Below are positions 1-63,346 of a stretch of DNA of 63,346 nucleotides, piece after piece. Location: assembly GCF_003885105.1 (NCBI RefSeq), contig NZ_QWZQ01000015.1, forward strand, positions 1 to 63,346, written 5' to 3'. The notes beneath the pieces are model-generated. The model ran no database searches, was not told the origin of the DNA, and worked only from the letters and a program-made list of their open reading frames with translations. The number at the start of each line of letters is the position of its first letter. Within the stretch, counting starts at the first letter, position 1. The DNA is from Lactiplantibacillus garii. Its GTDB lineage: Bacteria; Bacillota; Bacilli; Lactobacillales; Lactobacillaceae. Both the position numbers and the translations under genes were made by a program.

Positions 1-323
1 CGTTAATTCGTTACGTTAATTCCTTAACGCAACTTAATTATCATAACAGTTTTAATCATTTGTGTCAACTTCTTTTTTAAAGAAGTAACTAATTAAGCTG
101 ATGATTGTTGCCGTTGCGGCAACAAAAACTATCATATCAATTTCTAAGGCTATTTGCAACAGCTTTTTGAAATTAATTAATTGAGTTTCCGTACCGCCGT
201 AGCAGCAACGTTTACTAATATACCAATTCAAAATGAAAGTGTCAACGACTTTTTCATTCTTTTTTCAAAAGTAGCACGTTACCCCCCCTTTTATCTATAA
301 TATAGTCGAAAGGAGGGTCCCCA
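1..323. other. AT-rich intergenic region upstream of the VanZ-like gene
   Basis: No open reading frame with a ribosome binding site is visible. The stretch is AT-rich and contains a short hairpin-forming GTTGCC/GGCAAC pair near 108-124 and two loosely similar tracts beginning TGTCAAC near 63 and 241. A TATAAT-like hexamer near 296-301 followed by AAAGGAGG could serve the gene starting at 324; no convincing -35 was found. Confidence 0.3.
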
Positions 324-839
324 ATGCTTGCTTGGGTACCATTTATGTTAAGCACCCTACTCTGCAGTTACTTTGGTTTTCAACAGTGGCGGCAACCAAC
401 CAATATCTGGCGACGTCTTAAACGATCCGGATTGCTGCTCTTCATTTGGATACTAACGGCATTTTGTTATACTCCCACCGCCTATAACTTTAGCGGTGAT
501 TTAATTTTGCACTACGTACAGTGGGGGCCAGTCAAATTAAACCTAGTTCCGTTTCAACAACTGGACATCGAGTTTTGGCTCAACGTTTTGCTTACGATGC
601 CACTCGGGGCACTGCTTGGGTGGAACTTTCCCCACTGGTCCTGGCGTCAGATTATTTTAGCCGGCCTAGTCACGGGACTTTGTTTAGAAAGTGGTCAATT
701 CATTCTCGACTGGTTAGTTCACATCAGTCGCTGGGTCGAAACAGACGACGTCATCACCAACTGGGCGGGGGTCATCCTCGGATACACTTGTTTCCGAATT
801 TTTCGGCAAGTCCCCGGCTTTAAATGGCTCCGAAATTAG
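324..839 (+). CDS. VanZ-like family membrane protein
   Basis: Small integral membrane protein of 171 residues with about four predicted membrane segments (roughly residues 1-20, 35-52, 83-100, 108-130). The VanZ-family landmarks are visible: NLVPF near residue 73, NVLLTMPLG near 87, an ESGQ near 121, and the C-terminal DDVITNWAGVILGY near 141-153. VanZ in enterococci gives low-level teicoplanin resistance, but most lactobacillar homologues have no proven role, so only the family is claimed. The start ATG follows AAAGGAGG with normal spacing. The gene is monocistronic and converges on the hydrolase gene at 1002-1985 across a shared terminator. Confidence 0.85.
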   Translation: MLAWVPFMLSTLLCSYFGFQQWRQPTNIWRRLKRSGLLLFIWILTAFCYTPTAYNFSGDLILHYVQWGPVKLNLVPFQQLDIEFWLNVLLTMPLGALLGWNFPHWSWRQIILAGLVTGLCLESGQFILDWLVHISRWVETDDVITNWAGVILGYTCFRIFRQVPGFKWLRN

Positions 840-928
840 TTGTGCTTCTTATATAGTAAACAACAACTTGTTAGTTTACGAAAAACCAAAGCAAACCGTT
901 AATCGGCGCTAAGACAGCCACTATCACT

Positions 929-975
929 AAAAAAGCAAGCCATGATTCCAAAACTCGGATAACGGCTTGCTTTTT
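929..975. terminator. Bidirectional rho-independent terminator
   Basis: An inverted repeat AAAAAGCAAGCC / GGCTTGCTTTTT with a 22-nt loop lies between the convergent genes 324-839 and 1002-1985. It has an A-run on the left and a T-run on the right, so it can end transcription from both sides. Confidence 0.85.
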
Positions 976-1001
976 CGTTAATTTCTACTAAATTAAAGGC
1001 A

Positions 1002-1985
1002 CTATTTTTCAAAGAACAGGTCTAAGACGTGACTACGGTCCTGGTTCCAGATCTGGTTATCGCTGGTCGGGTATACCCGGTTGGTTAAAACGACCATCCC
1101 AATCTGGCGATCCAGATCAAAGGCAATCGCCGGTCCGGTGTAACCCGTATGAAAATACTGGTGCTGGCCATTACGCCGTTCCCAGCCTAACGTCCGACCG
1201 TGCTCATCAAACTGGCCTAACCAGTCAAAGACGTTTTCATCCAAGACCCGCTTTCCCTGGTACTCGCCAAAGTTGAGCATCATTTCAATAAAGACGGATA
1301 AATCGGTCAAAGTTGAGAACAGCCCCGCATGCCCACTTTCACCGTTGAGTAAAAACGCCTTATAGTCGTGGACCTGGCCTTGAATCTGGCCCCGACGCGG
1401 GTCAAATTCCGTTGGTACAAACCGTACTTTAGGCCGATTCAAGTTGTAACCCGTATTGGTCATCGCCAACGGGTAGCAAACGTGGTCCTGAATGCTCCGT
1501 GCCAGTGAGCCGTCGACCGTCCGAATGATCCACCCTAATAACATGTAGCCTAGATCAGAGTATAGGTACCGCTCGCCAGGTTTGCTGAGCAGTTTGCTCT
1601 CATACACTGCCCGAATCAAATCTTCGCGGTTCATCTCAGACAAATGGTCAATATCTGCCGGCAAACCACTATTGTGTAACAACAAATTTTGGATGGTGAT
1701 TTCAGGGTGTGCAAAGCCTGGTAAAAACCTTGCAACCGAATCCTCTAAACGAACCGTGTGATCTGAAAGCATTTGAAAAATCCGGGTCGTCGTTGCAACC
1801 ACCTTTGTCACCGAGGCTAAGTCGTAAATCATCGACGCATCCAGCCCGACTGCAAACTGGTCGTGTCCCTGGTGACCGTGATAGTACTGATCAATACCGC
1901 GTGGCGTGATCAAACTAAACGACGCACCGTAGACGTCTCCCGCTTCAATACAACTATCAATATACTGTTCAATCTTTTCGAGCAT
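1002..1985 (-). CDS. Serine hydrolase, class C beta-lactamase/penicillin-binding-like fold
   Basis: About 327 residues. The family motifs are visible: the SxxK nucleophile motif as SVTK within DLASVTKV, the second-element tyrosine in YSDLGY, and HTG in HTGYTGPA replacing KTG. The family includes esterases, D-aminopeptidases and cell-wall-linked hydrolases; the true substrate cannot be read from sequence. There is no signal peptide, so it is likely cytoplasmic. An upstream in-frame GTG exists at 2009, but the ATG at 1985 is preferred because AGGTAGGGG sits 7-8 nt before it. The gene stands alone, divergent from pflB. Confidence 0.85.
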   Translation of the reverse strand: MLEKIEQYIDSCIEAGDVYGASFSLITPRGIDQYYHGHQGHDQFAVGLDASMIYDLASVTKVVATTTRIFQMLSDHTVRLEDSVARFLPGFAHPEITIQNLLLHNSGLPADIDHLSEMNREDLIRAVYESKLLSKPGERYLYSDLGYMLLGWIIRTVDGSLARSIQDHVCYPLAMTNTGYNLNRPKVRFVPTEFDPRRGQIQGQVHDYKAFLLNGESGHAGLFSTLTDLSVFIEMMLNFGEYQGKRVLDENVFDWLGQFDEHGRTLGWERRNGQHQYFHTGYTGPAIAFDLDRQIGMVVLTNRVYPTSDNQIWNQDRSHVLDLFFEK

Positions 1986-2292
1986 ATCAGTGCCCCTACC
2001 TTTCGTCACTGAACATCCCCACCGGGACGCTTACAGACTTTAATACCCCTTAATAATAACGGACTTCCGTGTAAAATCAATGACAAACCATTAAAGAATT
2101 CGTGTTTCAATAATTGTCATTGTCAAATTAAATAGTGCACAATAAATTCAATATACGATTGGAATATGCCAATTATTTTGGACACCATTTTTATTTAAGA
2201 TACTTTACGTTCATAATTTCCCATTGCTGTAAGGTTACAAATGCCGGAGTTCCGGTATTTTCAAATTACTACGCGTTTGTTAATCAAAAACT

Positions 2293-2321
2293 TATAATTA
2301 ATTCTCGTGAAAACGTTTACA
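2293..2321 (+). promoter_or_regulatory. pflB upstream region with a perfect CcpA cre site (2308-2321)
   Basis: TGAAAACGTTTACA at 2308-2321 matches the catabolite-responsive element consensus TGWAANCGNTNWCA at every position. A TATAAT hexamer lies just upstream at 2293-2298 without an obvious -35, so the cre would cover the start of transcription if this is the -10. CcpA control of pyruvate formate-lyase by sugar status is expected in lactic acid bacteria; the promoter placement is inference. Confidence 0.65.
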
Positions 2322-2388
2322 TATTCCGCGAATATTGTTATTATTTTAGACATACAAGGAATGTATATAAATTATGGAGGCGACTCAA

Positions 2389-4647
2389 ATGATTACAGTT
2401 GATAAAACCGAAACTCCTAAAGCTTGGAAAGGTTTTAAGGGTGGCCATTGGCAAGAAGAAATTAATATCCGTGATTTTATTCAGAACAACTTCACACAGT
2501 ACAACGGGGACGAAAGTTTCTTAGTTGGACCGACCGCAGCAACCAAGACTTTAAACGATAAAGTTTTAGCCTTGAAGAAAGCCGAACGTGAAGCTGGCGG
2601 TGTCCTTGACGCCGACACGAGTGTTGTTTCAACGATCACTTCTCACGCTCCTGGTTACATTGATAAAGACTTAGAAAAGATTGTTGGTTTACAAACCGAC
2701 AAACCATTAAAACGTGCATTCATGCCATTTGGTGGTATCCGGATGGCCGACGATGCTTTGAAATCATACGGTTACGAATTAGATCCTGAACAAGACAAGA
2801 TCTTTACTGAATACCGTAAGACCCACAACCAAGGGGTCTTCGATGTTTACACTCCTGACATGCGTAAAGCTCGTCACGAAAAGATCATTACCGGTCTTCC
2901 CGATGCATACGCACGTGGCCGGATCATTCCTGACTTACCACGGGTTGCCGTTTACGGGATTGACCGCTTGATGGAAGACAAAGCCAACGACTTTGCTCAC
3001 ATTGGCGATGGTGAATTAACTGATGACGTTATTCGTCTCCGTGAAGAAGTTCAAGACCAATACAAGGCCTTGAAGGACATGAAAGAAATGGCCGCAACTT
3101 ACGGCTACGACATCAGCCGTCCTGCTGAAACTGCTCAGGAAGCCGTACAATGGATGTACTTCGGCTACTTAGCAGCTATCAAGACTCAAAACGGTGCCGC
3201 AATGTCCGTTGGCCGGATCGATACGACGATGGATATTTACATCCAACGTGACTTGGACGCTGGTATCATTACCGAAGACCAAGCCCAAGAAATCATTGAC
3301 CAATTCGTTATGAAGTTACGGATGGTTCGCTTCATCCGGACTGAAGAATATAACTCCCTCTTCTCTGGTGACCCAATCTGGGCAACCTTATCAATGTGTG
3401 GTTTAGGCGTTGATGGTCAACACCACGTTACTAAGACCGCTTTCCGGATCTTAAAGACCTTGGACAACATGGGAGCCGCTCCAGAACCAAACATCACCAT
3501 TCTTTGGTCAGACCGCTTGCCAGAAGACTTCAAACGTTACGCAACTGAAGTTTCAATCGATAGTTCAACGATCCAATACGAAAACGACGATTTAATGCGG
3601 GTACAATGGGGTACCGACTACTACGGCATTGCTTGCTGTGTTTCCGCACAACCAGTTGCCGACGGGATCCAATACTTCGGTGCCCGGGCTAACTTAGCAA
3701 AGGCTATCCTTTACGCTATCAACGGTGGCCGTGATGAAATCACCGGCGACCAAGTTGGCCCAGCCTACGAACCAATTACTTCAGAATACATCGATTACGA
3801 CGAATTCATGGAGAAATTCAGCAAACAAATGGACTGGTTAGCTGACACTTACGTTAACTCACTGAACGCTATCCACTACATGCACGACAAGTACTACTAC
3901 GAAGCAGCTGAAATGGCATTGAAGGATACTAACCTTGACCGGACCTTCGCCACTGGGATCTCCGGCTTATCACACGCTGCCGACTCAGTTTCAGCTATCA
4001 AGTACGGTCACGTTAAGATCATCCGTGACGAACGTGGCATTGCCGTTAACTTTGAAGTGGACAACGACTTCCCACGCTACGGGAACAACGATGACCGCGT
4101 AGATAACATTGCTAAGGGCTTAGTCAAGGAACTCTACAGTAAGATGAACACGCATCACCTATACCGTGGGGCTAAACTTTCAACCTCTGTTTTGACCATT
4201 ACTTCAAACGTTGTTTATGGTAAGAACACTGGGACTACCCCTAACGGCCGTCAAAAAGGTGAACCATTCTCACCAGGTGCTAACCCAGCATACGGCGCTG
4301 AAAAGAGCGGCGCGTTAGCTTCACTCCTTTCAACTGCTAAGCTGCCATACCGTTACGCAACTGATGGGATCTCCAATACCTTTGGTGTCACACCAAACAC
4401 GTTGGGTCACGACATGGAATCACGTAAGAATACTTTGGTTAACATGTTAGATGGTTACTTCGAAAATGACGGGATGCACTTGAACATCAACGTATTCAAC
4501 AAGGATACTTTGATTGATGCCCAAAAGCACCCAGAAGAATATCCTACTTTAACGGTTCGGGTTTCTGGCTACTGTGTCTACTTCGCAGACTTAACCAAGG
4601 AACAACAAGACGACGTTATTTCACGTACATTCTTCGATAAGATGTAA
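2389..4647 (+). CDS. pflB: Formate C-acetyltransferase (pyruvate formate-lyase)
   Basis: Glycyl-radical enzyme that splits pyruvate with CoA into acetyl-CoA and formate under anaerobiosis. The 752 residues match the family length. The adjacent catalytic cysteines are C416-C417 (ACCVSAQP) and the radical glycine is G727 in RVSGYCVYF, 25 residues before the C-terminus; the usual RVSGYAV motif has Cys in place of Ala here. An in-frame ATG at 2374 is not used as start because it is itself part of the ribosome binding site GGAGG (2376-2380), 8 nt before ATG 2389. It forms an operon with pflA 28 nt downstream. A perfect cre upstream indicates carbon control. Confidence 0.97.
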
Positions 4648-4675
4648 CTAATAATAAGTTAAGAGGCGAAGGCTC

Positions 4676-5497
4676 ATGGTAAGTAGCAAAACCGCAACAA
4701 CTGAACAACCGAAAAAGGAGCCTTTGATTGGCTACGTCCATTCCATTGAAACGTTCGGGTCGGTCGATGGTCCCGGCATCCGCTACGTGGCATTTTTGCA
4801 AGGCTGCCACATGCGCTGTCAGTACTGCCACAACCCCGACACTTGGAAACTCAACGTCGGTGATCAAATGACGACCGATGAAATTTTGGAAGACGCACAA
4901 AAGTACCGGGCGTTCTGGGGTAAAACTGGTGGTATTACCGTTAGTGGTGGTGAATCACTGGTCCAGATCGACTTCATCCTTGAACTGTTTGAAAAGGCCA
5001 AGGCTTTAGATATCAGTACTTGCTTGGATACCTCGGGACAACCGTTCACGCGGGAACAACCGTTTTTCGACAAGTTTGAACGTTTAATGGCCGTTACCGA
5101 TATCTCACTCGTAGATATCAAACACATCAACTCCGCAGAACACAAGAAGTTGACCCAGTACGGCAACGAAAACATTTTGGATATGATCCAGTACATGGCG
5201 GCACACCACGACGATATGTGGATTCGCCACGTGCTCGTACCCGAACGGACCGATGACGACAAATATTTAGCAGAACTTGGCGACTACATCGCTAAGATTC
5301 CGAACGATGTTGTTCAAAAGGTCGAAGTATTGCCGTACCACACTTTGGGCGTCAAGAAGTACCACGAAATGAAGATCAAGTACCGTCTGGAGGGAATCGA
5401 ATCCCCGACTCCCGACCGGGTTGCTAACGCTGAAAAGCTGTTACGGACCGCCGACTATACTGGCTACAAGAAGTGGATGCCACTCCCAAAGCTTTAA
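4676..5497 (+). CDS. pflA: Pyruvate formate-lyase activating enzyme (radical SAM)
   Basis: Radical SAM activase that uses a [4Fe-4S] cluster and S-adenosylmethionine to abstract hydrogen from the PflB glycine. The cluster motif CxxxCxxC is C44, C48, C51 (GCHMRCQYCHNP), followed by a GGES stretch for SAM binding. 273 residues, typical of PflA, with a short extra N-terminal tail before IGYVHSIETFG. Start ATG 4676 follows GGCGAAGG. It directly follows pflB and is ended by a strong terminator. It needs an Fe-S cluster, unlike the two clusterless repair enzymes elsewhere in this window. Confidence 0.97.
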   Translation: MVSSKTATTEQPKKEPLIGYVHSIETFGSVDGPGIRYVAFLQGCHMRCQYCHNPDTWKLNVGDQMTTDEILEDAQKYRAFWGKTGGITVSGGESLVQIDFILELFEKAKALDISTCLDTSGQPFTREQPFFDKFERLMAVTDISLVDIKHINSAEHKKLTQYGNENILDMIQYMAAHHDDMWIRHVLVPERTDDDKYLAELGDYIAKIPNDVVQKVEVLPYHTLGVKKYHEMKIKYRLEGIESPTPDRVANAEKLLRTADYTGYKKWMPLPKL

Positions 5498-5516
5498 CTC
5501 AAGTCCTTTCATGATT

Positions 5517-5552
5517 AAGAAGTCGCTGATGCTGGTCAGCGACTTCTTTTTA
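5517..5552 (+). terminator. pflBA terminator
   Basis: Perfect 13-bp stem AAGAAGTCGCTGA / TCAGCGACTTCTT with a six-base loop and a following T-run, 20 bases after the pflA stop. Confidence 0.92.
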
Positions 5553-5560
5553 ATTTTTGA

Positions 5561-5640
5561 TTGTGCCAAAAGTCGGTTAGCTGGTGATCGGAGCCCGCCG
5601 ACTTTTGGCGCACGTTTCGACAATAATTGTGCGGAAATAT
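5561..5640 (+). repeat. Composite intergenic repeat, copy R1 (short form)
   Basis: Starts GTGCCAAAAGTCGGTTAGC and ends near GTTTCGACAATAATTGTGCGGA. The arms GCCAAAAGTCGG and CCGACTTTTGGC are exactly complementary, so the unit folds. Related copies lie at 7817, 9260, 9638, 11035, 31140, 46939, 47089 and 61369. It sits between the pflA terminator and the terminator of the convergent gene. Confidence 0.8.
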
Positions 5641-5692
5641 AAAAGCCGTCGTCGACTAACTCCTCAAAGTTGGTCAACGGCGACTTTTCCTG
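5641..5692 (-). terminator. Terminator of the DUF59 gene
   Basis: Imperfect 21-bp stem between AAAAGCCGTCGTCGACTAACT and AGTTGGTCAACGGCGACTTTT. Read on the minus strand the mismatches become G-U pairs and the arm ends in TTTT, so it best serves the minus-strand gene ending at 5704. Confidence 0.7.
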
Positions 5693-5703
5693 CCATTATC
5701 GTT

Positions 5704-6015
5704 TTAGTGAATCCCTAGTTGCAGCTTAGCTTCCCGGCTCATCATGGTCTCGTTCCAAGCCGGATCAAACGTAATTTCAATTTCAATCGACTTAACGCCG
5801 GGAAGGCTGATCAACGCGTCGTGAATTGAATCCGCCAACCAGTCGGTCAACGGACACCCTACGATCGTGAGGGTCATCGTCACGTTTGCCACTCCCGTGG
5901 GACTCAACGTGGCATCGTAGATCAATCCTAAACTCACTAGATCAATCCCTAATTCTGGATCAATCACCGAACTCAGTGCGTGGTACGCTTGCTCTTTAAA
6001 CGTGTCGTTACTCAT
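5704..6015 (-). CDS. DUF59/MIP18-family Fe-S assembly factor (SufT/PaaD-like)
   Basis: 103 residues of the DUF59 (MIP18, PF01883) fold. Visible are the N-terminal VIDPELGIDLVSLGLIYD segment, the LTIVGCPLT motif with the single conserved cysteine, and the C-terminal IEITFDPAW. Homologues (SufT, PaaD, MIP18) help build or deliver Fe-S clusters, but the gene is solitary here with no suf genes nearby. ATG 6015 is chosen over the upstream ATG at 6045 because AAAGGGG sits 8 nt before it. It converges on pflA, itself an Fe-S protein, though co-regulation is not implied by strand. Confidence 0.85.
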   Translation of the reverse strand: MSNDTFKEQAYHALSSVIDPELGIDLVSLGLIYDATLSPTGVANVTMTLTIVGCPLTDWLADSIHDALISLPGVKSIEIEITFDPAWNETMMSREAKLQLGIH

Positions 6016-6151
6016 CCTTACCGCCCCTTTTAAAAACGCTTTCATTAATTACTTCAATTATACTGGTTACCCGGTTAAATTCAATCCGTTTCCGGTAAAA
6101 TCCCACTCCCTCCGCGCGCTAAAATAAATTATAAAAAAGCAGTCTTTTAGG

Positions 6152-6180
6152 TTGCAAGCGTTTACAAAAGCTGGTAGTAT
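6152..6180 (+). promoter_or_regulatory. Promoter of the large ncRNA with overlapping cre
   Basis: TTGCAA (6152-6157), a 17-base spacer and TAGTAT (6175-6180) form a good sigma-A promoter. TGCAAGCGTTTACA at 6153-6166 matches the cre consensus TGWAANCGNTNWCA except for one base (C for W at position 3) and covers the -35 and upstream spacer, a placement expected for CcpA repression. Confidence 0.75.
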
Positions 6181-6186
6181 ACTAAG

Positions 6187-6796
6187 TGAGGAAAGGAAGT
6201 AATCCTCATTAGCAAAGCTTCTCAATGAGATTGGGTTGCCGTTGTAATGTTAGGCAACTAGTTCCACCGTTCGGGTCGTTATCGAAACCGTTTTGAGCGT
6301 TGAAGAACGTTATCGGTCCAATGAATGTCGCGAGACAGCGCACTGGATGACTGAACGTTAACCCTTGAATAAACGATGACCGCAACAGAATTAATTGGCA
6401 TTAGCACGACGATCAGGTTTTAACTTTTTAGTTGGAAACAGGTGTCACCAATGACCAGTTGAAAGTTCCACTAGTACCAGTTCCATTGTAGACTCAGGTT
6501 TTAAAAGTTTAAACGGAGGTGCGTGTCTGTTACGAAGACATTACCAAGTTTTAACCGCGAGCTCGACTTTCGTTAAAACCCGTCTAACGAGTCGCAATCA
6601 AGTATAGACTACTTTTGATCGACTAAAGCAGATAGATACAACAAATACGGGTTAGTCCGCTAGAAGTTGGACACGCGTAAAATTGAATAGCATGAAGGTG
6701 TAACGTATTAAGAACACTGAACATTTATTTCTTGCTAATCAGGATTATTCCTCATAAGTAGGACTCGAGTTGAGAAGCCTTGGGTCCTATTTTTTT
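6187..6796 (+). ncRNA. Large (~610 nt) structured non-coding RNA, possibly ROOL-class
   Basis: No plausible reading frame covers this interval. The ends pair over about 22 bp: 6187-6193 with 6748-6754, 6200-6206 with 6741-6747, and 6208-6215 with 6732-6739, leaving one 6-nt bulge. A further 9-bp pairing joins 6217-6225 (GCTTCTCAA) to 6770-6778 (TTGAGAAGC), which is the loop of the terminator hairpin, so a pseudoknot is likely. Inside are a GNRA hairpin (TGTC-GCGA-GACA, 6326-6337), GTTGCC/GGCAAC (6235-6258), GTTTTAAC/GTTAAAAC (6548-6579) and a long-range GCGTGTC/GACACGC pair (6521-6527 with 6670-6676). Size and ornate fold recall ROOL or GOLLD RNAs known from lactobacilli and rumen bacteria, but those are usually near prophages or tRNAs and I cannot confirm the class. 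Standard RNAs (tmRNA, RNase P, SRP, 6S) do not fit. Confidence 0.8.
6759..6796 (+). terminator. Terminator of the large ncRNA, loop engaged in long-range pairing
   Basis: Stem TAGGACTC (6759-6766) with GGGTCCTA (6782-6789), one G-U pair, then seven Ts. Its 15-base loop holds TTGAGAAGC, complementary to the 5' part of the same transcript at 6217-6225. Confidence 0.85.
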
Positions 6797-6806
6797 GCGC
6801 TCATGA

Positions 6807-6843
6807 TGCAATCGTTTACACTGACGCTTTGAAACCGTATACT
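6807..6843 (+). promoter_or_regulatory. Promoter and cre of the aldo/keto reductase gene
   Basis: TTTACA (6815-6820), 17-base spacer, TATACT (6838-6843). TGCAATCGTTTACA at 6807-6820 matches the cre consensus with one mismatch and overlaps the -35. The same mismatch (C at position 3) occurs in the cre of the neighbouring ncRNA. Confidence 0.75.
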
Positions 6844-6868
6844 TAAGTCACTACGAGGGGGTTATAAA

Positions 6869-7789
6869 TTGAAAACCATTAATTTAGGAGACAGTGGGTT
6901 ACGGGCTTCCGCCGTTGCCCTAGGTATCATGCGCATGGACGCCCTAAACGTCGCGCAAGCAAGTAAAGTTATTGAAACCGCCGTTGACTTGGGCATTAAC
7001 TACGTTGATTCCGCCGATATTTACGGTGCTGGTAAATCGTCAGAAATTTTCGGTGCGGCACTCAAACAATCTTCAGTACGTCGGGATCAACTCTACATCC
7101 AGTCTAAGGGGGGCATCGTCCCCGGTAAGCGGTACGACTTTTCCAAGCAGCACATCCTTGACGCCGTTAACGGCGAATTACAACGGTTAGGCGTGGATTA
7201 CCTGGATAGCTTCCTACTTCACCGCCCCGACGCTTTAATGGAGCCAGAGGAGGTTGCAGCGGCCTTTGACGAGCTCCAAGCCAGCGGTAAGGTACGCCAC
7301 TTTGGCGTTTCCAACTTTAATCCCGGTCAAGTTGACCTGTTACAAGCCGCCCTTAACCAGCGACTAATGATCAACCAACTTCAATTTGGTATTATGCACA
7401 CCAACGCCATTGATTTCGGTCTGCACACTAACATGCAGGATGAACGTAGTATCGACCACGACGGCGGCATTATCGAATACGCCCGCCTCCACCACATGAC
7501 TATTCAAGCCTGGTCGCCTTACCAGTACGGAAACTTCGCCGGCATCTTCTTGGATAACCCGAAGTTTCCAAAACTAAACGCGGCCATGCAAACCTTAGCG
7601 GATGAAAAGCACACCAGTAAGAGCGCTATCGCTACCGCCTGGATTCTTCGACACCCCGCTAAGTTCCAGGTTATCCTGGGTACGATGAATCCTACCCATT
7701 TAGCCGAAAACGCGGCCGGAGCGGCGATCGATCTAACCCGCCAGGAGTGGTATGACATTTATTTTGCCGCCGGTAACGATTTACCGTGA
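6869..7789 (+). CDS. Aldo/keto reductase, YdhF-like
   Basis: 306-residue NADPH-dependent oxidoreductase of the aldo/keto reductase (beta/alpha)8 family. The tetrad is visible: D and Y in YVDSADIYGAG, K in IQSKGGI, H in LLHRP. The order and spacing fit the YdhF subgroup (oxidoreductases of unknown substrate). The start is TTG at 6869, with GAGGGGG about 8 bases upstream. The gene is transcribed alone from a cre-controlled promoter just downstream of the large ncRNA terminator; substrate and physiological role are unknown. Confidence 0.88.
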   Translation: MKTINLGDSGLRASAVALGIMRMDALNVAQASKVIETAVDLGINYVDSADIYGAGKSSEIFGAALKQSSVRRDQLYIQSKGGIVPGKRYDFSKQHILDAVNGELQRLGVDYLDSFLLHRPDALMEPEEVAAAFDELQASGKVRHFGVSNFNPGQVDLLQAALNQRLMINQLQFGIMHTNAIDFGLHTNMQDERSIDHDGGIIEYARLHHMTIQAWSPYQYGNFAGIFLDNPKFPKLNAAMQTLADEKHTSKSAIATAWILRHPAKFQVILGTMNPTHLAENAAGAAIDLTRQEWYDIYFAAGNDLP

Positions 7790-7816
7790 CCAATAATTTA
7801 ATGACATCGTAAAAAA

Positions 7817-7965
7817 AGAGTGGACCAAAAGTCGCTTAGTTTGTGAGCATTAACGTGAAACCGGTGATTATTCCTAGGTTTGGAATGGTCACCGGTTTTG
7901 GGTTAAGCGGAACAAACTGACTTTTAGTGCACGTTTCGACACCATTGTCACGGAAACGTCAGTCG
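7817..7965 (+). repeat. Composite intergenic repeat, copy R2 (long form)
   Basis: Begins GAGTGGACCAAAAGTCGCTTAG and ends near TGCACGTTTCGACACCATTG. Between the arms lies a variable hairpin, AACCGGTGATTATTCC / GGAATGGTCACCGGTT, centred at about 7876. Closest relative is the inverted copy R8 at 47089-47216, which keeps the arms (GTTAAGCGGAACAAACTG) but has a different central stem. Confidence 0.75.
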
Positions 7966-8000
7966 CGTAAAGTTTGGTTCCAATCTCTTTAATGCTGTTT

Positions 8001-8297
8001 TTAACTCAAGTTCCACGCGAAAGTCGTCATGATCAAGCTGCCTACTAGCCCCAGTAGGTAAAAGGCCAACAGCCCCCACTGGTAACCAGCAAGGTGGTGC
8101 GGCGTGGGTTGAAAATACAACCAGCCGTAAAAAATAGTGCATCCTAAACTAATTGGGATCATAAAAGCCGTGCCGAGCACCATTTCAATCCAGCCCCCGG
8201 TCCCCAATAAGCCTAAGCCAATTAGGATTACGGGACCAATTACCAGTAGTAAATTAATGAGCCATTCAAATAGGTGGTACCGTTTTGAGAAACGCAT
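8001..8297 (-). CDS. Small hydrophobic membrane protein, unknown function
   Basis: About 98 residues with three predicted membrane segments (residues ~10-32, ~35-56, ~69-93) and charged short ends. I do not recognise a family. The upstream ATG at 8306 is in frame, but ATG 8297 has AGGGG 8-9 nt before it and is preferred. It follows the YdeI-like gene by about 12 bases on the same strand, so the two probably form an operon. Confidence 0.65.
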   Translation of the reverse strand: MRFSKRYHLFEWLINLLLVIGPVILIGLGLLGTGGWIEMVLGTAFMIPISLGCTIFYGWLYFQPTPHHLAGYQWGLLAFYLLGLVGSLIMTTFAWNLS

Positions 8298-8309
8298 CCC
8301 GTTCATCCC

Positions 8310-8552
8310 CTACTTAGCGCGACTATCGTATGCACGTTTAGACTTATAGCCGGCTTTAAACACGGTCTTCATGACCGTTACGTGCCGTTGTTGCGTCGCT
8401 TCGGCCTTCGCGCCAAAAATGAAGCGGGCCCATTCCCGTTGATAACCGGGGGTCAACTGTGCAAAAAAATCTGCTAATTGGGGCTCTGCCGCCAATAATT
8501 CACCGACCCGGGGAATGTCTTTTTCGTAAAAGCTCAGTGGTTGTGTTGCCAT
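8310..8552 (-). CDS. YdeI/OmpD-associated family protein
   Basis: 80 residues resembling the C-terminal half of the YdeI/OmpD-associated (bacteriocin-protection-like) family: the stretch LTPGYQREWARFIFGAKAEATQQRHV followed by GYKSKRAYDSR is characteristic in outline, though split here for brevity as a family signature. The protein lacks the N-terminal DUF1801-like domain seen in longer members. ATG 8567 is in frame but forms part of the ribosome binding site (GGGAGGCG), so ATG 8552 is the likely start. Function is not established. Confidence 0.7.
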   Translation of the reverse strand: MATQPLSFYEKDIPRVGELLAAEPQLADFFAQLTPGYQREWARFIFGAKAEATQQRHVTVMKTVFKAGYKSKRAYDSRAK

Positions 8553-8653
8553 TGTTACGCCTCCCATTCGTTTGTTTAATTTTACCGTAAGAAAGCAAAA
8601 ATCCCCACCAATTTAAGTTTTTATATTTCGAATTTTAGTAAAACTGCGCTATC

Positions 8654-8695
8654 ATTAATGATGTGAGCGTTTAATAAACGTTCAACATCATTAAT
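8654..8695 (+). repeat. Near-perfect 19-bp inverted repeat in the leader of gene 8742
   Basis: ATTAATGATGT (8654-8664) pairs with ACATCATTAAT (8685-8695), and CGTTT (8668-8672) with AAACG (8676-8680), leaving a three-base loop and one bulged base. No T-run follows on either strand, so it is not an ordinary terminator. It could be a leader hairpin or an operator. Confidence 0.7.
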
Positions 8696-8741
8696 AACTA
8701 AAAACCAATTCCACACTGCTATCATCAAGGGGAGCCCTGCT

Positions 8742-9197
8742 ATGTCAAAATTCGATATTTCCCTCATCACTGCCGACCGTGCTAAAGGTATGTTGACTGA
8801 GTACAAAGAACAACGTAAAAATTCCATCCCGCGGTTGGCACACCCCGGACGCTACATTTTACCGGACTATAAATTAACCCGGCGACGGGCCGCGTTTAAA
8901 ATTGTTAAGCATACTTTTTTAACGCCCCACTATAAATCCTACGTTGCGATGGACTCCGATAACGGCCACACATTGTGGTTCCACAACTTTGGGTCGTTGA
9001 CCGAAGCGTTGTTTTGGTTAGAAACCGGCTTAAAAATTAGTGATACCGATTCCCATTCTAACTATAAGGAATGGGTGGCTAAACACACGGCCGAAATTGA
9101 CGCGTTCAAGGACCTCCTACGCGAACGGAAAAAAGCGCAACCTAAAAAGGCGCGCCCTAGCAAAAAAGCTTCCGCAACTAAAAAGAAAATTAAATAA
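8742..9197 (+). CDS. Hypothetical protein with lysine-rich C-terminal tail
   Basis: 151 residues, soluble, not recognised. Residues 1-120 look globular with a central aromatic stretch (YVAMDSDNGHTLWFHNFGS), and the last 30 residues are a basic tail rich in KKA and PKK repeats that could bind nucleic acid. The start ATG follows GGGGAGCC. A strong palindromic terminator follows at once, and a 19-bp hairpin precedes it, so it appears monocistronic. Confidence 0.65.
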   Translation: MSKFDISLITADRAKGMLTEYKEQRKNSIPRLAHPGRYILPDYKLTRRRAAFKIVKHTFLTPHYKSYVAMDSDNGHTLWFHNFGSLTEALFWLETGLKISDTDSHSNYKEWVAKHTAEIDAFKDLLRERKKAQPKKARPSKKASATKKKIK

Positions 9198-9206
9198 TGA
9201 CCAAGC

Positions 9207-9238
9207 AAAAGGATCGACCAATTTGGTCGATCCTTTTT
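9207..9238. terminator. Palindromic terminator
   Basis: AAAAGGATCGACCA / TGGTCGATCCTTTT with a tiny loop and flanking A- and T-runs, directly after the stop at 9197. Confidence 0.92.
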
Positions 9239-9259
9239 AAGACTAAGCCGTCCCTTAAT

Positions 9260-9342
9260 CAGAGTGTGCCAAAAGTCGGTTAGCCTTTAAGCGGAGCCCG
9301 CTGACTTTTGAAACCCGTTTCGACAATAATTATTCGGAGATG
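9260..9342 (+). repeat. Composite intergenic repeat, copy R3 (short form)
   Basis: CAGAGTGTGCCAAAAGTCGG at its left edge, then GCCCGCTGACTTTTG and CGTTTCGACAATAATTATTCGGAGAT. It runs directly into a terminator hairpin at 9343-9373 whose stem (GGCTGTGAC) is shared with the copies at 11035 and 61369. Confidence 0.8.
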
Positions 9343-9373
9343 AAAAAGAGGCTGTGACTTTTGTCATAGCCTC
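9343..9373. terminator. Terminator hairpin abutting repeat R3
   Basis: AAAAAGAGGCTGTGAC / GTCATAGCCTC stem with an A-run on the left, so it works best on the minus strand for the small ORF ending at 9428. Confidence 0.7.
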
Positions 9374-9427
9374 ATCCCCCATAGTTCGTAACTCATTTGA
9401 CCTTCTAGCTAATCAAAACGGAACAAC

Positions 9428-9529
9428 CTAACGAGGGGCGACCGCGTGCCACTTAACTAACGTTCCCCACCGGTTAATAATCAAGCCTAGGCCTAATAGC
9501 GTGACTCCCGTACCCATCATTTTTAGCAT
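9428..9529 (-). CDS. Possible small single-pass membrane peptide
   Basis: A 33-residue frame (starting MLKMMGTG) with one hydrophobic segment (residues ~5-19) and a short basic end. A weak GGACGGG lies upstream of ATG 9529. The frame continues upstream without a good start. It is kept only because its composition looks like a membrane peptide; it may be chance. Confidence 0.25.
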   Translation of the reverse strand: MLKMMGTGVTLLGLGLIINRWGTLVKWHAVAPR

Positions 9530-9637
9530 GTTCACCCGTCCTGACTGCGCTAAATTTTTATTACAAATTCCAGTGTAAAATCTGAATGTAAAGGAAGACC
9601 CCCTCTTACTGTAAATTTTTGCCTTTAATTTAGTAAA

Positions 9638-9712
9638 GCGTGGCCTCACCATCGCTTAGTTCGTGAGCAGTACCGTGAGCCAGCCAACTTCTGGCCCACG
9701 TTGCCGCACCAT
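9638..9712 (+). repeat. Composite intergenic repeat, degenerate copy R4
   Basis: Keeps CGCTTAGTTCGTGAGCA, CCAACTTCTGGCCCACGTT and CACCATT in the order seen in the long form at 7817 but with many changes and no central hairpin. Confidence 0.5.
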
Positions 9713-9719
9713 TACCATT

Positions 9720-9779
9720 AAAGACCAAGCCCCTAAACTACTCGGTTGATTTTGAGTAATTTGGGGGCTTTAAAGTCTT
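9720..9779. terminator. Terminator with ACTACTC/GAGTAAT core (variant)
   Basis: Stem AAGCCCC(T)AAACTACTC / GAGTAATTTGGGGGCTT with outer AAGAC/GTCTT pairing. It shares the core of the terminators at 18932, 43666, 49356, 56284 and 60024 but here lies between two minus-strand genes, ending the surface-protein gene. Confidence 0.75.
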
Positions 9780-9834
9780 GTTTCACTTTCGTTATTATTT
9801 AGGGGAGCGGCATTCAATGAAGCTAAGCAATCAG

Positions 9835-10734
9835 TTATCGTGATTTACGTTTAAGGCCAACGAGCTGTGAGGCGGCGGCTAGGACCAATAACACCAGCCC
9901 CAGGGCACCAAGCTTCGCCGGGTTCGTTTCGTCGGTTTGTGGCAGCGCCTTGGCTTGAACTGACGTACGGGGTGCCGGCGCTGTGGGCGTTGACGTCGCA
10001 GTCGGCGTTTCAACGGGAACGACGGTCGCCACGTCGGGATCCCCCGCTACAGCGTATTCCGGCATTGCGGGCCGAACGTAATCACTAAAGTTATCTTGGG
10101 TTGGGTGCGTTACGGTTGACGTTGTCCCGGTAGTTGGCAGTTTGGATTGCGCTTTTGCTAAGTCGTTCTCCCGGGCACTAATCCGCTGGTTAGCTAGCGC
10201 GGTGGCGGATACGGTTGAACTTGGAGCAGATGCACTCGGCGCCGGGGCCGTACTGGTTGTTTTGGATTGAGCATTATTCTGGGAATTCTCTTGGACACTA
10301 CCATGCTGGTTAGCCAACACCGACTTAGCTGTGGTGGCGGTGGTTAACTGTTGATTATTACCAGCTTTAGTAGCGGTTGGCGCTACACCCGACTGACTCG
10401 CTGTGGTCGGAGCCGGTTTGACTGCGGGGTGGCTTGCACCCGGATTAATTGATGGACTAGGACTAGCCGGCGCTACGCGGGGCGCTGGTTGAGTCGGCGC
10501 AGACGCGGTCGGAGCCGCCGCATGTTGAACAGTCGTTGGTTTAGTAGCAGTCACATTCTGGTGGTCAGTGGTAGTGCCTGATTGCCCCGTGCTGGTCGTA
10601 GTAACACTGGTAACCTGAGCAGCGGTAGTTTTAGGGGTGTTCACCCCCCCATCCGCGTTCGCAATGGTACCTGAAAATGAAATAAGTCCCGCTGCCGCCA
10701 CGACGCCGGTAGCAATTTTGGTCAATTTTTGCAT
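9835..10734 (-). CDS. LPQTD-anchored Thr/Ala/Pro-rich surface protein
   Basis: 299 residues. Residues 1-28 form a secretion signal (KLTKIATGVVAAAGLISFSG, cut near ANADG). The mature part is low-complexity and rich in Thr, Ala, Ser and Pro. Two related 21-residue repeats (LANQHGSVQEN..., LANQRISAREN...) lie at about 138-158 and 178-198. The C-terminus is a sortase signal: LPQTD at 264-268, a hydrophobic segment, then KRKSR. LPQTxE-type motifs are typical of the L. plantarum group sortase. An internal LPTTG at 199-203 is not followed by a membrane segment. ATG 10734 is preferred over 10743 for spacing from AAAGGAG. Likely an adhesin or wall stalk; ligand unknown. Confidence 0.85.
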   Translation of the reverse strand: MQKLTKIATGVVAAAGLISFSGTIANADGGVNTPKTTAAQVTSVTTTSTGQSGTTTDHQNVTATKPTTVQHAAAPTASAPTQPAPRVAPASPSPSINPGASHPAVKPAPTTASQSGVAPTATKAGNNQQLTTATTAKSVLANQHGSVQENSQNNAQSKTTSTAPAPSASAPSSTVSATALANQRISARENDLAKAQSKLPTTGTTSTVTHPTQDNFSDYVRPAMPEYAVAGDPDVATVVPVETPTATSTPTAPAPRTSVQAKALPQTDETNPAKLGALGLVLLVLAAASQLVGLKRKSR

Positions 10735-10996
10735 AATGTCCATGCTCCTTTATCAATTCGATTTGGACTAACAATTTCAGCTAAGTCGGCGTAATCGGCA
10801 CTACGGCCTAGCTGATTAGTGCCCCATTTAAACAAACTCTCAACCACGTTCCTGTTTTTTCTCAGACCACCTGCCTAGCCATCAAAATACACCCTTAGTA
10901 TATGGTTAGCTTGTAAAGGTAATGTGTTTTAACGTAAATTATCGTTAACGATTATGTAAAATAAACGGTTAAGCTGAATAAGCCGTAAATAACCGC
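10735..10996 (-). promoter_or_regulatory. Leader of the LPQTD surface-protein gene
   Basis: On the minus strand GGCACTA/TAGTGCC (about 10796-10823) can pair, and so can CAGCTAGGC with GCCGACTTAGCTG (about 10772-10816); the two hairpins are mutually exclusive, so the untranslated leader could switch. An AT-rich stretch with TATACT-like hexamers lies near 10898-10905. No gene is visible in the interval. Confidence 0.4.
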
Positions 10997-11034
10997 AAAA
11001 AAGAAGCTGTGACAAAAGTCACAGCTTCTTTTTT
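10997..11034. terminator. Terminator abutting repeat R5
   Basis: Perfect stem AAAAAAGAAGCTGTGAC / GTCACAGCTTCTTTTTT with a four-base loop. It ends the minus-strand BCCT gene transcript after the repeat. The GCTGTGAC stem recurs next to repeats R3 and R9. Confidence 0.92.
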
Positions 11035-11175
11035 ATCTCCGAACAATCATTGTCGAAACGTGCGTCAAAAGTCAGCTAGCTCCGCTTAACCACGTATGTC
11101 AAACAATCCAATCCCAGGATTATTCGCCATACGCCGTTAATGCTCACCCGCTAACCGGCTTTTGGCACACTCTGT
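11035..11175 (-). repeat. Composite intergenic repeat, copy R5 (long form, minus strand)
   Basis: Read on the minus strand it begins ACAGAGTGTGCCAAAAG, continues GGGTGAGCATTAACGG, has a central hairpin with AATAATCCTGGGATTGGATT, then GTTAAGCGGAGCTAGCTGAC and GCACGTTTCGACAATGATTG, and runs into the terminator at 10997-11034. Confidence 0.8.
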
Positions 11176-11197
11176 CATTTTTAAAAATTTTAATTGC

Positions 11198-12883
11198 TTA
11201 ATCCGTTTCCTGTGCCGATTTACGGGCCGCACGCCGTTCACGTGCGTAATCGGTATGGGTCGTGATCTCCACGTCCCGTGCCAACCGTTTCCGACGAGCC
11301 AATTCAGCAGCCTTGGCATTCGCCTTAGCAGCTTCCTTGACCGGATCAGTCGTTAAGTCGTGGTGAATTGAATACAGCAAGACTAACGCAACGATCGTCA
11401 ACGGAAAACCAGACATCGCACAAATGGACTGAATTGACTCAAAACCACCGACCGTTACTAACCCCAGTGAAAAGACGAGGAAAATAACGACCCAGCTCAT
11501 CCGGTTAAAACGACTTGGCTGTTGACCAGGTGCTAATTGCTTACTCGTAAACGATGACGTGATGAAGGCGAACGACGAAACCGTCGTAGCCAAGAACACG
11601 AAACACGATAAGCAGTACAGGGCTAGCATGATCATCTTCAACGGCAACGTTGATAAGACCGCCGCAATTACGGCCGCTTGTCCCTGCGTATTTAAGATGT
11701 GAACTAAGTTAACAACTCCCGTCCGTTGTAAGTAAAGGGCGTAACCACCCAGAACGGCGTAGAAGCTGACACAACCTAATGAACCCCATAACAACATGCC
11801 GCCTAGGACCTGCCGAATCGTCCGGCCCCGTGAAATGCGGGCAATGAATAATCCCATGACGGGCATGAATGATAACCACCAGCCCCAGTAAAAGATCGTT
11901 TGCCGTTGCATGGCCGTTGCATGACCGTTGGGCGCAGTGTTCGTACTTAAACTAACGAACTTGTTAATGAACAATCCAATACTGTTCGTTTCGGAGTTTA
12001 AAATGTACAGGGTCGGACCGACAACCAAGACTAATACTAAGAAACCAATGGCAAGCCAAATATGCGCGGAGCTCAGCCGACCGATTCCCTTTTTTAGTCC
12101 GTTGAAAACGGCCACGGCAAAAATCACGAATAGTAACGCAAATAAGGCCAACTTAAGTCCCATGCTATCCGCAATCCCGGTAGCAGCACTTAACACTTTA
12201 GAAATAACCGGAATTTCCATACCGACGGAAGTCCCGACGCCCCCCATGATCCCAATGATCACGAGGAGGTCGATGGTGTTACGGGCAACCCGCTTAGCGG
12301 TACCCGGTCCCTGTAAAACGGTGATAGCGGCACTTAACCGCTGAACTTTGACGTGCTTAACGTACATGGCGTAAGCGATGGCAATCGTCGCCGGCGCAAA
12401 CATCATCCACGCCATCGGGCCCCAATTGAACTGACCGAGCATGTGCGCGTAATTGTAGGCCGACGTTGAAAACGGCTTAACGCCGAATGAGGGGCTTTGC
12501 AGGTAACGTAACGGGTCAACGATACTTAGCATTAAGATACTGGCATCGATCCCCGTGGCGTAGACCATGCTGCCCCAGTGAAACGTTGAAAATTCGGGTT
12601 TGTCCTTAGGATCACCCAACTTGGTCTTACCAAGTTTGCTAAATCCTAAGTAAATGAAGAAAACAAAAGTAATCACGTATACTGACATGTACAACCAACT
12701 CATGTTGTTCGTTAACCAGTTTAAAATGCCACTTAAACTAGTTTCCAACGAATGACCACCCCTTAATAAAATAATGGATGCCACCGCAAAGAGCCCAATC
12801 GTTGGTAAGTAAACCCACCAATCAATATTCTTACTTTTTAAAATAATAAACCTGCTACTGAGTATATACTCTCTATATATCAA
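11198..12883 (-). CDS. BCCT-family transporter (betaine/carnitine/choline type)
   Basis: Sodium- or proton-coupled uptake or exchange of quaternary-ammonium compounds across the membrane. About 12 membrane segments; the family signature appears as FYWGWWLSFMPVMGLFIARISRGRTIR. In the segment where BetP has the Gly-rich GMGIG motif, this protein has TGIDASI (GSMVYATGIDASILML), marking a divergent subfamily, so betaine cannot be assumed. The start is unclear: the longest frame begins at TTG 12883, 14 nt after a GGGAG; the family alignment starts near LKSKNIDWW about 17 residues later, but no start codon with a ribosome binding site lies there. The long upstream region is structured. Confidence 0.85.
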   Translation of the reverse strand: MIYREYILSSRFIILKSKNIDWWVYLPTIGLFAVASIILLRGGHSLETSLSGILNWLTNNMSWLYMSVYVITFVFFIYLGFSKLGKTKLGDPKDKPEFSTFHWGSMVYATGIDASILMLSIVDPLRYLQSPSFGVKPFSTSAYNYAHMLGQFNWGPMAWMMFAPATIAIAYAMYVKHVKVQRLSAAITVLQGPGTAKRVARNTIDLLVIIGIMGGVGTSVGMEIPVISKVLSAATGIADSMGLKLALFALLFVIFAVAVFNGLKKGIGRLSSAHIWLAIGFLVLVLVVGPTLYILNSETNSIGLFINKFVSLSTNTAPNGHATAMQRQTIFYWGWWLSFMPVMGLFIARISRGRTIRQVLGGMLLWGSLGCVSFYAVLGGYALYLQRTGVVNLVHILNTQGQAAVIAAVLSTLPLKMIMLALYCLSCFVFLATTVSSFAFITSSFTSKQLAPGQQPSRFNRMSWVVIFLVFSLGLVTVGGFESIQSICAMSGFPLTIVALVLLYSIHHDLTTDPVKEAAKANAKAAELARRKRLARDVEITTHTDYARERRAARKSAQETD

Positions 12884-12889
12884 TAAAAT

Positions 12890-13080
12890 TCGTGGTTCTC
12901 CCTACCAAACTCGTTGGTAGTCCCCACGCGTAAATTTCCGACTAGCAATCGGTACATTCCCCCGGGTCGCTCCCGGAGCACTCAGTACCCTGACTAAATC
13001 AGGTTTAATCGGCTTTGTTGTCCGAACTCTGTTTGTGCTAACTCAAAATCAGTAGCAGAATTTCCTTCTTTCCGTTGGTT
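12890..13080 (-). promoter_or_regulatory. Structured leader upstream of the BCCT transporter
   Basis: On the minus strand several hairpins follow in series: CCTGA/TCAGG, a GC-rich CTCCGGGAG/CCCGGGG region, CCGAT/GTCGG and CTACCAA/TTGGTAG, the last ending beside the GGGAG that may be the ribosome binding site. The order does not match any riboswitch class I can recognise by eye. Confidence 0.45.
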
Positions 13081-13328
13081 GAGTTCCGACAACGCCATAC
13101 TGAAAATTGTATGATTAATTGCATAATCGCGTTGGTGTTGATCTTTATTTTAGCGCTGATTAGTGTTTCAAATTGTGCTCGTCCCCATACTGAGTCGATC
13201 ACGCCTACACACCACGTAACGATTAATGGTTACATTATCTTGCTAATGGATAACCCCCTTGATGCATCAGATAAGTAAGTCCAGTTTTGCCGGCACGCCC
13301 AGCAAGTTTAAAATGGCGTTCCGTGGTA

Positions 13329-13376
13329 CAAAAAAACACGCGACAAGGGTAACGGGTTACCACCTGTACAGCGCGT
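13329..13376 (-). terminator. Possible minus-strand terminator or attenuator far upstream of the BCCT gene
   Basis: On the minus strand ACGCG/CGCGT (13372-13376 with 13338-13342) and an inner GGTAAC/GTTACC form a stem followed by seven Ts. It lies about 450 bases before the BCCT start, so it could end a short leader RNA begun in the AT-rich stretch at 13380-13460. Confidence 0.55.
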
Positions 13377-13475
13377 CTGGTCTTATACAAATGCTGATTT
13401 CAGTATTTTTCTGATATCTGATGTTCATGTATAAGTATACTAGTATTAGATTAGAAGTAAAATGACCGGTTTAAC

Positions 13476-13517
13476 GGGGGCTTAGCCTTAACATGATAGG
13501 GCTGAGCCCCCTTTTTT
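13476..13517 (+). terminator. Plus-strand terminator in a gene-free region
   Basis: GGGGGCTTAGCC / GGGCTGAGCCCCC stem followed by six Ts. No plus-strand gene lies before it; either a short RNA starts at 13400-13470 or it insulates the metal ATPase gene from upstream transcription. Confidence 0.8.
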
Positions 13518-13581
13518 ATGGCTCAAATCAGTCAATTTTTCAGAAAATAGTCAAAGTTTTTCGAAACTATTAGATTTTTAT

Positions 13582-13644
13582 TTAGAATCATTCTTATCTG
13601 TTTAATTTAATTGAACTTCATGTTATGATTATAACAATCATAAC
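13582..13644 (+). promoter_or_regulatory. Two Fur/PerR-type operators before the P1B-4 ATPase gene
   Basis: TTAGAATCATTCTTA at 13582-13596 is a 7-1-7 near-palindrome of the Fur/PerR/Zur class. A second, perfect inverted repeat GTTATGATT-ATAAC-AATCATAAC covers 13622-13644. A TTTAAT (13601-13606) and TATGAT (13624-13629) pair with a 17-base spacer would be overlapped by the second site. The first box closely matches that before the VIT operon at 36182-36196. Confidence 0.65.
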
Positions 13645-13680
13645 GGAATCGGTTTCAATAAACAAGGGGAGGGGTTTTCG

Positions 13681-15519
13681 ATGCGCCATTACTATAAACT
13701 AACGTTAACGGTCAGTGTCGGAATCATCGCGTTAATTTTACAATTTGGGTTTCACCAGCAGCTGGCCGCCCAACTGATCATCACTCTGTGGGGGTCGCTC
13801 ATGGCACTATCCATGCTGGTTGAAATGATCAAGACGTTACGTTCGGGGAAATACGGCGTCGATTTATTAGCCATTACCGCCATCGTGGCCACCCTGGCCG
13901 TGAGTGAATACTGGGCTGGCTTAGTCGTGCTGATCATGCTGACCGGGGGCGATTCCTTGGAAGACTACGCGGCTAAGCGGGCCAACACGGAATTAAAGGC
14001 TTTGCTCGATAATTCACCACGTAACGCCCACCGGCTCGTTGGTGAAAAGCTCACCGACATTGCCGTGGAAGACGCCAGCGTCGGTGACCAATTAGTCGTT
14101 AAGCCGGGGGAACTAGTTCCAGTTGACGGCCACCTAATCCAGGGAACCGCCCTCTTTGACGAATCTTCCCTCACCGGTGAATCCAAACCAGTCGAAAAAA
14201 ATGTGGGCGACGACGTCATGTCCGGGGCTGTCAATGGTGACAGTGCCGTCACAATGGTCGTAGATAAGTTGGCCGCCGACAGTCAGTATCAACAACTCGT
14301 TAAGTTAGTAAAGGAATCCGAGTCCCGGCCCGCTAAGTTTGTTCGCTTGGCTGACCGCTACGCCGTTCCCTTTACCTTAGTCGCGTACGTTATTGCTGGG
14401 ATTGCTTGGGCCGTTAGCGGCGACCCGCACCGTTTTGCCGAAGTACTCGTCGTGGCTTCTCCCTGCCCACTGATCCTAGCCGCCCCAGTCGCCCTCGTTT
14501 CTGGTATGAGTCGGACGAGTCGTAACGGGATCGTGGTAAAAACCGGGGACATGCTTGAAAAAATGTCGACGGCTAAGTCGGCTGCGTTTGATAAGACCGG
14601 GACGATTACTAGCGGTCAGTTGACCGTTAACCAGATCGTTCCCCAAGCCGCTTTTACCGCGGAACAAATTATTCACTTAGCCGCCAGTGCCGAGCAAAAC
14701 TCCAGTCATATTTTGGCCCGGTCACTCGTTAAATACGCAAGCGACACGGCGCTGAGTCCGGCCACTGACCTCGAAGAAGTTACTGGTAACGGGGTAACCG
14801 CGACGATTGACGATGACGTGGTCAAGGTTGGGAAGTTGAAGTTCGTGGCCCCCGATACGACCCATCAGCCACTGGCCCAAACCGCCATTTACGTCGCCAT
14901 CAACGACCAGTACGCCGGTTACGTTACCTTTATCGATAACGTGCGTCCCGAAGCCGCGGACACCTTAAAAGCGTTACACGCGGAGGGCGTTAAAAACGTC
15001 ATGATGCTGACGGGGGATCAAAAAGCAATCGCCGATAGCATCGCCGATAAAGTGGGAATCGATACGGTCGCCGCCGACCTCTTACCCGCCGACAAAATCA
15101 AGCACCTCAAGTCCGTTCCTAAGGACGAACGACCGGTGATCATGGTCGGTGACGGGGTCAACGACGCACCGTCCCTGGCCGTTGCCGACGTGGGCATCGC
15201 CATGGGGGCCCACGGATCAACGGCGGCCAGCGAATCCGCCGACGTTGTCATTTTAAAAGACGACCTCAGCCGGGTCGTGACCGCCATTCAAATCGCTAAG
15301 GATACCATGCAGGTCGCTAAACAGGCCGTTTGGATCGGGATTGCGATTTGTACGGTGCTGATGTTGATTGCCAGTACCGGGATCATCCCGGCGTTGTTCG
15401 GGGCGATGCTCCAAGAAGTGGTTGATACGGTTTCGATTCTCTGGGCACTGCGGGCATTACGTGACCGTCCAGCCGCCAGCACTCAACCGGTCAAATCAAC
15501 GTCTGCACGTGAAAGTTAG
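13681..15519 (+). CDS. P1B-4-type heavy-metal ATPase (PfeT/FrvA-like iron or cobalt exporter)
   Basis: 612-residue P-type ATPase without an N-terminal metal-binding domain. Motifs: TGES at 165-168 (actuator), membrane SPC at 260-262, phosphorylated Asp in DKTGT at D304, GDGVNDAP near 496, and a C-terminal QEVVDTVSILWALRALR. The SPC (not CPC) membrane motif defines subgroup P1B-4, whose members export Fe(II), Co(II) or Zn; B. subtilis PfeT and Listeria FrvA are PerR/Fur-controlled examples, matching the boxes upstream. The usual HP motif reads SSHILA. The start follows AAGGGGAGGGG. A 62-residue membrane protein gene follows in the same operon. Confidence 0.88.
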   Translation: MRHYYKLTLTVSVGIIALILQFGFHQQLAAQLIITLWGSLMALSMLVEMIKTLRSGKYGVDLLAITAIVATLAVSEYWAGLVVLIMLTGGDSLEDYAAKRANTELKALLDNSPRNAHRLVGEKLTDIAVEDASVGDQLVVKPGELVPVDGHLIQGTALFDESSLTGESKPVEKNVGDDVMSGAVNGDSAVTMVVDKLAADSQYQQLVKLVKESESRPAKFVRLADRYAVPFTLVAYVIAGIAWAVSGDPHRFAEVLVVASPCPLILAAPVALVSGMSRTSRNGIVVKTGDMLEKMSTAKSAAFDKTGTITSGQLTVNQIVPQAAFTAEQIIHLAASAEQNSSHILARSLVKYASDTALSPATDLEEVTGNGVTATIDDDVVKVGKLKFVAPDTTHQPLAQTAIYVAINDQYAGYVTFIDNVRPEAADTLKALHAEGVKNVMMLTGDQKAIADSIADKVGIDTVAADLLPADKIKHLKSVPKDERPVIMVGDGVNDAPSLAVADVGIAMGAHGSTAASESADVVILKDDLSRVVTAIQIAKDTMQVAKQAVWIGIAICTVLMLIASTGIIPALFGAMLQEVVDTVSILWALRALRDRPAASTQPVKSTSARES

Positions 15520-15539
15520 TTAGTCAAGGATGTGAGTTT

Positions 15540-15728
15540 ATGCCAGAATTACCCGAATGGGTGCTCCGCTGGTCACAGGGCGCGTTGACCTTTATCGTTG
15601 TCCTCACGCTAGTTGCCGTTTTTCTTCTACAAATTCCGCTAAAGGAAGTCATTCTCGTTGACCTCGCCTACACGGTGATTACGTTACCGTTTGCGTGGTA
15701 CCGGGAACACCACAACGTTCACCAATAA
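15540..15728 (+). CDS. Small two-segment membrane protein in operon with the metal ATPase
   Basis: 62 residues with two hydrophobic segments (residues ~14-31 and ~36-52) and a His-containing end (EHHNVHQ). It starts 20 bases after the ATPase stop with AAGGATG as ribosome binding site and is followed by a terminator, so the pair forms an operon. I do not know the family. By position it could assist or regulate the ATPase, but that is inference only. Confidence 0.65.
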   Translation: MPELPEWVLRWSQGALTFIVVLTLVAVFLLQIPLKEVILVDLAYTVITLPFAWYREHHNVHQ

Positions 15729-15730
15729 CT

Positions 15731-15772
15731 AAAATCAGGTTGACCTCAATCAATGAAGTCAACCTGATTTTT
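15731..15772. terminator. Bidirectional terminator between the ATPase operon and ade
   Basis: AAAATCAGGTTGAC / GTCAACCTGATTTTT with a 13-base loop, between convergent genes. Confidence 0.92.
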
Positions 15773-15774
15773 AG

Positions 15775-17451
15775 TTAATCCTGAATTTCAACCGGCATGA
15801 AGTCAAAGGAATCGTAGTCAAATAATCCCCGGGCCGTCAACTTTAGCGTTGGAATGACCGGCAACGTTAAGAACGACAACGTAATGAACGGATCAAACTT
15901 AATCGGTGGCTCACAAATTTGATTATAGGCCGCCTTGATCGTTGCGAGCTGTTCAGCCGCCCGCGTGTAAGTTTCCGCCGATAAAAGCCCGCCGACCGCT
16001 AACGGCATGTTGGCGATGATTTGTTGATCATCACTGACCGCGATACCGCCGTTAGTCCGGGTGATTTGTTCAACGGCCCGTAAAATTGCCAAATCCGACG
16101 TGCCAACCGCCACGATGTTGTGAGCGTCGTGGGCAATCGTACCGGCCACCGCACCGTGCTTTAATTGAAAGCCGTGAACCAGGCCGACCCCCACCTTACC
16201 CGTATTTTTATGGCGTTCGATCACGACCATCTTGAGAACGTCCTGGTCAACGTCGGCTTCAAAGTTCACTCCCGGCGTCACTGTTTTAACGAGGTGGTCG
16301 GTTTCAATGTGGTTGGGCTGGACCCCAATCACGTTCACCTTGCCATTAGTTAGCGGTAATTTTAAATCATCTAGGGTGGCGTGTTGCCGTACCCGGGTCG
16401 CCGTAAACGCTAGCGGCTTCGTAGGTTGATCCGCCGGTACCCACCGGCCGTTTTTCATCGTTTTAGCTACCGTTACTTGCCGGGGGTCGTCCAAAACGAC
16501 CAGGTCGGCTAATTTGCCCGCCGTTAAACTACCACGGTCCGTCAAGCGGTGCGCATGGGCCGCGTTCAGGCTCGCCAGCGTGTACGCCAGGGCCGGTCGC
16601 ATTCCGTTTTGAATGGCTAACCGTACGTTGTAGTCGATCGAGCCCTCGGTCATAAGATCACTGATCGTTTTATCGTCGGTACAAAACGCAAAGCGACTAG
16701 CATTGGCTTCGGTGACCGCCCCCATTGTCGCCAGAACGTCCCGTTCAACCGTGCCTTCCCGCAAGAAAACGGTCATGCCCGCCTTCACCCGGTCCAGGGC
16801 CTCCGTCACGGTCGTACACTCGTGGTCGGTATCCAACCCGGCGTTGACCATCACGTTTAGTTGGTGCGAATTCAGCCCGGCCGCGTGACCATCCGCGTGG
16901 TACCCGTGGGCGTAGGCGTCCCGAATTTTTGCCGTAATGTCCTCGTCACCGCGTTCCACCGCACCGTAATCCATGACCTCCGCTAAACCGTGAACTTCCG
17001 GTTGCGCATACAGGGGCCGTAAATCGGCCGCGTGGAGGGTCGCCCCGTTATCGTCAAACGGCACGCACGGTACCGAGGACGGTAGCATGAAAAAAACGTC
17101 TAGCGGGGTCTGGCGGGCATCGTCAATCAGATATTGAATTCCCGCTACCCCAGCCACGTTCGCCAGTTCGTGCGGGTCAGTCGCAATGGCCGTAACCCCG
17201 TGCTTTAATAGTACTTTGCCGAGTTCACTCGGCGCCACCATCGAACTCTCCATGTGCACGTGCGCGTCGATCATGCCGGGGACGATCCACTGATCACTTG
17301 CGTCCACCGTTTCCCGTGCTTGGTAGGGCTCATCCTTTAAATTACTAACAATGTGCCCGTCTTTGATCCACAAACTAGTTGCGTCAAATTCACGGGTAAA
17401 AACGTTTAAGACCTGAGCGCCGGTAATCACCATATCAACTGTTTTTAACAC
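15775..17451 (-). CDS. ade: Adenine deaminase
   Basis: Amidohydrolase-superfamily enzyme (558 residues) that deaminates adenine to hypoxanthine for salvage. Metal-binding landmarks: DAHVHMESS near the start of the barrel, GHAAGL, and the C-terminal domain with HDAHNIVAVG and the GGIAV stretch typical of bacterial adenine deaminases. A longer frame begins at 17529, but the likely start is GTG at 17451, which has AAGGAG 7 nt before it; the extra region holds the terminator of a purine riboswitch. The guanine-class switch suggests expression falls when guanine or hypoxanthine is plentiful. Confidence 0.95.
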   Translation of the reverse strand: MLKTVDMVITGAQVLNVFTREFDATSLWIKDGHIVSNLKDEPYQARETVDASDQWIVPGMIDAHVHMESSMVAPSELGKVLLKHGVTAIATDPHELANVAGVAGIQYLIDDARQTPLDVFFMLPSSVPCVPFDDNGATLHAADLRPLYAQPEVHGLAEVMDYGAVERGDEDITAKIRDAYAHGYHADGHAAGLNSHQLNVMVNAGLDTDHECTTVTEALDRVKAGMTVFLREGTVERDVLATMGAVTEANASRFAFCTDDKTISDLMTEGSIDYNVRLAIQNGMRPALAYTLASLNAAHAHRLTDRGSLTAGKLADLVVLDDPRQVTVAKTMKNGRWVPADQPTKPLAFTATRVRQHATLDDLKLPLTNGKVNVIGVQPNHIETDHLVKTVTPGVNFEADVDQDVLKMVVIERHKNTGKVGVGLVHGFQLKHGAVAGTIAHDAHNIVAVGTSDLAILRAVEQITRTNGGIAVSDDQQIIANMPLAVGGLLSAETYTRAAEQLATIKAAYNQICEPPIKFDPFITLSFLTLPVIPTLKLTARGLFDYDSFDFMPVEIQD

Positions 17452-17484
17452 AATTTTTCTCCTTCTGCCTATCGGAGAAAGCAA

Positions 17485-17521
17485 ACGGGCCCGTACGGCA
17501 AAAAGAGCTGTACGGACCCGT
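17485..17521 (-). terminator. Expression-platform terminator of the purine riboswitch
   Basis: Perfectly matched arms GTACGGGCCCGT / ACGGACCCGTAC-type (one G-U) enclosing a 13-base loop, followed on the minus strand by TTTGCTTTCT, between the aptamer and the ade ribosome binding site. The T-run is interrupted. Confidence 0.7.
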
Positions 17522-17532
17522 CGACTCAATTC

Positions 17533-17597
17533 GCTTATAGTCCAACATTTACGGTGTTGGGTAGAAACTCGCCATCCTTATCATGGCATTATATAGG
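17533..17597 (-). promoter_or_regulatory. Purine riboswitch aptamer, guanine (C74) class
   Basis: On the minus strand the conserved core reads TATAAT ... GGCGAGTTTCTACC ... CCGTAAAT ... GGACTATAAG, with the P2 and P3 stems (GCCAT/ATGGC and CAACA/TGTTG). The base before TATAAG in the 3' junction is C, the guanine/hypoxanthine-binding type, not the U of adenine-binding aptamers. Confidence 0.93.
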
Positions 17598-17769
17598 CAA
17601 TTTGTTTTGGTTTTAAGTTGTCGCTTACCTTAACAGAATTTTTTTAGAAAAGCAAGAACCGGCCAGATAATATTTCCGTCAATTTGGTTCTCAGCGCCCC
17701 TAGTTTGGGCTAAAATTGAACTATGGTATTAACGATAAATTTATTAATTAAACTTAGGAGTTGAGTCCA

Positions 17770-18864
17770 ATGATGATGATGAATAATCCCACCATGTTGT
17801 CCTACATCCGACGGGAACAATCCGTTCTCGGTAACATCGTAGCCGCTTACTCGGACCAGTTTGCCAAAGCCTTAGCGGGCGCTCCCGAACGGCCGCAGCG
17901 GTGGTTAATTTTAGCCATGGCTTCCAGTCAAAACGCCGCCACCACGGCCCGCTTATACATGCAAAAAATTGCGGGGATCCAGGTGACCGTCCTCGCAACC
18001 GATCAATACCTAACGTATGAAACCGCGGATTCCGACGTTGACGTGATCATCCCCATTTCTTTAGACGGCGATGACCCAACGACCCTGGCCGCCTTAAAGA
18101 AAGCCCACGCAGCTAGCCAAGCTTATACCATTGCCATGACGGCTAAGAGTGACTCCGAACTGGCCGGTGAGTGCGACGCCACTTGTGACTTACTAACCGG
18201 CAAAGAAACGATCCCTTACATCACGTTAAGCTTTCAAGCTATCGTGCTTTCATTAATGTTACTAGCCCTCCGGAGTGCCGCCGACCGGAACCTGCTGACC
18301 GATTTAGAAGCTAACCAGGAACTGGATGATTTTAGTCTCCTAATTGAAAATATGAACTACACTGTTCAGCAGGCCAACGATTTTTACCGTAAGTTTACGA
18401 TTGACTTCACCAACACGCCGGAATTTACCGCAATTGGTGCGAGTGTTTTGACCGGAACCCTCGCCGAAATGCAGACTAAGTTTACGGAGATCATGCGGGT
18501 CCCGTCGCGGGGTTACACGCTAGCCGAGTTCACCCACGGTGGTTACCTGGGTGCGCACGAACAGCACTGTCAATTCTACATTGAGTTAACGACCGACCCG
18601 GGCGTCATGGCCCAGTTACAGGCCGTTAAGGACTACGAGTCCCGCTTAACGCCCCACATCTACACCATTAGTTTAACCGGTGAAGAACCGGCCGTTAAGG
18701 ACGCTCAGACGTTACAGTTAACGGCCGTAGAGGACCAGTACAAGGCACCGCTGCTCGCCATCATCCCGTTCCAAGTCTTAGCTTGGTACGTGGCTAAATC
18801 CAAGGGGATCAATTTAAATCACCCGATTTTTACGGACTTCCAAGAACAAGTTGCACCCAAATAA
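17770..18864 (+). CDS. SIS-domain protein (sugar isomerase/deglycase-like)
   Basis: 364 residues with two sugar isomerase (SIS) subdomains, as in AgaS, FrlB and the C-terminal half of GlmS. The first SIS core (RWLILAMASSQNAATTARLYMQK, residues ~42-64 in part) carries the phosphosugar-binding serines; a second lies near ASVLTGTLAEMQTKFTEIM. Such proteins deglycate or isomerise amino-sugar phosphates, but the substrate is not readable and no PTS or sugar kinase is nearby. The upstream frame start TTG 17761 touches TTAGGAG, so ATG 17770 with 9-nt spacing is chosen. It is monocistronic, ended by a shared-core terminator. Confidence 0.82.
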   Translation: MMMMNNPTMLSYIRREQSVLGNIVAAYSDQFAKALAGAPERPQRWLILAMASSQNAATTARLYMQKIAGIQVTVLATDQYLTYETADSDVDVIIPISLDGDDPTTLAALKKAHAASQAYTIAMTAKSDSELAGECDATCDLLTGKETIPYITLSFQAIVLSLMLLALRSAADRNLLTDLEANQELDDFSLLIENMNYTVQQANDFYRKFTIDFTNTPEFTAIGASVLTGTLAEMQTKFTEIMRVPSRGYTLAEFTHGGYLGAHEQHCQFYIELTTDPGVMAQLQAVKDYESRLTPHIYTISLTGEEPAVKDAQTLQLTAVEDQYKAPLLAIIPFQVLAWYVAKSKGINLNHPIFTDFQEQVAPK

Positions 18865-18931
18865 TGATTATTTTAAAAACTGAACGTTAAGTAGAACAAA
18901 CAAATCTTTAGCACCATTGCTAAAGTAAATC

Positions 18932-18976
18932 AAGGGCACCAATTACTCAAAATAAACTGAGTAATTGGTGCCCTTT
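18932..18976. terminator. Shared-core bidirectional terminator (ATTACTCA/TGAGTAAT), copy b
   Basis: AAGGGCACC basal stem plus AATTACTCA / TGAGTAATT core with AAATAAAC loop, between the convergent SIS and MarR genes. Just before it (18885-18929) is a worn fragment of the composite repeat (GTTAAGTAGAACAAAC, CACCATTG). Confidence 0.92.
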
Positions 18977-19017
18977 AAAGTTTGGTTCCGCGTTCGCAAC
19001 TTCAAAACAGGCTCGAT

Positions 19018-19443
19018 TTAGTCCGCTAATCCACGATCAACCTTAGTCAGTAACTGAATAAGCGTCGCCGTTTCTTGGGTGGTTAAACTTGCCACGAGCC
19101 GCTCCTCAACGCTGGTAAACGCCGCTTTAAGTCCAACGACTAGTTCCAATCCCGCTGCCGTTAAAAATAATTTATTCGAACGATCCTGGGAACCCCGACT
19201 CGGTTTTTTTTCAAGATAGCCTGCGTCCGCTAATTTTTTGATCAGCGTAGAAGTGCTGGCTCCCCGTAAACCAAAATAATCAGCCACCGCTTTTTGGTTG
19301 GTCCCCGGGTGGGACTCGATGTAGATCAAGGCCCGGGCTTGTGAAGGACTCAAATCGTAATTGCTGGTTTTTTCATTGTACAAGCGTTGTTCCTTTACTT
19401 GGAGACTTCTTAATAAGTAATTTAACTCACTCGATTTGCTCAT
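19018..19443 (-). CDS. MarR-family transcriptional regulator
   Basis: 141 residues with the MarR winged helix-turn-helix: LSPSQARALIYIESHPG leads into the recognition helix region (AVADYFGLRGASTSTLIKKLADAGYL) and the wing with RGSQDRSNKLFLT. The gene lies divergent from the DHA2 efflux pump at 19670, and the 226-base gap carries palindromes that could be its operators. MarR proteins of this arrangement usually repress themselves and the pump until a ligand binds. The start has AAGGGGG upstream. Confidence 0.9.
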   Translation of the reverse strand: MSKSSELNYLLRSLQVKEQRLYNEKTSNYDLSPSQARALIYIESHPGTNQKAVADYFGLRGASTSTLIKKLADAGYLEKKPSRGSQDRSNKLFLTAAGLELVVGLKAAFTSVEERLVASLTTQETATLIQLLTKVDRGLAD

Positions 19444-19525
19444 AATGGGCGCCCCCTTAACTTAGTCGCTATTATTAATATCTAACCATTTATGAAAAAA
19501 ATATACAAATTAGATAACTAACTTG

Positions 19526-19623
19526 TTGACAGTTCGCTTTTTTTGCGTAGAATAGAATCCATGCAAAATAGACGTCTAACTTGCACAATCCCGCTCACCT
19601 CGTAAAAACGTCCTCACGACGTT
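19526..19623 (+). promoter_or_regulatory. Promoter, palindromic operators and leader hairpin of the MFS pump
   Basis: TTGACA (19526-19531), 16-base spacer, TAGAAT (19548-19553). The perfect palindrome TAGACGTCTA lies at 19569-19578, and TTAG-N4-CTAA just upstream of the -35 near 19510. The leader also holds AAAACGTC / GACGTTTT (about 19604-19623), a hairpin before the start site. Any of these may bind the divergent MarR protein. Confidence 0.6.
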
Positions 19624-19669
19624 TTAACTGCGAAGCAGCATCATAGTGTACTGGAGGAAATCCCATTTC

Positions 19670-21121
19670 ATGAAAAAATTAACTTATCACCGCGGCTTGC
19701 TGGTAACGGTAGTTCTGATCAGCGCGTTTGTCTCCATGCTTAACCAAACCGTGCTCTCAGTTGCACAACCAGCAATTATGCAGGCCTTTAACGTAACCGT
19801 CTCAACCGCAACTTGGTTATCAACGGGGTATTCGCTGATTGGCGGAATTTTAATCCCAATTACGGCTTGGTTAGCCGACCGGTTTAATACTAAACGGCTA
19901 GTCGTCGTCTCACTGGGAATCTTTTTAGCAGGAACGATCGTTTCATTCTTATCAGGTGATTTTGCAACGTTATTAACGGGGCGACTCGTTCAAGCCGTTG
20001 GGGCCGGAGTTCTTTCTGGGCTTTCAATGACCATCCTATTTTCAGTTTACGACCGGTCCGAAGCCGGTAAGCCAACCATGTTGTTGGGAATTATCTTCGG
20101 GCTGGCACCAGCCATTGGCCCAACGCTGGCTGGCTACATTGTTGATACAATTGGTTGGCACTGGATCTTTGGTCTAACACTTCCAATCATCGCGCTCGCC
20201 CTGCTACTGGCCGTATTTTTCATGGCAGACGTCGTTCCGCACATTGGCACTAAACTGGACGCATTATCGGTACTATTATCCACGGTTGGATTTGGCTGCC
20301 TGCTTTACGGCGTCTCAGAAACGTCGGATTATGGTTGGATCAACGTTCATTCTTCACTACCGGCCCTCTTCGGTGGACTCGTTGTCGCTGCTTGGGTATG
20401 GCGCCAACTGGTGATTGATAACCCAATGCTCGAATTACGAATTTTTAAGGTCCAAAATTTCAGTGTCGCGTCGGTTATCAGCGCCATTGCACAAATTTCA
20501 ATGGTGGCTGTTGAATTTATTTTACCGCTATATATGCAAAATGCTCGTGATATGACGGCCCTCCAATCCGGGTTGACTTTACTTCCGGGTGCCCTGGTGA
20601 TGTTCTTACTAGCGCCCTTATCCGGTTCACTAGTTGAAAAAAACAAGGGCCGGCAAACCATCATTTTCGGGGTAATGGTCATGACGATCTCAACGTTGGC
20701 CCTGTCTTTCATGACGTTAACAACGCCAATCTGGAGTGTAATGGCCCTATACGCGTTACGAAACGTGGGATTGACTTTTGCCATGATGCCATCGGGAACC
20801 ATGGCGATGAACGCGTTACCGAAAAAGTTCGTTTCCCACGGGTCCGCGGGAAACAACGTCACCCGTCAAGTCGGGGCCGCTTTTGGGACCGCCGCATTAA
20901 TTTCAGTCATGCAAAGCGTTGCCACTAGTTATTCTCCAGCAACAAGTGCGTTAAAGCTCAACGCCGCTAAGTACGCCCGTGACATGCACCTTGCCCTGAT
21001 CCACGGCGCCCAAGCCGCCCTTTGGCTAGCGACCCTCGTTGGGGTGCTTGGCATCGGGGCCGCGCTGCTGTTAAATAATTCTGACACCCCGACGGAAAAA
21101 GCCACCGACAACTTAGCGTAA
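19670..21121 (+). CDS. MFS drug efflux transporter, DHA2 (14-segment) family
   Basis: 483 residues with 14 predicted membrane segments. The DHA2 signatures are visible: LNQTVLSVAQPAIMQAF in segment 1, the motif A region as WLADRFNTKRLVVVS, and the antiporter motif C in segment 5 as GLAPAIGPTLAGYIVD. Proton-driven export of drugs or toxic organics is expected; substrate unknown. ATG 19670 is chosen over the in-frame GTG 19646 because the ribosome binding site GGAGG lies after the latter, though 12 nt before ATG is long. Divergent MarR gene likely controls it. Confidence 0.9.
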   Translation: MKKLTYHRGLLVTVVLISAFVSMLNQTVLSVAQPAIMQAFNVTVSTATWLSTGYSLIGGILIPITAWLADRFNTKRLVVVSLGIFLAGTIVSFLSGDFATLLTGRLVQAVGAGVLSGLSMTILFSVYDRSEAGKPTMLLGIIFGLAPAIGPTLAGYIVDTIGWHWIFGLTLPIIALALLLAVFFMADVVPHIGTKLDALSVLLSTVGFGCLLYGVSETSDYGWINVHSSLPALFGGLVVAAWVWRQLVIDNPMLELRIFKVQNFSVASVISAIAQISMVAVEFILPLYMQNARDMTALQSGLTLLPGALVMFLLAPLSGSLVEKNKGRQTIIFGVMVMTISTLALSFMTLTTPIWSVMALYALRNVGLTFAMMPSGTMAMNALPKKFVSHGSAGNNVTRQVGAAFGTAALISVMQSVATSYSPATSALKLNAAKYARDMHLALIHGAQAALWLATLVGVLGIGAALLLNNSDTPTEKATDNLA

Positions 21122-21152
21122 CGGAAACTTTAAACGTCTAAGCAACTCCCCC

Positions 21153-21198
21153 AAACGAAATTTGAGCGTGCCACGCGGCCCGTTCAAATTTCGTTTTT
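21153..21198. terminator. Terminator of the MFS gene
   Basis: AAACGAAATTTGA / TCAAATTTCGTTTTT stem with a GC-rich loop, 30 bases after the stop at 21121. Confidence 0.9.
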
Positions 21199-21383
21199 GC
21201 AGGTTGACCATTCAACTTATTTCCACGATTAAAACGGAGATACTTTTCCCAATAAAAAAGGATATTTTATCGGCTAATCTTCACCTACTTTGCCCGCTAT
21301 AATTAAGACTATCAGTAACCAGGACGGTTCGTTTAACAGTCACCACGTAACCCGTCCGGTAAACCTTTTTAGGAGGAATTGAC

Positions 21384-21956
21384 ATGTTAAACTTAGTTGG
21401 TCTAGTCGGCAATAACGCTCCTCAGTCTTACAACCGGCAGTTATTATTGGATATGCAGCAACGGTTCCAAAATCAGGCACACATCGACTTGGCCGAAATC
21501 GACCAGTTACCGTTATTTAACGAAGCAGGTCTTAAAAACACCCCCGGGTGCGTCTACGCCCTCGCCGAACAGTTAGCCGCGGCGGACGGCATCATCATTG
21601 CAACCCCGGAATATGATCACGCGGTTCCTGCAGCCCTTAAAAGTGCCTTTGAATGGCTTTCAACGGCTGCCCACCCTTTCACAACCAAACCAATCATGAT
21701 CGTTGGGGCTTCGTTAGGTGTTCAGGGTACTGCCCGGGCGCAAGACAACTTGCGGCAAATTTTAAACTCACCGGGCGTTAACGGCTTTGTCATGCCCGGC
21801 TACGAATTTCTATTAAATAACGCCCCGTCCCAGTTTGACGATCAGGGGCGCCTGACCAACGATAAAACCGTGGCCTTCTTAACTGAATGTTTTGACCACT
21901 ACGTTAAGTTCGTTCAGGATAACGTCGCCGACTTAAAACTTGTCCGCGAAGGCTAA
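21384..21956 (+). CDS. NADPH-dependent FMN reductase-like flavoprotein
   Basis: 190 residues with a flavodoxin-like fold. The FMN-loop region is near SYNRQLL (residues ~15-21), and the family motif TPEYDHAVPAALKSAFEWLS (residues ~72-91) matches NAD(P)H:quinone/azoreductase and chromate-reductase-type proteins. Likely a cytoplasmic two-electron reductase of quinones or other acceptors; substrate unknown. Start ATG follows AGGAGGAATTGAC. It stands alone, converging on nhaC through a bidirectional terminator. Confidence 0.88.
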   Translation: MLNLVGLVGNNAPQSYNRQLLLDMQQRFQNQAHIDLAEIDQLPLFNEAGLKNTPGCVYALAEQLAAADGIIIATPEYDHAVPAALKSAFEWLSTAAHPFTTKPIMIVGASLGVQGTARAQDNLRQILNSPGVNGFVMPGYEFLLNNAPSQFDDQGRLTNDKTVAFLTECFDHYVKFVQDNVADLKLVREG

Positions 21957-21995
21957 CGGCCAAACCGTAAAAGCCACGCATCCACTTTCAATTTA

Positions 21996-22059
21996 AAATA
22001 AAACAGTTCCGTACGGATAACCGGTGACTTTCTTCACGGTTGGCGTACGGAACTATTTT
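21996..22059. terminator. Bidirectional terminator
   Basis: AAAATAAAACAGTTCCGTACG / CGTACGGAACTATTTT stem between convergent genes (FMN reductase and nhaC). Confidence 0.88.
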
Positions 22060-22083
22060 GATTACTGAGATTTTTTTAAGGCA

Positions 22084-23508
22084 TTAAGCCGTTTGGACAC
22101 CCTTTTTAGCCTTAGCAGTTTGTTTTTGACCCAGGTGGGCGATGCCGATACCGGTGAAGCCGCTAATCACGGAGATCACGGGGCAAAGTAGGCTGAAGAA
22201 AACGAATGGTAAGTAGTCCACGGTTGGTACGCCTAAAGTAGTGGCTAAGAAAACGCCGCCGACCCCCCACGGAACTAAGTAGTTGATGACGGTACCGCCG
22301 TCTTCAAGAACCCGACCTAGGGCTTGGCCCGCTAAGCCCCCGTCGTTAAACGCTTGGCGAAAGGCCCGACCAGGTAGAATAATTGATAGGAACTGTTCAC
22401 CAACGAAGACGTTGACCCCGATGCAAGTGAGGATACCGGCTAAGATCAACTTGCCATCACTGTTTAAATGCTTGGCAATCGGTGTCATGACTTGGTTGAT
22501 CAGGCCAAACTTAACCAGCAGGCCCCCCAACGATAACGTGACAATAATAAGGGCAACCATGCTCATCATGCTGACAATTCCACCCCGGGAAAGCAGGGTG
22601 TCAACACTGGTATTTCCCGTTTTCGAAACGAAGCCGGTGTTAATAATTGCGGTTAACTTAGTCATCGTAATGCCGGGTTGTTCAAACAAAATCAGGCCGG
22701 CAGAAACAAAAATGTTGAGTAGCATGGTCGGGATGGCGGGCATTTTAAAACCGGCACAAACGAACACGAGGATAATGGGGAGCAGCGATAGGGCGGATAC
22801 GTTAAAATGCCCGTTTAAGACGGCCACCGTTTGATTAATTTTCGCTAAACTGGTGCTGGCATTGTTATGGCCCAAAATGGCAAATAAAACAAGGGTGATC
22901 ACACCGGCTGGCACGGTGCTCCACATAATGTGCTTAATGTGGGCAAATAGGTCGGTGTCAACCACGGCGGATGCTAGGTTGTTCGTTTCGGACAGTGGTG
23001 ACAACTTATCCCCAAAGATGCCGCCGCTGATAATGGCCCCGGCGACTAGCGCCGGATTCAAATTCATCGTCACGCCCATACCGAAAAAGGCGATCCCAAC
23101 GGTCGACGTTACCGTAAAGGCACTCCCCACCGCGGTTCCCACCAAGGTGCAAACGATAAAGACGGACGGTAAGAACCACTGAATGTTGATCAATTTAAAG
23201 CCAATCACCATCAACGTTGGAATGGTTCCGGCTGCGATCCACGTTGAAATCATCGCGCCGATTAAAATAAAAATGAAGATGGGCACGATGCCCTTATCAA
23301 TACCTTCCTTAATGCCGGCGTTAACGGCTGGCCAGGGAAAGCCCCGGAACATGGCCCAGGCGGTAACGACGCCCATGGCTAATAAAACGGGAACTTGGGG
23401 GGATAGGTGGAACCCAATCACACCTAAACTCATAATGCCTAAAACCACTAATAAAACGATTGCCGCTTCTAACGTACTAACTTTGGGGGTATCCTGTGTT
23501 TTTTTCAT
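22084..23508 (-). CDS. nhaC: NhaC-family antiporter, T-box controlled (predicted tyrosine transporter)
   Basis: 474 residues with about 12 membrane segments; the family core includes GTAVGSAFTVTSTVGIAFFGMG and GGIFGDKLSPLSETNNLAS, typical of NhaC. Named as Na+/H+ antiporters, but members behind tyrosine T-boxes are predicted amino-acid (tyrosine) transporters. A full T-box leader with a TAC specifier precedes it here, so uptake of tyrosine or exchange of tyrosine/tyramine-like compounds is more likely than pH control. Start ATG 23508 has AGAGGAG upstream. The gene is the only one in its transcript. Confidence 0.9.
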   Translation of the reverse strand: MKKTQDTPKVSTLEAAIVLLVVLGIMSLGVIGFHLSPQVPVLLAMGVVTAWAMFRGFPWPAVNAGIKEGIDKGIVPIFIFILIGAMISTWIAAGTIPTLMVIGFKLINIQWFLPSVFIVCTLVGTAVGSAFTVTSTVGIAFFGMGVTMNLNPALVAGAIISGGIFGDKLSPLSETNNLASAVVDTDLFAHIKHIMWSTVPAGVITLVLFAILGHNNASTSLAKINQTVAVLNGHFNVSALSLLPIILVFVCAGFKMPAIPTMLLNIFVSAGLILFEQPGITMTKLTAIINTGFVSKTGNTSVDTLLSRGGIVSMMSMVALIIVTLSLGGLLVKFGLINQVMTPIAKHLNSDGKLILAGILTCIGVNVFVGEQFLSIILPGRAFRQAFNDGGLAGQALGRVLEDGGTVINYLVPWGVGGVFLATTLGVPTVDYLPFVFFSLLCPVISVISGFTGIGIAHLGQKQTAKAKKGVQTA

Positions 23509-23639
23509 GTTAAAACTCCTCTTTCAACTGCATCAGTGACAAGCAACTAATCACAGTTTGAATATCGAGCTAAGCCACCACACCGCTTCATTTCCATCCT
23601 AATCATCCTCTTTTCCTGTTCAGTCATATGTAAACAAAA

Positions 23640-23890
23640 AATCGTCCCCGTTGTTCATAATGAACAACAGGGACGATTAGACTAGTCGCGGTACCACCCA
23701 GGTTGGGGATTAAAGTTACGGTACTAATCCCCCACTCACTAGAAGATAACGGTTCTAGTTATTACCCGTCCAACTGAAACTCGGTTACCGTATTTCAACT
23801 ACAGCTCCTGATCGGTTCGCAGCAACCACCGACTTCCTGACACCCAGAACTGCACCTACTTGATGTAACGTTTAACGTTCGTTTATTAAC
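23640..23890 (-). promoter_or_regulatory. T-box riboswitch leader with TAC (tyrosine) specifier
   Basis: On the minus strand the invariant T-box sequence TGGGTGGTACCGCGA is present (about 23685-23700), followed by a terminator with long arms ATCGTCCCTGTTGTTCA / TGAACAACGGGGACGAT and a T-run. In stem I the specifier loop reads GAAATACGG, giving TAC for tyrosine, after the conserved distal-loop region GCTGCGAACC. The competing antiterminator uses the T-box itself. Confidence 0.93.
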
Positions 23891-24004
23891 TTGTGACTAA
23901 CAATACCATCATTGTTTTTAATCGTCAAGTCATTATTTTAATCTTTTTTTCATAAAGCAAAGCATACTAACAAAAAACGCCGGCATAACGGGCCAGCGTT
24001 GTGA

Positions 24005-24901
24005 CTACCACAGGAAACTGATCATCGCCTGAGCAACCTTGGGATTCTTATTTAACGAACAGTGCGCCGCGTTCGCACCACTGTAAAATTCTTCGCGGTA
24101 CTTCGCCAGCTTGTTACGCAGTAAATAACGCACCGACCGGGCGGACGCTACCCCCACGTAACCATCGTTATTATAGCCATCGTTGGTATCCCCAACGACG
24201 TTTAACAGTTGCACGTTTTGGGGGAAGTTTTTACGGTACTTTAACATTTCCGAAAAATGACGGGTAAAGCGGACCGGCTTAGCGGCCAATTGTTTGACCT
24301 GCGACTCGGTCTCAGCGTTTAAATAACCCGTCAGTCCGTCAAACGGACCGGCAATTGTAACGATTTTGTTGAGTGTCGGTAACTTTCGGTCCTTTCCGTA
24401 CTTCAAAGCCTGATTAACAATGTCGTTCGACCCTAACGAGTGGCCGACCGCGTTATACTTTTGAACGCCGTACTTAGCCTTTAGCTGCACCAGGGCCTGA
24501 TGTAACCAGTAGATCTGGGTCTTTTGCGTTGCGTGACTGTCCTGAAAAACAATCTGGACCATTGGGTTTTGGATTGACTTTTGCCAGTATCCCTTAAACG
24601 CCATTACACCGTTTTTATAGACGTGGACCACCAGAGCTTTTTGTGCCGCTCCGGCCTTTTCCGCCTGATTAATTAAATAGTTCGTTGAATACGCCCCACC
24701 GTTATAACCGTGCAAAAAAACGGTTGCGGTATTGGATTTTTGATACTGATTACTCAGCGTCTTGGCACTTCGCGGTGCCAGTTGACTCGTCACCTTCGTA
24801 ATTTTGGTACTGCCACCACCGGCACCGATTAATACTACGGTGGCTCCAATTACGAACGCTAGGAGTAGGAATTGAATAACCATTCGAACGCGTTTTGCCA
24901 A
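24005..24901 (-). CDS. DUF915 alpha/beta hydrolase, membrane-anchored or secreted
   Basis: 298 residues. A single N-terminal hydrophobic segment (residues ~7-27) directs the protein out of the cytoplasm. The hydrolase core shows TVFLHGYNGG (oxyanion region), the nucleophile elbow GHSLGS, and a C-terminal HCSLNKNP with the likely catalytic histidine. Such DUF915 cell-surface hydrolases are common in lactobacilli with unknown ester substrates. The start is TTG 24901 with a distant AAGGG; the ATG seven codons later has no ribosome binding site. Stands alone. Confidence 0.85.
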   Translation of the reverse strand: MAKRVRMVIQFLLLAFVIGATVVLIGAGGGSTKITKVTSQLAPRSAKTLSNQYQKSNTATVFLHGYNGGAYSTNYLINQAEKAGAAQKALVVHVYKNGVMAFKGYWQKSIQNPMVQIVFQDSHATQKTQIYWLHQALVQLKAKYGVQKYNAVGHSLGSNDIVNQALKYGKDRKLPTLNKIVTIAGPFDGLTGYLNAETESQVKQLAAKPVRFTRHFSEMLKYRKNFPQNVQLLNVVGDTNDGYNNDGYVGVASARSVRYLLRNKLAKYREEFYSGANAAHCSLNKNPKVAQAMISFLW

Positions 24902-25112
24902 AATTTATCGTACCCTTCATCAAGTTTAACAGTATTCATTTTACCCGTTTGCATGAAAATAACAATCAATCGCCTTAGCTTTTATCATTAATGGCGCCCC
25001 AAAACGCGCACAACCGACATCATTTTCATTTTGAAATCGAATTAATATTCTTTTCACAGAAAGCCAACTATAATTAAAATGATTGACAAAATAAAATCAA
25101 CGGAGGGACACC

Positions 25113-25613
25113 ATGGACGATCAAACGTTTAAATACCCGGATAAAGCGGCGTACGAATTTGTGAGCCACGCATTGGCTAACAAGGGCATTACTTATAAGG
25201 AAATTGCGGAAATTACGTATAATTTGCAAATCAAATACATTCCCCAGTTAACGGTAGCGGAGTGTGAAACTGAAACTAAGGAAGTCCTACACAAACGGGA
25301 ACTGTTAAATAACGCCATGGTGGCCCTCGAACTAGACCGCCTGGCAACCGAAAAGCAGTTAAGGGAACCCCTGCAGTCCATCGTCGCTAACGACGCCGGC
25401 GTCTTTGGGGTGGACGAAGGACTCGCCCTCAACATGGCCAACATTTACGGTACCATTGGCGTAACTAATTACGGGTACGTTGATAAGGTCAAGGAAGGTA
25501 TCATTAAAAAGCTTGACGAAGATAAGTCCGGCGTGGTAAACACCTTTATCGACGACCTAGTCGGCGCGATTGCAGCGGCGGTCGCTGCCAAGATTGCGCA
25601 TAAATACGCATAG
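25113..25613 (+). CDS. Phosphatidylglycerophosphatase A-related protein (PgpA/YutG-like)
   Basis: 166 residues of the PgpA-like family: an N-terminal helical region beginning AYEFVSHALANKGIT, the central NAMVALELDRLA, and the end IDDLVGAIAAAVAAKIAHKYA. Full-length PgpA proteins dephosphorylate phosphatidylglycerophosphate; the B. subtilis YutG group is the soluble form. Whether this one acts on lipid is not shown. Start follows CGGAGGGACACC. It is followed by a perfect terminator. Confidence 0.8.
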   Translation: MDDQTFKYPDKAAYEFVSHALANKGITYKEIAEITYNLQIKYIPQLTVAECETETKEVLHKRELLNNAMVALELDRLATEKQLREPLQSIVANDAGVFGVDEGLALNMANIYGTIGVTNYGYVDKVKEGIIKKLDEDKSGVVNTFIDDLVGAIAAAVAAKIAHKYA

Positions 25614-25629
25614 ATTGACATTAAATTTC

Positions 25630-25683
25630 AAAAGGCGACTACCTGCGTGCATCAGTTTTTGATGACAGGTAGTCGCCTTGTTT
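25630..25683. terminator. Bidirectional terminator
   Basis: AAAGGCGACTACCTG / CAGGTAGTCGCCTT with 20-base loop and flanking A/T runs, between convergent genes. Confidence 0.92.
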
Positions 25684-25737
25684 TTAAATTTTTTGGTTCA
25701 CCCCAAAACTACGGCAGCAACTCTAAAGCCAGAAGTT

Positions 25738-26142
25738 TTAAGCCATTTGATGTTTAGCCATCGCTTGCATCTTCAAAACACGTTGTTCGCGCGGGATAAA
25801 CATCCGGATCTCGTCTTGATTAAACCCACATAATAACCGGTGGTCATCAAAGATGATGGGACGCCGCAAGAGCTGTGGCGTCTGGCTCAACACCTTGACC
25901 GCTTCGCTTAACGGCATGTCTTCAATCGGTGTCGTTTTACTAAGCTGGTGGTAAGCATTGGACTTGGTACTAATTAAATCGTCAATGCCATCGTACGTGT
26001 ACTGTAGCAGATGCTTGATTTCGGCTTCCGTCAATGGTTGCGCGTTCATATTCCGTTCATGGAACGGGATTCGATGCTCTAACAACCACCGGTGGGCTTT
26101 GCGACAACTTGCGGTACTTGGTAACACACATAAGTTAATCAT
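25738..26142 (-). CDS. Spx/ArsC-family regulator with degenerate CxxC
   Basis: 134 residues, the length of Spx, which binds the RNA polymerase alpha C-terminal domain and answers disulphide stress. The N-terminus PSTASCRKAHRWLLEH aligns with Spx PSCTSCRKA, but the first cysteine of CxxC is Thr10, leaving only Cys13; Cys5 is an added cysteine in strand 1. The RPI element is present (RRPIIFDDHRLLCGFNQDEIRMFIPR in part). The redox switch of the classical type is therefore missing, though RNA polymerase binding may remain. Lactobacilli carry several Spx paralogues; this appears to be a minor one. Stands alone. Confidence 0.87.
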   Translation of the reverse strand: MINLCVLPSTASCRKAHRWLLEHRIPFHERNMNAQPLTEAEIKHLLQYTYDGIDDLISTKSNAYHQLSKTTPIEDMPLSEAVKVLSQTPQLLRRPIIFDDHRLLCGFNQDEIRMFIPREQRVLKMQAMAKHQMA

Positions 26143-26352
26143 AATATTATCCCCAATCTTGCTTGCCTAACAATGCAACCCCCATTATTGTGCACTGTAA
26201 TAGTTGACGTCATTAATTAACAACATAATCATAGCAAAATTCAAGATAAAATGCTACCGTTTTCAAGAAAATAAATAAATTAATTTGATGACCGCAGTTT
26301 ATTGATAATGATATTCAATTTTTATCTATACCAATATAATATTTTTTATGTT

Positions 26353-26727
26353 TTATTTGGTAGGTAACTGGCCACTTGCTAATAAATAATCGCGTAAAAC
26401 AACGGCTTGATTGTGCTGTTCATCCTTAGCGCCGTATAATAAGATTACGTTAGACCGTTTAAGTTGGTCAGCAACTTGCTTAATAAATCCCGGTGTAATC
26501 GGGTTTCCGTCCAATTCAGCCCGATACTTTTGAACAAATGCTGGGTACTTATCGACATCGTGATTAAACCATTTACGCAGTTCTGTCGATGGTCCAATCT
26601 CTTTGACCCATTCATCAAGGTGCGCGTTGACCTTAGAAATACCACGCGGCCATAGCCGGTCAACTAACAAACGGTAACCTTCCAAATCAGCCGGTTTAGT
26701 ATAAATTCGTTCAAGTTTTAATAACAT
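26353..26727 (-). CDS. DUF488 family protein
   Basis: 124 residues with the family signature YRLLVDRLWPRGISK and the second conserved block LRKWFNHDVDKYPAFVQKYRAEL. DUF488 proteins are small conserved proteins of unknown biochemical role, sometimes near stress or repair genes. Its start codon lies close to, and divergent from, the 3-methyladenine glycosylase gene, sharing a ~40-base gap that must hold both promoters or overlapping ones. Ribosome binding site is weak (AGATGG). Confidence 0.88.
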   Translation of the reverse strand: MLLKLERIYTKPADLEGYRLLVDRLWPRGISKVNAHLDEWVKEIGPSTELRKWFNHDVDKYPAFVQKYRAELDGNPITPGFIKQVADQLKRSNVILLYGAKDEQHNQAVVLRDYLLASGQLPTK

Positions 26728-26766
26728 TTTGCCATCTTCAATCTTTTAGAATTCGAGGAATCTATT

Positions 26767-27405
26767 TTGACAACCACATCATTTGCGACCGCTAGTTTTT
26801 TTGACGGCCGCCCAACAACTGAAATTGCCCAAGCCCTCTTGGGTACGACCCTATTATATCGCAGTAACCACGGTTTGATTGGTGGTTTGATCGTAGAAAC
26901 CGAAGCCTACCTCGGAACCCACGATACCGCCGCCCACGCTTACAAGGGTCGCCGGAGTAAATTTACTGAACCACTTTACCGCGCAGCCGGGACGTTATAC
27001 ATATACCAATTGCGAGCCAACCTCCTATTTGATATTGTCACGCAACCACTAAACGTTCCCGAAGGGGTGCTGATTCGCGCCATTGAACCCACCTACGCTT
27101 TAGATCAGATGCTCACTAACCGGGGAAAAAGCGGGGTTCAGGTCACTAACGGCCCCGGTAAACTTGCCCAAGCCCTCGGTATCCACGACCAAACTTACAA
27201 CTTGGTTTCCATCGATGACAGTCCGTTTGAAATCAGCTTAAAGGACGTTCGCCACCCCCGTCAAATTAAGGCTGTTCCCCGCGTTGGCGTTAACCCGGAC
27301 GCCGCTAGTGGCCAACTCCCACTGCGTTTCATTGTTGCGGGGAACCCTTACATTAGTGACAGTCGTAAGCGGGACTGGCAATCAGACCATGGTTGGCAAG
27401 CTTAA
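26767..27405 (+). CDS. DNA-3-methyladenine glycosylase, AAG/MPG family
   Basis: 212-residue base-excision enzyme that removes alkylated purines. Landmarks: ALLGTTLLYRS near 22-32, the catalytic-Glu segment IVETEAYLGTHDTAAHAYKG with HAYKGRR, and TNGPGKLAQALGI near residue 120. Start is TTG 26767 with GAGGAA upstream; no better ATG exists. It is divergent from the DUF488 gene and ends at a strong terminator. Together with MutY and the uracil glycosylase downstream it forms a loose DNA-repair neighbourhood. Confidence 0.93.
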   Translation: MTTTSFATASFFDGRPTTEIAQALLGTTLLYRSNHGLIGGLIVETEAYLGTHDTAAHAYKGRRSKFTEPLYRAAGTLYIYQLRANLLFDIVTQPLNVPEGVLIRAIEPTYALDQMLTNRGKSGVQVTNGPGKLAQALGIHDQTYNLVSIDDSPFEISLKDVRHPRQIKAVPRVGVNPDAASGQLPLRFIVAGNPYISDSRKRDWQSDHGWQA

Positions 27406-27417
27406 CACGTGCCATCA

Positions 27418-27475
27418 AAAAAAGTTTCCGGCGCGATTTCCCATTGAACCTGGGAACCGCGCCGGAAACTTTTTG
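27418..27475. terminator. Strong bidirectional terminator
   Basis: AAAAAGTTTCCGGCGCG / CGCGCCGGAAACTTTTT with inner TTTCCCA/TGGGAA pairing, between convergent genes. Confidence 0.95.
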
Positions 27476-27476
27476 A

Positions 27477-27800
27477 TTAACCTTCACCAACCACCACTTC
27501 AACCTGACCACGCTTCGGCACAAAATTGATGTTGTAAATCGGCTCACGCAAAACCTTTTCATATTCCTCTAAAACGTCTTCGGGTAACGGCGTATGTTCG
27601 CCCAGTTCCCGCATCAGATCATCAACGGAGTACACTTCATTCATATCGATGAAGATGCGCATGTTACCCACGACGTCGTTGAGTAGTTCCGTTAAAATCG
27701 CGTTGGGCTTACCATTTCCGTCCGTTACGACGATCTGATTGCTGTCAACTTCCTTATGATCAATTTTTGTTAACTTAACAATGTCAAATACGTTTAACAT
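27477..27800 (-). CDS. Conserved lactobacillar hypothetical protein
   Basis: 107 residues, acidic, with mixed alpha/beta composition (MLNVFDIVKLTKIDHKEV start, LPEDVLEEYEKVL near 80). No recognised family. ATG 27800 is chosen over ATG 27845 because ACGGAGG lies 8 nt before it. It sits downstream of mutY's neighbour on the opposite side of the gap and could have its own promoter near 27810-27860. Role unknown. Confidence 0.7.
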   Translation of the reverse strand: MLNVFDIVKLTKIDHKEVDSNQIVVTDGNGKPNAILTELLNDVVGNMRIFIDMNEVYSVDDLMRELGEHTPLPEDVLEEYEKVLREPIYNINFVPKRGQVEVVVGEG

Positions 27801-27866
27801 ACATACGTCCTCCGTTAATTTCTTGAGTTTGCTATATTTTACCACAACCCCCAGTTAGGAGTGGGA

Positions 27867-28976
27867 CTAGTCTTTCAGGGAAACACCCGCCCGGGCAAAA
27901 ATTTTCTCCTGAACCTTGGGAATTGGTAACCGGGTCAGCTCCGACTCGGAAATCCGGCGGCCCGCAAAGTAGGCCAAATCACTAGTGACAAGCTGTCCCG
28001 TTAACAGTTGGATCGTCCACTTCTGGTGGGTAAACGTGTGCGTTACCGGCCGAACATCGAGTGGTTGAACCGTCAGCTTTAGGCGGTATTCTCGCTTAAA
28101 ATAAGCCGTAACGGCCGCCAACTGATCCGCAGCCGTTGCATCGTCAGCCAGTTCCAAGTCGGCCACGGGAATCAGCGGCACCGTCCACAAATTAGCTAAC
28201 ATTCCGTTACTGGGCCGCTGAGTCATTAGCCAGTCCGTCCCCATCCGCGCTAACACCGCAACGTAAGCGACCGGTTTAGGCCGGGGCTTTTTGGTCTTGA
28301 CCGGATACGCCAATTCGTCCCCGTCTAAGTACGCCTGATTAAAACGTTTGACTGGTGAATGGGCCGTATCCGGTTGGCGCGCCGTCATGTAGCTCGACCC
28401 GAGGTCCATAATGGCCTGGTTAAAATCACCGGGACGGTCCGTTGGCATGATACGGGCAATCGCCCGCTCAAAAATTTTCCGGGTCTGCGGCTTCGCGACG
28501 TCGGCGTCAATTTTTAGCAACCGGCTAAACACCCGGTAGGCGTTACCGTCCACGGCCGGAACCGGTTGATTAAAGGCAATGCTGGCAATGGCTCCCGCGG
28601 TGTACGGGCCAATGCCGGTCAATTCAGCTAACCCCGCGGCGGTTTCGGGCCACTGACCGTCATAATCGGCCAATAACTGGCGGGCACAACGTTGCATATT
28701 GCGGACCCGAGAATAGTACCCGAGTCCCTCCCACGCCTTTAATAACCGTTCTTCCGGGGCCGCGGCGAGGTCGGCCACGGTTGGAAACCAGTCCATAAAG
28801 CGCTCGTAATACGGAATCACCGTTTGAACCTGGGTCTGCTGTAACATAATTTCCGAGACCCAAACGTGGTACGGGTCGTGATCACGACGCCACGGTAAAT
28901 CCCGGCCCTCTTGGTCGTACCAATTAAGCAGCGTCGTTTGAAAGTCCTTAATGGTCGCGGCGTTCCATTCAATCAT
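27867..28976 (-). CDS. mutY: A/G-specific adenine glycosylase MutY, lacking the Fe-S cluster
   Basis: Removes adenine mispaired with 8-oxoguanine or guanine. 369 residues. Catalytic Glu42 (SEIMLQQTQV) and Asp143 (VDGNAYRVFSR) flank the helix-hairpin-helix with LTGIGPYTAGAI. The four cysteines that bind [4Fe-4S] in most MutY are all replaced: by alignment with the E. coli spacing C-x6-C-x2-C-x5-C the residues are Met197, Thr204, Ser207 and Asn213. Clusterless MutY proteins are known from several Firmicutes. The C-terminal domain that reads 8-oxoG is present (PVAYVAVLARMGTDWLMTQRP). ATG 28976 follows TAGGAGGAAAGCA. A terminator hairpin sits immediately before its ribosome binding site. Confidence 0.96.
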   Translation of the reverse strand: MIEWNAATIKDFQTTLLNWYDQEGRDLPWRRDHDPYHVWVSEIMLQQTQVQTVIPYYERFMDWFPTVADLAAAPEERLLKAWEGLGYYSRVRNMQRCARQLLADYDGQWPETAAGLAELTGIGPYTAGAIASIAFNQPVPAVDGNAYRVFSRLLKIDADVAKPQTRKIFERAIARIMPTDRPGDFNQAIMDLGSSYMTARQPDTAHSPVKRFNQAYLDGDELAYPVKTKKPRPKPVAYVAVLARMGTDWLMTQRPSNGMLANLWTVPLIPVADLELADDATAADQLAAVTAYFKREYRLKLTVQPLDVRPVTHTFTHQKWTIQLLTGQLVTSDLAYFAGRRISESELTRLPIPKVQEKIFARAGVSLKD

Positions 28977-28988
28977 TGCTTTCCTCCT

Positions 28989-29025
28989 AAAAACGCCACG
29001 CAACTCCAGTTGGAGTCCGTGGCGT
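28989..29025 (-). terminator. Terminator hairpin against the mutY ribosome binding site
   Basis: On the minus strand ACGCCACG...GCGTGGCGT with inner ACTCCA/TGGAGT, followed by TTTTTAGGAGG. Its U-run runs directly into the mutY ribosome binding site, so no promoter fits between it and mutY. Confidence 0.85.
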
Positions 29026-29041
29026 CAATTATTTCAGCAAC

Positions 29042-29410
29042 TTAATCTAAAGTCCCAGCAAGGTCAACCAACGTTTTTTCGTAGTGGTCGGTGACACTTT
29101 CATCTTGAAAATCGGCGTTAAAAACCGCCAACGTCAAATATTCCGGGTACTTTAGAATAACGGTTGCTAAACGGTCATTCGTTTCAGGGTACTTTTGATC
29201 TTCATTATTTAAAATATCTAAACTTGCTTGGTAACAAACGTTCGCTAAGAATAAATAGTCAACAAAGTAGTTAAAACCGGGTTCGTTTTTTAATTTAAAA
29301 TGCGCCCCAACATCAACCGTTTCCGTAATATTATTTAAATACTTTGAAACAATTTCTTGGTACTGACGAAGTAACTCCACTTTAGCTTTTGCATGTACTT
29401 CTGCTGCCAT
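29042..29410 (-). CDS. Hypothetical helical protein
   Basis: 122 residues, predicted mostly helical (KVELLRQYQEIVSKYLNNI, then YFVDYLFLANVCYQASLDIL), no recognised family, no signal peptide. ATG 29410 follows AGGTGGGG with good spacing. It lies 33 bases after the gene 29444-29950 on the same strand, so the two are probably co-transcribed, and its transcript ends at the hairpin just before mutY unless read through. Confidence 0.65.
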   Translation of the reverse strand: MAAEVHAKAKVELLRQYQEIVSKYLNNITETVDVGAHFKLKNEPGFNYFVDYLFLANVCYQASLDILNNEDQKYPETNDRLATVILKYPEYLTLAVFNADFQDESVTDHYEKTLVDLAGTLD

Positions 29411-29443
29411 GTAAAATCCCCACCTAACTTATATCTGTGAGAA

Positions 29444-29950
29444 TTATAACATATGCCGCAGTCCCTGCTGAATATTCTGGGCTAATCCGGCCAACTGGTC
29501 GTATTGCCACTGACGTTCCGCCGTTACGGCCGCCGCGTCGTTAGGCTTAGTTAAGTTGACCAATTTAACCGCTTGATCCGATGCCCGTAACGCGTTTTCA
29601 TCGGCATCCGCGGACGCAACCGCCCACCGAATACAGTCAATGGCCGCCGCACCAATTGAACTCGTGCTATTGGAGCTCAACGCTGCGACCCGACCTAACG
29701 CCTGCCGTACCTGATATACGCTAACTAAATTAACTTGCCAAAGTTCGTTGGCATCCATGGCTAGCCGCAATTGCCGATCATATTTTTGTTGATCATCGAC
29801 ATATTGTAAGGCCTTTTTAGCGATAATTAACGCCCATTTAGCCAATTGCTGTTGTGAGAGTTCACCCGTCAAGGCTTCGATTTGACTCCGTATTCCAGGG
29901 TCATCGTCAATCGATATTTTAGGGTGACTCGGTCTAAAACCTTCCGTCAT
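29444..29950 (-). CDS. Putative immunity-type protein (Imm5-like)
   Basis: 168 residues, all-helical, with repeated Ala-rich helices (KWALIIAKKALQYV, AAAIDCIRWAVASADADENAL) that resemble the Imm5 (PF14423-type) putative immunity proteins, where small Ala, Cys and Trp residues recur. No toxin gene lies nearby. ATG 29950 follows AGGA 7 nt upstream; a GTG one codon earlier is in frame. The name is by resemblance only and it may have no immunity role. Confidence 0.5.
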   Translation of the reverse strand: MTEGFRPSHPKISIDDDPGIRSQIEALTGELSQQQLAKWALIIAKKALQYVDDQQKYDRQLRLAMDANELWQVNLVSVYQVRQALGRVAALSSNSTSSIGAAAIDCIRWAVASADADENALRASDQAVKLVNLTKPNDAAAVTAERQWQYDQLAGLAQNIQQGLRHML

Positions 29951-30007
29951 CACGCATTCCTACTTTCTTAATAAATCCTCCGACACTTCTAAGCTCGTTT
30001 GAGCACA

Positions 30008-30180
30008 ACCGGTAATCCACTACCGGTAACTACAGATTGTACCAGAAATTTCCCCGCTGTGCGTTACTAAAACTTGAAGATTTTTGAAAAGTTTAGGTTA
30101 ACATTCGCTTTTCACGAAACCCGGTTGAGGGTATAAAAGACCGGTAGCCAGGTGCCCCGCACCCAGTTGCCGGCCCTTCC
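30008..30180 (-). terminator. Intergenic hairpins, including likely hsp20 terminator (30143-30180)
   Basis: On the minus strand CCGGCAACTGGGTG / CACCTGGCTACCGG (imperfect) is followed by CTTTTAT, 10-40 bases after the hsp20 stop. A separate ACCGGTA/TACCGGT inverted repeat at 30008-30027 has no T-run and lies in the leader of the gene 29444-29950. Confidence 0.55.
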
Positions 30181-30186
30181 TTACTA

Positions 30187-30630
30187 CTATTGAATTTCAA
30201 TGTGGTGGGTATCCGCCGCGGCCTTCTTTGGCAACGTCAATTCTAGTACCCCGTTTTCGTAGTGGGCTTCGATCTTATCAACGTCCACGTCTGGTAAGGC
30301 GTACTGCCGGCCAAAGCGTCCCGACTGGCGTTCACTCGCAATAATATTTCCATCGTGATCACTATCATCGCTAATGCTATCCCGCTTAACGGCAATTGAT
30401 AACGTCCCATCGCGGTACTTGAGCGCGATGTCCTTTTTATCGATCCCGGGTACGTCCACCTTCATGACGTACTGTTCATCATTTTCCTTGATATCGGTCT
30501 TAAGCATTGAACCGTTGCCGGTCACGTTCGACAACGAACGCCCTAAGCCGTTAACCAAATCATCCATTTTTGTTAAGTCGTTAAAACGATCAAAAAAATC
30601 GTTACGCCAATTCATCATATCGTTAGCCAT
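30187..30630 (-). CDS. hsp20: Hsp20 small heat-shock protein
   Basis: 147 residues. The alpha-crystallin domain spans roughly 40-140, with DVPGIDKKDI, GTLSIAVKRD, and the conserved near-C-terminal GVLELTLPKK. Oligomeric chaperone that holds unfolding proteins under heat, ethanol or acid stress. ATG 30630 is chosen over GTG 30636 for spacing from AAAGGG. A perfect CIRCE element at 30696-30722 sits just before its promoter, placing it under HrcA. Monocistronic. Confidence 0.96.
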   Translation of the reverse strand: MANDMMNWRNDFFDRFNDLTKMDDLVNGLGRSLSNVTGNGSMLKTDIKENDEQYVMKVDVPGIDKKDIALKYRDGTLSIAVKRDSISDDSDHDGNIIASERQSGRFGRQYALPDVDVDKIEAHYENGVLELTLPKKAAADTHHIEIQ

Positions 30631-30663
30631 GTGCACTCACCCTTTCAACTTGTTTACACTTTC

Positions 30664-30722
30664 ATGATAGTCGCTTAGTTAACAAATGCAACGATTTAGC
30701 ACTCAAGAATCAAGAGTGCTAA
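30664..30722 (-). promoter_or_regulatory. hsp20 promoter with CIRCE (HrcA) operator
   Basis: TTAGCACTC-N9-GAGTGCTAA at 30696-30722 is a perfect CIRCE. On the minus strand TTGCAT (30686-30691) and TATCAT (30664-30669) with a 16-base spacer form the promoter, immediately downstream of the operator. Confidence 0.95.
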
Positions 30723-30727
30723 TTTTT

Positions 30728-31066
30728 TCATTCCACGTGATACCTTTGCATGTCGACCGGAATAATTCGCACAACTTTGTGTGGTGTGATCGTCAGGTTG
30801 CGGGTCGTCGTCTTGGTTGGCCAGTGCGAATGGGCCCGGTCCGCTAATTCCAAACCGACTAACATCCGCACCCGGTCCAATATATCCTGAACACCAAACG
30901 CGTTGTCCCCCTGATCAAACGAGGTTTGTAACGTATTGATCTCGACGTGTAGCCGTTGGTCGTGAAAACTAAAGGTTACCGGCACATAGACTAGCTCGTG
31001 CGTCGTCGCCGGTTCTGCCGCTAGCGTTTGGTCGAGTTGCGCGATAAAAGTTGTGAATCGATCCAT
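30728..31066 (-). CDS. Hypothetical protein
   Basis: 112 residues, soluble, with a beta-rich centre (YVPVTFSFHDQRLHVEINTL) and a C-terminal NLTITPHKVVRIIPVDMQRYHV. I do not recognise the family. ATG 31066 is chosen because GGGGGTGG lies upstream; the longer frame to 31105 lacks a site. Its stop lies only a few bases before the CIRCE of hsp20, so a transcript through both is possible, but hsp20 has its own promoter. Confidence 0.65.
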   Translation of the reverse strand: MDRFTTFIAQLDQTLAAEPATTHELVYVPVTFSFHDQRLHVEINTLQTSFDQGDNAFGVQDILDRVRMLVGLELADRAHSHWPTKTTTRNLTITPHKVVRIIPVDMQRYHVE

Positions 31067-31139
31067 CAACACCACCCCCATCGATTTATCATCATTATAC
31101 TGCAAGCGCTGTCAAAAACAAACGCTGCCTAGATAGAAA

Positions 31140-31221
31140 CAGAGTGTGCCAAAAGTCGGTTAGCCGGTAAGCGGCGCCCGCTGACTTTCAGCGCACGTTT
31201 CGACAATGATTATGCGGAGAC
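31140..31221 (+). repeat. Composite intergenic repeat, copy R6 (short form)
   Basis: CAGAGTGTGCCAAAAGTCGG left edge, GCCCGCTGACTTTCAGCGCAC and GTTTCGACAATGATTATGCGG right part, running directly into the terminator at 31222. Confidence 0.8.
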
Positions 31222-31256
31222 AAAAAAGGCTAACCGTCGTCACCGACAGTTAGCCG
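31222..31256 (-). terminator. Terminator of the 47-residue protein gene
   Basis: On the minus strand GCGGCTAAC / GGTTAGCC followed by TTTTTTG, 23 bases after the stop at 31279 and flush against repeat R6. Confidence 0.85.
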
Positions 31257-31278
31257 CGCTTTAAAGCCGTACTAGAAA

Positions 31279-31422
31279 TTAGTTATTAGATAATTTCTTA
31301 GCATCTTCGTCGATCGTTTCAAAACCGGAAACGCCGCTCTTCTTCTTGGGATGCTTTGCACGTTCTTCTTCAGCTTTTTGAATCATAGCCTTTTTTTGTT
31401 CCTTGCTAAGCTTTTGTGCCAT
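31279..31422 (-). CDS. Small basic protein of 47 residues
   Basis: Starts MAQKLSKEQKKAMIQKAEEE and ends DEDAKKLSNN. Highly charged and helical in its first half (Lys/Glu), with a basic patch HPKKKSG in the middle; no cysteine and no membrane segment. GAGGCG lies 7 nt before ATG 31422, and a dedicated terminator follows at 31222-31256, so I believe it is real although short. Divergent from the NAD(P)-binding protein gene at 31588. Function unknown. Confidence 0.75.
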   Translation of the reverse strand: MAQKLSKEQKKAMIQKAEEERAKHPKKKSGVSGFETIDEDAKKLSNN

Positions 31423-31587
31423 GATTATCGCCTCTTTTATCTGGATGCAACAAAGACTTTCTTCGTTACAACCCCATTATAGGTCTAAATTCAAAAAGTG
31501 ACACAAATTTGCATTATTTTTTTGAAACCCCTTGCTTGCATTCTGTAATTATTAGATTTACAGTTAGGGTGTTCAGGAGGGATAAAT

Positions 31588-32226
31588 ATGACAAAAGTAT
31601 TGATTTTAGGGGCTGCGGGACAGATTGCCCGGCAAGCCGAAAAGCAGTTTTTAGCGGATGACGATTTTGAACTCACACTTTACTTACGTAACGCCCAACG
31701 GGTAAACGACTTGAAATCCGACCGGGTCAGCATCATTGACGGTGACGTCACCGACGAAGCGAAGTTAACCCAAGCAATGGCCGGACAAGACGTAGTTTAC
31801 GCTAATTTAGCCGGTCAAAATATCAAGACTCAAGCCGAAACGGTCGTTAAAGCAATGCACACGGCCGGACTTAAGCGGATCATCTGGATCTCAACTTTAG
31901 GCATTTACAACGAAGTTCCCGGGAAGTTTGGCGAATGGAACAACGCAACCCTGGGGAGCTACCTGACCCGCTACTTTGACGCTGCCCAAGTCTTAGAAAA
32001 GTCCGATTTGGACTACACGATCATTCGTCCCGCCTGGTTAACTAACCACGACGAAATTGACTACGAAACAACGCAAAAGGGTGAAGCCTTTAAGGGGACC
32101 GAAGTTTCCCGTAAAAGTATTGCCGCTTTAGTTGTTAAGTTAGCCAAGCACCCAGCGGAAAGTGTGCGGACCTCACTTGGTGTTAACAAACCTAATACGG
32201 ACGGCGACAAACCAGCTTGGTATTAA
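31588..32226 (+). CDS. NAD(P)-binding Rossmann protein, atypical SDR
   Basis: 212 residues with the N-terminal dinucleotide motif VLILGAAGQIARQ (GxxGxxA, residues ~4-16), then the NVV...YANLAGQ and WISTLGIYNEVPGKFGEWN region of atypical short-chain dehydrogenases (SDR_a5/NmrA-like). These proteins act as sensors or reductases; the active-site Tyr-x3-Lys of classical SDRs is not evident. Start follows CAGGAGGGATAAAT. Expressed alone, with a terminator at 32251-32287. Confidence 0.85.
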   Translation: MTKVLILGAAGQIARQAEKQFLADDDFELTLYLRNAQRVNDLKSDRVSIIDGDVTDEAKLTQAMAGQDVVYANLAGQNIKTQAETVVKAMHTAGLKRIIWISTLGIYNEVPGKFGEWNNATLGSYLTRYFDAAQVLEKSDLDYTIIRPAWLTNHDEIDYETTQKGEAFKGTEVSRKSIAALVVKLAKHPAESVRTSLGVNKPNTDGDKPAWY

Positions 32227-32250
32227 TCATCTAGTCAAATAAAGTATTTT

Positions 32251-32287
32251 TATCCCGTGATGGCCACTAATCCACACGGGATTTTTA
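32251..32287 (+). terminator. Terminator
   Basis: ATCCCGTG / CACGGGAT with a 15-base loop and T-run, 25 bases after the stop at 32226. Confidence 0.85.
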
Positions 32288-32434
32288 ATGCTTTTTTCAT
32301 TTTTCAGCCCGCCAATTTAGGCTTTCAAATTCATAGAACTTTCCGGTTGACGTGCAAAAAACACGGTGTTAAATTGTAGACTCATTTGAAAATAACCGGG
32401 AAGCTAAGTCCCCGTTTTCAAGGAGGGCATAATT

Positions 32435-32893
32435 TTGAACTTGAAATGGTACGTAAAGAAATTTAACGGTTTAACAACCACCCAGTTACACGACATTTAC
32501 CAGCTACGCGCTAAAACCTTCGTTAAGGAACAGGCCCGTTCCTATCAAGATCCCGATGATACCGACCTCGATGCTCGGCACGTTTTTGCCTACGATCAGG
32601 GGCATTTAGTGGCCTACGCCCGAATTTACGAACACGCCGGCGTCGTTTCCTTTGGCCGGATTACCACTGACAGTAGTTACCGGGGCACCGGGCTCGGCAA
32701 AAAGTTAATGAACCACGTCATGGCAATTCTTAAAGTTCACTACGGTGACGCGACCATTGAAATTGACGCACAGACGCACGTTCAGAAATTTTACGAAAAA
32801 TTCGGTTTAACAACCACGGGGACACCCTACACGGACTTAGGCGCCGAAGTCATCAAAATGCACGCCCCGGCACGGGAATTAGTCCTAGTTTGA
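32435..32893 (+). CDS. ElaA-like GNAT N-acetyltransferase
   Basis: 152 residues of the GNAT fold. N-terminal ELAxxELYxLLxLRxxVFVxEQ-type start appears as LTTTQLHDIYQLRAKTFVKEQ, and the acetyl-CoA-binding motif as TTDSSYRGTGLGKKLM (residues ~80-95). Substrate of ElaA proteins is unknown; acetyl transfer from acetyl-CoA is expected. Start is TTG 32435 with AAGGAGGG upstream; the ATG at MKWYV-like position is internal. Terminator follows. Confidence 0.9.
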   Translation: MNLKWYVKKFNGLTTTQLHDIYQLRAKTFVKEQARSYQDPDDTDLDARHVFAYDQGHLVAYARIYEHAGVVSFGRITTDSSYRGTGLGKKLMNHVMAILKVHYGDATIEIDAQTHVQKFYEKFGLTTTGTPYTDLGAEVIKMHAPARELVLV

Positions 32894-32924
32894 GGAAAGA
32901 CCCGGACACTGATGATATTAAATC

Positions 32925-32971
32925 AAAGGACTATCGCAACTGATCACGGATCAGCAACGTTAGTCCTTTTT
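32925..32971. terminator. Bidirectional terminator
   Basis: AAAGGACTA / TAGTCCTTTTT with an inner CTGATC/GATCAG hairpin, between convergent genes. Confidence 0.88.
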
Positions 32972-32974
32972 AGT

Positions 32975-33607
32975 CTAGTTTAAACGGGATTCCTGCAAAT
33001 AGTCAGCTAAAACTTCGAGATCCCGGTTCACCACCGGTAAAAACTTTTTAAAACGTTTTGAGTACGACGGGTGGTACAGCGGAAAAATGGGGTAAGTCGT
33101 GGCCGTTGTTTCAAAACGCCCCTGGCCCGCATTCCAGCATCGCACCGGCAATTTCAATAATTGCCCATGCACGGCACTGATTTTAAACTTACTTCCCAGC
33201 AACCGTTGCAACCCAGTATTGCCCAACGGTACCAACAACCGACCCTTTAGTTCGGCCAATTCCGCATCCAGTAACGGAGCACTGGCTTCAACTTCCACCC
33301 GGCTTGGCCGGCGATCCCGCTTTTGCCCACTCTTACCCACGCGGTAAGGCCGGGAACGCACGGCACCGGTCAAATAAACTTGCGCACGGGTGAGGTCAAG
33401 TTGCGTTAACCAGCGGTCTAACTCGATTCCAGCCGGTCCCTGAAAGGGGTGCCCAACCCGGGCCTCCGTACGACCGGGCGCTTCTGAGACCATAACTAGG
33501 ACCGGGTTACGGCTACCCTCACCGGGAACGAAACCCTCCAACTGATCAAACTTTGTTAACAGTGACCGTCCATACGCCTGCTGTTCGGCCGTTAATAACG
33601 TTGCCAC
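32975..33607 (-). CDS. Uracil-DNA glycosylase superfamily protein, family-4-like but without Fe-S cysteines
   Basis: 210 residues. The N-terminal catalytic motif SEAPG (41-45, as GEAPG in family 4), then PFQGPAGIELD, and the C-terminal loop motif LYHPSY near 178-183 are clear. Family-4 (UdgA) enzymes carry four cysteines for a [4Fe-4S] cluster; only Cys157 is present here, so the cluster is lost. Uracil removal is likely but not certain. GTG 33607 is preferred over the longer frame (33661) since GGAGG lies 8 nt upstream. Monocistronic. Confidence 0.85.
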   Translation of the reverse strand: MATLLTAEQQAYGRSLLTKFDQLEGFVPGEGSRNPVLVMVSEAPGRTEARVGHPFQGPAGIELDRWLTQLDLTRAQVYLTGAVRSRPYRVGKSGQKRDRRPSRVEVEASAPLLDAELAELKGRLLVPLGNTGLQRLLGSKFKISAVHGQLLKLPVRCWNAGQGRFETTATTYPIFPLYHPSYSKRFKKFLPVVNRDLEVLADYLQESRLN

Positions 33608-33689
33608 GCAAACCACCTCCGTTTTAATTATCCACTTCATTCTACCAAAAAAGGCCACCAACTTCCGTTGAGCAGCCGTTAAACATTAT

Positions 33690-34607
33690 TTAAGCACTCT
33701 CCGGATCACTCCGAAAACGTTGCAAAATGTAAATTGCAATAATCACCAGTACTGAGCCCAAGATTTCAACCCAACTAACCTTTAAGCCTAAGAAAATAAT
33801 ACTTAGGATAAACGTCACGACCGGTTGAACGGCGTCTACGATGCTCACCACCGCGGACGGCGCGTACTGCAAGCTGTGCAACAGGGACCCAAACGCGAAG
33901 ATGGTCCCAATCAATACGATTGCCCCGATGGAAATCACTAAGGTTGGCGTAATCTTAGGGGCACCTACCCAGATTGGGTGGTATAAATTGAATAACACTC
34001 CCGCAATTAGGGTCCCCCATCCCAGGATGACGACCGGCGAGTTTTGCGCCACAATGTTACGCGGCAGAACCACGTACAACGCGGCGGTCACCCCGGCAAG
34101 GATCCCCCACACGAGGGCGTCCATGGGAATGGCCAATTCGTGAATATTTCCCTTAGTTATGGCGAGAAAAACCCCTAGTAGTGAGATACTAAACGCAATC
34201 AAGTCGGTTCGTAACGGCAATTCTCGCTTAAACACTAGGGTTCCCAGAACGATAAATAACGGACTCAAATATTGTAAAATAGTGGCCGCCGCCGCGGTCC
34301 CCTTCTCAATACTCACGTAAAAGGTGTACATATTCGCCATTAATCCGAGGGTCGCGTAAGCTACTAACTGGCCCACCGCCGCCCACGATTTAAAAACGTT
34401 AAAGATCTTAGTTCCCTGCTGAATAAACCCAATGGTTAACAAGATAATCCCGGCAGATAACGTCCGCACGGATAAAAACCAGTCGGCCGGAATCGCTTGG
34501 TTCTGTGACACAAACTGCATCACCGTACCTGAAATTCCCCATAACGTCGAGGCCAGCATGGCCCACATGATGCCCTTCATGTAACGGCTAGTTGTAATAT
34601 TTTTCAA
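33690..34607 (-). CDS. EamA/DMT-family transporter
   Basis: 305 residues with ten predicted membrane segments made of two EamA repeats (residues ~10-145 and ~160-295). Landmarks are WAMLASTLWGISG at the start and QYLSPLFIVLGTLVFKRELP in the middle, then VSIVDAVQPVVTFILSIIFLG. Drug/metabolite superfamily members export amino acids, nucleotides or similar; substrate unknown. Start TTG 34607, with GGGG about 10 nt upstream; an ATG nine codons later is possible. Monocistronic. Confidence 0.87.
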   Translation of the reverse strand: MKNITTSRYMKGIMWAMLASTLWGISGTVMQFVSQNQAIPADWFLSVRTLSAGIILLTIGFIQQGTKIFNVFKSWAAVGQLVAYATLGLMANMYTFYVSIEKGTAAAATILQYLSPLFIVLGTLVFKRELPLRTDLIAFSISLLGVFLAITKGNIHELAIPMDALVWGILAGVTAALYVVLPRNIVAQNSPVVILGWGTLIAGVLFNLYHPIWVGAPKITPTLVISIGAIVLIGTIFAFGSLLHSLQYAPSAVVSIVDAVQPVVTFILSIIFLGLKVSWVEILGSVLVIIAIYILQRFRSDPESA

Positions 34608-34697
34608 ATCTTCATTACCCCAATTTAATTGATGGCAATATTATACCGGGGCACAATTAAAACTCAGTGATAATTTCATGCTAATTTTACATATAAT

Positions 34698-34733
34698 AAA
34701 AATGACAGCGGCAACTACCGTTTGTCATTTTTA
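34698..34733 (-). terminator. Terminator of the VIT operon
   Basis: AAAAATGACA / TGTCATTTTT stem with a 15-base loop just after the minus-strand gene ending at 34756. Confidence 0.85.
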
Positions 34734-34755
34734 TTGATTCGTTAATATTCATCTA

Positions 34756-35454
34756 TTAGAATAATTTCCCGACGTAGAAGTGAATAAACATCGTAATGAT
34801 TCCGACAATCACGTTCCGAATCACGGCGGTCTTAACGTTACCCTTGCCGAGGACGGCTGATAAGTAACCGGTCAAAGCCACCGCAACCGAGACCGCAATG
34901 ATGGTTGCCGGCCACTGCAACCCCTTGGGCGCAAAGGTCATCGCAACTAGTGGGAAGACCCCGCCGGCCGACGCTGAAAACAATGATGCGAAAGCGGCGT
35001 CCCACGGATTCATGTAATGTCCCAATTCCATATCATACTTCACGCTAACGACCGTCTCCAACGGCTTCTTAGACAGCAGGTCCTTCGCAATTTCCAGTGA
35101 CGTGGCTTCGGTGACCCCCAAAGTCATGTAATGCCGCTGGACCGCTGCTAGCTCCCCGGCAAAATCAGTTTTTAATAGTTGCCGTTCCTTTTCAACGACC
35201 GCTTTTTCAGTATCCTTCTGCGTACTGACCGACGCGTACTCCCCCGACGCCATCGAAAAAGCGCACGCTAATAAGTCGGATAGACCGGCAATAAAAATGG
35301 TGAACTGGTTAGTCGTGGCGGCCGCAACACTAAACAGCACCCCAACAACGGTTAAAATGCCGTCATTGGAACCGAGTACCCCGGCCCGCAGTGAGTTTAA
35401 TTTTTCGTCCATCGTTTGTTTGGACTTTTTTGGCTTTGCCTTTAAAATTTGCAT
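34756..35454 (-). CDS. VIT1/CCC1-family metal transporter, second of a pair
   Basis: 232 residues, five membrane segments, with the family start LRAGVLGSNDGILTVVGVLFSVAAAT and the MASGEYASVSTQKDTEK motif after segment 2, then a cytoplasmic helical domain with the metal-binding-type Glu residues (KAVVEKERQ, DFAGELAAV). VIT/CCC1 proteins move Fe(II) or Mn(II). Encoded 26 bases after its paralogue; RBS AAGGGGAG. Being tandem paralogues they may form a hetero-dimer. Control by the Fur-type box at 36182-36196 is inferred from position. Confidence 0.92.
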   Translation of the reverse strand: MQILKAKPKKSKQTMDEKLNSLRAGVLGSNDGILTVVGVLFSVAAATTNQFTIFIAGLSDLLACAFSMASGEYASVSTQKDTEKAVVEKERQLLKTDFAGELAAVQRHYMTLGVTEATSLEIAKDLLSKKPLETVVSVKYDMELGHYMNPWDAAFASLFSASAGGVFPLVAMTFAPKGLQWPATIIAVSVAVALTGYLSAVLGKGNVKTAVIRNVIVGIITMFIHFYVGKLF

Positions 35455-35480
35455 AATTTCGCTCCCCTTGACCTAATTAA

Positions 35481-36158
35481 TCAGGCGAATAGGTGCCCAA
35501 TAAAGTACGTGACCACCATCGTTAGTAACCCGGAGACCACGTTACGGAAGACTCCGTGAACCCGGTTAGCGTTCCCCAGAATTGCGGCCACGTACCCCGT
35601 AATGGCCAGCGCAACGGCCACCGCGATCACCGTCGCCACCACTTTAACTTGCGGTGGGAAGAACGTAATGGAAACCAACGGTAAAATTGACCCGGTCGGA
35701 AACGAGATCATCGACGCAATGCCGGCAGCGTACGGACTAATGAACTGACTCGGATTAAACCCATAGCGTTCACGGACCGTGGTGACCAACGCGTCCTCGT
35801 TCATCATTTCCCGCGTCGCTTTTCGCGCCAACGGTTCACTGATGCCCCGTTGCACATACTTTTGGGCAACCCAGTCGGCTTCACCGCCATAGTTATCTTT
35901 TAACGCCTGTTTTTGATGGGTAATCGCCATTTTTTGTGAATCTTTTTGCGTGTTGACGGAAACGTACTCCCCCATAGCCATTGAAATCGTGCCGGCCAGC
36001 ATGCCCGCTAACCCGGAAATCAAAATTGAGAAACTATCGGTAGTCGCACCGGCAACCCCCACAACAATTCCGGCAACCGATAAGATCCCGTCGTTGGCTC
36101 CCATGACACTCGCACGTAAAATGTTGACCCGTTGCGCCAAAGTCATTTTCTTTTTCAT
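35481..36158 (-). CDS. VIT1/CCC1-family metal transporter, first of a pair
   Basis: 225 residues, same fold and motifs as the downstream paralogue: LRASVMGANDGILSVAGIVVGVAGAT, MAMGEYVSVNTQKDSQK and the helical region with ERYGFNPSQFISPY. The paralogues differ throughout, so the duplication is not recent. Start ATG 36158 follows CGGAGGCGGCACT. The upstream promoter has a TATAAT at 36207-36212 (minus strand) and a Fur/PerR-type box right after it, which suggests metal-dependent repression, though iron detoxification should normally be induced by metal, so the direction is open. Confidence 0.92.
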   Translation of the reverse strand: MKKKMTLAQRVNILRASVMGANDGILSVAGIVVGVAGATTDSFSILISGLAGMLAGTISMAMGEYVSVNTQKDSQKMAITHQKQALKDNYGGEADWVAQKYVQRGISEPLARKATREMMNEDALVTTVRERYGFNPSQFISPYAAGIASMISFPTGSILPLVSITFFPPQVKVVATVIAVAVALAITGYVAAILGNANRVHGVFRNVVSGLLTMVVTYFIGHLFA

Positions 36159-36181
36159 TTAGTGCCGCCTCCGTAACTACT

Positions 36182-36212
36182 TTATAATCATTCTCACCTA
36201 GTAGATATTATA
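36182..36212 (-). promoter_or_regulatory. VIT-operon promoter with Fur/PerR-type box
   Basis: TTATAATCATTCTCA (36182-36196), a 7-1-7 near-palindrome, sits just downstream of a TATAAT (36207-36212 on the minus strand) with a CTTGCA -35 about 16 bases before it. The box is the near-twin of the one at 13582-13596. Confidence 0.65.
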
Positions 36213-36390
36213 TCTTTTTGAATTTAATTGCAAGCGTCATTTTAAATTAGCATGCAATTAAAGTTATGTTTCCCTAAACTCCAAACTAGTGTAACATCAA
36301 ATCCGGTTTAATGTTAGTCCAACTAAATTGAATCATCAGTGAATTTATCAACCGTCACGCGTTGGTGGGCGGTCCGCTACCACCGCAAAA

Positions 36391-36432
36391 AAAGAACTGA
36401 CATCTCAACATAAATTGAGTCATCAGTTCTTT
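36391..36432 (-). terminator. Shared-core terminator variant (TCTCAA/TTGAGT)
   Basis: AAAGAACTGA(C)ATCTCAA / TTGAGT(C)ATCAGTTCTTT, ending the choloylglycine hydrolase gene. The core is a diverged form of ATTACTCA/TGAGTAAT. The 36213-36390 stretch holds no gene. Confidence 0.85.
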
Positions 36433-36467
36433 CCAAAGCCAAATTTCGGCACGTTAGTTATTTTGAT

Positions 36468-37454
36468 TTAATTAACGGCGTTAAACCGTTGGGTCGCGTT
36501 TAGCGCAAATTCCGTTGGTTGCGCCGCGTTCATCAGATCAGCCGTTAACGCTACCCGCGTAATGGTCTGATCTTCGTAGGGTTGCATGTAAAACGCGGGT
36601 TCGTGCATACTCATGTACGACCGGTACTGGGTATAATCCGCAGCACCATCCGCCTTAATTTTAACCCCCTTAGGGATCTCAACCGAGTTTAACATGTGTG
36701 ACAACGCGTTGACCGCTTCGGCGTCAGTGGCCACCGCATCGGTATGTTGACGCATAAAGACGGTCCGCACAAACCGCGAGACCGACGTATAGTCACCCGG
36801 CATCCCTAGCGCACCGGAACCAGGACCAATGGCACTAACCTTTAAATCACCGTACTGCCGGTCTGGGTGGGGCGTCGGTTGTAGGGCCACGTAATTACTG
36901 AGATTTTTTAAATGCCAGTTAAAGTCGGGCGTATTCGTCATAACCCCCACCGGGTTCTTCATATAATGCATCCCGTCCGCTTCCCGTTCCAGAACGTAGG
37001 TGGCACCGCTTTGGTCGCTAACGATCCAGTGTAGCGGGACCACAATGTTTAATAGTGGTGCGGCGGCTTCCATAATGTTTAGGTCCGTCAACCGCTCACC
37101 CAGTTCTTGGGTACTAGAAACGTTGCCTAAGATCCACATCAAAACTTCGTGGGGAGCTAAATTAACTTTCCCGGCAGCGGCTTGATCAGCGTAGTGTGCC
37201 TGTCCCGCAAAGTACAGGGCGGCCGCACTGACCCCGTGTTCGTTGACCCCGTCGATCAAAGTGTAGCCGTTTAGATCCCGGCCAGCACCAACGAAGCTGT
37301 AGGGCGCGTCAAATCCCGCCTCATCCACCACGCTGGTAAAGTGGTGGTGCCGCGGAATCACAACGGGCCGGCCGCCAAGTTCAAAGCCAAAGTCCATAGT
37401 CCGGGCTAAAAATTGATCACCCGTCGTTGTTGCATAAGTTAAACTAGTACACAT
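36468..37454 (-). CDS. Choloylglycine hydrolase family (bile salt hydrolase/penicillin V acylase-like)
   Basis: 328 residues. Ntn-hydrolase whose nucleophile Cys2 follows the initiator Met (MCTSLTY), freed by Met removal. Other active-site-type residues: R and D in FLARTMDFGF, N in GVNEHGV, N in VMTNTPDFNWHL, R in SRFVRTVF. LARTMDF resembles the penicillin V acylase branch rather than classical BSH, so bile-salt activity is uncertain. ATG 37454 is chosen over GTG 37463 because Cys must be residue 2; GAGGA lies upstream. It has its own promoter region and terminator. Confidence 0.9.
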   Translation of the reverse strand: MCTSLTYATTTGDQFLARTMDFGFELGGRPVVIPRHHHFTSVVDEAGFDAPYSFVGAGRDLNGYTLIDGVNEHGVSAAALYFAGQAHYADQAAAGKVNLAPHEVLMWILGNVSSTQELGERLTDLNIMEAAAPLLNIVVPLHWIVSDQSGATYVLEREADGMHYMKNPVGVMTNTPDFNWHLKNLSNYVALQPTPHPDRQYGDLKVSAIGPGSGALGMPGDYTSVSRFVRTVFMRQHTDAVATDAEAVNALSHMLNSVEIPKGVKIKADGAADYTQYRSYMSMHEPAFYMQPYEDQTITRVALTADLMNAAQPTEFALNATQRFNAVN

Positions 37455-37580
37455 CGCTCTCACATCCTCAGATAAATTACTCCTATTTTAGCACCTAAAG
37501 TTGGTAAAAAACCGCTTTCGTTGAAATAATTTACTTGCATCAGTTTATTCTTAGAATCACAGTTTACTTGGAAACCAACT

Positions 37581-37637
37581 AAAAAACCGCCGTTAGCCTT
37601 CCAGCACGCGGCCGTTCACTAACGACGGTTCGGTTTT
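37581..37637 (-). terminator. copB terminator
   Basis: On the minus strand CCGTCGTTAG / CTAACGGCGG followed by TTTTTT, right after the copB stop. Confidence 0.88.
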
Positions 37638-37639
37638 AA

Positions 37640-39694
37640 TTAATTTTTGAGGCGTAACGTCATGGCGTTAATCGCTACGATGACGGTACTTAGTGACATA
37701 ACGACCGCCCCGACCATCGGATTCAATAGAAACCCGATTGGTGCGAGTACGCCCGCGGCCAGCGGAATGGTGATGACGTTGTAACCAGCACCCCACCAGA
37801 GATTCTGAGTCATTTTACGGGTCGTTTGCCGGGCCAGAGCTAAAAAGTCCACAACGTCGTCAGGATTACTCTTAACCAGTACCACGTCGGCCGAATCAAT
37901 GGCGACGTCGGTCCCGGAACCAATCGCCACACCGATATCAGCCTGTGCTAAACTCGGTGCGTCGTTGACCCCGTCACCGATCATCATCACGTGACCGCCA
38001 TCGTCTTGGTACCGTTTAACTAGCTTGGCCTTATCCTCTGGCAACAAACTAGCGTGCACCGCAGTAATTCCGAGCTGGTCAGCAACGACTTGGGCACTCT
38101 GTGGGTTATCCCCAGTCAGCATTACCGGCGTAATGTTTTGGGCCTTGAGTTGCGCAATCAGGTGCTTAGATTCTGGCTTAATTTGGTCACCCTGGGCAAC
38201 GTACCCCAGCACTTGGCCATCCGCCACTAAGTAACTGACTGAGTTGCCAGCCCCCGCTAACCGCTCAAAAACGGCCCGGTCGTAGGTCAATTTTTCACGG
38301 TCCAGGTAAGCGGCCGAAACAATTTGGTAAGTCGTCCCGTCAATTTGTCCACTCAGGCCAACCCCGGTAATTTGATGACTATCCGTGACGGGAATTAATG
38401 TCAGCCGGTGCGCCTTAGCCGCGGTCAAAATTCCCACGGCTAACGGGTGACTCGACCCCGTTTCCAAACTAGCCATTAAGCGTAAAATGTCGTTAGCTTG
38501 AAATTGGTCACGGCTGCTCTGATAATCAGCGACCTTAAAGTTACCGGCCGTTAACGTCCCGGTTTTATCCATTAGAGCGTAATTTAATTGATTGACCCGT
38601 TCCATCGCGTCCCGGTTGCGAATGAGTAAGCCGTGACCGGCCGCGATCGCCGTACTCCGCGCAACCACCAGCGGAATGGCCAGTCCTAAGGCGTGGGGAC
38701 AAGCGATGACTAGCACCGTGACCGCAATTGATAAGGCTAACGCAAGGTTACCAACTAATAACCAGGTGACAAACGCCACGATAGCAACGGTCAACGCCGC
38801 GTAAAACAGGTAACCGGCAACCCGGTCAGCCATGTTTTCCTGCGATGATTTGGCCGCCTGGGCGTCACTGACCAACTGCATCACTTGGGCTAGATAGCCG
38901 TTTTCCCCCGTTCCGGTAACGGTCATTTCAAAAGTCCCCTCACCGTTGACGGAACCACCGACAACTTGGTCCTTCACCTGTTTTTCAACTAAGCGGGCTT
39001 CACCGGTGACCATTGCTTCATTAACGCTGGTTGCCCCGCTAACGATTTGGCCGTCCGCCGGAATCTTTTCGCCGGCCCGAACCTGGACGTGATCCCCGTT
39101 AATGAGTTGGGCAATCGCAACGTCTTGAACGTCGCCATTGATGAGTTTGTGTGCGGTACTTGGCAATAGTTTAGCCAAATTATCGACCGCGGAACCCGCA
39201 CTCATGACGGTGTTCATTTCGATCCAGTGCCCTAGCAACATAATGTCGATCAAGGTAGCGAGTTCCCAGAAAAAGTCGGTCACCATTGGGGTAACGTGCA
39301 GGACGTCGTTTGCAATCACCGCGTAAATGCTATAAACGTACGCAACGCTGATCCCCATCGCAATCAAAGTCATCATCGCCGGTTTGCGGTTGGCCAGTTC
39401 ACCCTTAGCACCACTGAAGAATGGCTGCCCACCATAAATGAAGAGCACCGTCCCTAAAATCGCAACTAGGTAATCGGACCACGGCTGAAACGTGATTTGA
39501 AAAGGTAACCGCATCCCCATCATGGGACTCATGATAATAATTGGCAGGGTCAAAACCAACGAGACCCAAAACTTCAGCTTCAAGTTCCCCATGTGCATCA
39601 TCTGACCGTTACCCATGTCCATATCGTTCATATCCATCTTATGATTTGCTACCATGCCATCCATCGACATGTGATCCATCTTATCCATTTTCAT
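37640..39694 (-). CDS. copB: Copper-exporting P-type ATPase, CopB type (P1B-3)
   Basis: 684 residues. The N-terminus is Met/His-rich (MDHMSMDGM, HKMDMNDMDMG) as in CopB. Membrane motif is CPH (VIACPHALGLA), the P1B-3 mark; phosphorylation site DKTGT, actuator TGEA, hinge GDGVNDAP, HP motif SSHPLA. Exports Cu(I) or Cu(II)/Ag. Start follows AAAGGAGG. Its promoter carries two CopY boxes. The gene is separate from copY, which has its own promoter and terminator; no copA or copZ lies in the window. Confidence 0.94.
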   Translation of the reverse strand: MKMDKMDHMSMDGMVANHKMDMNDMDMGNGQMMHMGNLKLKFWVSLVLTLPIIIMSPMMGMRLPFQITFQPWSDYLVAILGTVLFIYGGQPFFSGAKGELANRKPAMMTLIAMGISVAYVYSIYAVIANDVLHVTPMVTDFFWELATLIDIMLLGHWIEMNTVMSAGSAVDNLAKLLPSTAHKLINGDVQDVAIAQLINGDHVQVRAGEKIPADGQIVSGATSVNEAMVTGEARLVEKQVKDQVVGGSVNGEGTFEMTVTGTGENGYLAQVMQLVSDAQAAKSSQENMADRVAGYLFYAALTVAIVAFVTWLLVGNLALALSIAVTVLVIACPHALGLAIPLVVARSTAIAAGHGLLIRNRDAMERVNQLNYALMDKTGTLTAGNFKVADYQSSRDQFQANDILRLMASLETGSSHPLAVGILTAAKAHRLTLIPVTDSHQITGVGLSGQIDGTTYQIVSAAYLDREKLTYDRAVFERLAGAGNSVSYLVADGQVLGYVAQGDQIKPESKHLIAQLKAQNITPVMLTGDNPQSAQVVADQLGITAVHASLLPEDKAKLVKRYQDDGGHVMMIGDGVNDAPSLAQADIGVAIGSGTDVAIDSADVVLVKSNPDDVVDFLALARQTTRKMTQNLWWGAGYNVITIPLAAGVLAPIGFLLNPMVGAVVMSLSTVIVAINAMTLRLKN

Positions 39695-39721
39695 CAGGAT
39701 GACCTCCTTTGCCGTTTTGTT

Positions 39722-39780
39722 TACATTTGTAATTTATGGTTATAGTTTACAATCGTAAACGTTAGAAGTCAAGCGTTTAA
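39722..39780 (-). promoter_or_regulatory. copB promoter with two cop boxes
   Basis: TACATTTGTA at 39722-39731 is a perfect TACANNTGTA cop box; TACAATCGTA at 39748-39757 is a one-base variant. On the minus strand TTGACT-N17-TAAACT forms the promoter, with the variant box overlapping the -10. Confidence 0.88.
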
Positions 39781-39814
39781 ATTGTTTTTTACCGGGATCC
39801 CGTAAAAATAGGCA

Positions 39815-39859
39815 TCAAAAAAGCCGGTGCCCCGCGGAGGTTTCACGCTCCGTGGGCAT
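39815..39859 (-). terminator. copY terminator
   Basis: On the minus strand GCCCACGGAG / CTCCGCGGGGC followed by ACCGGCTTTTTT. Confidence 0.88.
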
Positions 39860-39928
39860 CAGCTGACGTTAGTGGCCACTCAATTATCAAATTAATGGTT
39901 ATTTTTTAACTGACCGAACGGGCTGTTT

Positions 39929-40357
39929 TTAACAATTTTCACCGGGCACACAGTCACAGTCGACCATGGCCGGTGCCGTCTTAGCCTTTTCGGTCAGAAC
40001 TCGTTGCATCTCAGCAATGTCTTGCTGGCTGAGCGTTAAGTTCTTAACCACGTCCGTCAACGTTTGACCAACCCGCATTTGGCACAGGTGACTGAACAAC
40101 GTGTTCACCGCTTCGTCCATTGATGGTTGTTCCTGCACCGTTGGGTAGTAGGTAAAGGCCCGGCCGTTTTTTTCTGCTCGCAAGGCGCCCTTCTTAATCA
40201 AGCGTCCCAGCAAAGTCTTAACGGTGGCCGTCTTCCAACCCATCTTTTCAGCCATAATTGATGACATTTGACTACTCGTAACGTTTCCTAAGGTCCAAGC
40301 GACCCGCATGACTTCCCATTCCGCATCGCTAATGTCAATTTTGGTTTGAGTTTCCAT
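39929..40357 (-). CDS. copY: CopY copper-responsive repressor
   Basis: 142 residues. N-terminal winged helix (ISDAEWEVMRVAWTLGNVTSSQ, GWKTATVKTLLGRLIKKG) of the BlaI/MecI/CopY family, and a C-terminal metal site DCDCVPGENC (CxCx4C) where Cu(I) displaces Zn and releases DNA. ATG 40357 is taken over GTG 40369. Its promoter repeats the copB arrangement with one cop box, so it represses itself and copB in trans across the terminator. Confidence 0.94.
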   Translation of the reverse strand: METQTKIDISDAEWEVMRVAWTLGNVTSSQMSSIMAEKMGWKTATVKTLLGRLIKKGALRAEKNGRAFTYYPTVQEQPSMDEAVNTLFSHLCQMRVGQTLTDVVKNLTLSQQDIAEMQRVLTEKAKTAPAMVDCDCVPGENC

Positions 40358-40396
40358 TGGTTGCGCCACCCTTCTTAAATTATTTTAAATATAGTT

Positions 40397-40430
40397 TACA
40401 ATCGTAAACATAAAAAAGCAACTAATTTCT
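40397..40430 (-). promoter_or_regulatory. copY promoter with cop box
   Basis: TACAATCGTA at 40397-40406, in the same 20-base context (TATAGTTTACAATCGTAAAC) as in the copB promoter, over the -10 of TTGCTT-N17-TAAACT. Confidence 0.85.
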
Positions 40431-40561
40431 TTGTACCGCATTGAAGTATTAAAAAAATAATATAAACAGCTATAAAGTCGTTAACTTATTAGGATAATTA
40501 TCAAACCAAGTTATTCAACTGATTACATTGTTTCGCGTAATCAGCAATTAAGTGATGAAAA

Positions 40562-40837
40562 TTAAGCGACCGAGTGTACGAACTGGCTCAGTAACGTCGT
40601 TAGCTTGCTAACCGTTGCCGGGTAAGTAGCGGGGTGTTGTAAAACGTAACTCGCAACTTTGCTTTGATAAAGGACGGTCGTAGCGGACTGACCATTAGTT
40701 TGCAGCAGGGTTCGGCGAAATTCATTAAGAAGTTGTTGAAGGCCCGCTTGGACGGGGTCGGCTTGATCAAGTGTTAAGGCCGCCCGACTAATGGCGTCTA
40801 AAACTTGGGTTTGTGTGATTTTTGATTGTGCTGACAT
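40562..40837 (-). CDS. Small helical protein, bacteriocin-immunity-like
   Basis: 91 residues forming an antiparallel helical bundle by composition (AGLQQLLNEFRRTLLQTNG, ATYPATVSKLTTLLSQFV), which resembles the EntA_Immun-type immunity proteins for class II bacteriocins in length and pattern. There is no bacteriocin gene or ABC exporter nearby, so it is at best an orphan immunity gene. ATG 40837 follows GGGGGAACC. Confidence in function is low. Confidence 0.5.
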   Translation of the reverse strand: MSAQSKITQTQVLDAISRAALTLDQADPVQAGLQQLLNEFRRTLLQTNGQSATTVLYQSKVASYVLQHPATYPATVSKLTTLLSQFVHSVA

Positions 40838-40979
40838 CTTGGTTCCCCCACTTGTTAGAATAGTTATTAGTATACACCGTTATCGGTCCTGCACCGTGCT
40901 TTTTTCCCCGGAAATTGTTCCGTTGGTCAAAGTATGTTAGGATAGTTCATTACATTAACAAGGAAGCGGTGAGTCAACG

Positions 40980-41396
40980 ATGAAACCTAATTCTAAAATG
41001 GTACGCCGGTTACAAACCTTTATGCGTGGCCGTTACGGGCAAAACGACACCCTCAACCGGTTTTTAACCAACCTAGCCCTACTACTCGTGATTATTAGTT
41101 TCTTTATTCGTTCCGGTTGGTTAGTCTTAATCGCCGTGTTGCTCATTGTACTGAGCTACTGGCGGCTGTTTTCCAAGAAAATCTACCAACAAGTCGCGAT
41201 CAACCGGAGCTTTCAACGGTTATGGCGGCCCCTTACCCGCCCGTTTTCCCGGTTAAAGTACCAGCTAACACAACACTGGCACTACCGCTTTTTTTCCTGT
41301 GAACAGTGCCAGCAACGCATCCGGATCCCGAAACATCACGGCCGCGTTCGCATCACCTGTCCAAAGTGTGGGCACCAGTTCGAAGCCCGGACTTAG
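40980..41396 (+). CDS. Membrane protein with C-terminal zinc ribbon
   Basis: 138 residues. Two membrane segments (residues ~24-39, ~42-62), a basic middle region, then a zinc ribbon at the C-terminus: CEQC ... CPKC (CxxC-x17-CxxC, residues ~104-131). Such short zinc-ribbon membrane proteins (rhomboid-neighbour or YhfK-like in other taxa) have no set function. The start ATG follows AAGGAAGCGG. It precedes an MFS pump gene by 115 bases but with its own promoter probably present there. Confidence 0.7.
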   Translation: MKPNSKMVRRLQTFMRGRYGQNDTLNRFLTNLALLLVIISFFIRSGWLVLIAVLLIVLSYWRLFSKKIYQQVAINRSFQRLWRPLTRPFSRLKYQLTQHWHYRFFSCEQCQQRIRIPKHHGRVRITCPKCGHQFEART

Positions 41397-41511
41397 TCTC
41401 AAATTTCAGAAACCCCTAAAAGTTTTTTCAGAAATCACTTACGAAGCGCGCTTTTTTCTGTTACAGTGACCTATTGTGCTGACTGTACAAACAAAGGAGC
41501 GTTTTTTTATT

Positions 41512-42954
41512 ATGGATTCAAAGCAACCACGTAACCCCAATCTTATTATGATTGGGTTACTATTAGGGGGCTTCGTAGGAATGTTTAGCGAAACCGCTTT
41601 AAACATTGCCCTCCCCCAATTGGAACAACAATTACACGTTAATACTGGAACCATCCAGTGGCTCGTGACCGGTTACCTCCTAATGGTCGGAATCGTCCTC
41701 CCACTTTCCAGTATGCTAACGAAACACTTTACGACCCGGCAACTGATTATCTTTGCCTTAGCTGACTTTATGGTTGGGGCCGTAATCTCCGCGTTAGCTA
41801 GCAGTTTTGGCCAACTCTTAGTCGGACGAATGATCCAAGGAATTGCGACCGGCTTACTGTTACCTTTAATTTTCATCGTTTTACTCGCGGTATACCCGCC
41901 CGAAAAACGGGGTTCCGCAATGGGTCTCGTTGGTTTAGTAATTATGTTTGCACCGGCCGTGGGACCGACCATCGCCGGCATCATCCTCGGTGCCCTTTCG
42001 TGGCAATGGATCTTCTGGTTATTCGTCCCGTTATTGGCAATTGCCCTAATTATTACCATTTTCTTTATGCAAAACGTCTCGAAACTAACCAAACCAAAAG
42101 TTGACATCCTGTCGATCATCCTTTCGTCCCTCGGTTTTGGCGGGCTAGTCGTGGGTGCCAGCTTAGCTGGGGACCGCGGTTGGACCAACCCATTAGTAGT
42201 AGTCGCCCTCGTTGTTGGGATCGTATGCCTCTTCTTCTACGGTCACCGGCAACTTCACTTGGACACCCCGATTTTAAACTTACGGGCGTTCAGTTTTAAG
42301 AAGTTTAGTGTGGGGACCGCCCTGGTCATGATCGACTTCGGAATCATTATGTCCTCCATGTACCTCTTACCGATGTACTGGCAAAAAGGGTTGGCCGTTC
42401 CGGTCGCGTTGACCGGCGTGTTAATGTTACCCGGTGGTGTCATTAACGCGGTGGTTTCCGCCACGTCTGGTCGCCTATTTGATAACTACGGGGCCAAGTA
42501 CCTGACCCGGGCTGGTTTTGGACTGACCTTTATCGGCGCGTTGATGTTGATCCTAACGTCTACGCACACTGCCTACTGGTACGTCGTTTTGGCCCACATC
42601 ATTTTAATGGTCGGCGCCCCACTCGCCATGTCACCAGCCCAAACGTACGGTTTAAACGCCTTACGGGGACCAGTGGCTGCCGATGGGAGTACCATCTTAA
42701 ACACGTTGCAACAAATTCTCGGGGCACTGGCCACCGCAATTGCAACGAGTTTACTCGGTATTGGCCAAAGCGCCAGTCACGTCGGTGGGTCGACCGCCTT
42801 CGTCCACGGCGTTCATTACGGGTTCTGGTTCACCTTAGCACTTTCCGTGGTCGGCTTCTGCTTATCCTTATTAGTAACCAACCAGAAAGAACCCGCCGAA
42901 GATCCGCTGGCTGAAGAAAAACATCCCGGGACCCAACCCGTTGAAAACAACTAA
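41512..42954 (+). CDS. MFS drug efflux transporter, DHA2 (14-segment) family
   Basis: 480 residues, 14 predicted membrane segments. Segment-1 ETALNIALPQLEQQ, motif A MLTKHFTTRQLIIF and motif C GLVIMFAPAVGPTIAGIIL indicate a proton-drug antiporter similar to, but distinct from, the pump at 19670. ATG 41512 follows AAAGGAGCG with long spacing (12). No regulator lies next to it. Substrate unknown. Confidence 0.9.
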   Translation: MDSKQPRNPNLIMIGLLLGGFVGMFSETALNIALPQLEQQLHVNTGTIQWLVTGYLLMVGIVLPLSSMLTKHFTTRQLIIFALADFMVGAVISALASSFGQLLVGRMIQGIATGLLLPLIFIVLLAVYPPEKRGSAMGLVGLVIMFAPAVGPTIAGIILGALSWQWIFWLFVPLLAIALIITIFFMQNVSKLTKPKVDILSIILSSLGFGGLVVGASLAGDRGWTNPLVVVALVVGIVCLFFYGHRQLHLDTPILNLRAFSFKKFSVGTALVMIDFGIIMSSMYLLPMYWQKGLAVPVALTGVLMLPGGVINAVVSATSGRLFDNYGAKYLTRAGFGLTFIGALMLILTSTHTAYWYVVLAHIILMVGAPLAMSPAQTYGLNALRGPVAADGSTILNTLQQILGALATAIATSLLGIGQSASHVGGSTAFVHGVHYGFWFTLALSVVGFCLSLLVTNQKEPAEDPLAEEKHPGTQPVENN

Positions 42955-42996
42955 CGTTTAAACTTCGAAGTCACAGCGCTAAAAGTAGTTTATTTC

Positions 42997-43061
42997 GGTC
43001 AAGTAAAAACGCGTAGATTACTCCAAAAATAATTGGGTAATTTGCGCGTTTTTACTTGACC
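42997..43061. terminator. Long terminator with related core
   Basis: GGTCAAGTAAAAACGCG / CGCGTTTTTACTTGACC enclosing ATTACTCC / GGGTAAT, a variant of the shared core, between the pump and the next gene. Confidence 0.9.
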
Positions 43062-43143
43062 CGTTCACGGGATTTTAGTTGCTTTTTGACCATTTTTCCG
43101 CCACACTCAGTAGTGAGAACCTACGGAGGACGATAACTATTTC

Positions 43144-43335
43144 ATGGAACTTACAATTGATTTTATCATCGTTACTAGCCTTATCCTAATGCTTTTATGT
43201 TGGGTACTGGCCGGATATTACTATCACCAAGTCAAGAAGCTCGCCGGCAGCGGCTGGCTAATCGGCGGACTCTTAATGGCCGCCCTAGCCGGATTTTTCA
43301 TTTGGGCCGCCATTCCACTCTGGACGAGTTTATAG
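43144..43335 (+). CDS. Small membrane protein
   Basis: 63 residues, two hydrophobic segments (residues ~7-25 and ~37-57) separated by YYYHQVKKLAGSGW. Unknown family. GGAGGACG lies 14 nt before ATG 43144, longer than usual. It ends 11 bases before the next gene, so the pair is an operon. Confidence 0.6.
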   Translation: MELTIDFIIVTSLILMLLCWVLAGYYYHQVKKLAGSGWLIGGLLMAALAGFFIWAAIPLWTSL

Positions 43336-43346
43336 GAGGAAGCACC

Positions 43347-43640
43347 ATGAATCCCGAAGACCTGTTTCAACGTTACTTAGATAAGTACCACGTCACTTTA
43401 CAGCACCCCGAGCACGGCATGGTCCTGCTAACGTCCCCGGTCTGGCCACAACATCCCGACTTACAACGGGCCGTTCAAACGACCGTTCAGGGTTTAACGG
43501 GAGTGACCTGCGTCACTGCCAGCAGTCCGGAACAGTTGATCATGCGCTACGATTCCGAGCAATTGCGGAAGCTCAACCCCCTCACCCTCTTTGGTATCGA
43601 ACGCCGCTTAAGTAAACAGTACCACCAAGCGGGGTATTAA
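43347..43640 (+). CDS. Hypothetical soluble protein
   Basis: 97 residues; ATG 43347 follows TAGGAGGAAGCACC, which overlaps the end of the preceding small membrane gene, so translation is coupled in place. Sequence begins MNPEDLFQRYLDKYHV and ends RLSKQYHQAGY; moderately charged, no signal peptide or membrane segment. Family unknown. A longer in-frame extension (43197) lacks a ribosome binding site. Confidence 0.65.
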   Translation: MNPEDLFQRYLDKYHVTLQHPEHGMVLLTSPVWPQHPDLQRAVQTTVQGLTGVTCVTASSPEQLIMRYDSEQLRKLNPLTLFGIERRLSKQYHQAGY

Positions 43641-43665
43641 GTTCCGGAATTGCCAAATAAGACCC

Positions 43666-43714
43666 AAAAAGCATCAATTACTCAAAAAACAAACTGAGTA
43701 ATTGATGCTTTTTT
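43666..43714. terminator. Shared-core bidirectional terminator, copy c
   Basis: AAAAAGCATCA basal stem plus ATTACTCA / TGAGTAAT core, loop AAAAAACAAAC, between convergent genes. Confidence 0.92.
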
Positions 43715-43757
43715 ACATCCATAGCAATGATGCAACGTCCGCTAAAAGTCAGTACCG

Positions 43758-44141
43758 TTAGTATTTAACGGCCGCCATGATTTTACCTTCGTCACCACTA
43801 AAGTCGATGATTTGACGTTTTAAGTTAGCGGTCCAAGCTTGGCACCCCGCCGCGGCGAGCTGCTTAACGGCGTCCGCTAAACTTAGTTTACCGGCAACGT
43901 AACTGGTTGCCACCTTTTCCACCGTCGCCGCGTCTTCTTCCCGCGCGACCCGGGTAGCTAAGCCGTTCGTCCGCCGTTCGACGATGTAACCATTCTCACC
44001 AAAGTAAGTGGTGGAACCGGTTGGTACGTCGTATTGAAAGTGTTGAACACCGAGGTCGCTTTCTTTTTTGGCAATCGTAGCAAAGTCCGCGTGGTCGCCT
44101 AAGTTGCCGAGAACTTCGTCAATTTCAGTTAATTTAAACAT
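43758..44141 (-). CDS. DUF1398 family protein
   Basis: 127 residues of the DUF1398 (YbcV-like) family: VQHFQYDVPTGSTTYFGENGY is the family centre (residues ~33-52), and the end ANLKRQIIDFSGDEGKIMAAV is conserved. Function unknown in all taxa. ATG 44141 follows AAGGGGTG. Monocistronic by position, between a terminator and the NCS1 gene whose stop lies about 50 bases upstream. Confidence 0.85.
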   Translation of the reverse strand: MFKLTEIDEVLGNLGDHADFATIAKKESDLGVQHFQYDVPTGSTTYFGENGYIVERRTNGLATRVAREEDAATVEKVATSYVAGKLSLADAVKQLAAAGCQAWTANLKRQIIDFSGDEGKIMAAVKY

Positions 44142-44193
44142 CGTGACACCCCTTCAAATTTTGTTTACAAGTCCATTGTAATCCAAAAGCGGG

Positions 44194-45561
44194 TCATTGG
44201 GCTGAAAGTGGGTAGAAAATCCGCATTAAGCCCGCGTAGATCAACCCAATGAGCGCCATATCAATAAAGGTCGCACCCGTTACGTTCGCGACAAACGCAA
44301 TTCGCTTGATTCCGATAAAAATAACGACGCCCACAACCCAACAAAGTAACGCAATCCAGTTAACCCCGTGAACGTACCAATACTGGCCCTTCGAGCTCGC
44401 CAATTCGTTAACGTCGTAGCGTTGATGATGCCGCCAGTAGTAGTCGACGAGCATGATACTGATCATCGGCCCTAAGACCATGCCAATATAGTCTAAAAAC
44501 GCGGTAAAGGCCGCTAAAAAGCTGCCCATCACTAACGGGACTAGGGTGACCAAAGTTGCAATAATGGTTACCGCCCAAAGTGCCGGGCGTAACCGAATCT
44601 TAGGAAAAATATTGGATAACGCCGACCCCGCCGCCAATAGATTGACCGCGTTGGCCGTCATACTCGTTAACACGATGACTAGTAGTGCCAAGACTCCCAA
44701 TCCTAACCGACTGGCAATCGTACTTGGATCGGAGTTATTTGGATCGTACGTGCCCGCCGTAATGGCAATACTAATGGTAGCCGCCAAACCAATGAAGGCA
44801 AACCAGAATACTCCGGTAAACGCGCCTAAAAACGGCATCCGGGTCGCCCCCGACCGTTTACGCGTGAAGCGGGTAAAGTCGGCGCCAGCAGTCACCCAGG
44901 CTAGATTAAAGGCGGCCAGCGTGTCCATCCCAGCTCCCGCCGTCATGTGAAAGCGCGCCGGCACGTGCCAGGTCAACATTTCGTGAATCGAAACGGTTTT
45001 AAAAACGACCACCGTTTCCCACAACACAAACAGGATCACCAGGATGATTCCAATTCGTTCAATCATTTGTACGGAGCGTTGCCCGACCGAAACACTCAGT
45101 AGGTGCAACACACTCATAACAATGATGCCTAAGATCAAGCCCTTGGCGCCACCGGGTTTGCCATAAATTGGCCACCCAACCAGATCGTGCAGTAAATAGC
45201 TGACCGACGTGGCCGCAATGAACGTATTGACCGCCGTCCAACCGATATACTGGGTCAGGTTAACGAAGGACGGGACGTAACTCCCCCGTACCCCGAACGA
45301 GCCCCGAATCAGACTCATCGTCGCTGCCCCGGTTTTATAACCCATAAAGCCAACTAGTGATAAGCATAAGTAGGATAACGTAGATGAAACCACGATGACC
45401 TTCAACGCGGTCAGTAGACCACAAGCCGCTAAGACCCCGCCAACGTACCACGTTCCGTTATTCGCGTTGGCACCGATCCACGTTGCAAACATGTCCCAAT
45501 TCGACATGTGGCGGTGCTTTGACGCGACCACCTCAATTTGATACTTTGATTCCTGCTGCAC
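44194..45561 (-). CDS. NCS1-family nucleobase (cytosine/purine-type) permease
   Basis: 455 residues with about 12 membrane segments; the NCS1 start SNWDMFATWIGANANNGTWYVGGVL and the segment SFVNLTQYIGWTAVNTFIAA carry the substrate-site pattern. Imports cytosine, purines or hydantoins with cation; exact base unknown. Given the Ade, Ndt and nucleotidase genes here, nucleobase uptake is consistent. GTG 45561 is chosen 8 nt after GAAAGGG. A good promoter with a perfect ACAATG/CATTGT palindrome is just upstream. Confidence 0.88.
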   Translation of the reverse strand: MQQESKYQIEVVASKHRHMSNWDMFATWIGANANNGTWYVGGVLAACGLLTALKVIVVSSTLSYLCLSLVGFMGYKTGAATMSLIRGSFGVRGSYVPSFVNLTQYIGWTAVNTFIAATSVSYLLHDLVGWPIYGKPGGAKGLILGIIVMSVLHLLSVSVGQRSVQMIERIGIILVILFVLWETVVVFKTVSIHEMLTWHVPARFHMTAGAGMDTLAAFNLAWVTAGADFTRFTRKRSGATRMPFLGAFTGVFWFAFIGLAATISIAITAGTYDPNNSDPSTIASRLGLGVLALLVIVLTSMTANAVNLLAAGSALSNIFPKIRLRPALWAVTIIATLVTLVPLVMGSFLAAFTAFLDYIGMVLGPMISIMLVDYYWRHHQRYDVNELASSKGQYWYVHGVNWIALLCWVVGVVIFIGIKRIAFVANVTGATFIDMALIGLIYAGLMRIFYPLSAQ

Positions 45562-45579
45562 ACCAGTCACCCTTTCTAC

Positions 45580-45620
45580 ACAATGTTTACCATTGTATTT
45601 TCATTCGGGAAAATGGTCAA
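45580..45620 (-). promoter_or_regulatory. NCS1 promoter with overlapping palindrome
   Basis: On the minus strand TTGACC (45615-45620), 17-base spacer, TACAAT (45592-45597). ACAATG-TTTAC-CATTGT at 45580-45596 is a perfect inverted repeat overlapping the -10 and the start of the transcript, a likely operator for an unknown repressor. Confidence 0.65.
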
Positions 45621-45708
45621 GCGACTTTTTGACAAGTTTGTTCATTGCGTAAACTTTCGCTTCGCCGTAAGATAACCTTATACTAAACTGATAAAGGAAG
45701 TGGCAAAT

Positions 45709-46926
45709 TTGAAAGGGGCACTAGAAGGTTGGCGGCGGAACCTCGCCGTCCTCTGGTTAGGAACGTTTATTGCGGGGATGGGTTTTTCCGAAGTCATGCC
45801 GTTTTTATCACTGTACGTTGGGCAAATGGGCAACTTTACGAAGGGCCAGCTGACCATGTACAGCGGGTTAACGTACGCGGTCACCTTCTTCGTGATCGCC
45901 ATCGTTTCACCACTCTGGGGGAAATTAGCCGACCGGCGGGGCCGCAAGCTGATGCTGCTGCGATCTTCACTCGGCATGGCGATCGTTATCGGCCTGATGG
46001 GCTTTGTCCATAACGTCTGGATCTTGATCCTGTTGCGCTTTTTACAGGGTTTGTGTGCCGGCTACATTCCTAACGCCAGCGCCCTAATTGCCACCGAAAC
46101 GCCCAAGGAAAATAGCGGGACCGCCATTGGAATTTTAACGACCGGTTACGTGTCCGGGAACCTAATTGGTCCCATTCTGGGCGGGGTTCTCGCCCAGGTC
46201 TTTTCCATTCGGTTAACGTTTATCATCACTGGGATCTTACTTTTGATCGTGTTCGTGCTGAGCCTGACCCTCGTTCACGAAAACTACCATCCCAGCGCTG
46301 CGCCGGTTGATCAGCAGTCTGGGAACCTCTTAAGTCAATTTAAAAACCCCACGCTGATCATTACCCTGCTGGTCTCCACGATGATCATCCAAATGGGTAA
46401 CAACTCCATCACCCCGATCATCAGCCTCTACGTTAAGGAACTGATGCACAACGTCGGCCCCATTACGGTGGTCGCCGGCATCATCGCCGCGCTGCCCGGT
46501 ATTTCCACCCTACTGTCCGCGCCGCGGTTAGGCCAGTTGGGCGACACCCGCGGTACCGACCGAATTCTGGTCTTTGGCTTCGTCTTCGCCATCCTGATGT
46601 ATTTTCCCCAGGGGTTCGTTTCCAGCATCTGGACGCTGGGGCTCCTGCGGTTCATGATTGGGATCTCCGACGGGGCCCTCTTCCCGACGGTCCAGACCCT
46701 GTTATCAAAAAATACGCCCCAGCACCTGACCGGGACCATCTTCAGCTGGAACCAATCGTTTCAAGCGCTGGGCAGCATGTTAGGGTCGCTCCTTGGTGGC
46801 GTGGTTTCCAACTGGTTTGACTACAACGGGGTCTTCATTTTTACCGCGCTGTCGTTACTGCTTAACTTTATCGTGGTCCTGATCTTCATTCCAAGTATGC
46901 GCCACCCGTTTGCTAAGAAAGCTTAA
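45709..46926 (+). CDS. MFS multidrug efflux transporter (12-segment, PmrA-like)
   Basis: 405 residues, 12 predicted membrane segments. Motif A is WGKLADRRGRKLMLLR after segment 2 and motif C-like TGYVSGNLIGPILGGVLA in segment 5, as in the DHA1 drug exporters of lactic bacteria. TTG 45709 is chosen over GTG 45700 because AAGGAA touches the GTG. GC content is higher than neighbouring genes, which may mean a separate origin. It converges on an alpha/beta hydrolase through two inverted composite repeats. Confidence 0.9.
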   Translation: MKGALEGWRRNLAVLWLGTFIAGMGFSEVMPFLSLYVGQMGNFTKGQLTMYSGLTYAVTFFVIAIVSPLWGKLADRRGRKLMLLRSSLGMAIVIGLMGFVHNVWILILLRFLQGLCAGYIPNASALIATETPKENSGTAIGILTTGYVSGNLIGPILGGVLAQVFSIRLTFIITGILLLIVFVLSLTLVHENYHPSAAPVDQQSGNLLSQFKNPTLIITLLVSTMIIQMGNNSITPIISLYVKELMHNVGPITVVAGIIAALPGISTLLSAPRLGQLGDTRGTDRILVFGFVFAILMYFPQGFVSSIWTLGLLRFMIGISDGALFPTVQTLLSKNTPQHLTGTIFSWNQSFQALGSMLGSLLGGVVSNWFDYNGVFIFTALSLLLNFIVVLIFIPSMRHPFAKKA

Positions 46927-46938
46927 TTAGACCTAAAC

Positions 46939-47036
46939 AGAGTGTGCCAAAAGTCGGTTAGCTGGTGAGCATACGGGGCTAAGCGGAGCCCGCTGACTTT
47001 TGAAACCCGTTTCGACAATAATTGTGCGGAGATATA
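46939..47036 (+). repeat. Composite intergenic repeat, copy R7
   Basis: CAGAGTGTGCCAAAAGTCGG, GCTGGTGAGCATACGGGGCT, GCCCGCTGACTTTTG, CGTTTCGACAATAATTGTGC. The central hairpin is nearly lost. It faces the oppositely oriented copy R8 50 bases downstream. Confidence 0.85.
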
Positions 47037-47088
47037 ACAGGAGTTTGAGACAAAACTGTTAAAGTTCAGCTTTATTTTTCTTGTCTGT

Positions 47089-47216
47089 AGTGCCGAAACG
47101 TGCGCCAAATGCCAGTTTGTTCCGCTTAACAAAAATTAACCGATTATTCCAAAACCAGGAATAATCGGTTAATTTACGTTATGCTCGCAAACTGAGCGGC
47201 TTTTGTCCCACTCTCC
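47089..47216 (-). repeat. Composite intergenic repeat, copy R8 (long form, inverted)
   Basis: Minus-strand reading begins GAGTGGGACAAAAGCCGC, continues TTGCGAGCATAACG, a central AATTAACCGATTATTCC / GGAATAATCGGTTAATT hairpin, then TTAAGCGGAACAAACTG and GCGCACGTTTCGGCA. The terminator function for both convergent genes is probably carried by the internal stems; the 47037-47088 spacer also has AGACAA/TTGTCT pairing. Confidence 0.8.
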
Positions 47217-47222
47217 TTTAAG

Positions 47223-48161
47223 TCATTGTAAATATTGCGCCATGAACGCCGCCACTTTCTGCTCGTACAATTTAGGGTGCAAGGTAAACGACTCGGCGTG
47301 GGCCGCGCCCGGCACAACCCAGAGTTGTTTATCCTTAACGCTAGTTGCACGGTAGTTTTCGTAAACCATCTTAGTTGGGACAAAGGTGTCACTTCCACCG
47401 TGAATAAAGAAAATTGGTAATTTATTCTTCTTCAACTGCTCAACCGAACTGGCGTGTAGGAAATTAAAGTGGGCCTTAGCGTCCGCCACCCAGCTTGCCG
47501 TGTATAACAGCGGAAACTTCGGTAGGTGGTACAGTTGCTTTAACTCGTACCCTAACTCATCACTGACACTGGTGTAACCACAATCTTCCACGATGGCCTT
47601 GACCTGGGTGGGTAGACGCTCCCCACTCATCATCATCACGGTCGCGCCACCCATTGACACCCCAAACAACCCAATTTGGCTGCTGGTCCCGTTACGCCGA
47701 ATGATTTGCTTAGTCCACTTAACGTAGTCCAAGCGGTCCGGCCAACCAAAACCGTAATAGTTCCCCTGGCTTTGACCATTACCACGATCGTCCGGTGCTA
47801 ACACGTTGTAACCCTGGCGGTGCCACAAACGGATGTAACTTGCCATTTGTTCTTTATTTCCCATGTAACCGTGCGCTACCACGATCGTTTTAGTCGTTTT
47901 ATGGGCGGCCGGCACGTAATCCGCCACCAGCTTTAAATTGTCGGTCGCGGAAGTTTCGTGCCACGTCTGCTTACTGACCCGTTTTAACCAAGCCTGGTTC
48001 GTCTTTAACGTACTGTGGTTCTTCTTGGAACTATGGTTCAATACTTTGGGCGTCGGCTCAAACGCAAAGTGGTATAAATAAAAACTGCCACCGGCGACAC
48101 CAATAACGATGACCGTTAACAGCGTAATCAGCGCAATGCCCCATTTTTTGCGGGTCGTCAT
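47223..48161 (-). CDS. Alpha/beta hydrolase with N-terminal membrane anchor
   Basis: 312 residues. One N-terminal membrane segment (residues ~8-30), then an extracellular-type alpha/beta hydrolase: VVAHGYMGNKEQM (oxyanion region), DDRGNGQSQG, nucleophile elbow GVSMGG, Asp in GGSDTFVP and His in GAAHAES. Resembles the YqkD-like lipase/esterases of Firmicutes. Substrate unknown. Start ATG 48161 follows GAGGAATTG. Convergent with the MFS gene. Confidence 0.87.
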   Translation of the reverse strand: MTTRKKWGIALITLLTVIVIGVAGGSFYLYHFAFEPTPKVLNHSSKKNHSTLKTNQAWLKRVSKQTWHETSATDNLKLVADYVPAAHKTTKTIVVAHGYMGNKEQMASYIRLWHRQGYNVLAPDDRGNGQSQGNYYGFGWPDRLDYVKWTKQIIRRNGTSSQIGLFGVSMGGATVMMMSGERLPTQVKAIVEDCGYTSVSDELGYELKQLYHLPKFPLLYTASWVADAKAHFNFLHASSVEQLKKNKLPIFFIHGGSDTFVPTKMVYENYRATSVKDKQLWVVPGAAHAESFTLHPKLYEQKVAAFMAQYLQ

Positions 48162-48187
48162 TTTTTCAATTCCTCTCTCTGCCTAAC

Positions 48188-48640
48188 TTAACCTAACGTC
48201 TGAACTGTTAATAAATGGTACGCTACCGTGCAAGCGGCGTACTGAATCGCGCGCTCCATCGCGTCACTTGGCGCCGCTAGCGGCACCTCGCGCAACGTTC
48301 CCTCGAACGCTTGACTAAACTGTGCGTAGCGAACCGCCACCTGCCGGGAATCGCGAATGTTTAAAATCGCCCGGCTAATGACCGGTAACGCAAAGTCTGC
48401 TTTTAAAATTGAGACTACCAGCACCGCCACCACGTGATTACGCGTGTAGCGCCGCCCAGTCGGCCGACTAAAAAAGTGTTGTTTCACGTAACTATTAACC
48501 ATCGTTTTAGTCACCGCTGGTAGCCCCAGCGGCGTTAGCATCTGGTTTACGAGTTGCAATAATTGCTCCATGTAGATCGGCATAGTGGGTAAGTCGTCCC
48601 ACCGAACCAGTTCAAACGTCGTTAACGGCTTATCAATCAT
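48188..48640 (-). CDS. DUF1836 family protein
   Basis: 150 residues. The family core is LPTMPIYMEQLLQLVNQML and TKTMVNSYVKQHFFSRPTGRRYTRNHV, where a probable DNA-binding winged-helix lies; DUF1836 proteins are common in lactobacilli and probably regulators. ATG 48640 is chosen, GGAGG 8 nt before it. It ends 26 bases before the hydrolase gene, which it may co-transcribe with; effector unknown. Confidence 0.8.
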   Translation of the reverse strand: MIDKPLTTFELVRWDDLPTMPIYMEQLLQLVNQMLTPLGLPAVTKTMVNSYVKQHFFSRPTGRRYTRNHVVAVLVVSILKADFALPVISRAILNIRDSRQVAVRYAQFSQAFEGTLREVPLAAPSDAMERAIQYAACTVAYHLLTVQTLG

Positions 48641-48841
48641 TTTAAATTCCTCCAAAGTCATGTTTTAATTTACCCTAGTCTCAAATTTAATTCAAGAAAA
48701 ACTAGTGTAAAGATTATATTATATAGAATTATAATCTATTTAATTTCTAAGTAAAGCGTGAGAACACTTGAAAGCCCGCCCGCTTTTCGGCTAGAATATC
48801 CTTATCACATCAATTACTGCAGTCCAGAAAGGAAACTTTAC

Positions 48842-49315
48842 ATGAATAACGTCTATTTAGCTGCTCCTTTTTTTGACGACGCGCAAAAACAACGCATTGA
48901 ACAAGTTAAGGCCGCACTGCAAGCAAACCCGACCATTAATTCCGACGGCATCTTCATTCCCGAAGAACACCAATTTGAAGAGGAACCGTTTGGGAGTCGG
49001 GCCTGGCAACAGTACGTCTACGCTTCCGACATGCGCCAAGTTCACCGGGCCGACGTATTAGTCGCCATTCTCGACTACGACATGACTAGCGCGACCAACG
49101 AACCGGACTCCGGAACGATGTTTGAAGTCGGCGCGGCGGTTGCCGAAAAGACCCCCGTATTAATCGTTCAGTTCGATGCCGATAAGGACCTCAACCTGAT
49201 GATCTCACAAGGGTTAACGGCCTACTTCGACGCTAGTAAGGACGGCTTAGCGGAACTCGCCACGTATAACTGCGACGACCTCCGCTCCAAACCCGCTAAC
49301 CGTCCCGTTTTTTAA
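48842..49315 (+). CDS. ndt: Nucleoside 2-deoxyribosyltransferase
   Basis: 157 residues, the exact length of the L. leichmannii enzyme. N-terminal VYLAAPFF, the nucleophile Glu95 in SGTMFEVGAA, Asp in ILDYDMTS, and the C-terminal substrate Asn/Asp cap near YNCDDLRSKPANRPVF. Swaps the base of 2'-deoxynucleosides; supports salvage. ATG 48842 after AGAAAGGAAAC; the longer frame start at 48758 lacks one. Complements the Ade and NCS1 functions in the window. Confidence 0.93.
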   Translation: MNNVYLAAPFFDDAQKQRIEQVKAALQANPTINSDGIFIPEEHQFEEEPFGSRAWQQYVYASDMRQVHRADVLVAILDYDMTSATNEPDSGTMFEVGAAVAEKTPVLIVQFDADKDLNLMISQGLTAYFDASKDGLAELATYNCDDLRSKPANRPVF

Positions 49316-49355
49316 CCACAACACCAAAATTGGCCCGAGACTAGGCCAAAACTTT

Positions 49356-49403
49356 AAAGATCGTAAACTACTCAAAACCAAACTGAGTAATTTACGATCT
49401 TTA
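49356..49403. terminator. Shared-core bidirectional terminator, copy d
   Basis: AAAGATCGTAAA basal stem plus CTACTCA / TGAGTAA core, loop AAACCAAAC, between convergent ndt and the P2 ATPase gene. Confidence 0.92.
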
Positions 49404-49442
49404 TTTTCCGTATAAGGGTGCCGAAACGTGGCCCATTTTTTA

Positions 49443-52049
49443 CTAGTCCGCAATTTCCAGCTCGGTCACGGGTCGTTGCCGGCGTTGCCAACGTTTATTA
49501 ATTTCCAGCACAATTGTTGGGATGACCACCCCAACTAGCACCACGCCCCATCCAAGGGCCGGCAGCGCCGTTAAGCTGAAGAAGTTCCGTAATGGCGGCA
49601 ACGTCGCAATTGCCAGAACGACCAAGATTCCCGCCACTAACCCGCGATTTAACAACGGGTTACGTTTAAAGGTGGCCCAACTCATTGACCGGCGATCCTT
49701 AATGGCGTAAATGTCGATCATCGAACCCAGTGCTAACACTAAGAAGACCATCGTCATACCAACCGGTGCCTGGTTATTTGTTAACCCGAAGCGTCCGAAT
49801 GCGTAGATTCCCAACGTCAACACGGTAAACGTGGCCGCCCGGACCAACAAGCGCTGACCCAAGCCCCGGGCTAAAATACTTTCGTCGTTTGCGACCGGCG
49901 ACTGTTGCATGGCCGCGGGCTCCCCCGGTTCCTGGCTAATGAAGAAGCCCGGAATCCCATCAGCCAAGACGTTAATAATCAAAAGTTGTTCCGCTAGTAA
50001 CGGTGCGCCCCAACTAAACAAGACGGCCCCCACCATCAAGAAGATCTGCGCAAAGTTGACCCCTACTAAAAACTCGACGGCTTTAATGATATTTTGATAC
50101 ACCGTCCGGCCCTCCTTGACCGCCGCAATGATCGTTGCGAAGTTGTCGTCGGTCAACACCATGTCGGCCGCGCCCTTCGAAACTTCCGTTCCCGTAATCC
50201 CCATGGCAATACCAACGTCGGCCGCCTTGAGTGCCGGCGCGTCGTTCACACCGTCCCCCGTCATGGCCACGGTTTTACCGCGACCCTGCCACGCTTGGAC
50301 GATTCGAATCTTATCACTCGGTGAGACCCGGGCGTACACCGCAATTTGCTCGATTTGAGCCGCCAGTTCCGTGTCGGAAAGGGCCCGTAACTGTTCACCG
50401 CTAACGGCGCGATAATCCCCGGTCAAAATTCCGATTTCACGCGCAATTGCGCTGGCCGTAACTAAGTGGTCCCCCGTAATCATGACCGGCATGATGCCGG
50501 CCCGTTTGGCGTCCTTAATAGCGGTAAAGACTTCCGGGCGGGGCGGATCGATCAGCCCCACCAAGCCGGCTAAGTTCAAGTCCGCGTTGAGCGTTGCCCA
50601 ATCACTGCTATCGGCGTCTTGCGGCACAATTTTATAACCAACGGCGAGCACCCGTAACGCGGCTTCACCGAACGCGTCGTGCGCCGCTTGGCCTGCCACT
50701 AAACTGTCCTCATCAGTTTTAAACGGCAACCGGTCCCACGCGCCCTTCACCACGACGAGTTGACGTCCGTCTGGCAACCGGTGCACCGTGGTCATCATTT
50801 TTTTCGTAGAATCAAACGGGTCTTCACTAATTCGGGGTGCGTCCACTTCCAGGGCCGCCCGCGTCAGTTGGTGGGCTGCTAGCCACCGCACGGCCGCTAA
50901 TTCCGTTGCGTCACCAATTGACTGTTCTTCACCATTAACGTGGTTAATTTCAGCGTTAGTCGCTAACCCCAAGTAACGCATCAGTTGTTTCCCCCCGAAC
51001 GACAAGGGCGCATCCGCCTTTTCCGCACCGTTTTCAGGTGTCCAATACTTAGTAATGGTCATCCGGTTTTGGGTCAGGGTCCCAGTCTTATCGGAAGCAA
51101 TCACGTCAACGCTCCCGATGGTCTCCACGGCACTGACCCGCCGCATGATCGCGTTGCGGTCAGCCATCCGTCGAACTCCGTGCGATAGGCTAATGGTGAC
51201 AATGATTGGTAAAGTTTCCGGCACGGCGGCGACCGCCAGTGAGACCCCAATCATCAAACTATCCCCGATTCCCTGGTTTTGAGCCCAGACACTGAGGGCA
51301 AAAATAGTGATCCCACCCAACACGGCAAAACTAGTTAACCAACTAGATAGCCGGTTTAACCGGCCCTGTAACGGCGTCGCCCGTTGCTTGGTCTTATTCA
51401 ATAACCCGGCAATTTGGCCGAGCTCCGTGGCCATCCCCGTCGTTAAGACTTGAATCAGCCCGGTTCCTGCCGTTACGGCCGTGCCCGCGTACACTAACTC
51501 GCTTTCCGGAGTGGTGTTCTGAGTATACGCCGTCTTTTCAACCGGTTCGCTTTCACCCGTCAAAACGGCTTCATCAATCGCCAAGTTACTGCCTTCTAAC
51601 ACGACCGCGTCGGCAGGGACTTGGTCGCCGGCTTTGAGTAATACTAAGTCGCCGGGAACGATTGCCGTTGCCGCAATGGTCTGAGCGTCCCCGTTACGTC
51701 GCACGTTTGCGGTGGGTAGGCTCATCGATTTGAGCGCGGCCAGCGCTTTTTCTGCCGAAGCTTCTTGGTACAACCCAATGACGACGTTAATAATTAGGAT
51801 CGTCCCAATCACGATGGTTTTGGTCCAGCCCCCGTTTTGAGCAAGTGCTAAGTAGGTCGCTAAACCAACTGCAAAGAGTAACACTAGTGACGACACGTCA
51901 CTCATATGTTGCCAAATTTTACGCCATAGGGGAACCGGGCGTGCGGCGACCAATTCGTTAGTGCCAAATTGGGTCGTCCGTGCCGCGATTTCCGGGGTCG
52001 TTAAACCGGACTCGGGGGTTCGTTTAAACGTTGCTTTGTCAAATTTCAT
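49443..52049 (-). CDS. P2-type cation ATPase (calcium/cation exporter, PMR1/PacL-like)
   Basis: 868 residues. TGES in the actuator (LTGESEPVE), DKTGT phosphorylation motif, TGDGVNDAPALKAADVGIAMG hinge, and PETLPI in membrane segment 4 (VAAVPETLPIIVTI). PEx(L/G)P is the calcium-type motif of P2A ATPases (PEGLP); here PETLP, as seen in many bacterial cation ATPases. The sequence of the six C-terminal segments is complete. ATG 52049 is chosen 8 nt after CGGAGG; a longer frame starts at 52112. Likely exports Ca2+ or Mn2+. Convergent with ndt. Confidence 0.92.
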   Translation of the reverse strand: MKFDKATFKRTPESGLTTPEIAARTTQFGTNELVAARPVPLWRKIWQHMSDVSSLVLLFAVGLATYLALAQNGGWTKTIVIGTILIINVVIGLYQEASAEKALAALKSMSLPTANVRRNGDAQTIAATAIVPGDLVLLKAGDQVPADAVVLEGSNLAIDEAVLTGESEPVEKTAYTQNTTPESELVYAGTAVTAGTGLIQVLTTGMATELGQIAGLLNKTKQRATPLQGRLNRLSSWLTSFAVLGGITIFALSVWAQNQGIGDSLMIGVSLAVAAVPETLPIIVTISLSHGVRRMADRNAIMRRVSAVETIGSVDVIASDKTGTLTQNRMTITKYWTPENGAEKADAPLSFGGKQLMRYLGLATNAEINHVNGEEQSIGDATELAAVRWLAAHQLTRAALEVDAPRISEDPFDSTKKMMTTVHRLPDGRQLVVVKGAWDRLPFKTDEDSLVAGQAAHDAFGEAALRVLAVGYKIVPQDADSSDWATLNADLNLAGLVGLIDPPRPEVFTAIKDAKRAGIMPVMITGDHLVTASAIAREIGILTGDYRAVSGEQLRALSDTELAAQIEQIAVYARVSPSDKIRIVQAWQGRGKTVAMTGDGVNDAPALKAADVGIAMGITGTEVSKGAADMVLTDDNFATIIAAVKEGRTVYQNIIKAVEFLVGVNFAQIFLMVGAVLFSWGAPLLAEQLLIINVLADGIPGFFISQEPGEPAAMQQSPVANDESILARGLGQRLLVRAATFTVLTLGIYAFGRFGLTNNQAPVGMTMVFLVLALGSMIDIYAIKDRRSMSWATFKRNPLLNRGLVAGILVVLAIATLPPLRNFFSLTALPALGWGVVLVGVVIPTIVLEINKRWQRRQRPVTELEIAD

Positions 52050-52292
52050 GGCATGCTCCTCCGTAATTCGATTATCGTTACAATTGCCTTTATCTAATGA
52101 TACCGAATACATTTACCCGTTTTAAGACTAAACTTTGAAAAATGTTTGAAGACCGTTTATCCCGTTAACTATCTTGACCACCGATTGACAGCGCATTCAT
52201 AAAAAACTTCTGGGGTTTACGCGTAGAAATAAGTTAAACGTAATGAATATTGTTATAATAGAACACAAACACTACTTGGAGGCCTAGGTGCA

Positions 52293-53843
52293 ATGCAAAT
52301 TAAACTAATTTCAACGAGTGACGTGCACGGTTACTTAGCGCCAACGGATTATAGTCGCCGTGACCACGTCGCGCCCTTTAGCCTTAGTCGCGCCGCCACC
52401 GTCATTCAACAACTCACTAAGCAGGATGACGCGGACGTGTGGCCAATCGTCATTGATAATGGCGACTACGTTCAGGGCTCACCGTTAACCTACTTCATCG
52501 CTAAACGGCACCGGACCGCGGCCCCCCTGTATTCCCGCCTGGCCCGCTGTAACCACGTCGTTGCGGGCGTTTTTGGTAACCACGAATTTAATTACGGGCT
52601 CGACTACCTCGACCTGTGTGAATCCGCGCGGGACTACCCCATGCTAGCGGCCAACATCCATGATGACCAGCACCGGACCCTCTTTTCGAAACCATACTTA
52701 CTACTAGAACGGGCCGGCGTGAAGGTCGCCATCCTCGGGTTAACGACCCAGTTCGTTAGCCACTGGGAACAGCCTAAAAACATTGCGGGGCTGCACTTTG
52801 AGGACGTGGTGGCCTGTGCAAAGCGCTGGGTTCCGCAACTTCACAAACTGGCAGATGTGGTGGTCGTGGCTTACCACGGCGGCTTAGAACGGGACCCCCA
52901 AACCGACGCGCCCACCGAACGTCTAAACGGGGAAAACCGCGGTTCGGCCTTACTAGCGGAAGTACCCGGCATCGACGCCATGATCACCGGGCATCAGCAC
53001 CGTAAACTAGCCGTTAAAATTCACGGGGTCCCGGTGACCCAACCCGGAATGAAAGGCGCAAACGTTGGCGTGATCACCTTAGAAGTGAACCCCCAGCGGC
53101 AAATTACCCACCGGGAACCGGCTGTTATTAGTGTAAAGTATGCTCAGCCAAACGCACAGCTAATGGCCCTCGTTTCACCGATCAACGAACAAATGGAAGA
53201 TTGGCTGGACACCCCGTTAGGTCAAATCAACGGGGACATGTTAGTGCATAACCACCTTGAAGCCCGGTTACACAACCACCCGTACATCGACTTTATTAAT
53301 CAAGTTGAAATGGCCGCTACCGGGACCGATATTGCAGCTACGGCGCTCTTCAACGACGACGTTCCGGGACTTAAGCAACACGTCACCATGCGCGAAGTCA
53401 TGAACTCCTACGTTTATCCGAACAAACTTGCGGTGGAAACAATCACCGGCGCGGACTTAAAACGGGCGTTAGAACGGTGTGCAAGTTACTTCTTGCTTAA
53501 AAACGGCCGGGTCATCGTTAATCCCGAGTTCTTAAGACCCAAATTACGGCACTACGTCTATGACGTTTACAGTGGTATCGACTACACGTTTGATCTGACC
53601 CGCCCAATCGGCCAGCGCCTCGTACAACTCGATTACCACGGACAACCGGTCCAGGACGACCAGTCACTGACCGTTACCCTCAACCATTACCGGGCCGGTG
53701 GCGGCGGCAATTACCCGATGTACCAAACGGCCAAGATCGACCGGCAATTACCGACCGACATGACGGTCTTAATTGCCGACTACTTTGCGGATCACCCGGT
53801 CGTCACCGCGGTTCAACCCACTAATTTTAAAGTTAATTACTAA
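52293..53843 (+). CDS. Cytoplasmic 5'-nucleotidase/2',3'-cyclic phosphodiesterase-like metallophosphatase
   Basis: 516 residues, two domains. N-terminal calcineurin-type metallophosphatase: TSDVHGYL, DNGDYVQGS, GNHEFNYG, GHQH motif in TGHQHRKL. C-terminal 5-nucleotidase domain with FYVN-type LNHYRAGGGGNYPM near residue 470. No signal peptide, so cytoplasmic, unlike UshA/YfkN. Hydrolyses nucleoside monophosphates or cyclic phosphates. Start follows TTGGAGGCC. Monocistronic, ended by a strong terminator. Confidence 0.91.
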   Translation: MQIKLISTSDVHGYLAPTDYSRRDHVAPFSLSRAATVIQQLTKQDDADVWPIVIDNGDYVQGSPLTYFIAKRHRTAAPLYSRLARCNHVVAGVFGNHEFNYGLDYLDLCESARDYPMLAANIHDDQHRTLFSKPYLLLERAGVKVAILGLTTQFVSHWEQPKNIAGLHFEDVVACAKRWVPQLHKLADVVVVAYHGGLERDPQTDAPTERLNGENRGSALLAEVPGIDAMITGHQHRKLAVKIHGVPVTQPGMKGANVGVITLEVNPQRQITHREPAVISVKYAQPNAQLMALVSPINEQMEDWLDTPLGQINGDMLVHNHLEARLHNHPYIDFINQVEMAATGTDIAATALFNDDVPGLKQHVTMREVMNSYVYPNKLAVETITGADLKRALERCASYFLLKNGRVIVNPEFLRPKLRHYVYDVYSGIDYTFDLTRPIGQRLVQLDYHGQPVQDDQSLTVTLNHYRAGGGGNYPMYQTAKIDRQLPTDMTVLIADYFADHPVVTAVQPTNFKVNY

Positions 53844-53846
53844 ATC

Positions 53847-53904
53847 AAAAAATGGACTAACTTCTGGTCTGACACGCTGTCAGACTCAAAGTTAATCCAT
53901 TTTT
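53847..53904. terminator. Bidirectional terminator
   Basis: AAAAATGGACTAACTT / AGTTAATCCATTTTT with inner GTCTGACA/TGTCAGAC hairpin. Confidence 0.92.
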
Positions 53905-53948
53905 GCTTTAAAGCACTATTTTAATCAGTCTGCGATTGAGCTTAAAAT

Positions 53949-54809
53949 TTAGAAGTTAACCGTATCCGGATCGTTGGCTAGGCCGGCCACTCCGTGCATC
54001 CCGTCGATGGTTTGCATGTCGGCAGCCGTCAGTTCAAAGTCAAACAGTTCGGTATTTTGCTTAATCCGGTCAGCGTGCACCGACTTAGGCAGTGGTAAGA
54101 ACCCGTGTTGTAGGGACCACCGCAAGACAACTTGGGCCACACTCTTGTGGTACTTATCCGCAATCGTCTTTAATTCCGGGATACCAAAGATTTTCCCGGT
54201 ACCCAGGGGACTATAAGCTTCGGATAGAATGCCGTGGGCCTGGTTGTAGGCCACCACTTCGTCTTCAGTATCGCTCGGGTTTAAGAAGATTTGGTTAACG
54301 GCCGGCACCACCTTAGCCGTCTTCAAGAGGGCGTCAAGGTGTTTGGGCCGGAAGTTGGAGACCCCGATGGCCCGGGCCTTACGACTAGCGTAGGCTTCTT
54401 CCATTGCCCGCCAAGTATCCGCGTTGAGCTGTTCCCAGTTATCACGCATCGCGGCTGGGTTCGGCCAGTGAATCAAGTACAGGTCCACGTAATCCAATCC
54501 CAACTTCTGCAGCGAAGTTGCCAACGCCGCCTTAGCCGCTTCGTAACCGTGATCGGCGTTCCATAATTTCGTCGTGACAAATAGATCTTCTCGGGCAACA
54601 CCACTGTCCGCAATCGCCTTACCAACACTTTCTTCGTTACCGTAAGCCGCCGCCGTGTCAATGTGGCGATACCCCGCCTTTAACGCGGCTAAAACGGAAT
54701 CATACGCCACCTGACCATCGGGGGTTTGCCACGTCCCAAAGCCAACGATGGGGATCTTGGTCCCGTTATTTAAACTATACGTATCGGTGAGTTTCGTTAG
54801 AGCAGTCAT
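53949..54809 (-). CDS. Aldo/keto reductase, 2,5-diketo-D-gluconate reductase-like
   Basis: 286 residues. Tetrad: D in YRHIDTAAAYGNE, Y following it, K in VTTKLWN, H in YLIHWPNP; the cofactor-binding C-terminal KSVHADRIKQN is present. AKR5-type reductases act on keto sugars, glyoxal or aldehydes. ATG 54809 is chosen over 54833 because TTAGGAGGC precedes it. Unrelated in detail to the YdhF-like AKR at 6869. Substrate unknown. Confidence 0.92.
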   Translation of the reverse strand: MTALTKLTDTYSLNNGTKIPIVGFGTWQTPDGQVAYDSVLAALKAGYRHIDTAAAYGNEESVGKAIADSGVAREDLFVTTKLWNADHGYEAAKAALATSLQKLGLDYVDLYLIHWPNPAAMRDNWEQLNADTWRAMEEAYASRKARAIGVSNFRPKHLDALLKTAKVVPAVNQIFLNPSDTEDEVVAYNQAHGILSEAYSPLGTGKIFGIPELKTIADKYHKSVAQVVLRWSLQHGFLPLPKSVHADRIKQNTELFDFELTAADMQTIDGMHGVAGLANDPDTVNF

Positions 54810-54978
54810 TAAAATGCCTCCTAAGCATGGCACACCAAACGGTTAGCCGTCCATGTACCTGAATACGTTAATTTTACCCATAGGGTGGGGGCCACCGTCA
54901 AACATTCTGTTCTAATATTAGTGACGCTCACCAGTTTTCGTGAGAAAATAAACGTATTCTAATTGGGAGGTCTTCCGG

Positions 54979-55731
54979 GTGTCAAAAACTACCGTTATGT
55001 TGCAAACAACACTATTAGCCGGGGCGATTTTATTAGAAAACGGCGCCGAAATCGAACGGGTAGAAGACACGATGCACCGGATCGCAAGTAACGCCGGCTA
55101 CCCGGACGCCCAAATTTTTGTGCTCTTGACCGGGATCACGGTTTCTTTACCCGAAACTGCCACCAGCCAGGTGCGGGCAATTCACCGCCGGGGGATGGAC
55201 CTTGAAAAGGTGGACCAGGTCAACACCCTTTCTAGGCGCTTTGCACATCACGAAATCAGCTTGGACCAGTTCGCCGACCACCTCGCACAAGTTAACCGGG
55301 CCGTCCCGACCTTTCCGTTTAGCTGGTTAGCCATCGCCGCGGCGGTCGTCAGCGTCACCCTCATGATTGCCTTTACCGGCCACGCGACGATGGCCGACTT
55401 ACTAACTTGTACGTTGGCCGGCACCCTCGGCTTTGCCACCTACTACTGGATCAGCAAACTAGGTTCAATCCGCTTTCTAAGTGAGTTTGGTGGGGCGCTG
55501 GTCATCGGCCTGATCACCCTGATCAGTTACGAGCTCACCCGGGGAAACTGCCACCCCGACGCCATTATTATCGGTGCCGTGATGCCCTTAGTTCCCGGCG
55601 TAGCCATTACCAACGCCGTGCGCGACACCATGACGGGCAACCTACTCAGTGGGCCCGCCCGCGCCGTGGAAGCCGTCCTCTCCGCGTGCGCCATCGGGGT
55701 CGGCATCGCCTTGACGTCATTTTTCTACTAG
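54979..55731 (+). CDS. ThrE-family threonine/serine exporter, N-terminal half (DUF1212)
   Basis: 250 residues. N-terminal soluble region with GAILLENGAEIERVEDTMHRIASNAGY, then about five membrane segments ending ACAIGVGIALTSFFY. This is the ThrE N-terminal DUF1212 domain; in some bacteria both halves are fused, here they are separate genes. Start GTG 54979 after GGGAGG. The next gene encodes the second half, with only 14 bases between. Confidence 0.9.
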   Translation: MSKTTVMLQTTLLAGAILLENGAEIERVEDTMHRIASNAGYPDAQIFVLLTGITVSLPETATSQVRAIHRRGMDLEKVDQVNTLSRRFAHHEISLDQFADHLAQVNRAVPTFPFSWLAIAAAVVSVTLMIAFTGHATMADLLTCTLAGTLGFATYYWISKLGSIRFLSEFGGALVIGLITLISYELTRGNCHPDAIIIGAVMPLVPGVAITNAVRDTMTGNLLSGPARAVEAVLSACAIGVGIALTSFFY

Positions 55732-55745
55732 GAGGGTTCCCTGTC

Positions 55746-56210
55746 ATGCTGCATTGGTTACTAACAAACGGCCTTTTACAATTGGCGCTAGCCTACCTAG
55801 CCACCGCCGGCTTCGGGGTCTTACTAAACATCCCCCGCCGCGCCCTTAATCTGAGCGGCTGGGTCGGGGCTGCCGGATGGTTCACCTACGAATTGCTCTA
55901 CTACCTACTCCCCGCCAGTATTGACGTTAAACTGGCCGTCGGTAACCTAATTGCCGCGGTCGTGATCGGCGTTGCGAGTGGCATGGCCGCCCACTATAAA
56001 CAGATGCCAATGATCATTTTTAACATTCCCAGCCTGGTTCCGTTAGTCCCCGGTGGCCAGTCCTACCGGGTCGTTCGTAACCTGGTCACCGGTCATCCCA
56101 ACGTGGCTTACCAATACTTAGGGCAAGTCGTGATCATCGCCGGCGTCATTGCCATCGGGTTTTTAATTGCTGAATTTTTCAACCGGTTGGCCTGGCAACT
56201 TATTCGTTAA
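55746..56210 (+). CDS. ThrE-family exporter, C-terminal half (DUF3815)
   Basis: 154 residues, five predicted membrane segments. Typical DUF3815 features: GWVGAAGWFTYELLYY near the middle and PSLVPLVPGGQSYRVVRNLVTG. ATG 55746 follows GGAGGGTTCCCTGTC, in the end of the previous gene's trailer. Together with it forms a two-protein threonine/serine exporter. Confidence 0.9.
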   Translation: MLHWLLTNGLLQLALAYLATAGFGVLLNIPRRALNLSGWVGAAGWFTYELLYYLLPASIDVKLAVGNLIAAVVIGVASGMAAHYKQMPMIIFNIPSLVPLVPGGQSYRVVRNLVTGHPNVAYQYLGQVVIIAGVIAIGFLIAEFFNRLAWQLIR

Positions 56211-56283
56211 GTGAATGGCCCCAAGCCGCTTAATTCATGGTAAGCGGAACAAACCAATTTTCAACGCCCTGACTACTAAAAAT

Positions 56284-56329
56284 AAGGCTCCTAAATTACT
56301 CAACAGAAACTGAGTAATTTAGGAGCCTT
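56284..56329. terminator. Shared-core bidirectional terminator, copy e
   Basis: AAGGCTCCTAAATTACTCA / TGAGTAATTTAGGAGCCTT with ACAGAAAC loop, between convergent ThrE and uppP. A worn repeat fragment (GTAAGCGGAACAAACC) precedes it near 56240. Confidence 0.92.
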
Positions 56330-56364
56330 AAAATTTTAGCACGTTCGTTTTTAATTATTAATGA

Positions 56365-57192
56365 CTAGTGAATCAACGCGAAATAGGCAATCACGATGGC
56401 CCCAAGTACGATTCGGTACCAACCGAAGGCCTTGAAGTCGTTTTTCTTAATGTAATCCAGTAAGAACCGAATGGACAGGTACGCGACCACGAAGGAAACG
56501 ATGACCCCAACGGCTAACACTGCACCCTGCAGTCCGCCTAAGGAACCGCCGTGCGCGAAGTACTTAACCAACTTTAGGAGTGACGCCCCGAACATGGTCG
56601 GAATCGCCATGAAGAAAGAAAATTCAGTTGCGACGTAGCGGGAAGTCCCAATCAGAATCGCCCCTAAGATGGTCGCCCCAGAACGGGAAGTCCCGGGAAC
56701 CAGTGATAGGAGTTGGAAACACCCGATAAAGAGCGCCGTCGTGTACGGCAGCGTCTTTAAGTCCGCAAACTTAGGCGTTAACGCCTTGTTATGATTTTCA
56801 ATGACGATGAAGAGGATCCCGTAAACGATCAACGCGGCGGAAACGACGCCCCAGTTCATCAAATGCGCGTCCATCCAGTCATTTAGGGGTAACCCCACGA
56901 TGACCGACGGAATAACGGCCAGGATCACCTTACTCCATAACACCCACGTATCACGTTTCTCAGTCGTGTTCTTACGGGGTGACAACGGGTTTAATTTGTG
57001 GAAGTACAGTACCACCACCGCCATGATGGCCCCCAACTGAATCACAACGTTGAACATATCCGTGAACTGCGTGGACTGTTGCATCTTAATAAATTCGTCG
57101 ACCAACACCAAATGACCAGTCGAACTAATTGGTAAGAATTCAGTAATCCCTTCAACGATCCCCAAGATTACCGCTTTAAAAATATCTAACAC
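56365..57192 (-). CDS. uppP: Undecaprenyl-diphosphatase (bacitracin-resistance type)
   Basis: 275-residue membrane enzyme (UppP/BacA) that turns undecaprenyl pyrophosphate into the monophosphate lipid carrier for wall synthesis. The signature [15 protein letters not shown] lies at the N-terminus, and [10 protein letters not shown] in segment 5 is the second active-site motif. Eight membrane segments. Start GTG 57192 after AAGGAATTCG. Alone in its transcript. Confidence 0.96.
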
Positions 57193-57342
57193 AAGCGAAT
57201 TCCTTTCTTTTTTAAAAGCCCGGTTAACTAAACAACCGGCGCAGATTAAGTTACCGACCTTCCCTAACGACCGACAACTAAGTCATATTATAGCAAGCGA
57301 TTATGCCAGATAGTAGCGTTCAAACGTATTTTTTGGTAAAGA

Positions 57343-57861
57343 TTAGGCCGTTAGCGCTGCCAACGCTTTGTTAAAGGCACTTAAAGTTTCGGCATCAAAA
57401 CAAACAATCTGAATCACCGTCACCCTGCTCGCGGTGGTGGCGGCCGTTTGTTGTAACGTCTTCAAGGCTAACGGAGCCGCAATCGCCAACGGAAAATGGT
57501 AAATTCCGGTACTGATCGACGGAAACGCGACCGTTTGGCACCCGTGGGCCGCAGCGACGTTTAAACTGTTACGATAACTGTTCGCCAGTAGTTCCACCTC
57601 GTGGTGCTGACCACCCCGCCAAATCGGTCCGGGGGTGTGTACGACGTACTTGGCTGGCAACCGGTAACCCTTAGTAATTTTAGCCTCACCAGTCTCGCAA
57701 CCGTGTAACGTTTTGCATTCGGCTAATAACTCGGGGCCGGCCGCCCGGTGAATAGCGCCGTCCACGCCACCCCCACCTAACAAGCTAGTGTTAGCGGCGT
57801 TCACAATGGCGTCCACCGCCACTTTGGTAATGTCACCGTGAATGACTTTAATTGCAACCAT
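57343..57861 (-). CDS. Macrodomain O-acetyl-ADP-ribose/ADP-ribosyl hydrolase
   Basis: 172 residues of the macrodomain fold. [27 protein letters not shown] is the ADP-ribose-binding loop, followed by [11 protein letters not shown] and the second loop [12 protein letters not shown]. Removes ADP-ribose groups or deacetylates O-acetyl-ADP-ribose. ATG 57861 follows GGGAGGTGTAAGG, whose GGGGAGGTGTAA part is the end of the TetR gene, so translation is coupled. Third of an operon with TetR and DUF4870. Confidence 0.93.
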
Positions 57862-57863
57862 CC

Positions 57864-58439
57864 TTACACCTCCCCTAGAATCAACCGGACACTCATTTGG
57901 GCCTGCTGCTTTAACTGGGTCGCGCTCGTAGCCTGTTTCGCCAACAGTTGCAACCCGCTGCGGACCTGCATGAGACTGGCCGCTATTTCGGCAACGGTCG
58001 CCGGTAACTGCTGAGCCCGTGGTGCCAACAAGCCCACTAACCGCGACTGAATATCAGCGTAGCAGGTTTGTAGTTGCGTTAATAACACCGTATCGCGCGC
58101 ACCGAGTTCCGCCATTAGGTTGACCATCAAACACCCCGCCGGCCAGCGCTCACTTTGAAACGGCAACAATAAGCAGTCGGCTAACAACGCGTACAGGGGC
58201 GTTTGCCGGGAACGGTCCCGTTCAATCAGGCGGGTCAACTGTTCTCCCACCGTTACCTGGTAAAGTTGTAAGCACTGGCGTAATGCCACCGCCTTGCCAT
58301 GGTACTGGCGGTAAAACTGCGCGCGGGACAACTGACTAGCCGTCATCAAGTCATCAACCGTTGTCTGTGCGTAACCCGTTTGCCAAAACTGAATCATCAT
58401 CGCCGTTTTCGCGGCGGTCGGTGTTAACGTTTGTCCCAT
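57864..58439 (-). CDS. TetR-family transcriptional regulator
   Basis: 191 residues. N-terminal helix-turn-helix [29 protein letters not shown]-type, fitting TetR, and an all-helical ligand domain. Sits between the DUF4870 gene and the macrodomain gene on the same strand, with overlapping translation signals, so it probably controls this operon. ATG 58439 after GGGAGGC. Ligand unknown. Confidence 0.88.
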
Positions 58440-58458
58440 TTAAAAAGCCTCCCATCAA

Positions 58459-58782
58459 CTACTCCGCAATCAAATACTGAATACCGCGTACGATCGACCA
58501 CAGGTAGCTCACGACCGCGACAATGGCTAGTACGGCAATTAAGATAACGGCTAGCCAGCCGCTGTTAACAAAATTATCCATGTACATCCCGCTAACGCCT
58601 AACACGATGACGAAAATAATTCCCATCACCGCGGGTAATAAGTGTAACCAGAATGCTTTACCAGCGGCCCGGTGTGCGTCCGGGTTGCTCCCCGTTAACA
58701 GCCACACGATCAGTGGAAATAGTACGGGTAAAAAAATAATGCTTAAGTAACTTAAACTATTGATAACGCGATTTTTAGTCAT
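58459..58782 (-). CDS. DUF4870-like membrane protein
   Basis: 107 residues, three membrane segments (NSLSYLSIIFLPVLFPLIVWLL, LLPAVMGIIFVIVLGV, LAVILIAVLAIVAVVSYLW), with HRAAGKAFW between the first two, as in DUF4870/Tic20-like proteins. Start ATG 58782 after GGGAGGCGC. First gene of the operon with TetR and the macrodomain protein. Function unknown. Confidence 0.75.
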   Translation of the reverse strand: MTKNRVINSLSYLSIIFLPVLFPLIVWLLTGSNPDAHRAAGKAFWLHLLPAVMGIIFVIVLGVSGMYMDNFVNSGWLAVILIAVLAIVAVVSYLWSIVRGIQYLIAE

Positions 58783-58959
58783 GCTAAGCGCCTCCCAATC
58801 CCTTTTAACATGAGTATAGCGAACCCCCCGTTCCCCCGCAAATGATAAAGATAGCTTAAGATGGTTAGGACTCTCTCAAATTTGGCCCACTCCCGCCAAC
58901 GGACTAGCCTGAATCTGCTATAATTAAAGCGCATTAGTTAAGATGCGGAGGAAATCAAC

Positions 58960-59931
58960 ATGGCGAAACGAATTAGTTTCAACTTTAAATGGGTGGCCCT
59001 CGTTGCCACCGTATTATTCGGCTTTTTCAGCTGGCAAGCCATCGCCCATGCCGATGACACCAGCGACGAACCCATCGTAACGTTGGGGAGTAGCTTAACC
59101 AGCAGTCAAAAAGCGGGGACGATCAAAACGTTAACGGCCGCGCTAAGCGATACTAGCAATTATCAAACCTTAACCGTTAACGGCGATACCCTCGTTAAAT
59201 ATCTGAATCCCGCCGGTGAAAGTTTTACCAGCAGTTCGGGCGTGTGGTCTAGTGCAATGATTGAAAAGACCAGTTCCGGTTCGGGAATCAACGTTAAAAT
59301 TTTAGATTATAACGGTAGTAATAACATTACGACCATCACGGCCAACCAGTATAAAAACGCCGCGTTAACCGCCGGGATCACGGACGCTAACATTTACATT
59401 ACGTCCGCCACCCCAATTGATGGTTCGGGTGCCCTCGCCGGTATTTACGCCGCCTACGCGAAAACCGGGAACAGTTTAAATTCGAAGCAGGTCAGTGCCG
59501 CTCAAAACGAATTAAGTACGTTGAGTGGGATTACCAAGGCCAACAAGAATAAGGACGGTTACACCGACGCCCAGTTAAACAACGCGGTTGCCGGGGCTAA
59601 GCAACAAATGGCCAAAAAGGGCAGCAACGTGACTAAAAGCGAAATCACCACGATCGTTAACCAACAAATTACAAATAATAACTTAACTAATGTCATTACC
59701 AATAATCAAAAAACACAAATTATCAACTTATTAGTCACGATTCGGGATTCCGGGGCGTTAAACTCCTCTAGTTTTAAGACGCAGGCCAGTTCATTGATGA
59801 AAAACATCCAATCCAACGCTAAGGGTGTCTTTAATAAACTTAATACCAAAGAAAACCAAAACTTGTTACAACAAATTTGGACGTCGATCGTCAACTTCTT
59901 CAGTTCCATTTTTAAATCAATCTTTGGTTAG
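58960..59931 (+). CDS. Secreted DUF1002 protein
   Basis: 323 residues. Signal peptide at 1-32 (KRISFNFKWVALVATVLFG, cut near AHADD). The DUF1002 centre holds VTLGSSLTSSQKAGTIKTL, VNGDTLVKYLNP and SSGVWSSAMIEKTSSGSGINV; the C-terminal third is a helical and Asn/Thr-rich region ending in an aromatic-rich tail (WTSIVNFFSSIFKSIFG). Found widely in lactobacilli and related Firmicutes; role unknown. Start after GCGGAGGAAATCAAC, promoter TATAAT at 58919-58924. Confidence 0.9.
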   Translation: MAKRISFNFKWVALVATVLFGFFSWQAIAHADDTSDEPIVTLGSSLTSSQKAGTIKTLTAALSDTSNYQTLTVNGDTLVKYLNPAGESFTSSSGVWSSAMIEKTSSGSGINVKILDYNGSNNITTITANQYKNAALTAGITDANIYITSATPIDGSGALAGIYAAYAKTGNSLNSKQVSAAQNELSTLSGITKANKNKDGYTDAQLNNAVAGAKQQMAKKGSNVTKSEITTIVNQQITNNNLTNVITNNQKTQIINLLVTIRDSGALNSSSFKTQASSLMKNIQSNAKGVFNKLNTKENQNLLQQIWTSIVNFFSSIFKSIFG

Positions 59932-60023
59932 AAAACTTGTAATTTAAAATTCGAGCTGAAAAAACTTGGTCCACCAGTCGCTCATAAATTGACTAACGGC
60001 ACACGTTTTGGCACCATTGCCAC

Positions 60024-60082
60024 AAAATATAGGCACCCCAATTACTCAAAGAAAACTGAGTAATTGGGGTGCCTTATATTTT
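60024..60082. terminator. Shared-core bidirectional terminator, copy f
   Basis: AAAATATA and GGCACCCC basal stems plus AATTACTCA / TGAGTAATT core, loop AAGAAAAC, between convergent genes. A worn composite-repeat fragment (GCACACGTTTTGGCACCATTG) lies just before, near 60000. Confidence 0.92.
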
Positions 60083-60160
60083 GGGCCTGCGCTCTTTGTC
60101 CTTTGACAATAACGGGACTGAAATGGGCCTTCCAGTCGGCAATGACGCACCGGATTTCAC

Positions 60161-61264
60161 TTAATCCGCATCGTAATCAATATCGTCAAACTGGGTCGTA
60201 GTTTGTTGTTTAGCCATGGCCTTAGTGCGGTAATAGGTCGCGTCGCACCAAGCACCGGCCCCACCCGCGGAAATAAGGACCGTGACCGGTTTACCGTCAA
60301 CTTTTTCCTGCTTGATCCCGTAGTAAGCCCCGGCGCCCGCGGACTGATTCCAGCCACGCACGTTGACTAACGTGGTCCCGTCCTTTTTAATGGGGGTCTT
60401 TTCAATTCGGTCCCAGTGATTATGGACGTTAGCTCGATCGTCGGGATCACTCCCGTCATTGAGGTACCACGTGGACTGATAAGGTTTTTCGCCGTCGTAC
60501 GAGCTCACCATACCGTGTTCCGTAAACGTGAGCTGACTCAGCTTCCCCTGATCGTCAACGGCGTACCAGTCACCCTGCCACGCCGCACTAACGTTGTACG
60601 GTTGCGGCGTGGTGCTTTTCGCACGGTCACTAACGACACTCGTCCCCTGACCCGCAACAATTTTACTAAAGCCGTCCCGCAGGTCGCTGTTAGCCGTCGT
60701 TTTAAAGTATACTTTGTTTTCTTCGTTACCCTGGTTTTGTTGGGTGATCAAAACGACTGGTGAGCCGTCATGGATGGTAAACAGGTAAAGGTGCGCGGAC
60801 ATGTTGTCCGTGTTTTCACTATCCGAATAAATGCCCACCACTTCGTAATCGGCCGAACCGGTTCCACTCGGCGACCAAGCAAAGGTCGCGTCATGGTCAT
60901 CCGCCACTAAGTTATTCTTTTTTAATTCGGCCGGGTATTTTAACCCGTAAAAGTTAGTGTTATTGCCCGGGCCATAGCTGTCATAACTCTGCTTCATGGT
61001 TTTGCCCCAGGTCACCATGAACGTTGCTAACTGGTCACTCTTCTTTTGATCCCAAGTAGCGGTAGCCGTCCGACTACCGCTACTAGCCGTTGTTTTAGTC
61101 CCCGTTGTTTGCTTGGCTGATGACTGTTTAGTCACCTTCATCGCCGAATGCCGCGCTTCCGACTTAGACGAACGACTACTAGACTGACCGTTAGCCCCCT
61201 GGTTGCCACAAGCCGCTAATAAGCCTGCTAGCACGCTGACCGCGACGATAATCCCCTTACGCAT
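60161..61264 (-). CDS. DUF4767-type lipoprotein
   Basis: 367 residues. Lipoprotein signal with lipobox LAAC at about residues 16-19 (GLLAACGNQG), a Ser/Lys/Thr linker, and a DUF4767-like domain with DQKKSDQLATFMVTWGKTMKQSYDSYGPGN near residue 75. The C-terminal region (WYAVDDQGKLSQLTF) resembles other lactobacillar lipoprotein tails. Function unknown, surface exposed. ATG 61264 after AAGGGGTTC. Confidence 0.85.
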   Translation of the reverse strand: MRKGIIVAVSVLAGLLAACGNQGANGQSSSRSSKSEARHSAMKVTKQSSAKQTTGTKTTASSGSRTATATWDQKKSDQLATFMVTWGKTMKQSYDSYGPGNNTNFYGLKYPAELKKNNLVADDHDATFAWSPSGTGSADYEVVGIYSDSENTDNMSAHLYLFTIHDGSPVVLITQQNQGNEENKVYFKTTANSDLRDGFSKIVAGQGTSVVSDRAKSTTPQPYNVSAAWQGDWYAVDDQGKLSQLTFTEHGMVSSYDGEKPYQSTWYLNDGSDPDDRANVHNHWDRIEKTPIKKDGTTLVNVRGWNQSAGAGAYYGIKQEKVDGKPVTVLISAGGAGAWCDATYYRTKAMAKQQTTTQFDDIDYDAD

Positions 61265-61368
61265 GTGTCAGAACCCCTTTAGATAATTAATATATTGATA
61301 TTTTTATTAAAGCATTAATAAATCAGTAATTCAATTGACTTTAAACTATGGGCGTTGGCGCAGTAAAA

Positions 61369-61438
61369 CAGAGTGTGCCAAAAGTTGGTTAGCTGGTGAC
61401 TTTTGAAACCCGTTTCGACAATAATTGTGCGGAGATAC
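61369..61438 (+). repeat. Composite intergenic repeat, copy R9 (shortest form)
   Basis: CAGAGTGTGCCAAAAGTTGG, then directly GTGACTTTTGAAACCCGTTTC and GACAATAATTGTGCGGAGAT, followed by the GGCTGTGA terminator. The GAGCCCGC segment of other copies is missing. Confidence 0.85.
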
Positions 61439-61439
61439 A

Positions 61440-61472
61440 AAAAAGGCTGTGATTTTGTCACAGCCTCTTTAG
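61440..61472. terminator. Terminator abutting repeat R9
   Basis: AAAAAAGGCTGTGA / TCACAGCCTCTTT with a five-base loop, sharing its stem with those next to R3 and R5; ends the minus-strand small gene at 61482. Confidence 0.85.
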
Positions 61473-61481
61473 CCGTCAACG

Positions 61482-61721
61482 TCACAGCAGCCGTTTATTG
61501 ACCGCGCTGGACTGCACCGCCGGATGATTCTTTTGTAGTGGCACCCCGGCCACCTTCCGTTTAGCGGTCCACTTAGGCTTATTGACGGTCCCTAACCGGA
61601 CGGCCTCCACTTTTCGTTCCGCTGAACCTAACTTATTCGTTGCTTGGTTCGACTTAACCTGACTAGCCGTAAAACCTAAAACGGCTAGTAGTGCGACAAC
61701 TTCCACTAAGGCTTTTTTCAT
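61482..61721 (-). CDS. Small secreted or membrane-anchored basic protein
   Basis: 79 residues with an N-terminal hydrophobic segment (KKALVEVVALLAVLGFTAS) acting as signal or anchor; the rest is Lys/Arg/Val-rich (KPKWTAKRKVAGV) with no recognised family. ATG 61721 is chosen 8 nt after AAGGAG, and a TTG/ATG upstream frame exists to 61739. Lies between a lipoprotein gene and a MarR gene on the same strand but has its own terminator. Confidence 0.6.
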   Translation of the reverse strand: MKKALVEVVALLAVLGFTASQVKSNQATNKLGSAERKVEAVRLGTVNKPKWTAKRKVAGVPLQKNHPAVQSSAVNKRLL

Positions 61722-61847
61722 GATTATCCGCTCCTTCATGTTCGTCGTTACTGGTGATCCCTTGCCACTAACGTTGTAACGTGCCCCAAGAAACGTCCCC
61801 CGAAACCATTCGCCTCACCACCTTTAACTAATTGCAATAAAAAAAGT

Positions 61848-61878
61848 GATTCAGCTTAAGTGCTAAATCACTTTTAAT
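61848..61878 (-). terminator. Terminator of the MarR gene
   Basis: AAAAAGTGATT / AAATCACTTTTA hairpin just beyond the minus-strand stop at 61883. Confidence 0.85.
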
Positions 61879-61882
61879 CATA

Positions 61883-62380
61883 TTACGCTTCAGCCCGCTT
61901 CAAATCAGCAAAACTGGCTTTTTTGGATTGCTTGCCGGCGTTTTCGTTAACAAACTTGTCCATAAATTCTTCAACTAAGTCTAAGGTTTGATACTGCTTA
62001 GCTAAGTTGAACGATTGCCGCCATTCGCGGTTCCGTTGCAACAATTCAGTAAAGACTTCGTGTTCGATCCGTGCGCCTTCGGGTGTTAATTTCAAAACCT
62101 TGTTCCGGCGATCATGATCTTCGGCTTCTTGGTATAAGTAGTCTTTCCGTAGTAAGCGACCAATTAACCGTGAAATTGCGGAACGGGTCACACCGTGGCT
62201 TTCGGCAATATCCATCAACCGAATCTTACCCTTCGCTTCCGCGATATCGTATAGGATATAAAATTCGTCTAAAGTAATCCCGTGTTCCGTAGCTGGTTCC
62301 GCAAACATATCTGACAAGTTTTTAAAGCCGTGTAAATACATGTGGCTAAACCGGTTAAAAAATTCCATATCATCATTCAT
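61883..62380 (-). CDS. MarR-family transcriptional regulator
   Basis: 165 residues. Winged helix with LDEFYILYDIAEAKGKIRLMDIAESHGVTRSAISRLIGRLLRKDYL and the wing AEDHDRRNKVLKLTPEG. Longer C-terminal tail than the MarR at 19018. It has no adjacent divergent target other than the TetR gene, so its regulon is elsewhere or includes itself. ATG 62380 after AAAGGGAG. Confidence 0.9.
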   Translation of the reverse strand: MNDDMEFFNRFSHMYLHGFKNLSDMFAEPATEHGITLDEFYILYDIAEAKGKIRLMDIAESHGVTRSAISRLIGRLLRKDYLYQEAEDHDRRNKVLKLTPEGARIEHEVFTELLQRNREWRQSFNLAKQYQTLDLVEEFMDKFVNENAGKQSKKASFADLKRAEA

Positions 62381-62544
62381 ATTCAAGTCTCCCTTTCAAT
62401 CTAAAAGTCGAATTATGTCCAAATACAATCTTCATAATCCGCCCCATAGTTTCTCTAAATTAGTAAGCGTCGTTTATCATTTCCCCGCTTTAAAGTGTAC
62501 TAGTATATTTTACGGAATACAAGTTTTTTAGGTTACTTTTAATA

Positions 62545-63213
62545 TTAAATTTGTATTTCAGTCCGTAAATTAATCGTAGAATGCTCATGCAAGTAGGTGA
62601 TAAATTCCTGATAGTAACGGTCGGTACAATACTTGGCCGTACTTAGGTAAATCTGATTAATTTTCTGGGTATCCTCGCCTAATAACAAGTAGAAGGCTTG
62701 ATCGATATTCTCTGCAATCCCCTCAACACTAGCTCTTAGAAGCTTACGCTTAAAAAACACCGCCATCCCACCAGATACGGCAAAATTAGTGGCGTACCGA
62801 ATCGTTGAAGTTTCCCCGTCGACCCCGATGGCTTCCAGCCAATCCAGAATAACGAGGACAATTTCCGTCGTTAGTTCCGGACTTTCAAACACATCTTTAA
62901 TAAAGTGCTCGATGGTTGGATTTTCATCCAGCATTCGTAACAAAAACCCCATCTGGATCATGGTCCGCTGTTCCGCGGAGAGGCTCGTCAACTGCTCGTT
63001 ACCATAAACAAAGGTGCTGAGCATCAATTCGTTTAACATCGTGCTTAAAAGAACAATTTTTTTAGGAAAGTAGTGTTGTAGTAGGGATTTACTAATATCA
63101 CAAGTATCCGCAATGTCCTTCATCTGGACGTTATCGTATCCCTGTTCGGCAAACAAGCGAAACGCCGCGTTAACAATTTCCATTCGGCGTTGCGTGTTCC
63201 GTTTTCGTGGCAT
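62545..63213 (-). CDS. TetR/AcrR-family transcriptional regulator
   Basis: 222 residues. N-terminal helix-turn-helix MEIVNAAFRLFAEQGYDNVQMKDIADTCDISKSLLQHYFPKKIVL (split in the family as two HTH helices) fits AcrR; the C-terminal helical part is long, ending in an irregular tail. ATG 63213 after TTGGAGA; upstream frame start at 63249 is in the promoter. Neighbouring targets are not visible in the window (it faces the right edge). Ligand unknown. Confidence 0.85.
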   Translation of the reverse strand: MPRKRNTQRRMEIVNAAFRLFAEQGYDNVQMKDIADTCDISKSLLQHYFPKKIVLLSTMLNELMLSTFVYGNEQLTSLSAEQRTMIQMGFLLRMLDENPTIEHFIKDVFESPELTTEIVLVILDWLEAIGVDGETSTIRYATNFAVSGGMAVFFKRKLLRASVEGIAENIDQAFYLLLGEDTQKINQIYLSTAKYCTDRYYQEFITYLHEHSTINLRTEIQI

Positions 63214-63346
63214 TTGTGACCCATCTCCAATCATGATTGATCCAACCACACCACCAGCTATCTGCCCGTAATGTCACTACACCAACCAATTTCATAAAAT
63301 CCCTGCAAGCCCGTAACGTGCTAAATATACGTCCATTAAATAAACT

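Follow-up and report, generated by a model that had tools for sequence, protein, structure and literature searches.

Few large structured RNAs are known in bacteria, and the role of most of them is open. Among them is ROOL, an elaborate non-coding RNA of ~500–600 nt; the ROOL section of PMC12286853 cites an lncRNA of L. salivarius (Cousin et al. 2017), which in the portion of PMC5643018 used here is 520 nt long and located on a megaplasmid. GOLLD is also large, and the excerpted text of PMC12286853 describes its 3' region as conserved, its 5' region as less so, and both ROOL and GOLLD as self-assembling. OLE RNA and the raiA motif RNA are further large structured bacterial RNAs. The 6S RNA of lactic acid bacteria carries a promoter cre site in about one-third of the species studied (sections of PMC8414754 used here). 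L. plantarum supermotifs (LPSMs) are 800–1000-nt multi-copy intergenic elements that the available part of PMC5643018 reports as absent from other species.

Within the window, by which we mean the whole 63,346-nt stretch of Lactiplantibacillus garii DNA analysed, a unit of ~610 nt has the appearance of a non-coding gene standing on its own, with a cre box, an extended −10 element, clasped ends and an intrinsic terminator. Like ROOL it is long, elaborate and non-coding, but it has no Rfam match and no adjoining phage or tRNA gene, and its CcpA-type promoter and lineage-specific tandem modules are features of its own. With GOLLD it shares large size, a conserved 3' region and a less conserved 5' region (the comparison being with the partial text of PMC12286853), whereas it has no Rfam match and was not found in phage collections with the queries used. 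Like OLE and raiA it is a large structured RNA, but one with no Rfam match and no fixed neighbouring partner gene across genera. To our knowledge no cre promoter is known in GOLLD; 6S RNA is likewise non-coding with a promoter cre site, but at ~200 nt it is far shorter than the present RNA, which has no Rfam match.

Rfam 15 gives no match at the RNA locus at the gathering score, and a cmscan to E 10 returns only two miRNA models there (E 4.3 and 6.2). The initial annotation had proposed a comparison with Rfam models, and ROOL, GOLLD, OLE and all other families are without a match at the RNA; the ROOL and GOLLD covariance models are equally unmatched in the relatives' loci searched. The Rfam library includes a 6S model, which gave no match up to E 10 to this 610-nt RNA. 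Among 20 loci of relatives, only a 16S fragment and two tRNAs reached the gathering score, all away from the RNA, and eight such loci gave no match up to E 0.5. The literature searched held no paper that we recognised as a description of the RNA, although an earlier account may exist, for instance in supplementary material; the words Lactobacill and Pediococcus are absent from the main text of RNA discovery surveys of 50 and 26 genomes.

The predicted RNA gene and its promoter

The initial annotation had described a giant structured non-coding RNA with a CcpA-type promoter, a gene-free unit of ~610 nt with its own promoter (6152–6180) and terminator and with no adjoining phage or tRNA gene. 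Sequence evidence supports this description, and the features are collected in Table 1. The cre box, called against the cre consensus, lies over the −35 element: TTGCAA (6152–6157) is separated by a 17-nt spacer from TAGTAT (6175–6180), with TG at 6172–6173 completing the extended −10. The terminator, which is missing from the output of a simple terminator scan, consists of a stem with 11-nt strands followed by seven T, read directly from the sequence. No ORF of at least 60 aa is found within 6187–6796 on either strand and no tRNA gene within the window, and the four nearest genes, encoding pyruvate formate-lyase (PFL), PFL activase, an Fe-S assembly (DUF59-type) protein and an aldo/keto reductase, are not phage genes.

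Table 1. Features of the candidate RNA gene, in window coordinates
Feature	Position	Strand	Remarks
ncRNA gene	6187–6796	+	~610 nt; start inferred from promoter
cre box TTGCAAGCGTTTACA	6152–6166	+	left half TTGCAA is the −35 element; equivalent position in relatives
Extended −10, TGg TAGTAT	6172–6180	+	TG at 6172–6173
Closing helix P1, 5' strand	6186–6193	+	pairs with 6748–6755
Second end helix, 5' strand	6199–6213	+	with 6734–6748
Clasp strand GCTTCTCAA	6217–6225	+	complementary to terminator loop
5' module (limits approximate)	6234–6399	+	single copy here, tandem array of four in genome G287
Internal motif GGTGTCACCAATGAC	6441–6455	+	pattern GGTG[TA]nnCCnATGAC in relatives
GGAGGTG motif	6515–6521	+	within predicted helix
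Conserved 3' core (TACGGGTTAGTCCG...AATTGAATAGCATGAAGGTGT...TTAAGAAC)	6646–6716	+	basis of models R1 and R2
Second end helix, 3' strand	6734–6748	+	with 6199–6213
Closing helix P1, 3' strand	6748–6755	+	pairs with 6186–6193
Intrinsic terminator	6759–6796	+	stem 6759–6769 with 6779–6789; T run 6790–6796
Terminator loop TTGAGAAGC	6770–6778	+	complementary to clasp strand

A short frame after GGAGGTG was considered as coding and rejected because the Lactiplantibacillus alignment shows its start codon to be variable or missing. The shorter GGAGGT occurs in 46 of 62 family members but sits in predicted helices, and we claim no ribosome-binding role for it. On the minus strand, a promoter-like site (TTGCAA-18-TATAAT, 6128–6157) makes use of the same cre box and faces the DUF59-type gene; CcpA may therefore control both divergent units, the RNA and the DUF59-type gene.

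Paired ends and covariation in Lactiplantibacillus

The minimum-energy fold of the RNA has a z of −3.4, and 0/20 shuffles reach an energy as low. In this single-sequence fold 22 pairs join the 5' and 3' ends, in the order TGAGGA/TCCTCA, GTAATCCT/AGGATTAT and then the ATTAGC region with GCTAAT. The ~22-bp end pairing claimed in the initial annotation therefore stands in the minimum-energy fold, but the alignment consensus keeps only the outer 8 pairs and TTAGC/GCTAA and loses part of the middle, which partly pairs locally (columns 9–11 with 20–22). In the second end helix, the inner TTAGC part belongs to the consensus and the outer part comes from the single-sequence fold only. A 9-bp pairing of the 5' region with the terminator loop had also been proposed, and a 9-nt match lies exactly at 6217–6225 and 6770–6778.

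All 21 Lactiplantibacillus genomes carry the RNA, at one locus each (E ≤ 0.001); 18 of the loci give a single match and three (G071, G227 and G287) give pieces of one locus. Identity across near-full-length matches is 76–92%. The aldo/keto reductase gene is located 3' of the RNA in 19 of the 21 loci, and an upstream pflA and/or DUF59 gene is visible in 11, some of the loci being truncated. The internal motif GGTG[TA]nnCCnATGAC is present in 15/21 Lactiplantibacillus and 10/14 Pediococcus members.

A consensus fold was derived from 20 aligned Lactiplantibacillus sequences, excluding L023 with its four modules (alignment A2); alignment A1 omits L019, L012 and the near-duplicates L005, L010, L015 and L024. 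The consensus comprises 131 pairs, with standard pairs in 98.2% of cells compared with 96.4% in shuffles. Both-sided changes occur in 17 of the 131 pairs against 9.7±1.8 in shuffles (0/500 as high), a comparison to be read with the caveat that kinship alone, without structure, can push sequences past such shuffles; cross-genus tests therefore weigh more. Sliding the partners by 1–3 columns reduces the count of both-sided changes to 1–6. The number of further pair types is no higher than in shuffles (326/500 as high), and P1 is invariant within the genus.

Distribution and cross-genus tests in the Lactobacillaceae

R1, a covariance model covering the 3'-terminal 150 nt and built from 19 sequences, matches 49 of 397 Lactobacillaceae genomes in 8 of 40 genera (E ≤ 0.01). 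A second 3'-end model, R2, from 37 matches, with three matches of E > 1 excluded by a stricter cut-off, matches 62 of the 397 genomes in 11 of the 40 genera (E ≤ 0.003). One of these genera, g12, depends on a single genome (G370) that has neither the promoter nor a 5' partner, and by sequence comparison the family spans at least ten genera; matched genera include Lactiplantibacillus, Pediococcus, Loigolactobacillus, Secundilactobacillus and Paucilactobacillus. An order-wide search matched 15 of 395 genomes, 14 of them Lactobacillaceae; the other (G475, E 0.007) looks coding, lacks such an RNA upstream and was rejected as a false positive. Three pattern matches (L112, L113 and L118) were also set aside, having no such RNA by eye and no R1 match. 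Compact relatives occur on mobilizable plasmids of L. plantarum and L. brevis, and a plasmid search with a Pediococcus member as query gave no match. One compact RNA, on a plasmid of L. plantarum (L028, 2635–3125), lies directly 5' of an Hsp20 gene.

Of 16 representatives across genera, 14 have a lower fold energy than any of their 40 dinucleotide shuffles, the exceptions being L080 (1/40 shuffles as low) and L120 (3/40). The flanking genes vary from genus to genus. Among 20 representative loci (ORFs called mechanically, with Pfam for some), the first downstream ORF differs by genus and has the opposite orientation in 8; within Secundilactobacillus and within g22, loci can share one downstream gene on the same strand.

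As R1 is built on the 3' end, the 5' end provides a largely independent test. A cre box lies within 1100 nt upstream in 35 of 36 divergent R1 matches, compared with 2/1800 in a mononucleotide-shuffled control, figures for which the cre pattern was defined after the first boxes had been seen and in which two of the 36 matches (L091 and L099) are the same loci as rows in the R1 alignment. In L068 the −10 and the 5' strand are kept and the cre box is not recognisable; it is also unrecognisable or decayed in L141, L142 and L189, and the strict pattern misses 4 of the 21 Lactiplantibacillus boxes. Ten new matches were contributed by R2, four of them near-identical at the 3' end and therefore not independent. 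With L184 left out, being identical or nearly so to L182 at the 3' end, eight of the nine traced fully have the promoter and a pairing 5' strand; among these eight the cre box is strict in three, has one mismatch in four and is not recognisable in L189.

The end pairing was compared in a 62-member set (21 Lactiplantibacillus, 35 divergent members, 1 from a plasmid, L100, 2 Levilactobacillus and 2 Limosilactobacillus-type). The 5'/3' end duplex averages −20.1 kcal/mol and has z < −3 relative to shuffled 3' ends in 41 of the 62; the share of other-genus 3' ends that fit a member's 5' end equally well has a median of 0% and a mean of 13%. Own ends pair markedly better than foreign ones in Pediococcus, Loigolactobacillus, g15, g22 and Levilactobacillus; in Lactiplantibacillus the difference is small (−16.5 kcal/mol for own against −14.9 for foreign ends). 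The closing helix is altered yet still paired in several variants: GAGGAAAG/CUUUCCUC, UGGAAAG/CUUUCCA and UAAAGAGG/CCUCUUUA.

In 48 of the 62 members the 5' region contains a 6–10-nt complement of the terminator loop. Loigolactobacillus shows a compensated change here (CUCCUC/GAGGAG in place of CUUCUC/GAGAAG); in Secundilactobacillus and Paucilactobacillus the clasp is 6 nt, only ~1.3–1.4 sd above shuffles. It is missing in 14: all 10 members of g15, the two Levilactobacillus and the two Limosilactobacillus-type. The search for orthologous loci and for covariation suggested in the initial annotation has thus turned up the former in all 21 Lactiplantibacillus genomes and, by covariance model, in more genera, and the latter both in the both-sided pair changes within the genus and in the compensated closing-helix and clasp pairs across genera.

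The Levilactobacillus and Limosilactobacillus-type candidates came from a cre-pattern search, and their cre box is therefore no evidence. Their membership in the family is unproven because R2 matches neither group and the Levilactobacillus fold (L120, z −1.5) is not unusually stable; all four (L104, L107, L120 and L127) are retained as candidates only. In two Levilactobacillus species the candidate is a 593-nt cre-driven unit with strongly paired ends (L120, 3417–4009; L127, 2684–3276). A 286-nt cre-driven RNA candidate is found in Limosilactobacillus caviae and Lactobacillus sp. 0.1XD8-4 (L107, 1935–2220, fold z −6.9; L104, 5573–5858, minus strand); it has no Rfam match at the RNA, has a tRNA ~430 nt off in L104, and is perhaps another RNA family.

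We consider it very probable that this is a real, free-standing family of structured non-coding RNAs; the gene, its paired ends, the family and the conserved cre promoter are supported by the comparisons above.

Tandem modules directly follow the clasp strand in two genera, Lactiplantibacillus and Loigolactobacillus. In Lactiplantibacillus, G287 has four copies of a 174-nt module; in Loigolactobacillus the module is 69 nt in 5.7 copies (L085), 111 nt in four copies (L068) or ~66 nt in about three to four copies (L069). Diverged repeats lie further inside the RNA in three Pediococcus members, in one of which (L066) Tandem Repeats Finder reported no repeat. The 19 module copies of six Loigolactobacillus members (1, 4, 2, 2, 6 and 4) fit an H-type pseudoknot, its second strand having been selected for best pairing. 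Two positions of stem 2 alternate between C-G and T-A (11 and 8 copies; 8 and 11), and mismatches comprise an A-C at one position in 8/19 copies and a C-A at one stem-1 position in 2/19. Variable copy number of this kind is what would be expected of a multivalent platform or decoy.

Proposed function and alternative explanations

A cre box at the promoter, as expected of the CcpA regulon, is present both at this locus and in all but one of 36 divergent relatives. According to the part of PMC8414754 used here, cre sites that overlap a promoter mediate repression in B. subtilis, and the 6S RNA of L. lactis is ~threefold up in a CcpA-deficient mutant. With the box lying over the −35 element and spacer, CcpA repression on glucose is implied, and we regard it as highly likely; the RNA is therefore expected once the preferred sugar is gone. 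We infer that the RNA is transcribed and stable and that CcpA binds its promoter.

Our preferred reading, which we hold to be likely as a whole, is that large structured RNAs of this kind form an uncatalogued class which CcpA represses on glucose and which serves, under sugar limitation, as a stable trans-acting scaffold or multivalent decoy. While glucose is present, CcpA would occupy the cre box across the −35 element and spacer and keep the gene off; when the preferred sugar is exhausted, the gene would fire. In the folded transcript (~400–1100 nt in the family, 610 nt here) the 5' end would be paired with the 3' end and the 5' region would hold the terminator loop, an arrangement expected to shield both ends from exonucleases and yield a long-lived RNA. 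The conserved 3' core would be the trans-acting scaffold or binding platform, the 5' modules, amplified in tandem, would present repeated binding sites, and the RNA would probably hold or sequester a protein, a ribosome or another RNA during sugar limitation. Conservation of the 3' core together with amplification of the modules suggests a partner-binding platform or self-assembly; the scaffold or decoy role taken separately is tentative. A further, more speculative version envisages an ornate RNA particle, made on sugar depletion, that is clasped and long-lived, may self-assemble in the manner of ROOL and GOLLD, and has its number of capture modules (1–6) tuned by tandem duplication.

The RNA is chromosomal, is found in all 21 Lactiplantibacillus genomes analysed and also in Pediococcus and other easily grown, modifiable bacteria, and its conserved promoter points to a condition under which to seek it; the role of a giant RNA for the cell rather than for a phage is therefore directly testable.

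The best surviving alternative is a CcpA-controlled antisense regulator whose large fold merely displays mRNA-pairing loops. A CcpA-type promoter and variable modules would suit such a regulator, and the L. garii genome does hold one 18-nt perfect complement of the RNA, at the end of one ORF and the start of the next, but a complement of this length is at chance level (E 0.13) and the longest conserved stretches are spread over the folded 3' core rather than forming a single open seed; we think this explanation unlikely.

That the RNA is an already described L. plantarum supermotif is very improbable. LPSMs, known here by second-hand description, are also large, structured, intergenic and from the same genus (excerpt of PMC5643018), but that description gives them as many-copy elements of one species, whereas the present RNA occupies one locus per genome and spans at least ten genera, with neither the multiple copies nor the 800–1000-nt length of LPSMs.

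Even more doubtful is a divergent ROOL or GOLLD RNA settled outside phages. Comparable size and an elaborate fold, some plasmid-borne copies and a conserved 3' end with a variable 5' end, as the text excerpted from PMC12286853 describes for GOLLD, would fit; the Rfam searches at the locus and in eight relatives' loci described above argue against it. The ROOL-type setting of phage, prophage or tRNA island is not found among the four nearest genes or in the tRNA search of the window. Phage records searched with two members as queries yielded nothing that held up, and the one 40-nt phage match inspected falls inside a coding gene. In viral contigs the 5' pattern gave no match, and 21 stretches matching the 3' pattern were rejected, R2 giving none below E 0.39.

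Least probable is that the unit forms an extended leader or a riboswitch belonging to the aldo/keto reductase gene. That gene lies on the same strand, begins 72 nt beyond the RNA end and comes next after the RNA in 19 of 21 Lactiplantibacillus loci, but a terminator closes the unit, the next ORF varies, being unrelated in other genera and on the opposite strand in 8/20 loci, and the reductase has a cre-like box and promoter-like site of its own (6807–6843), right after the RNA terminator.

Two other intergenic elements were observed in the window. A multi-copy palindromic repeat with a tail resembling GYGCACGTTTCGACA is present in five copies (at most 2 mismatches; chance mean 0.09), at 5560–5625, 7815–7945, 11051–11200 (minus strand), 31120–31210 and 47091–47250 (minus strand), so that one copy flanks the RNA gene on either side; its tail has 16 exact copies in the genome, compared with 0 for a reversed-pattern control. 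At 17518–17616 on the minus strand, a purine riboswitch (70.8 bits) adjoins an ORF (15775–17529) that by eye resembles adenine deaminase.
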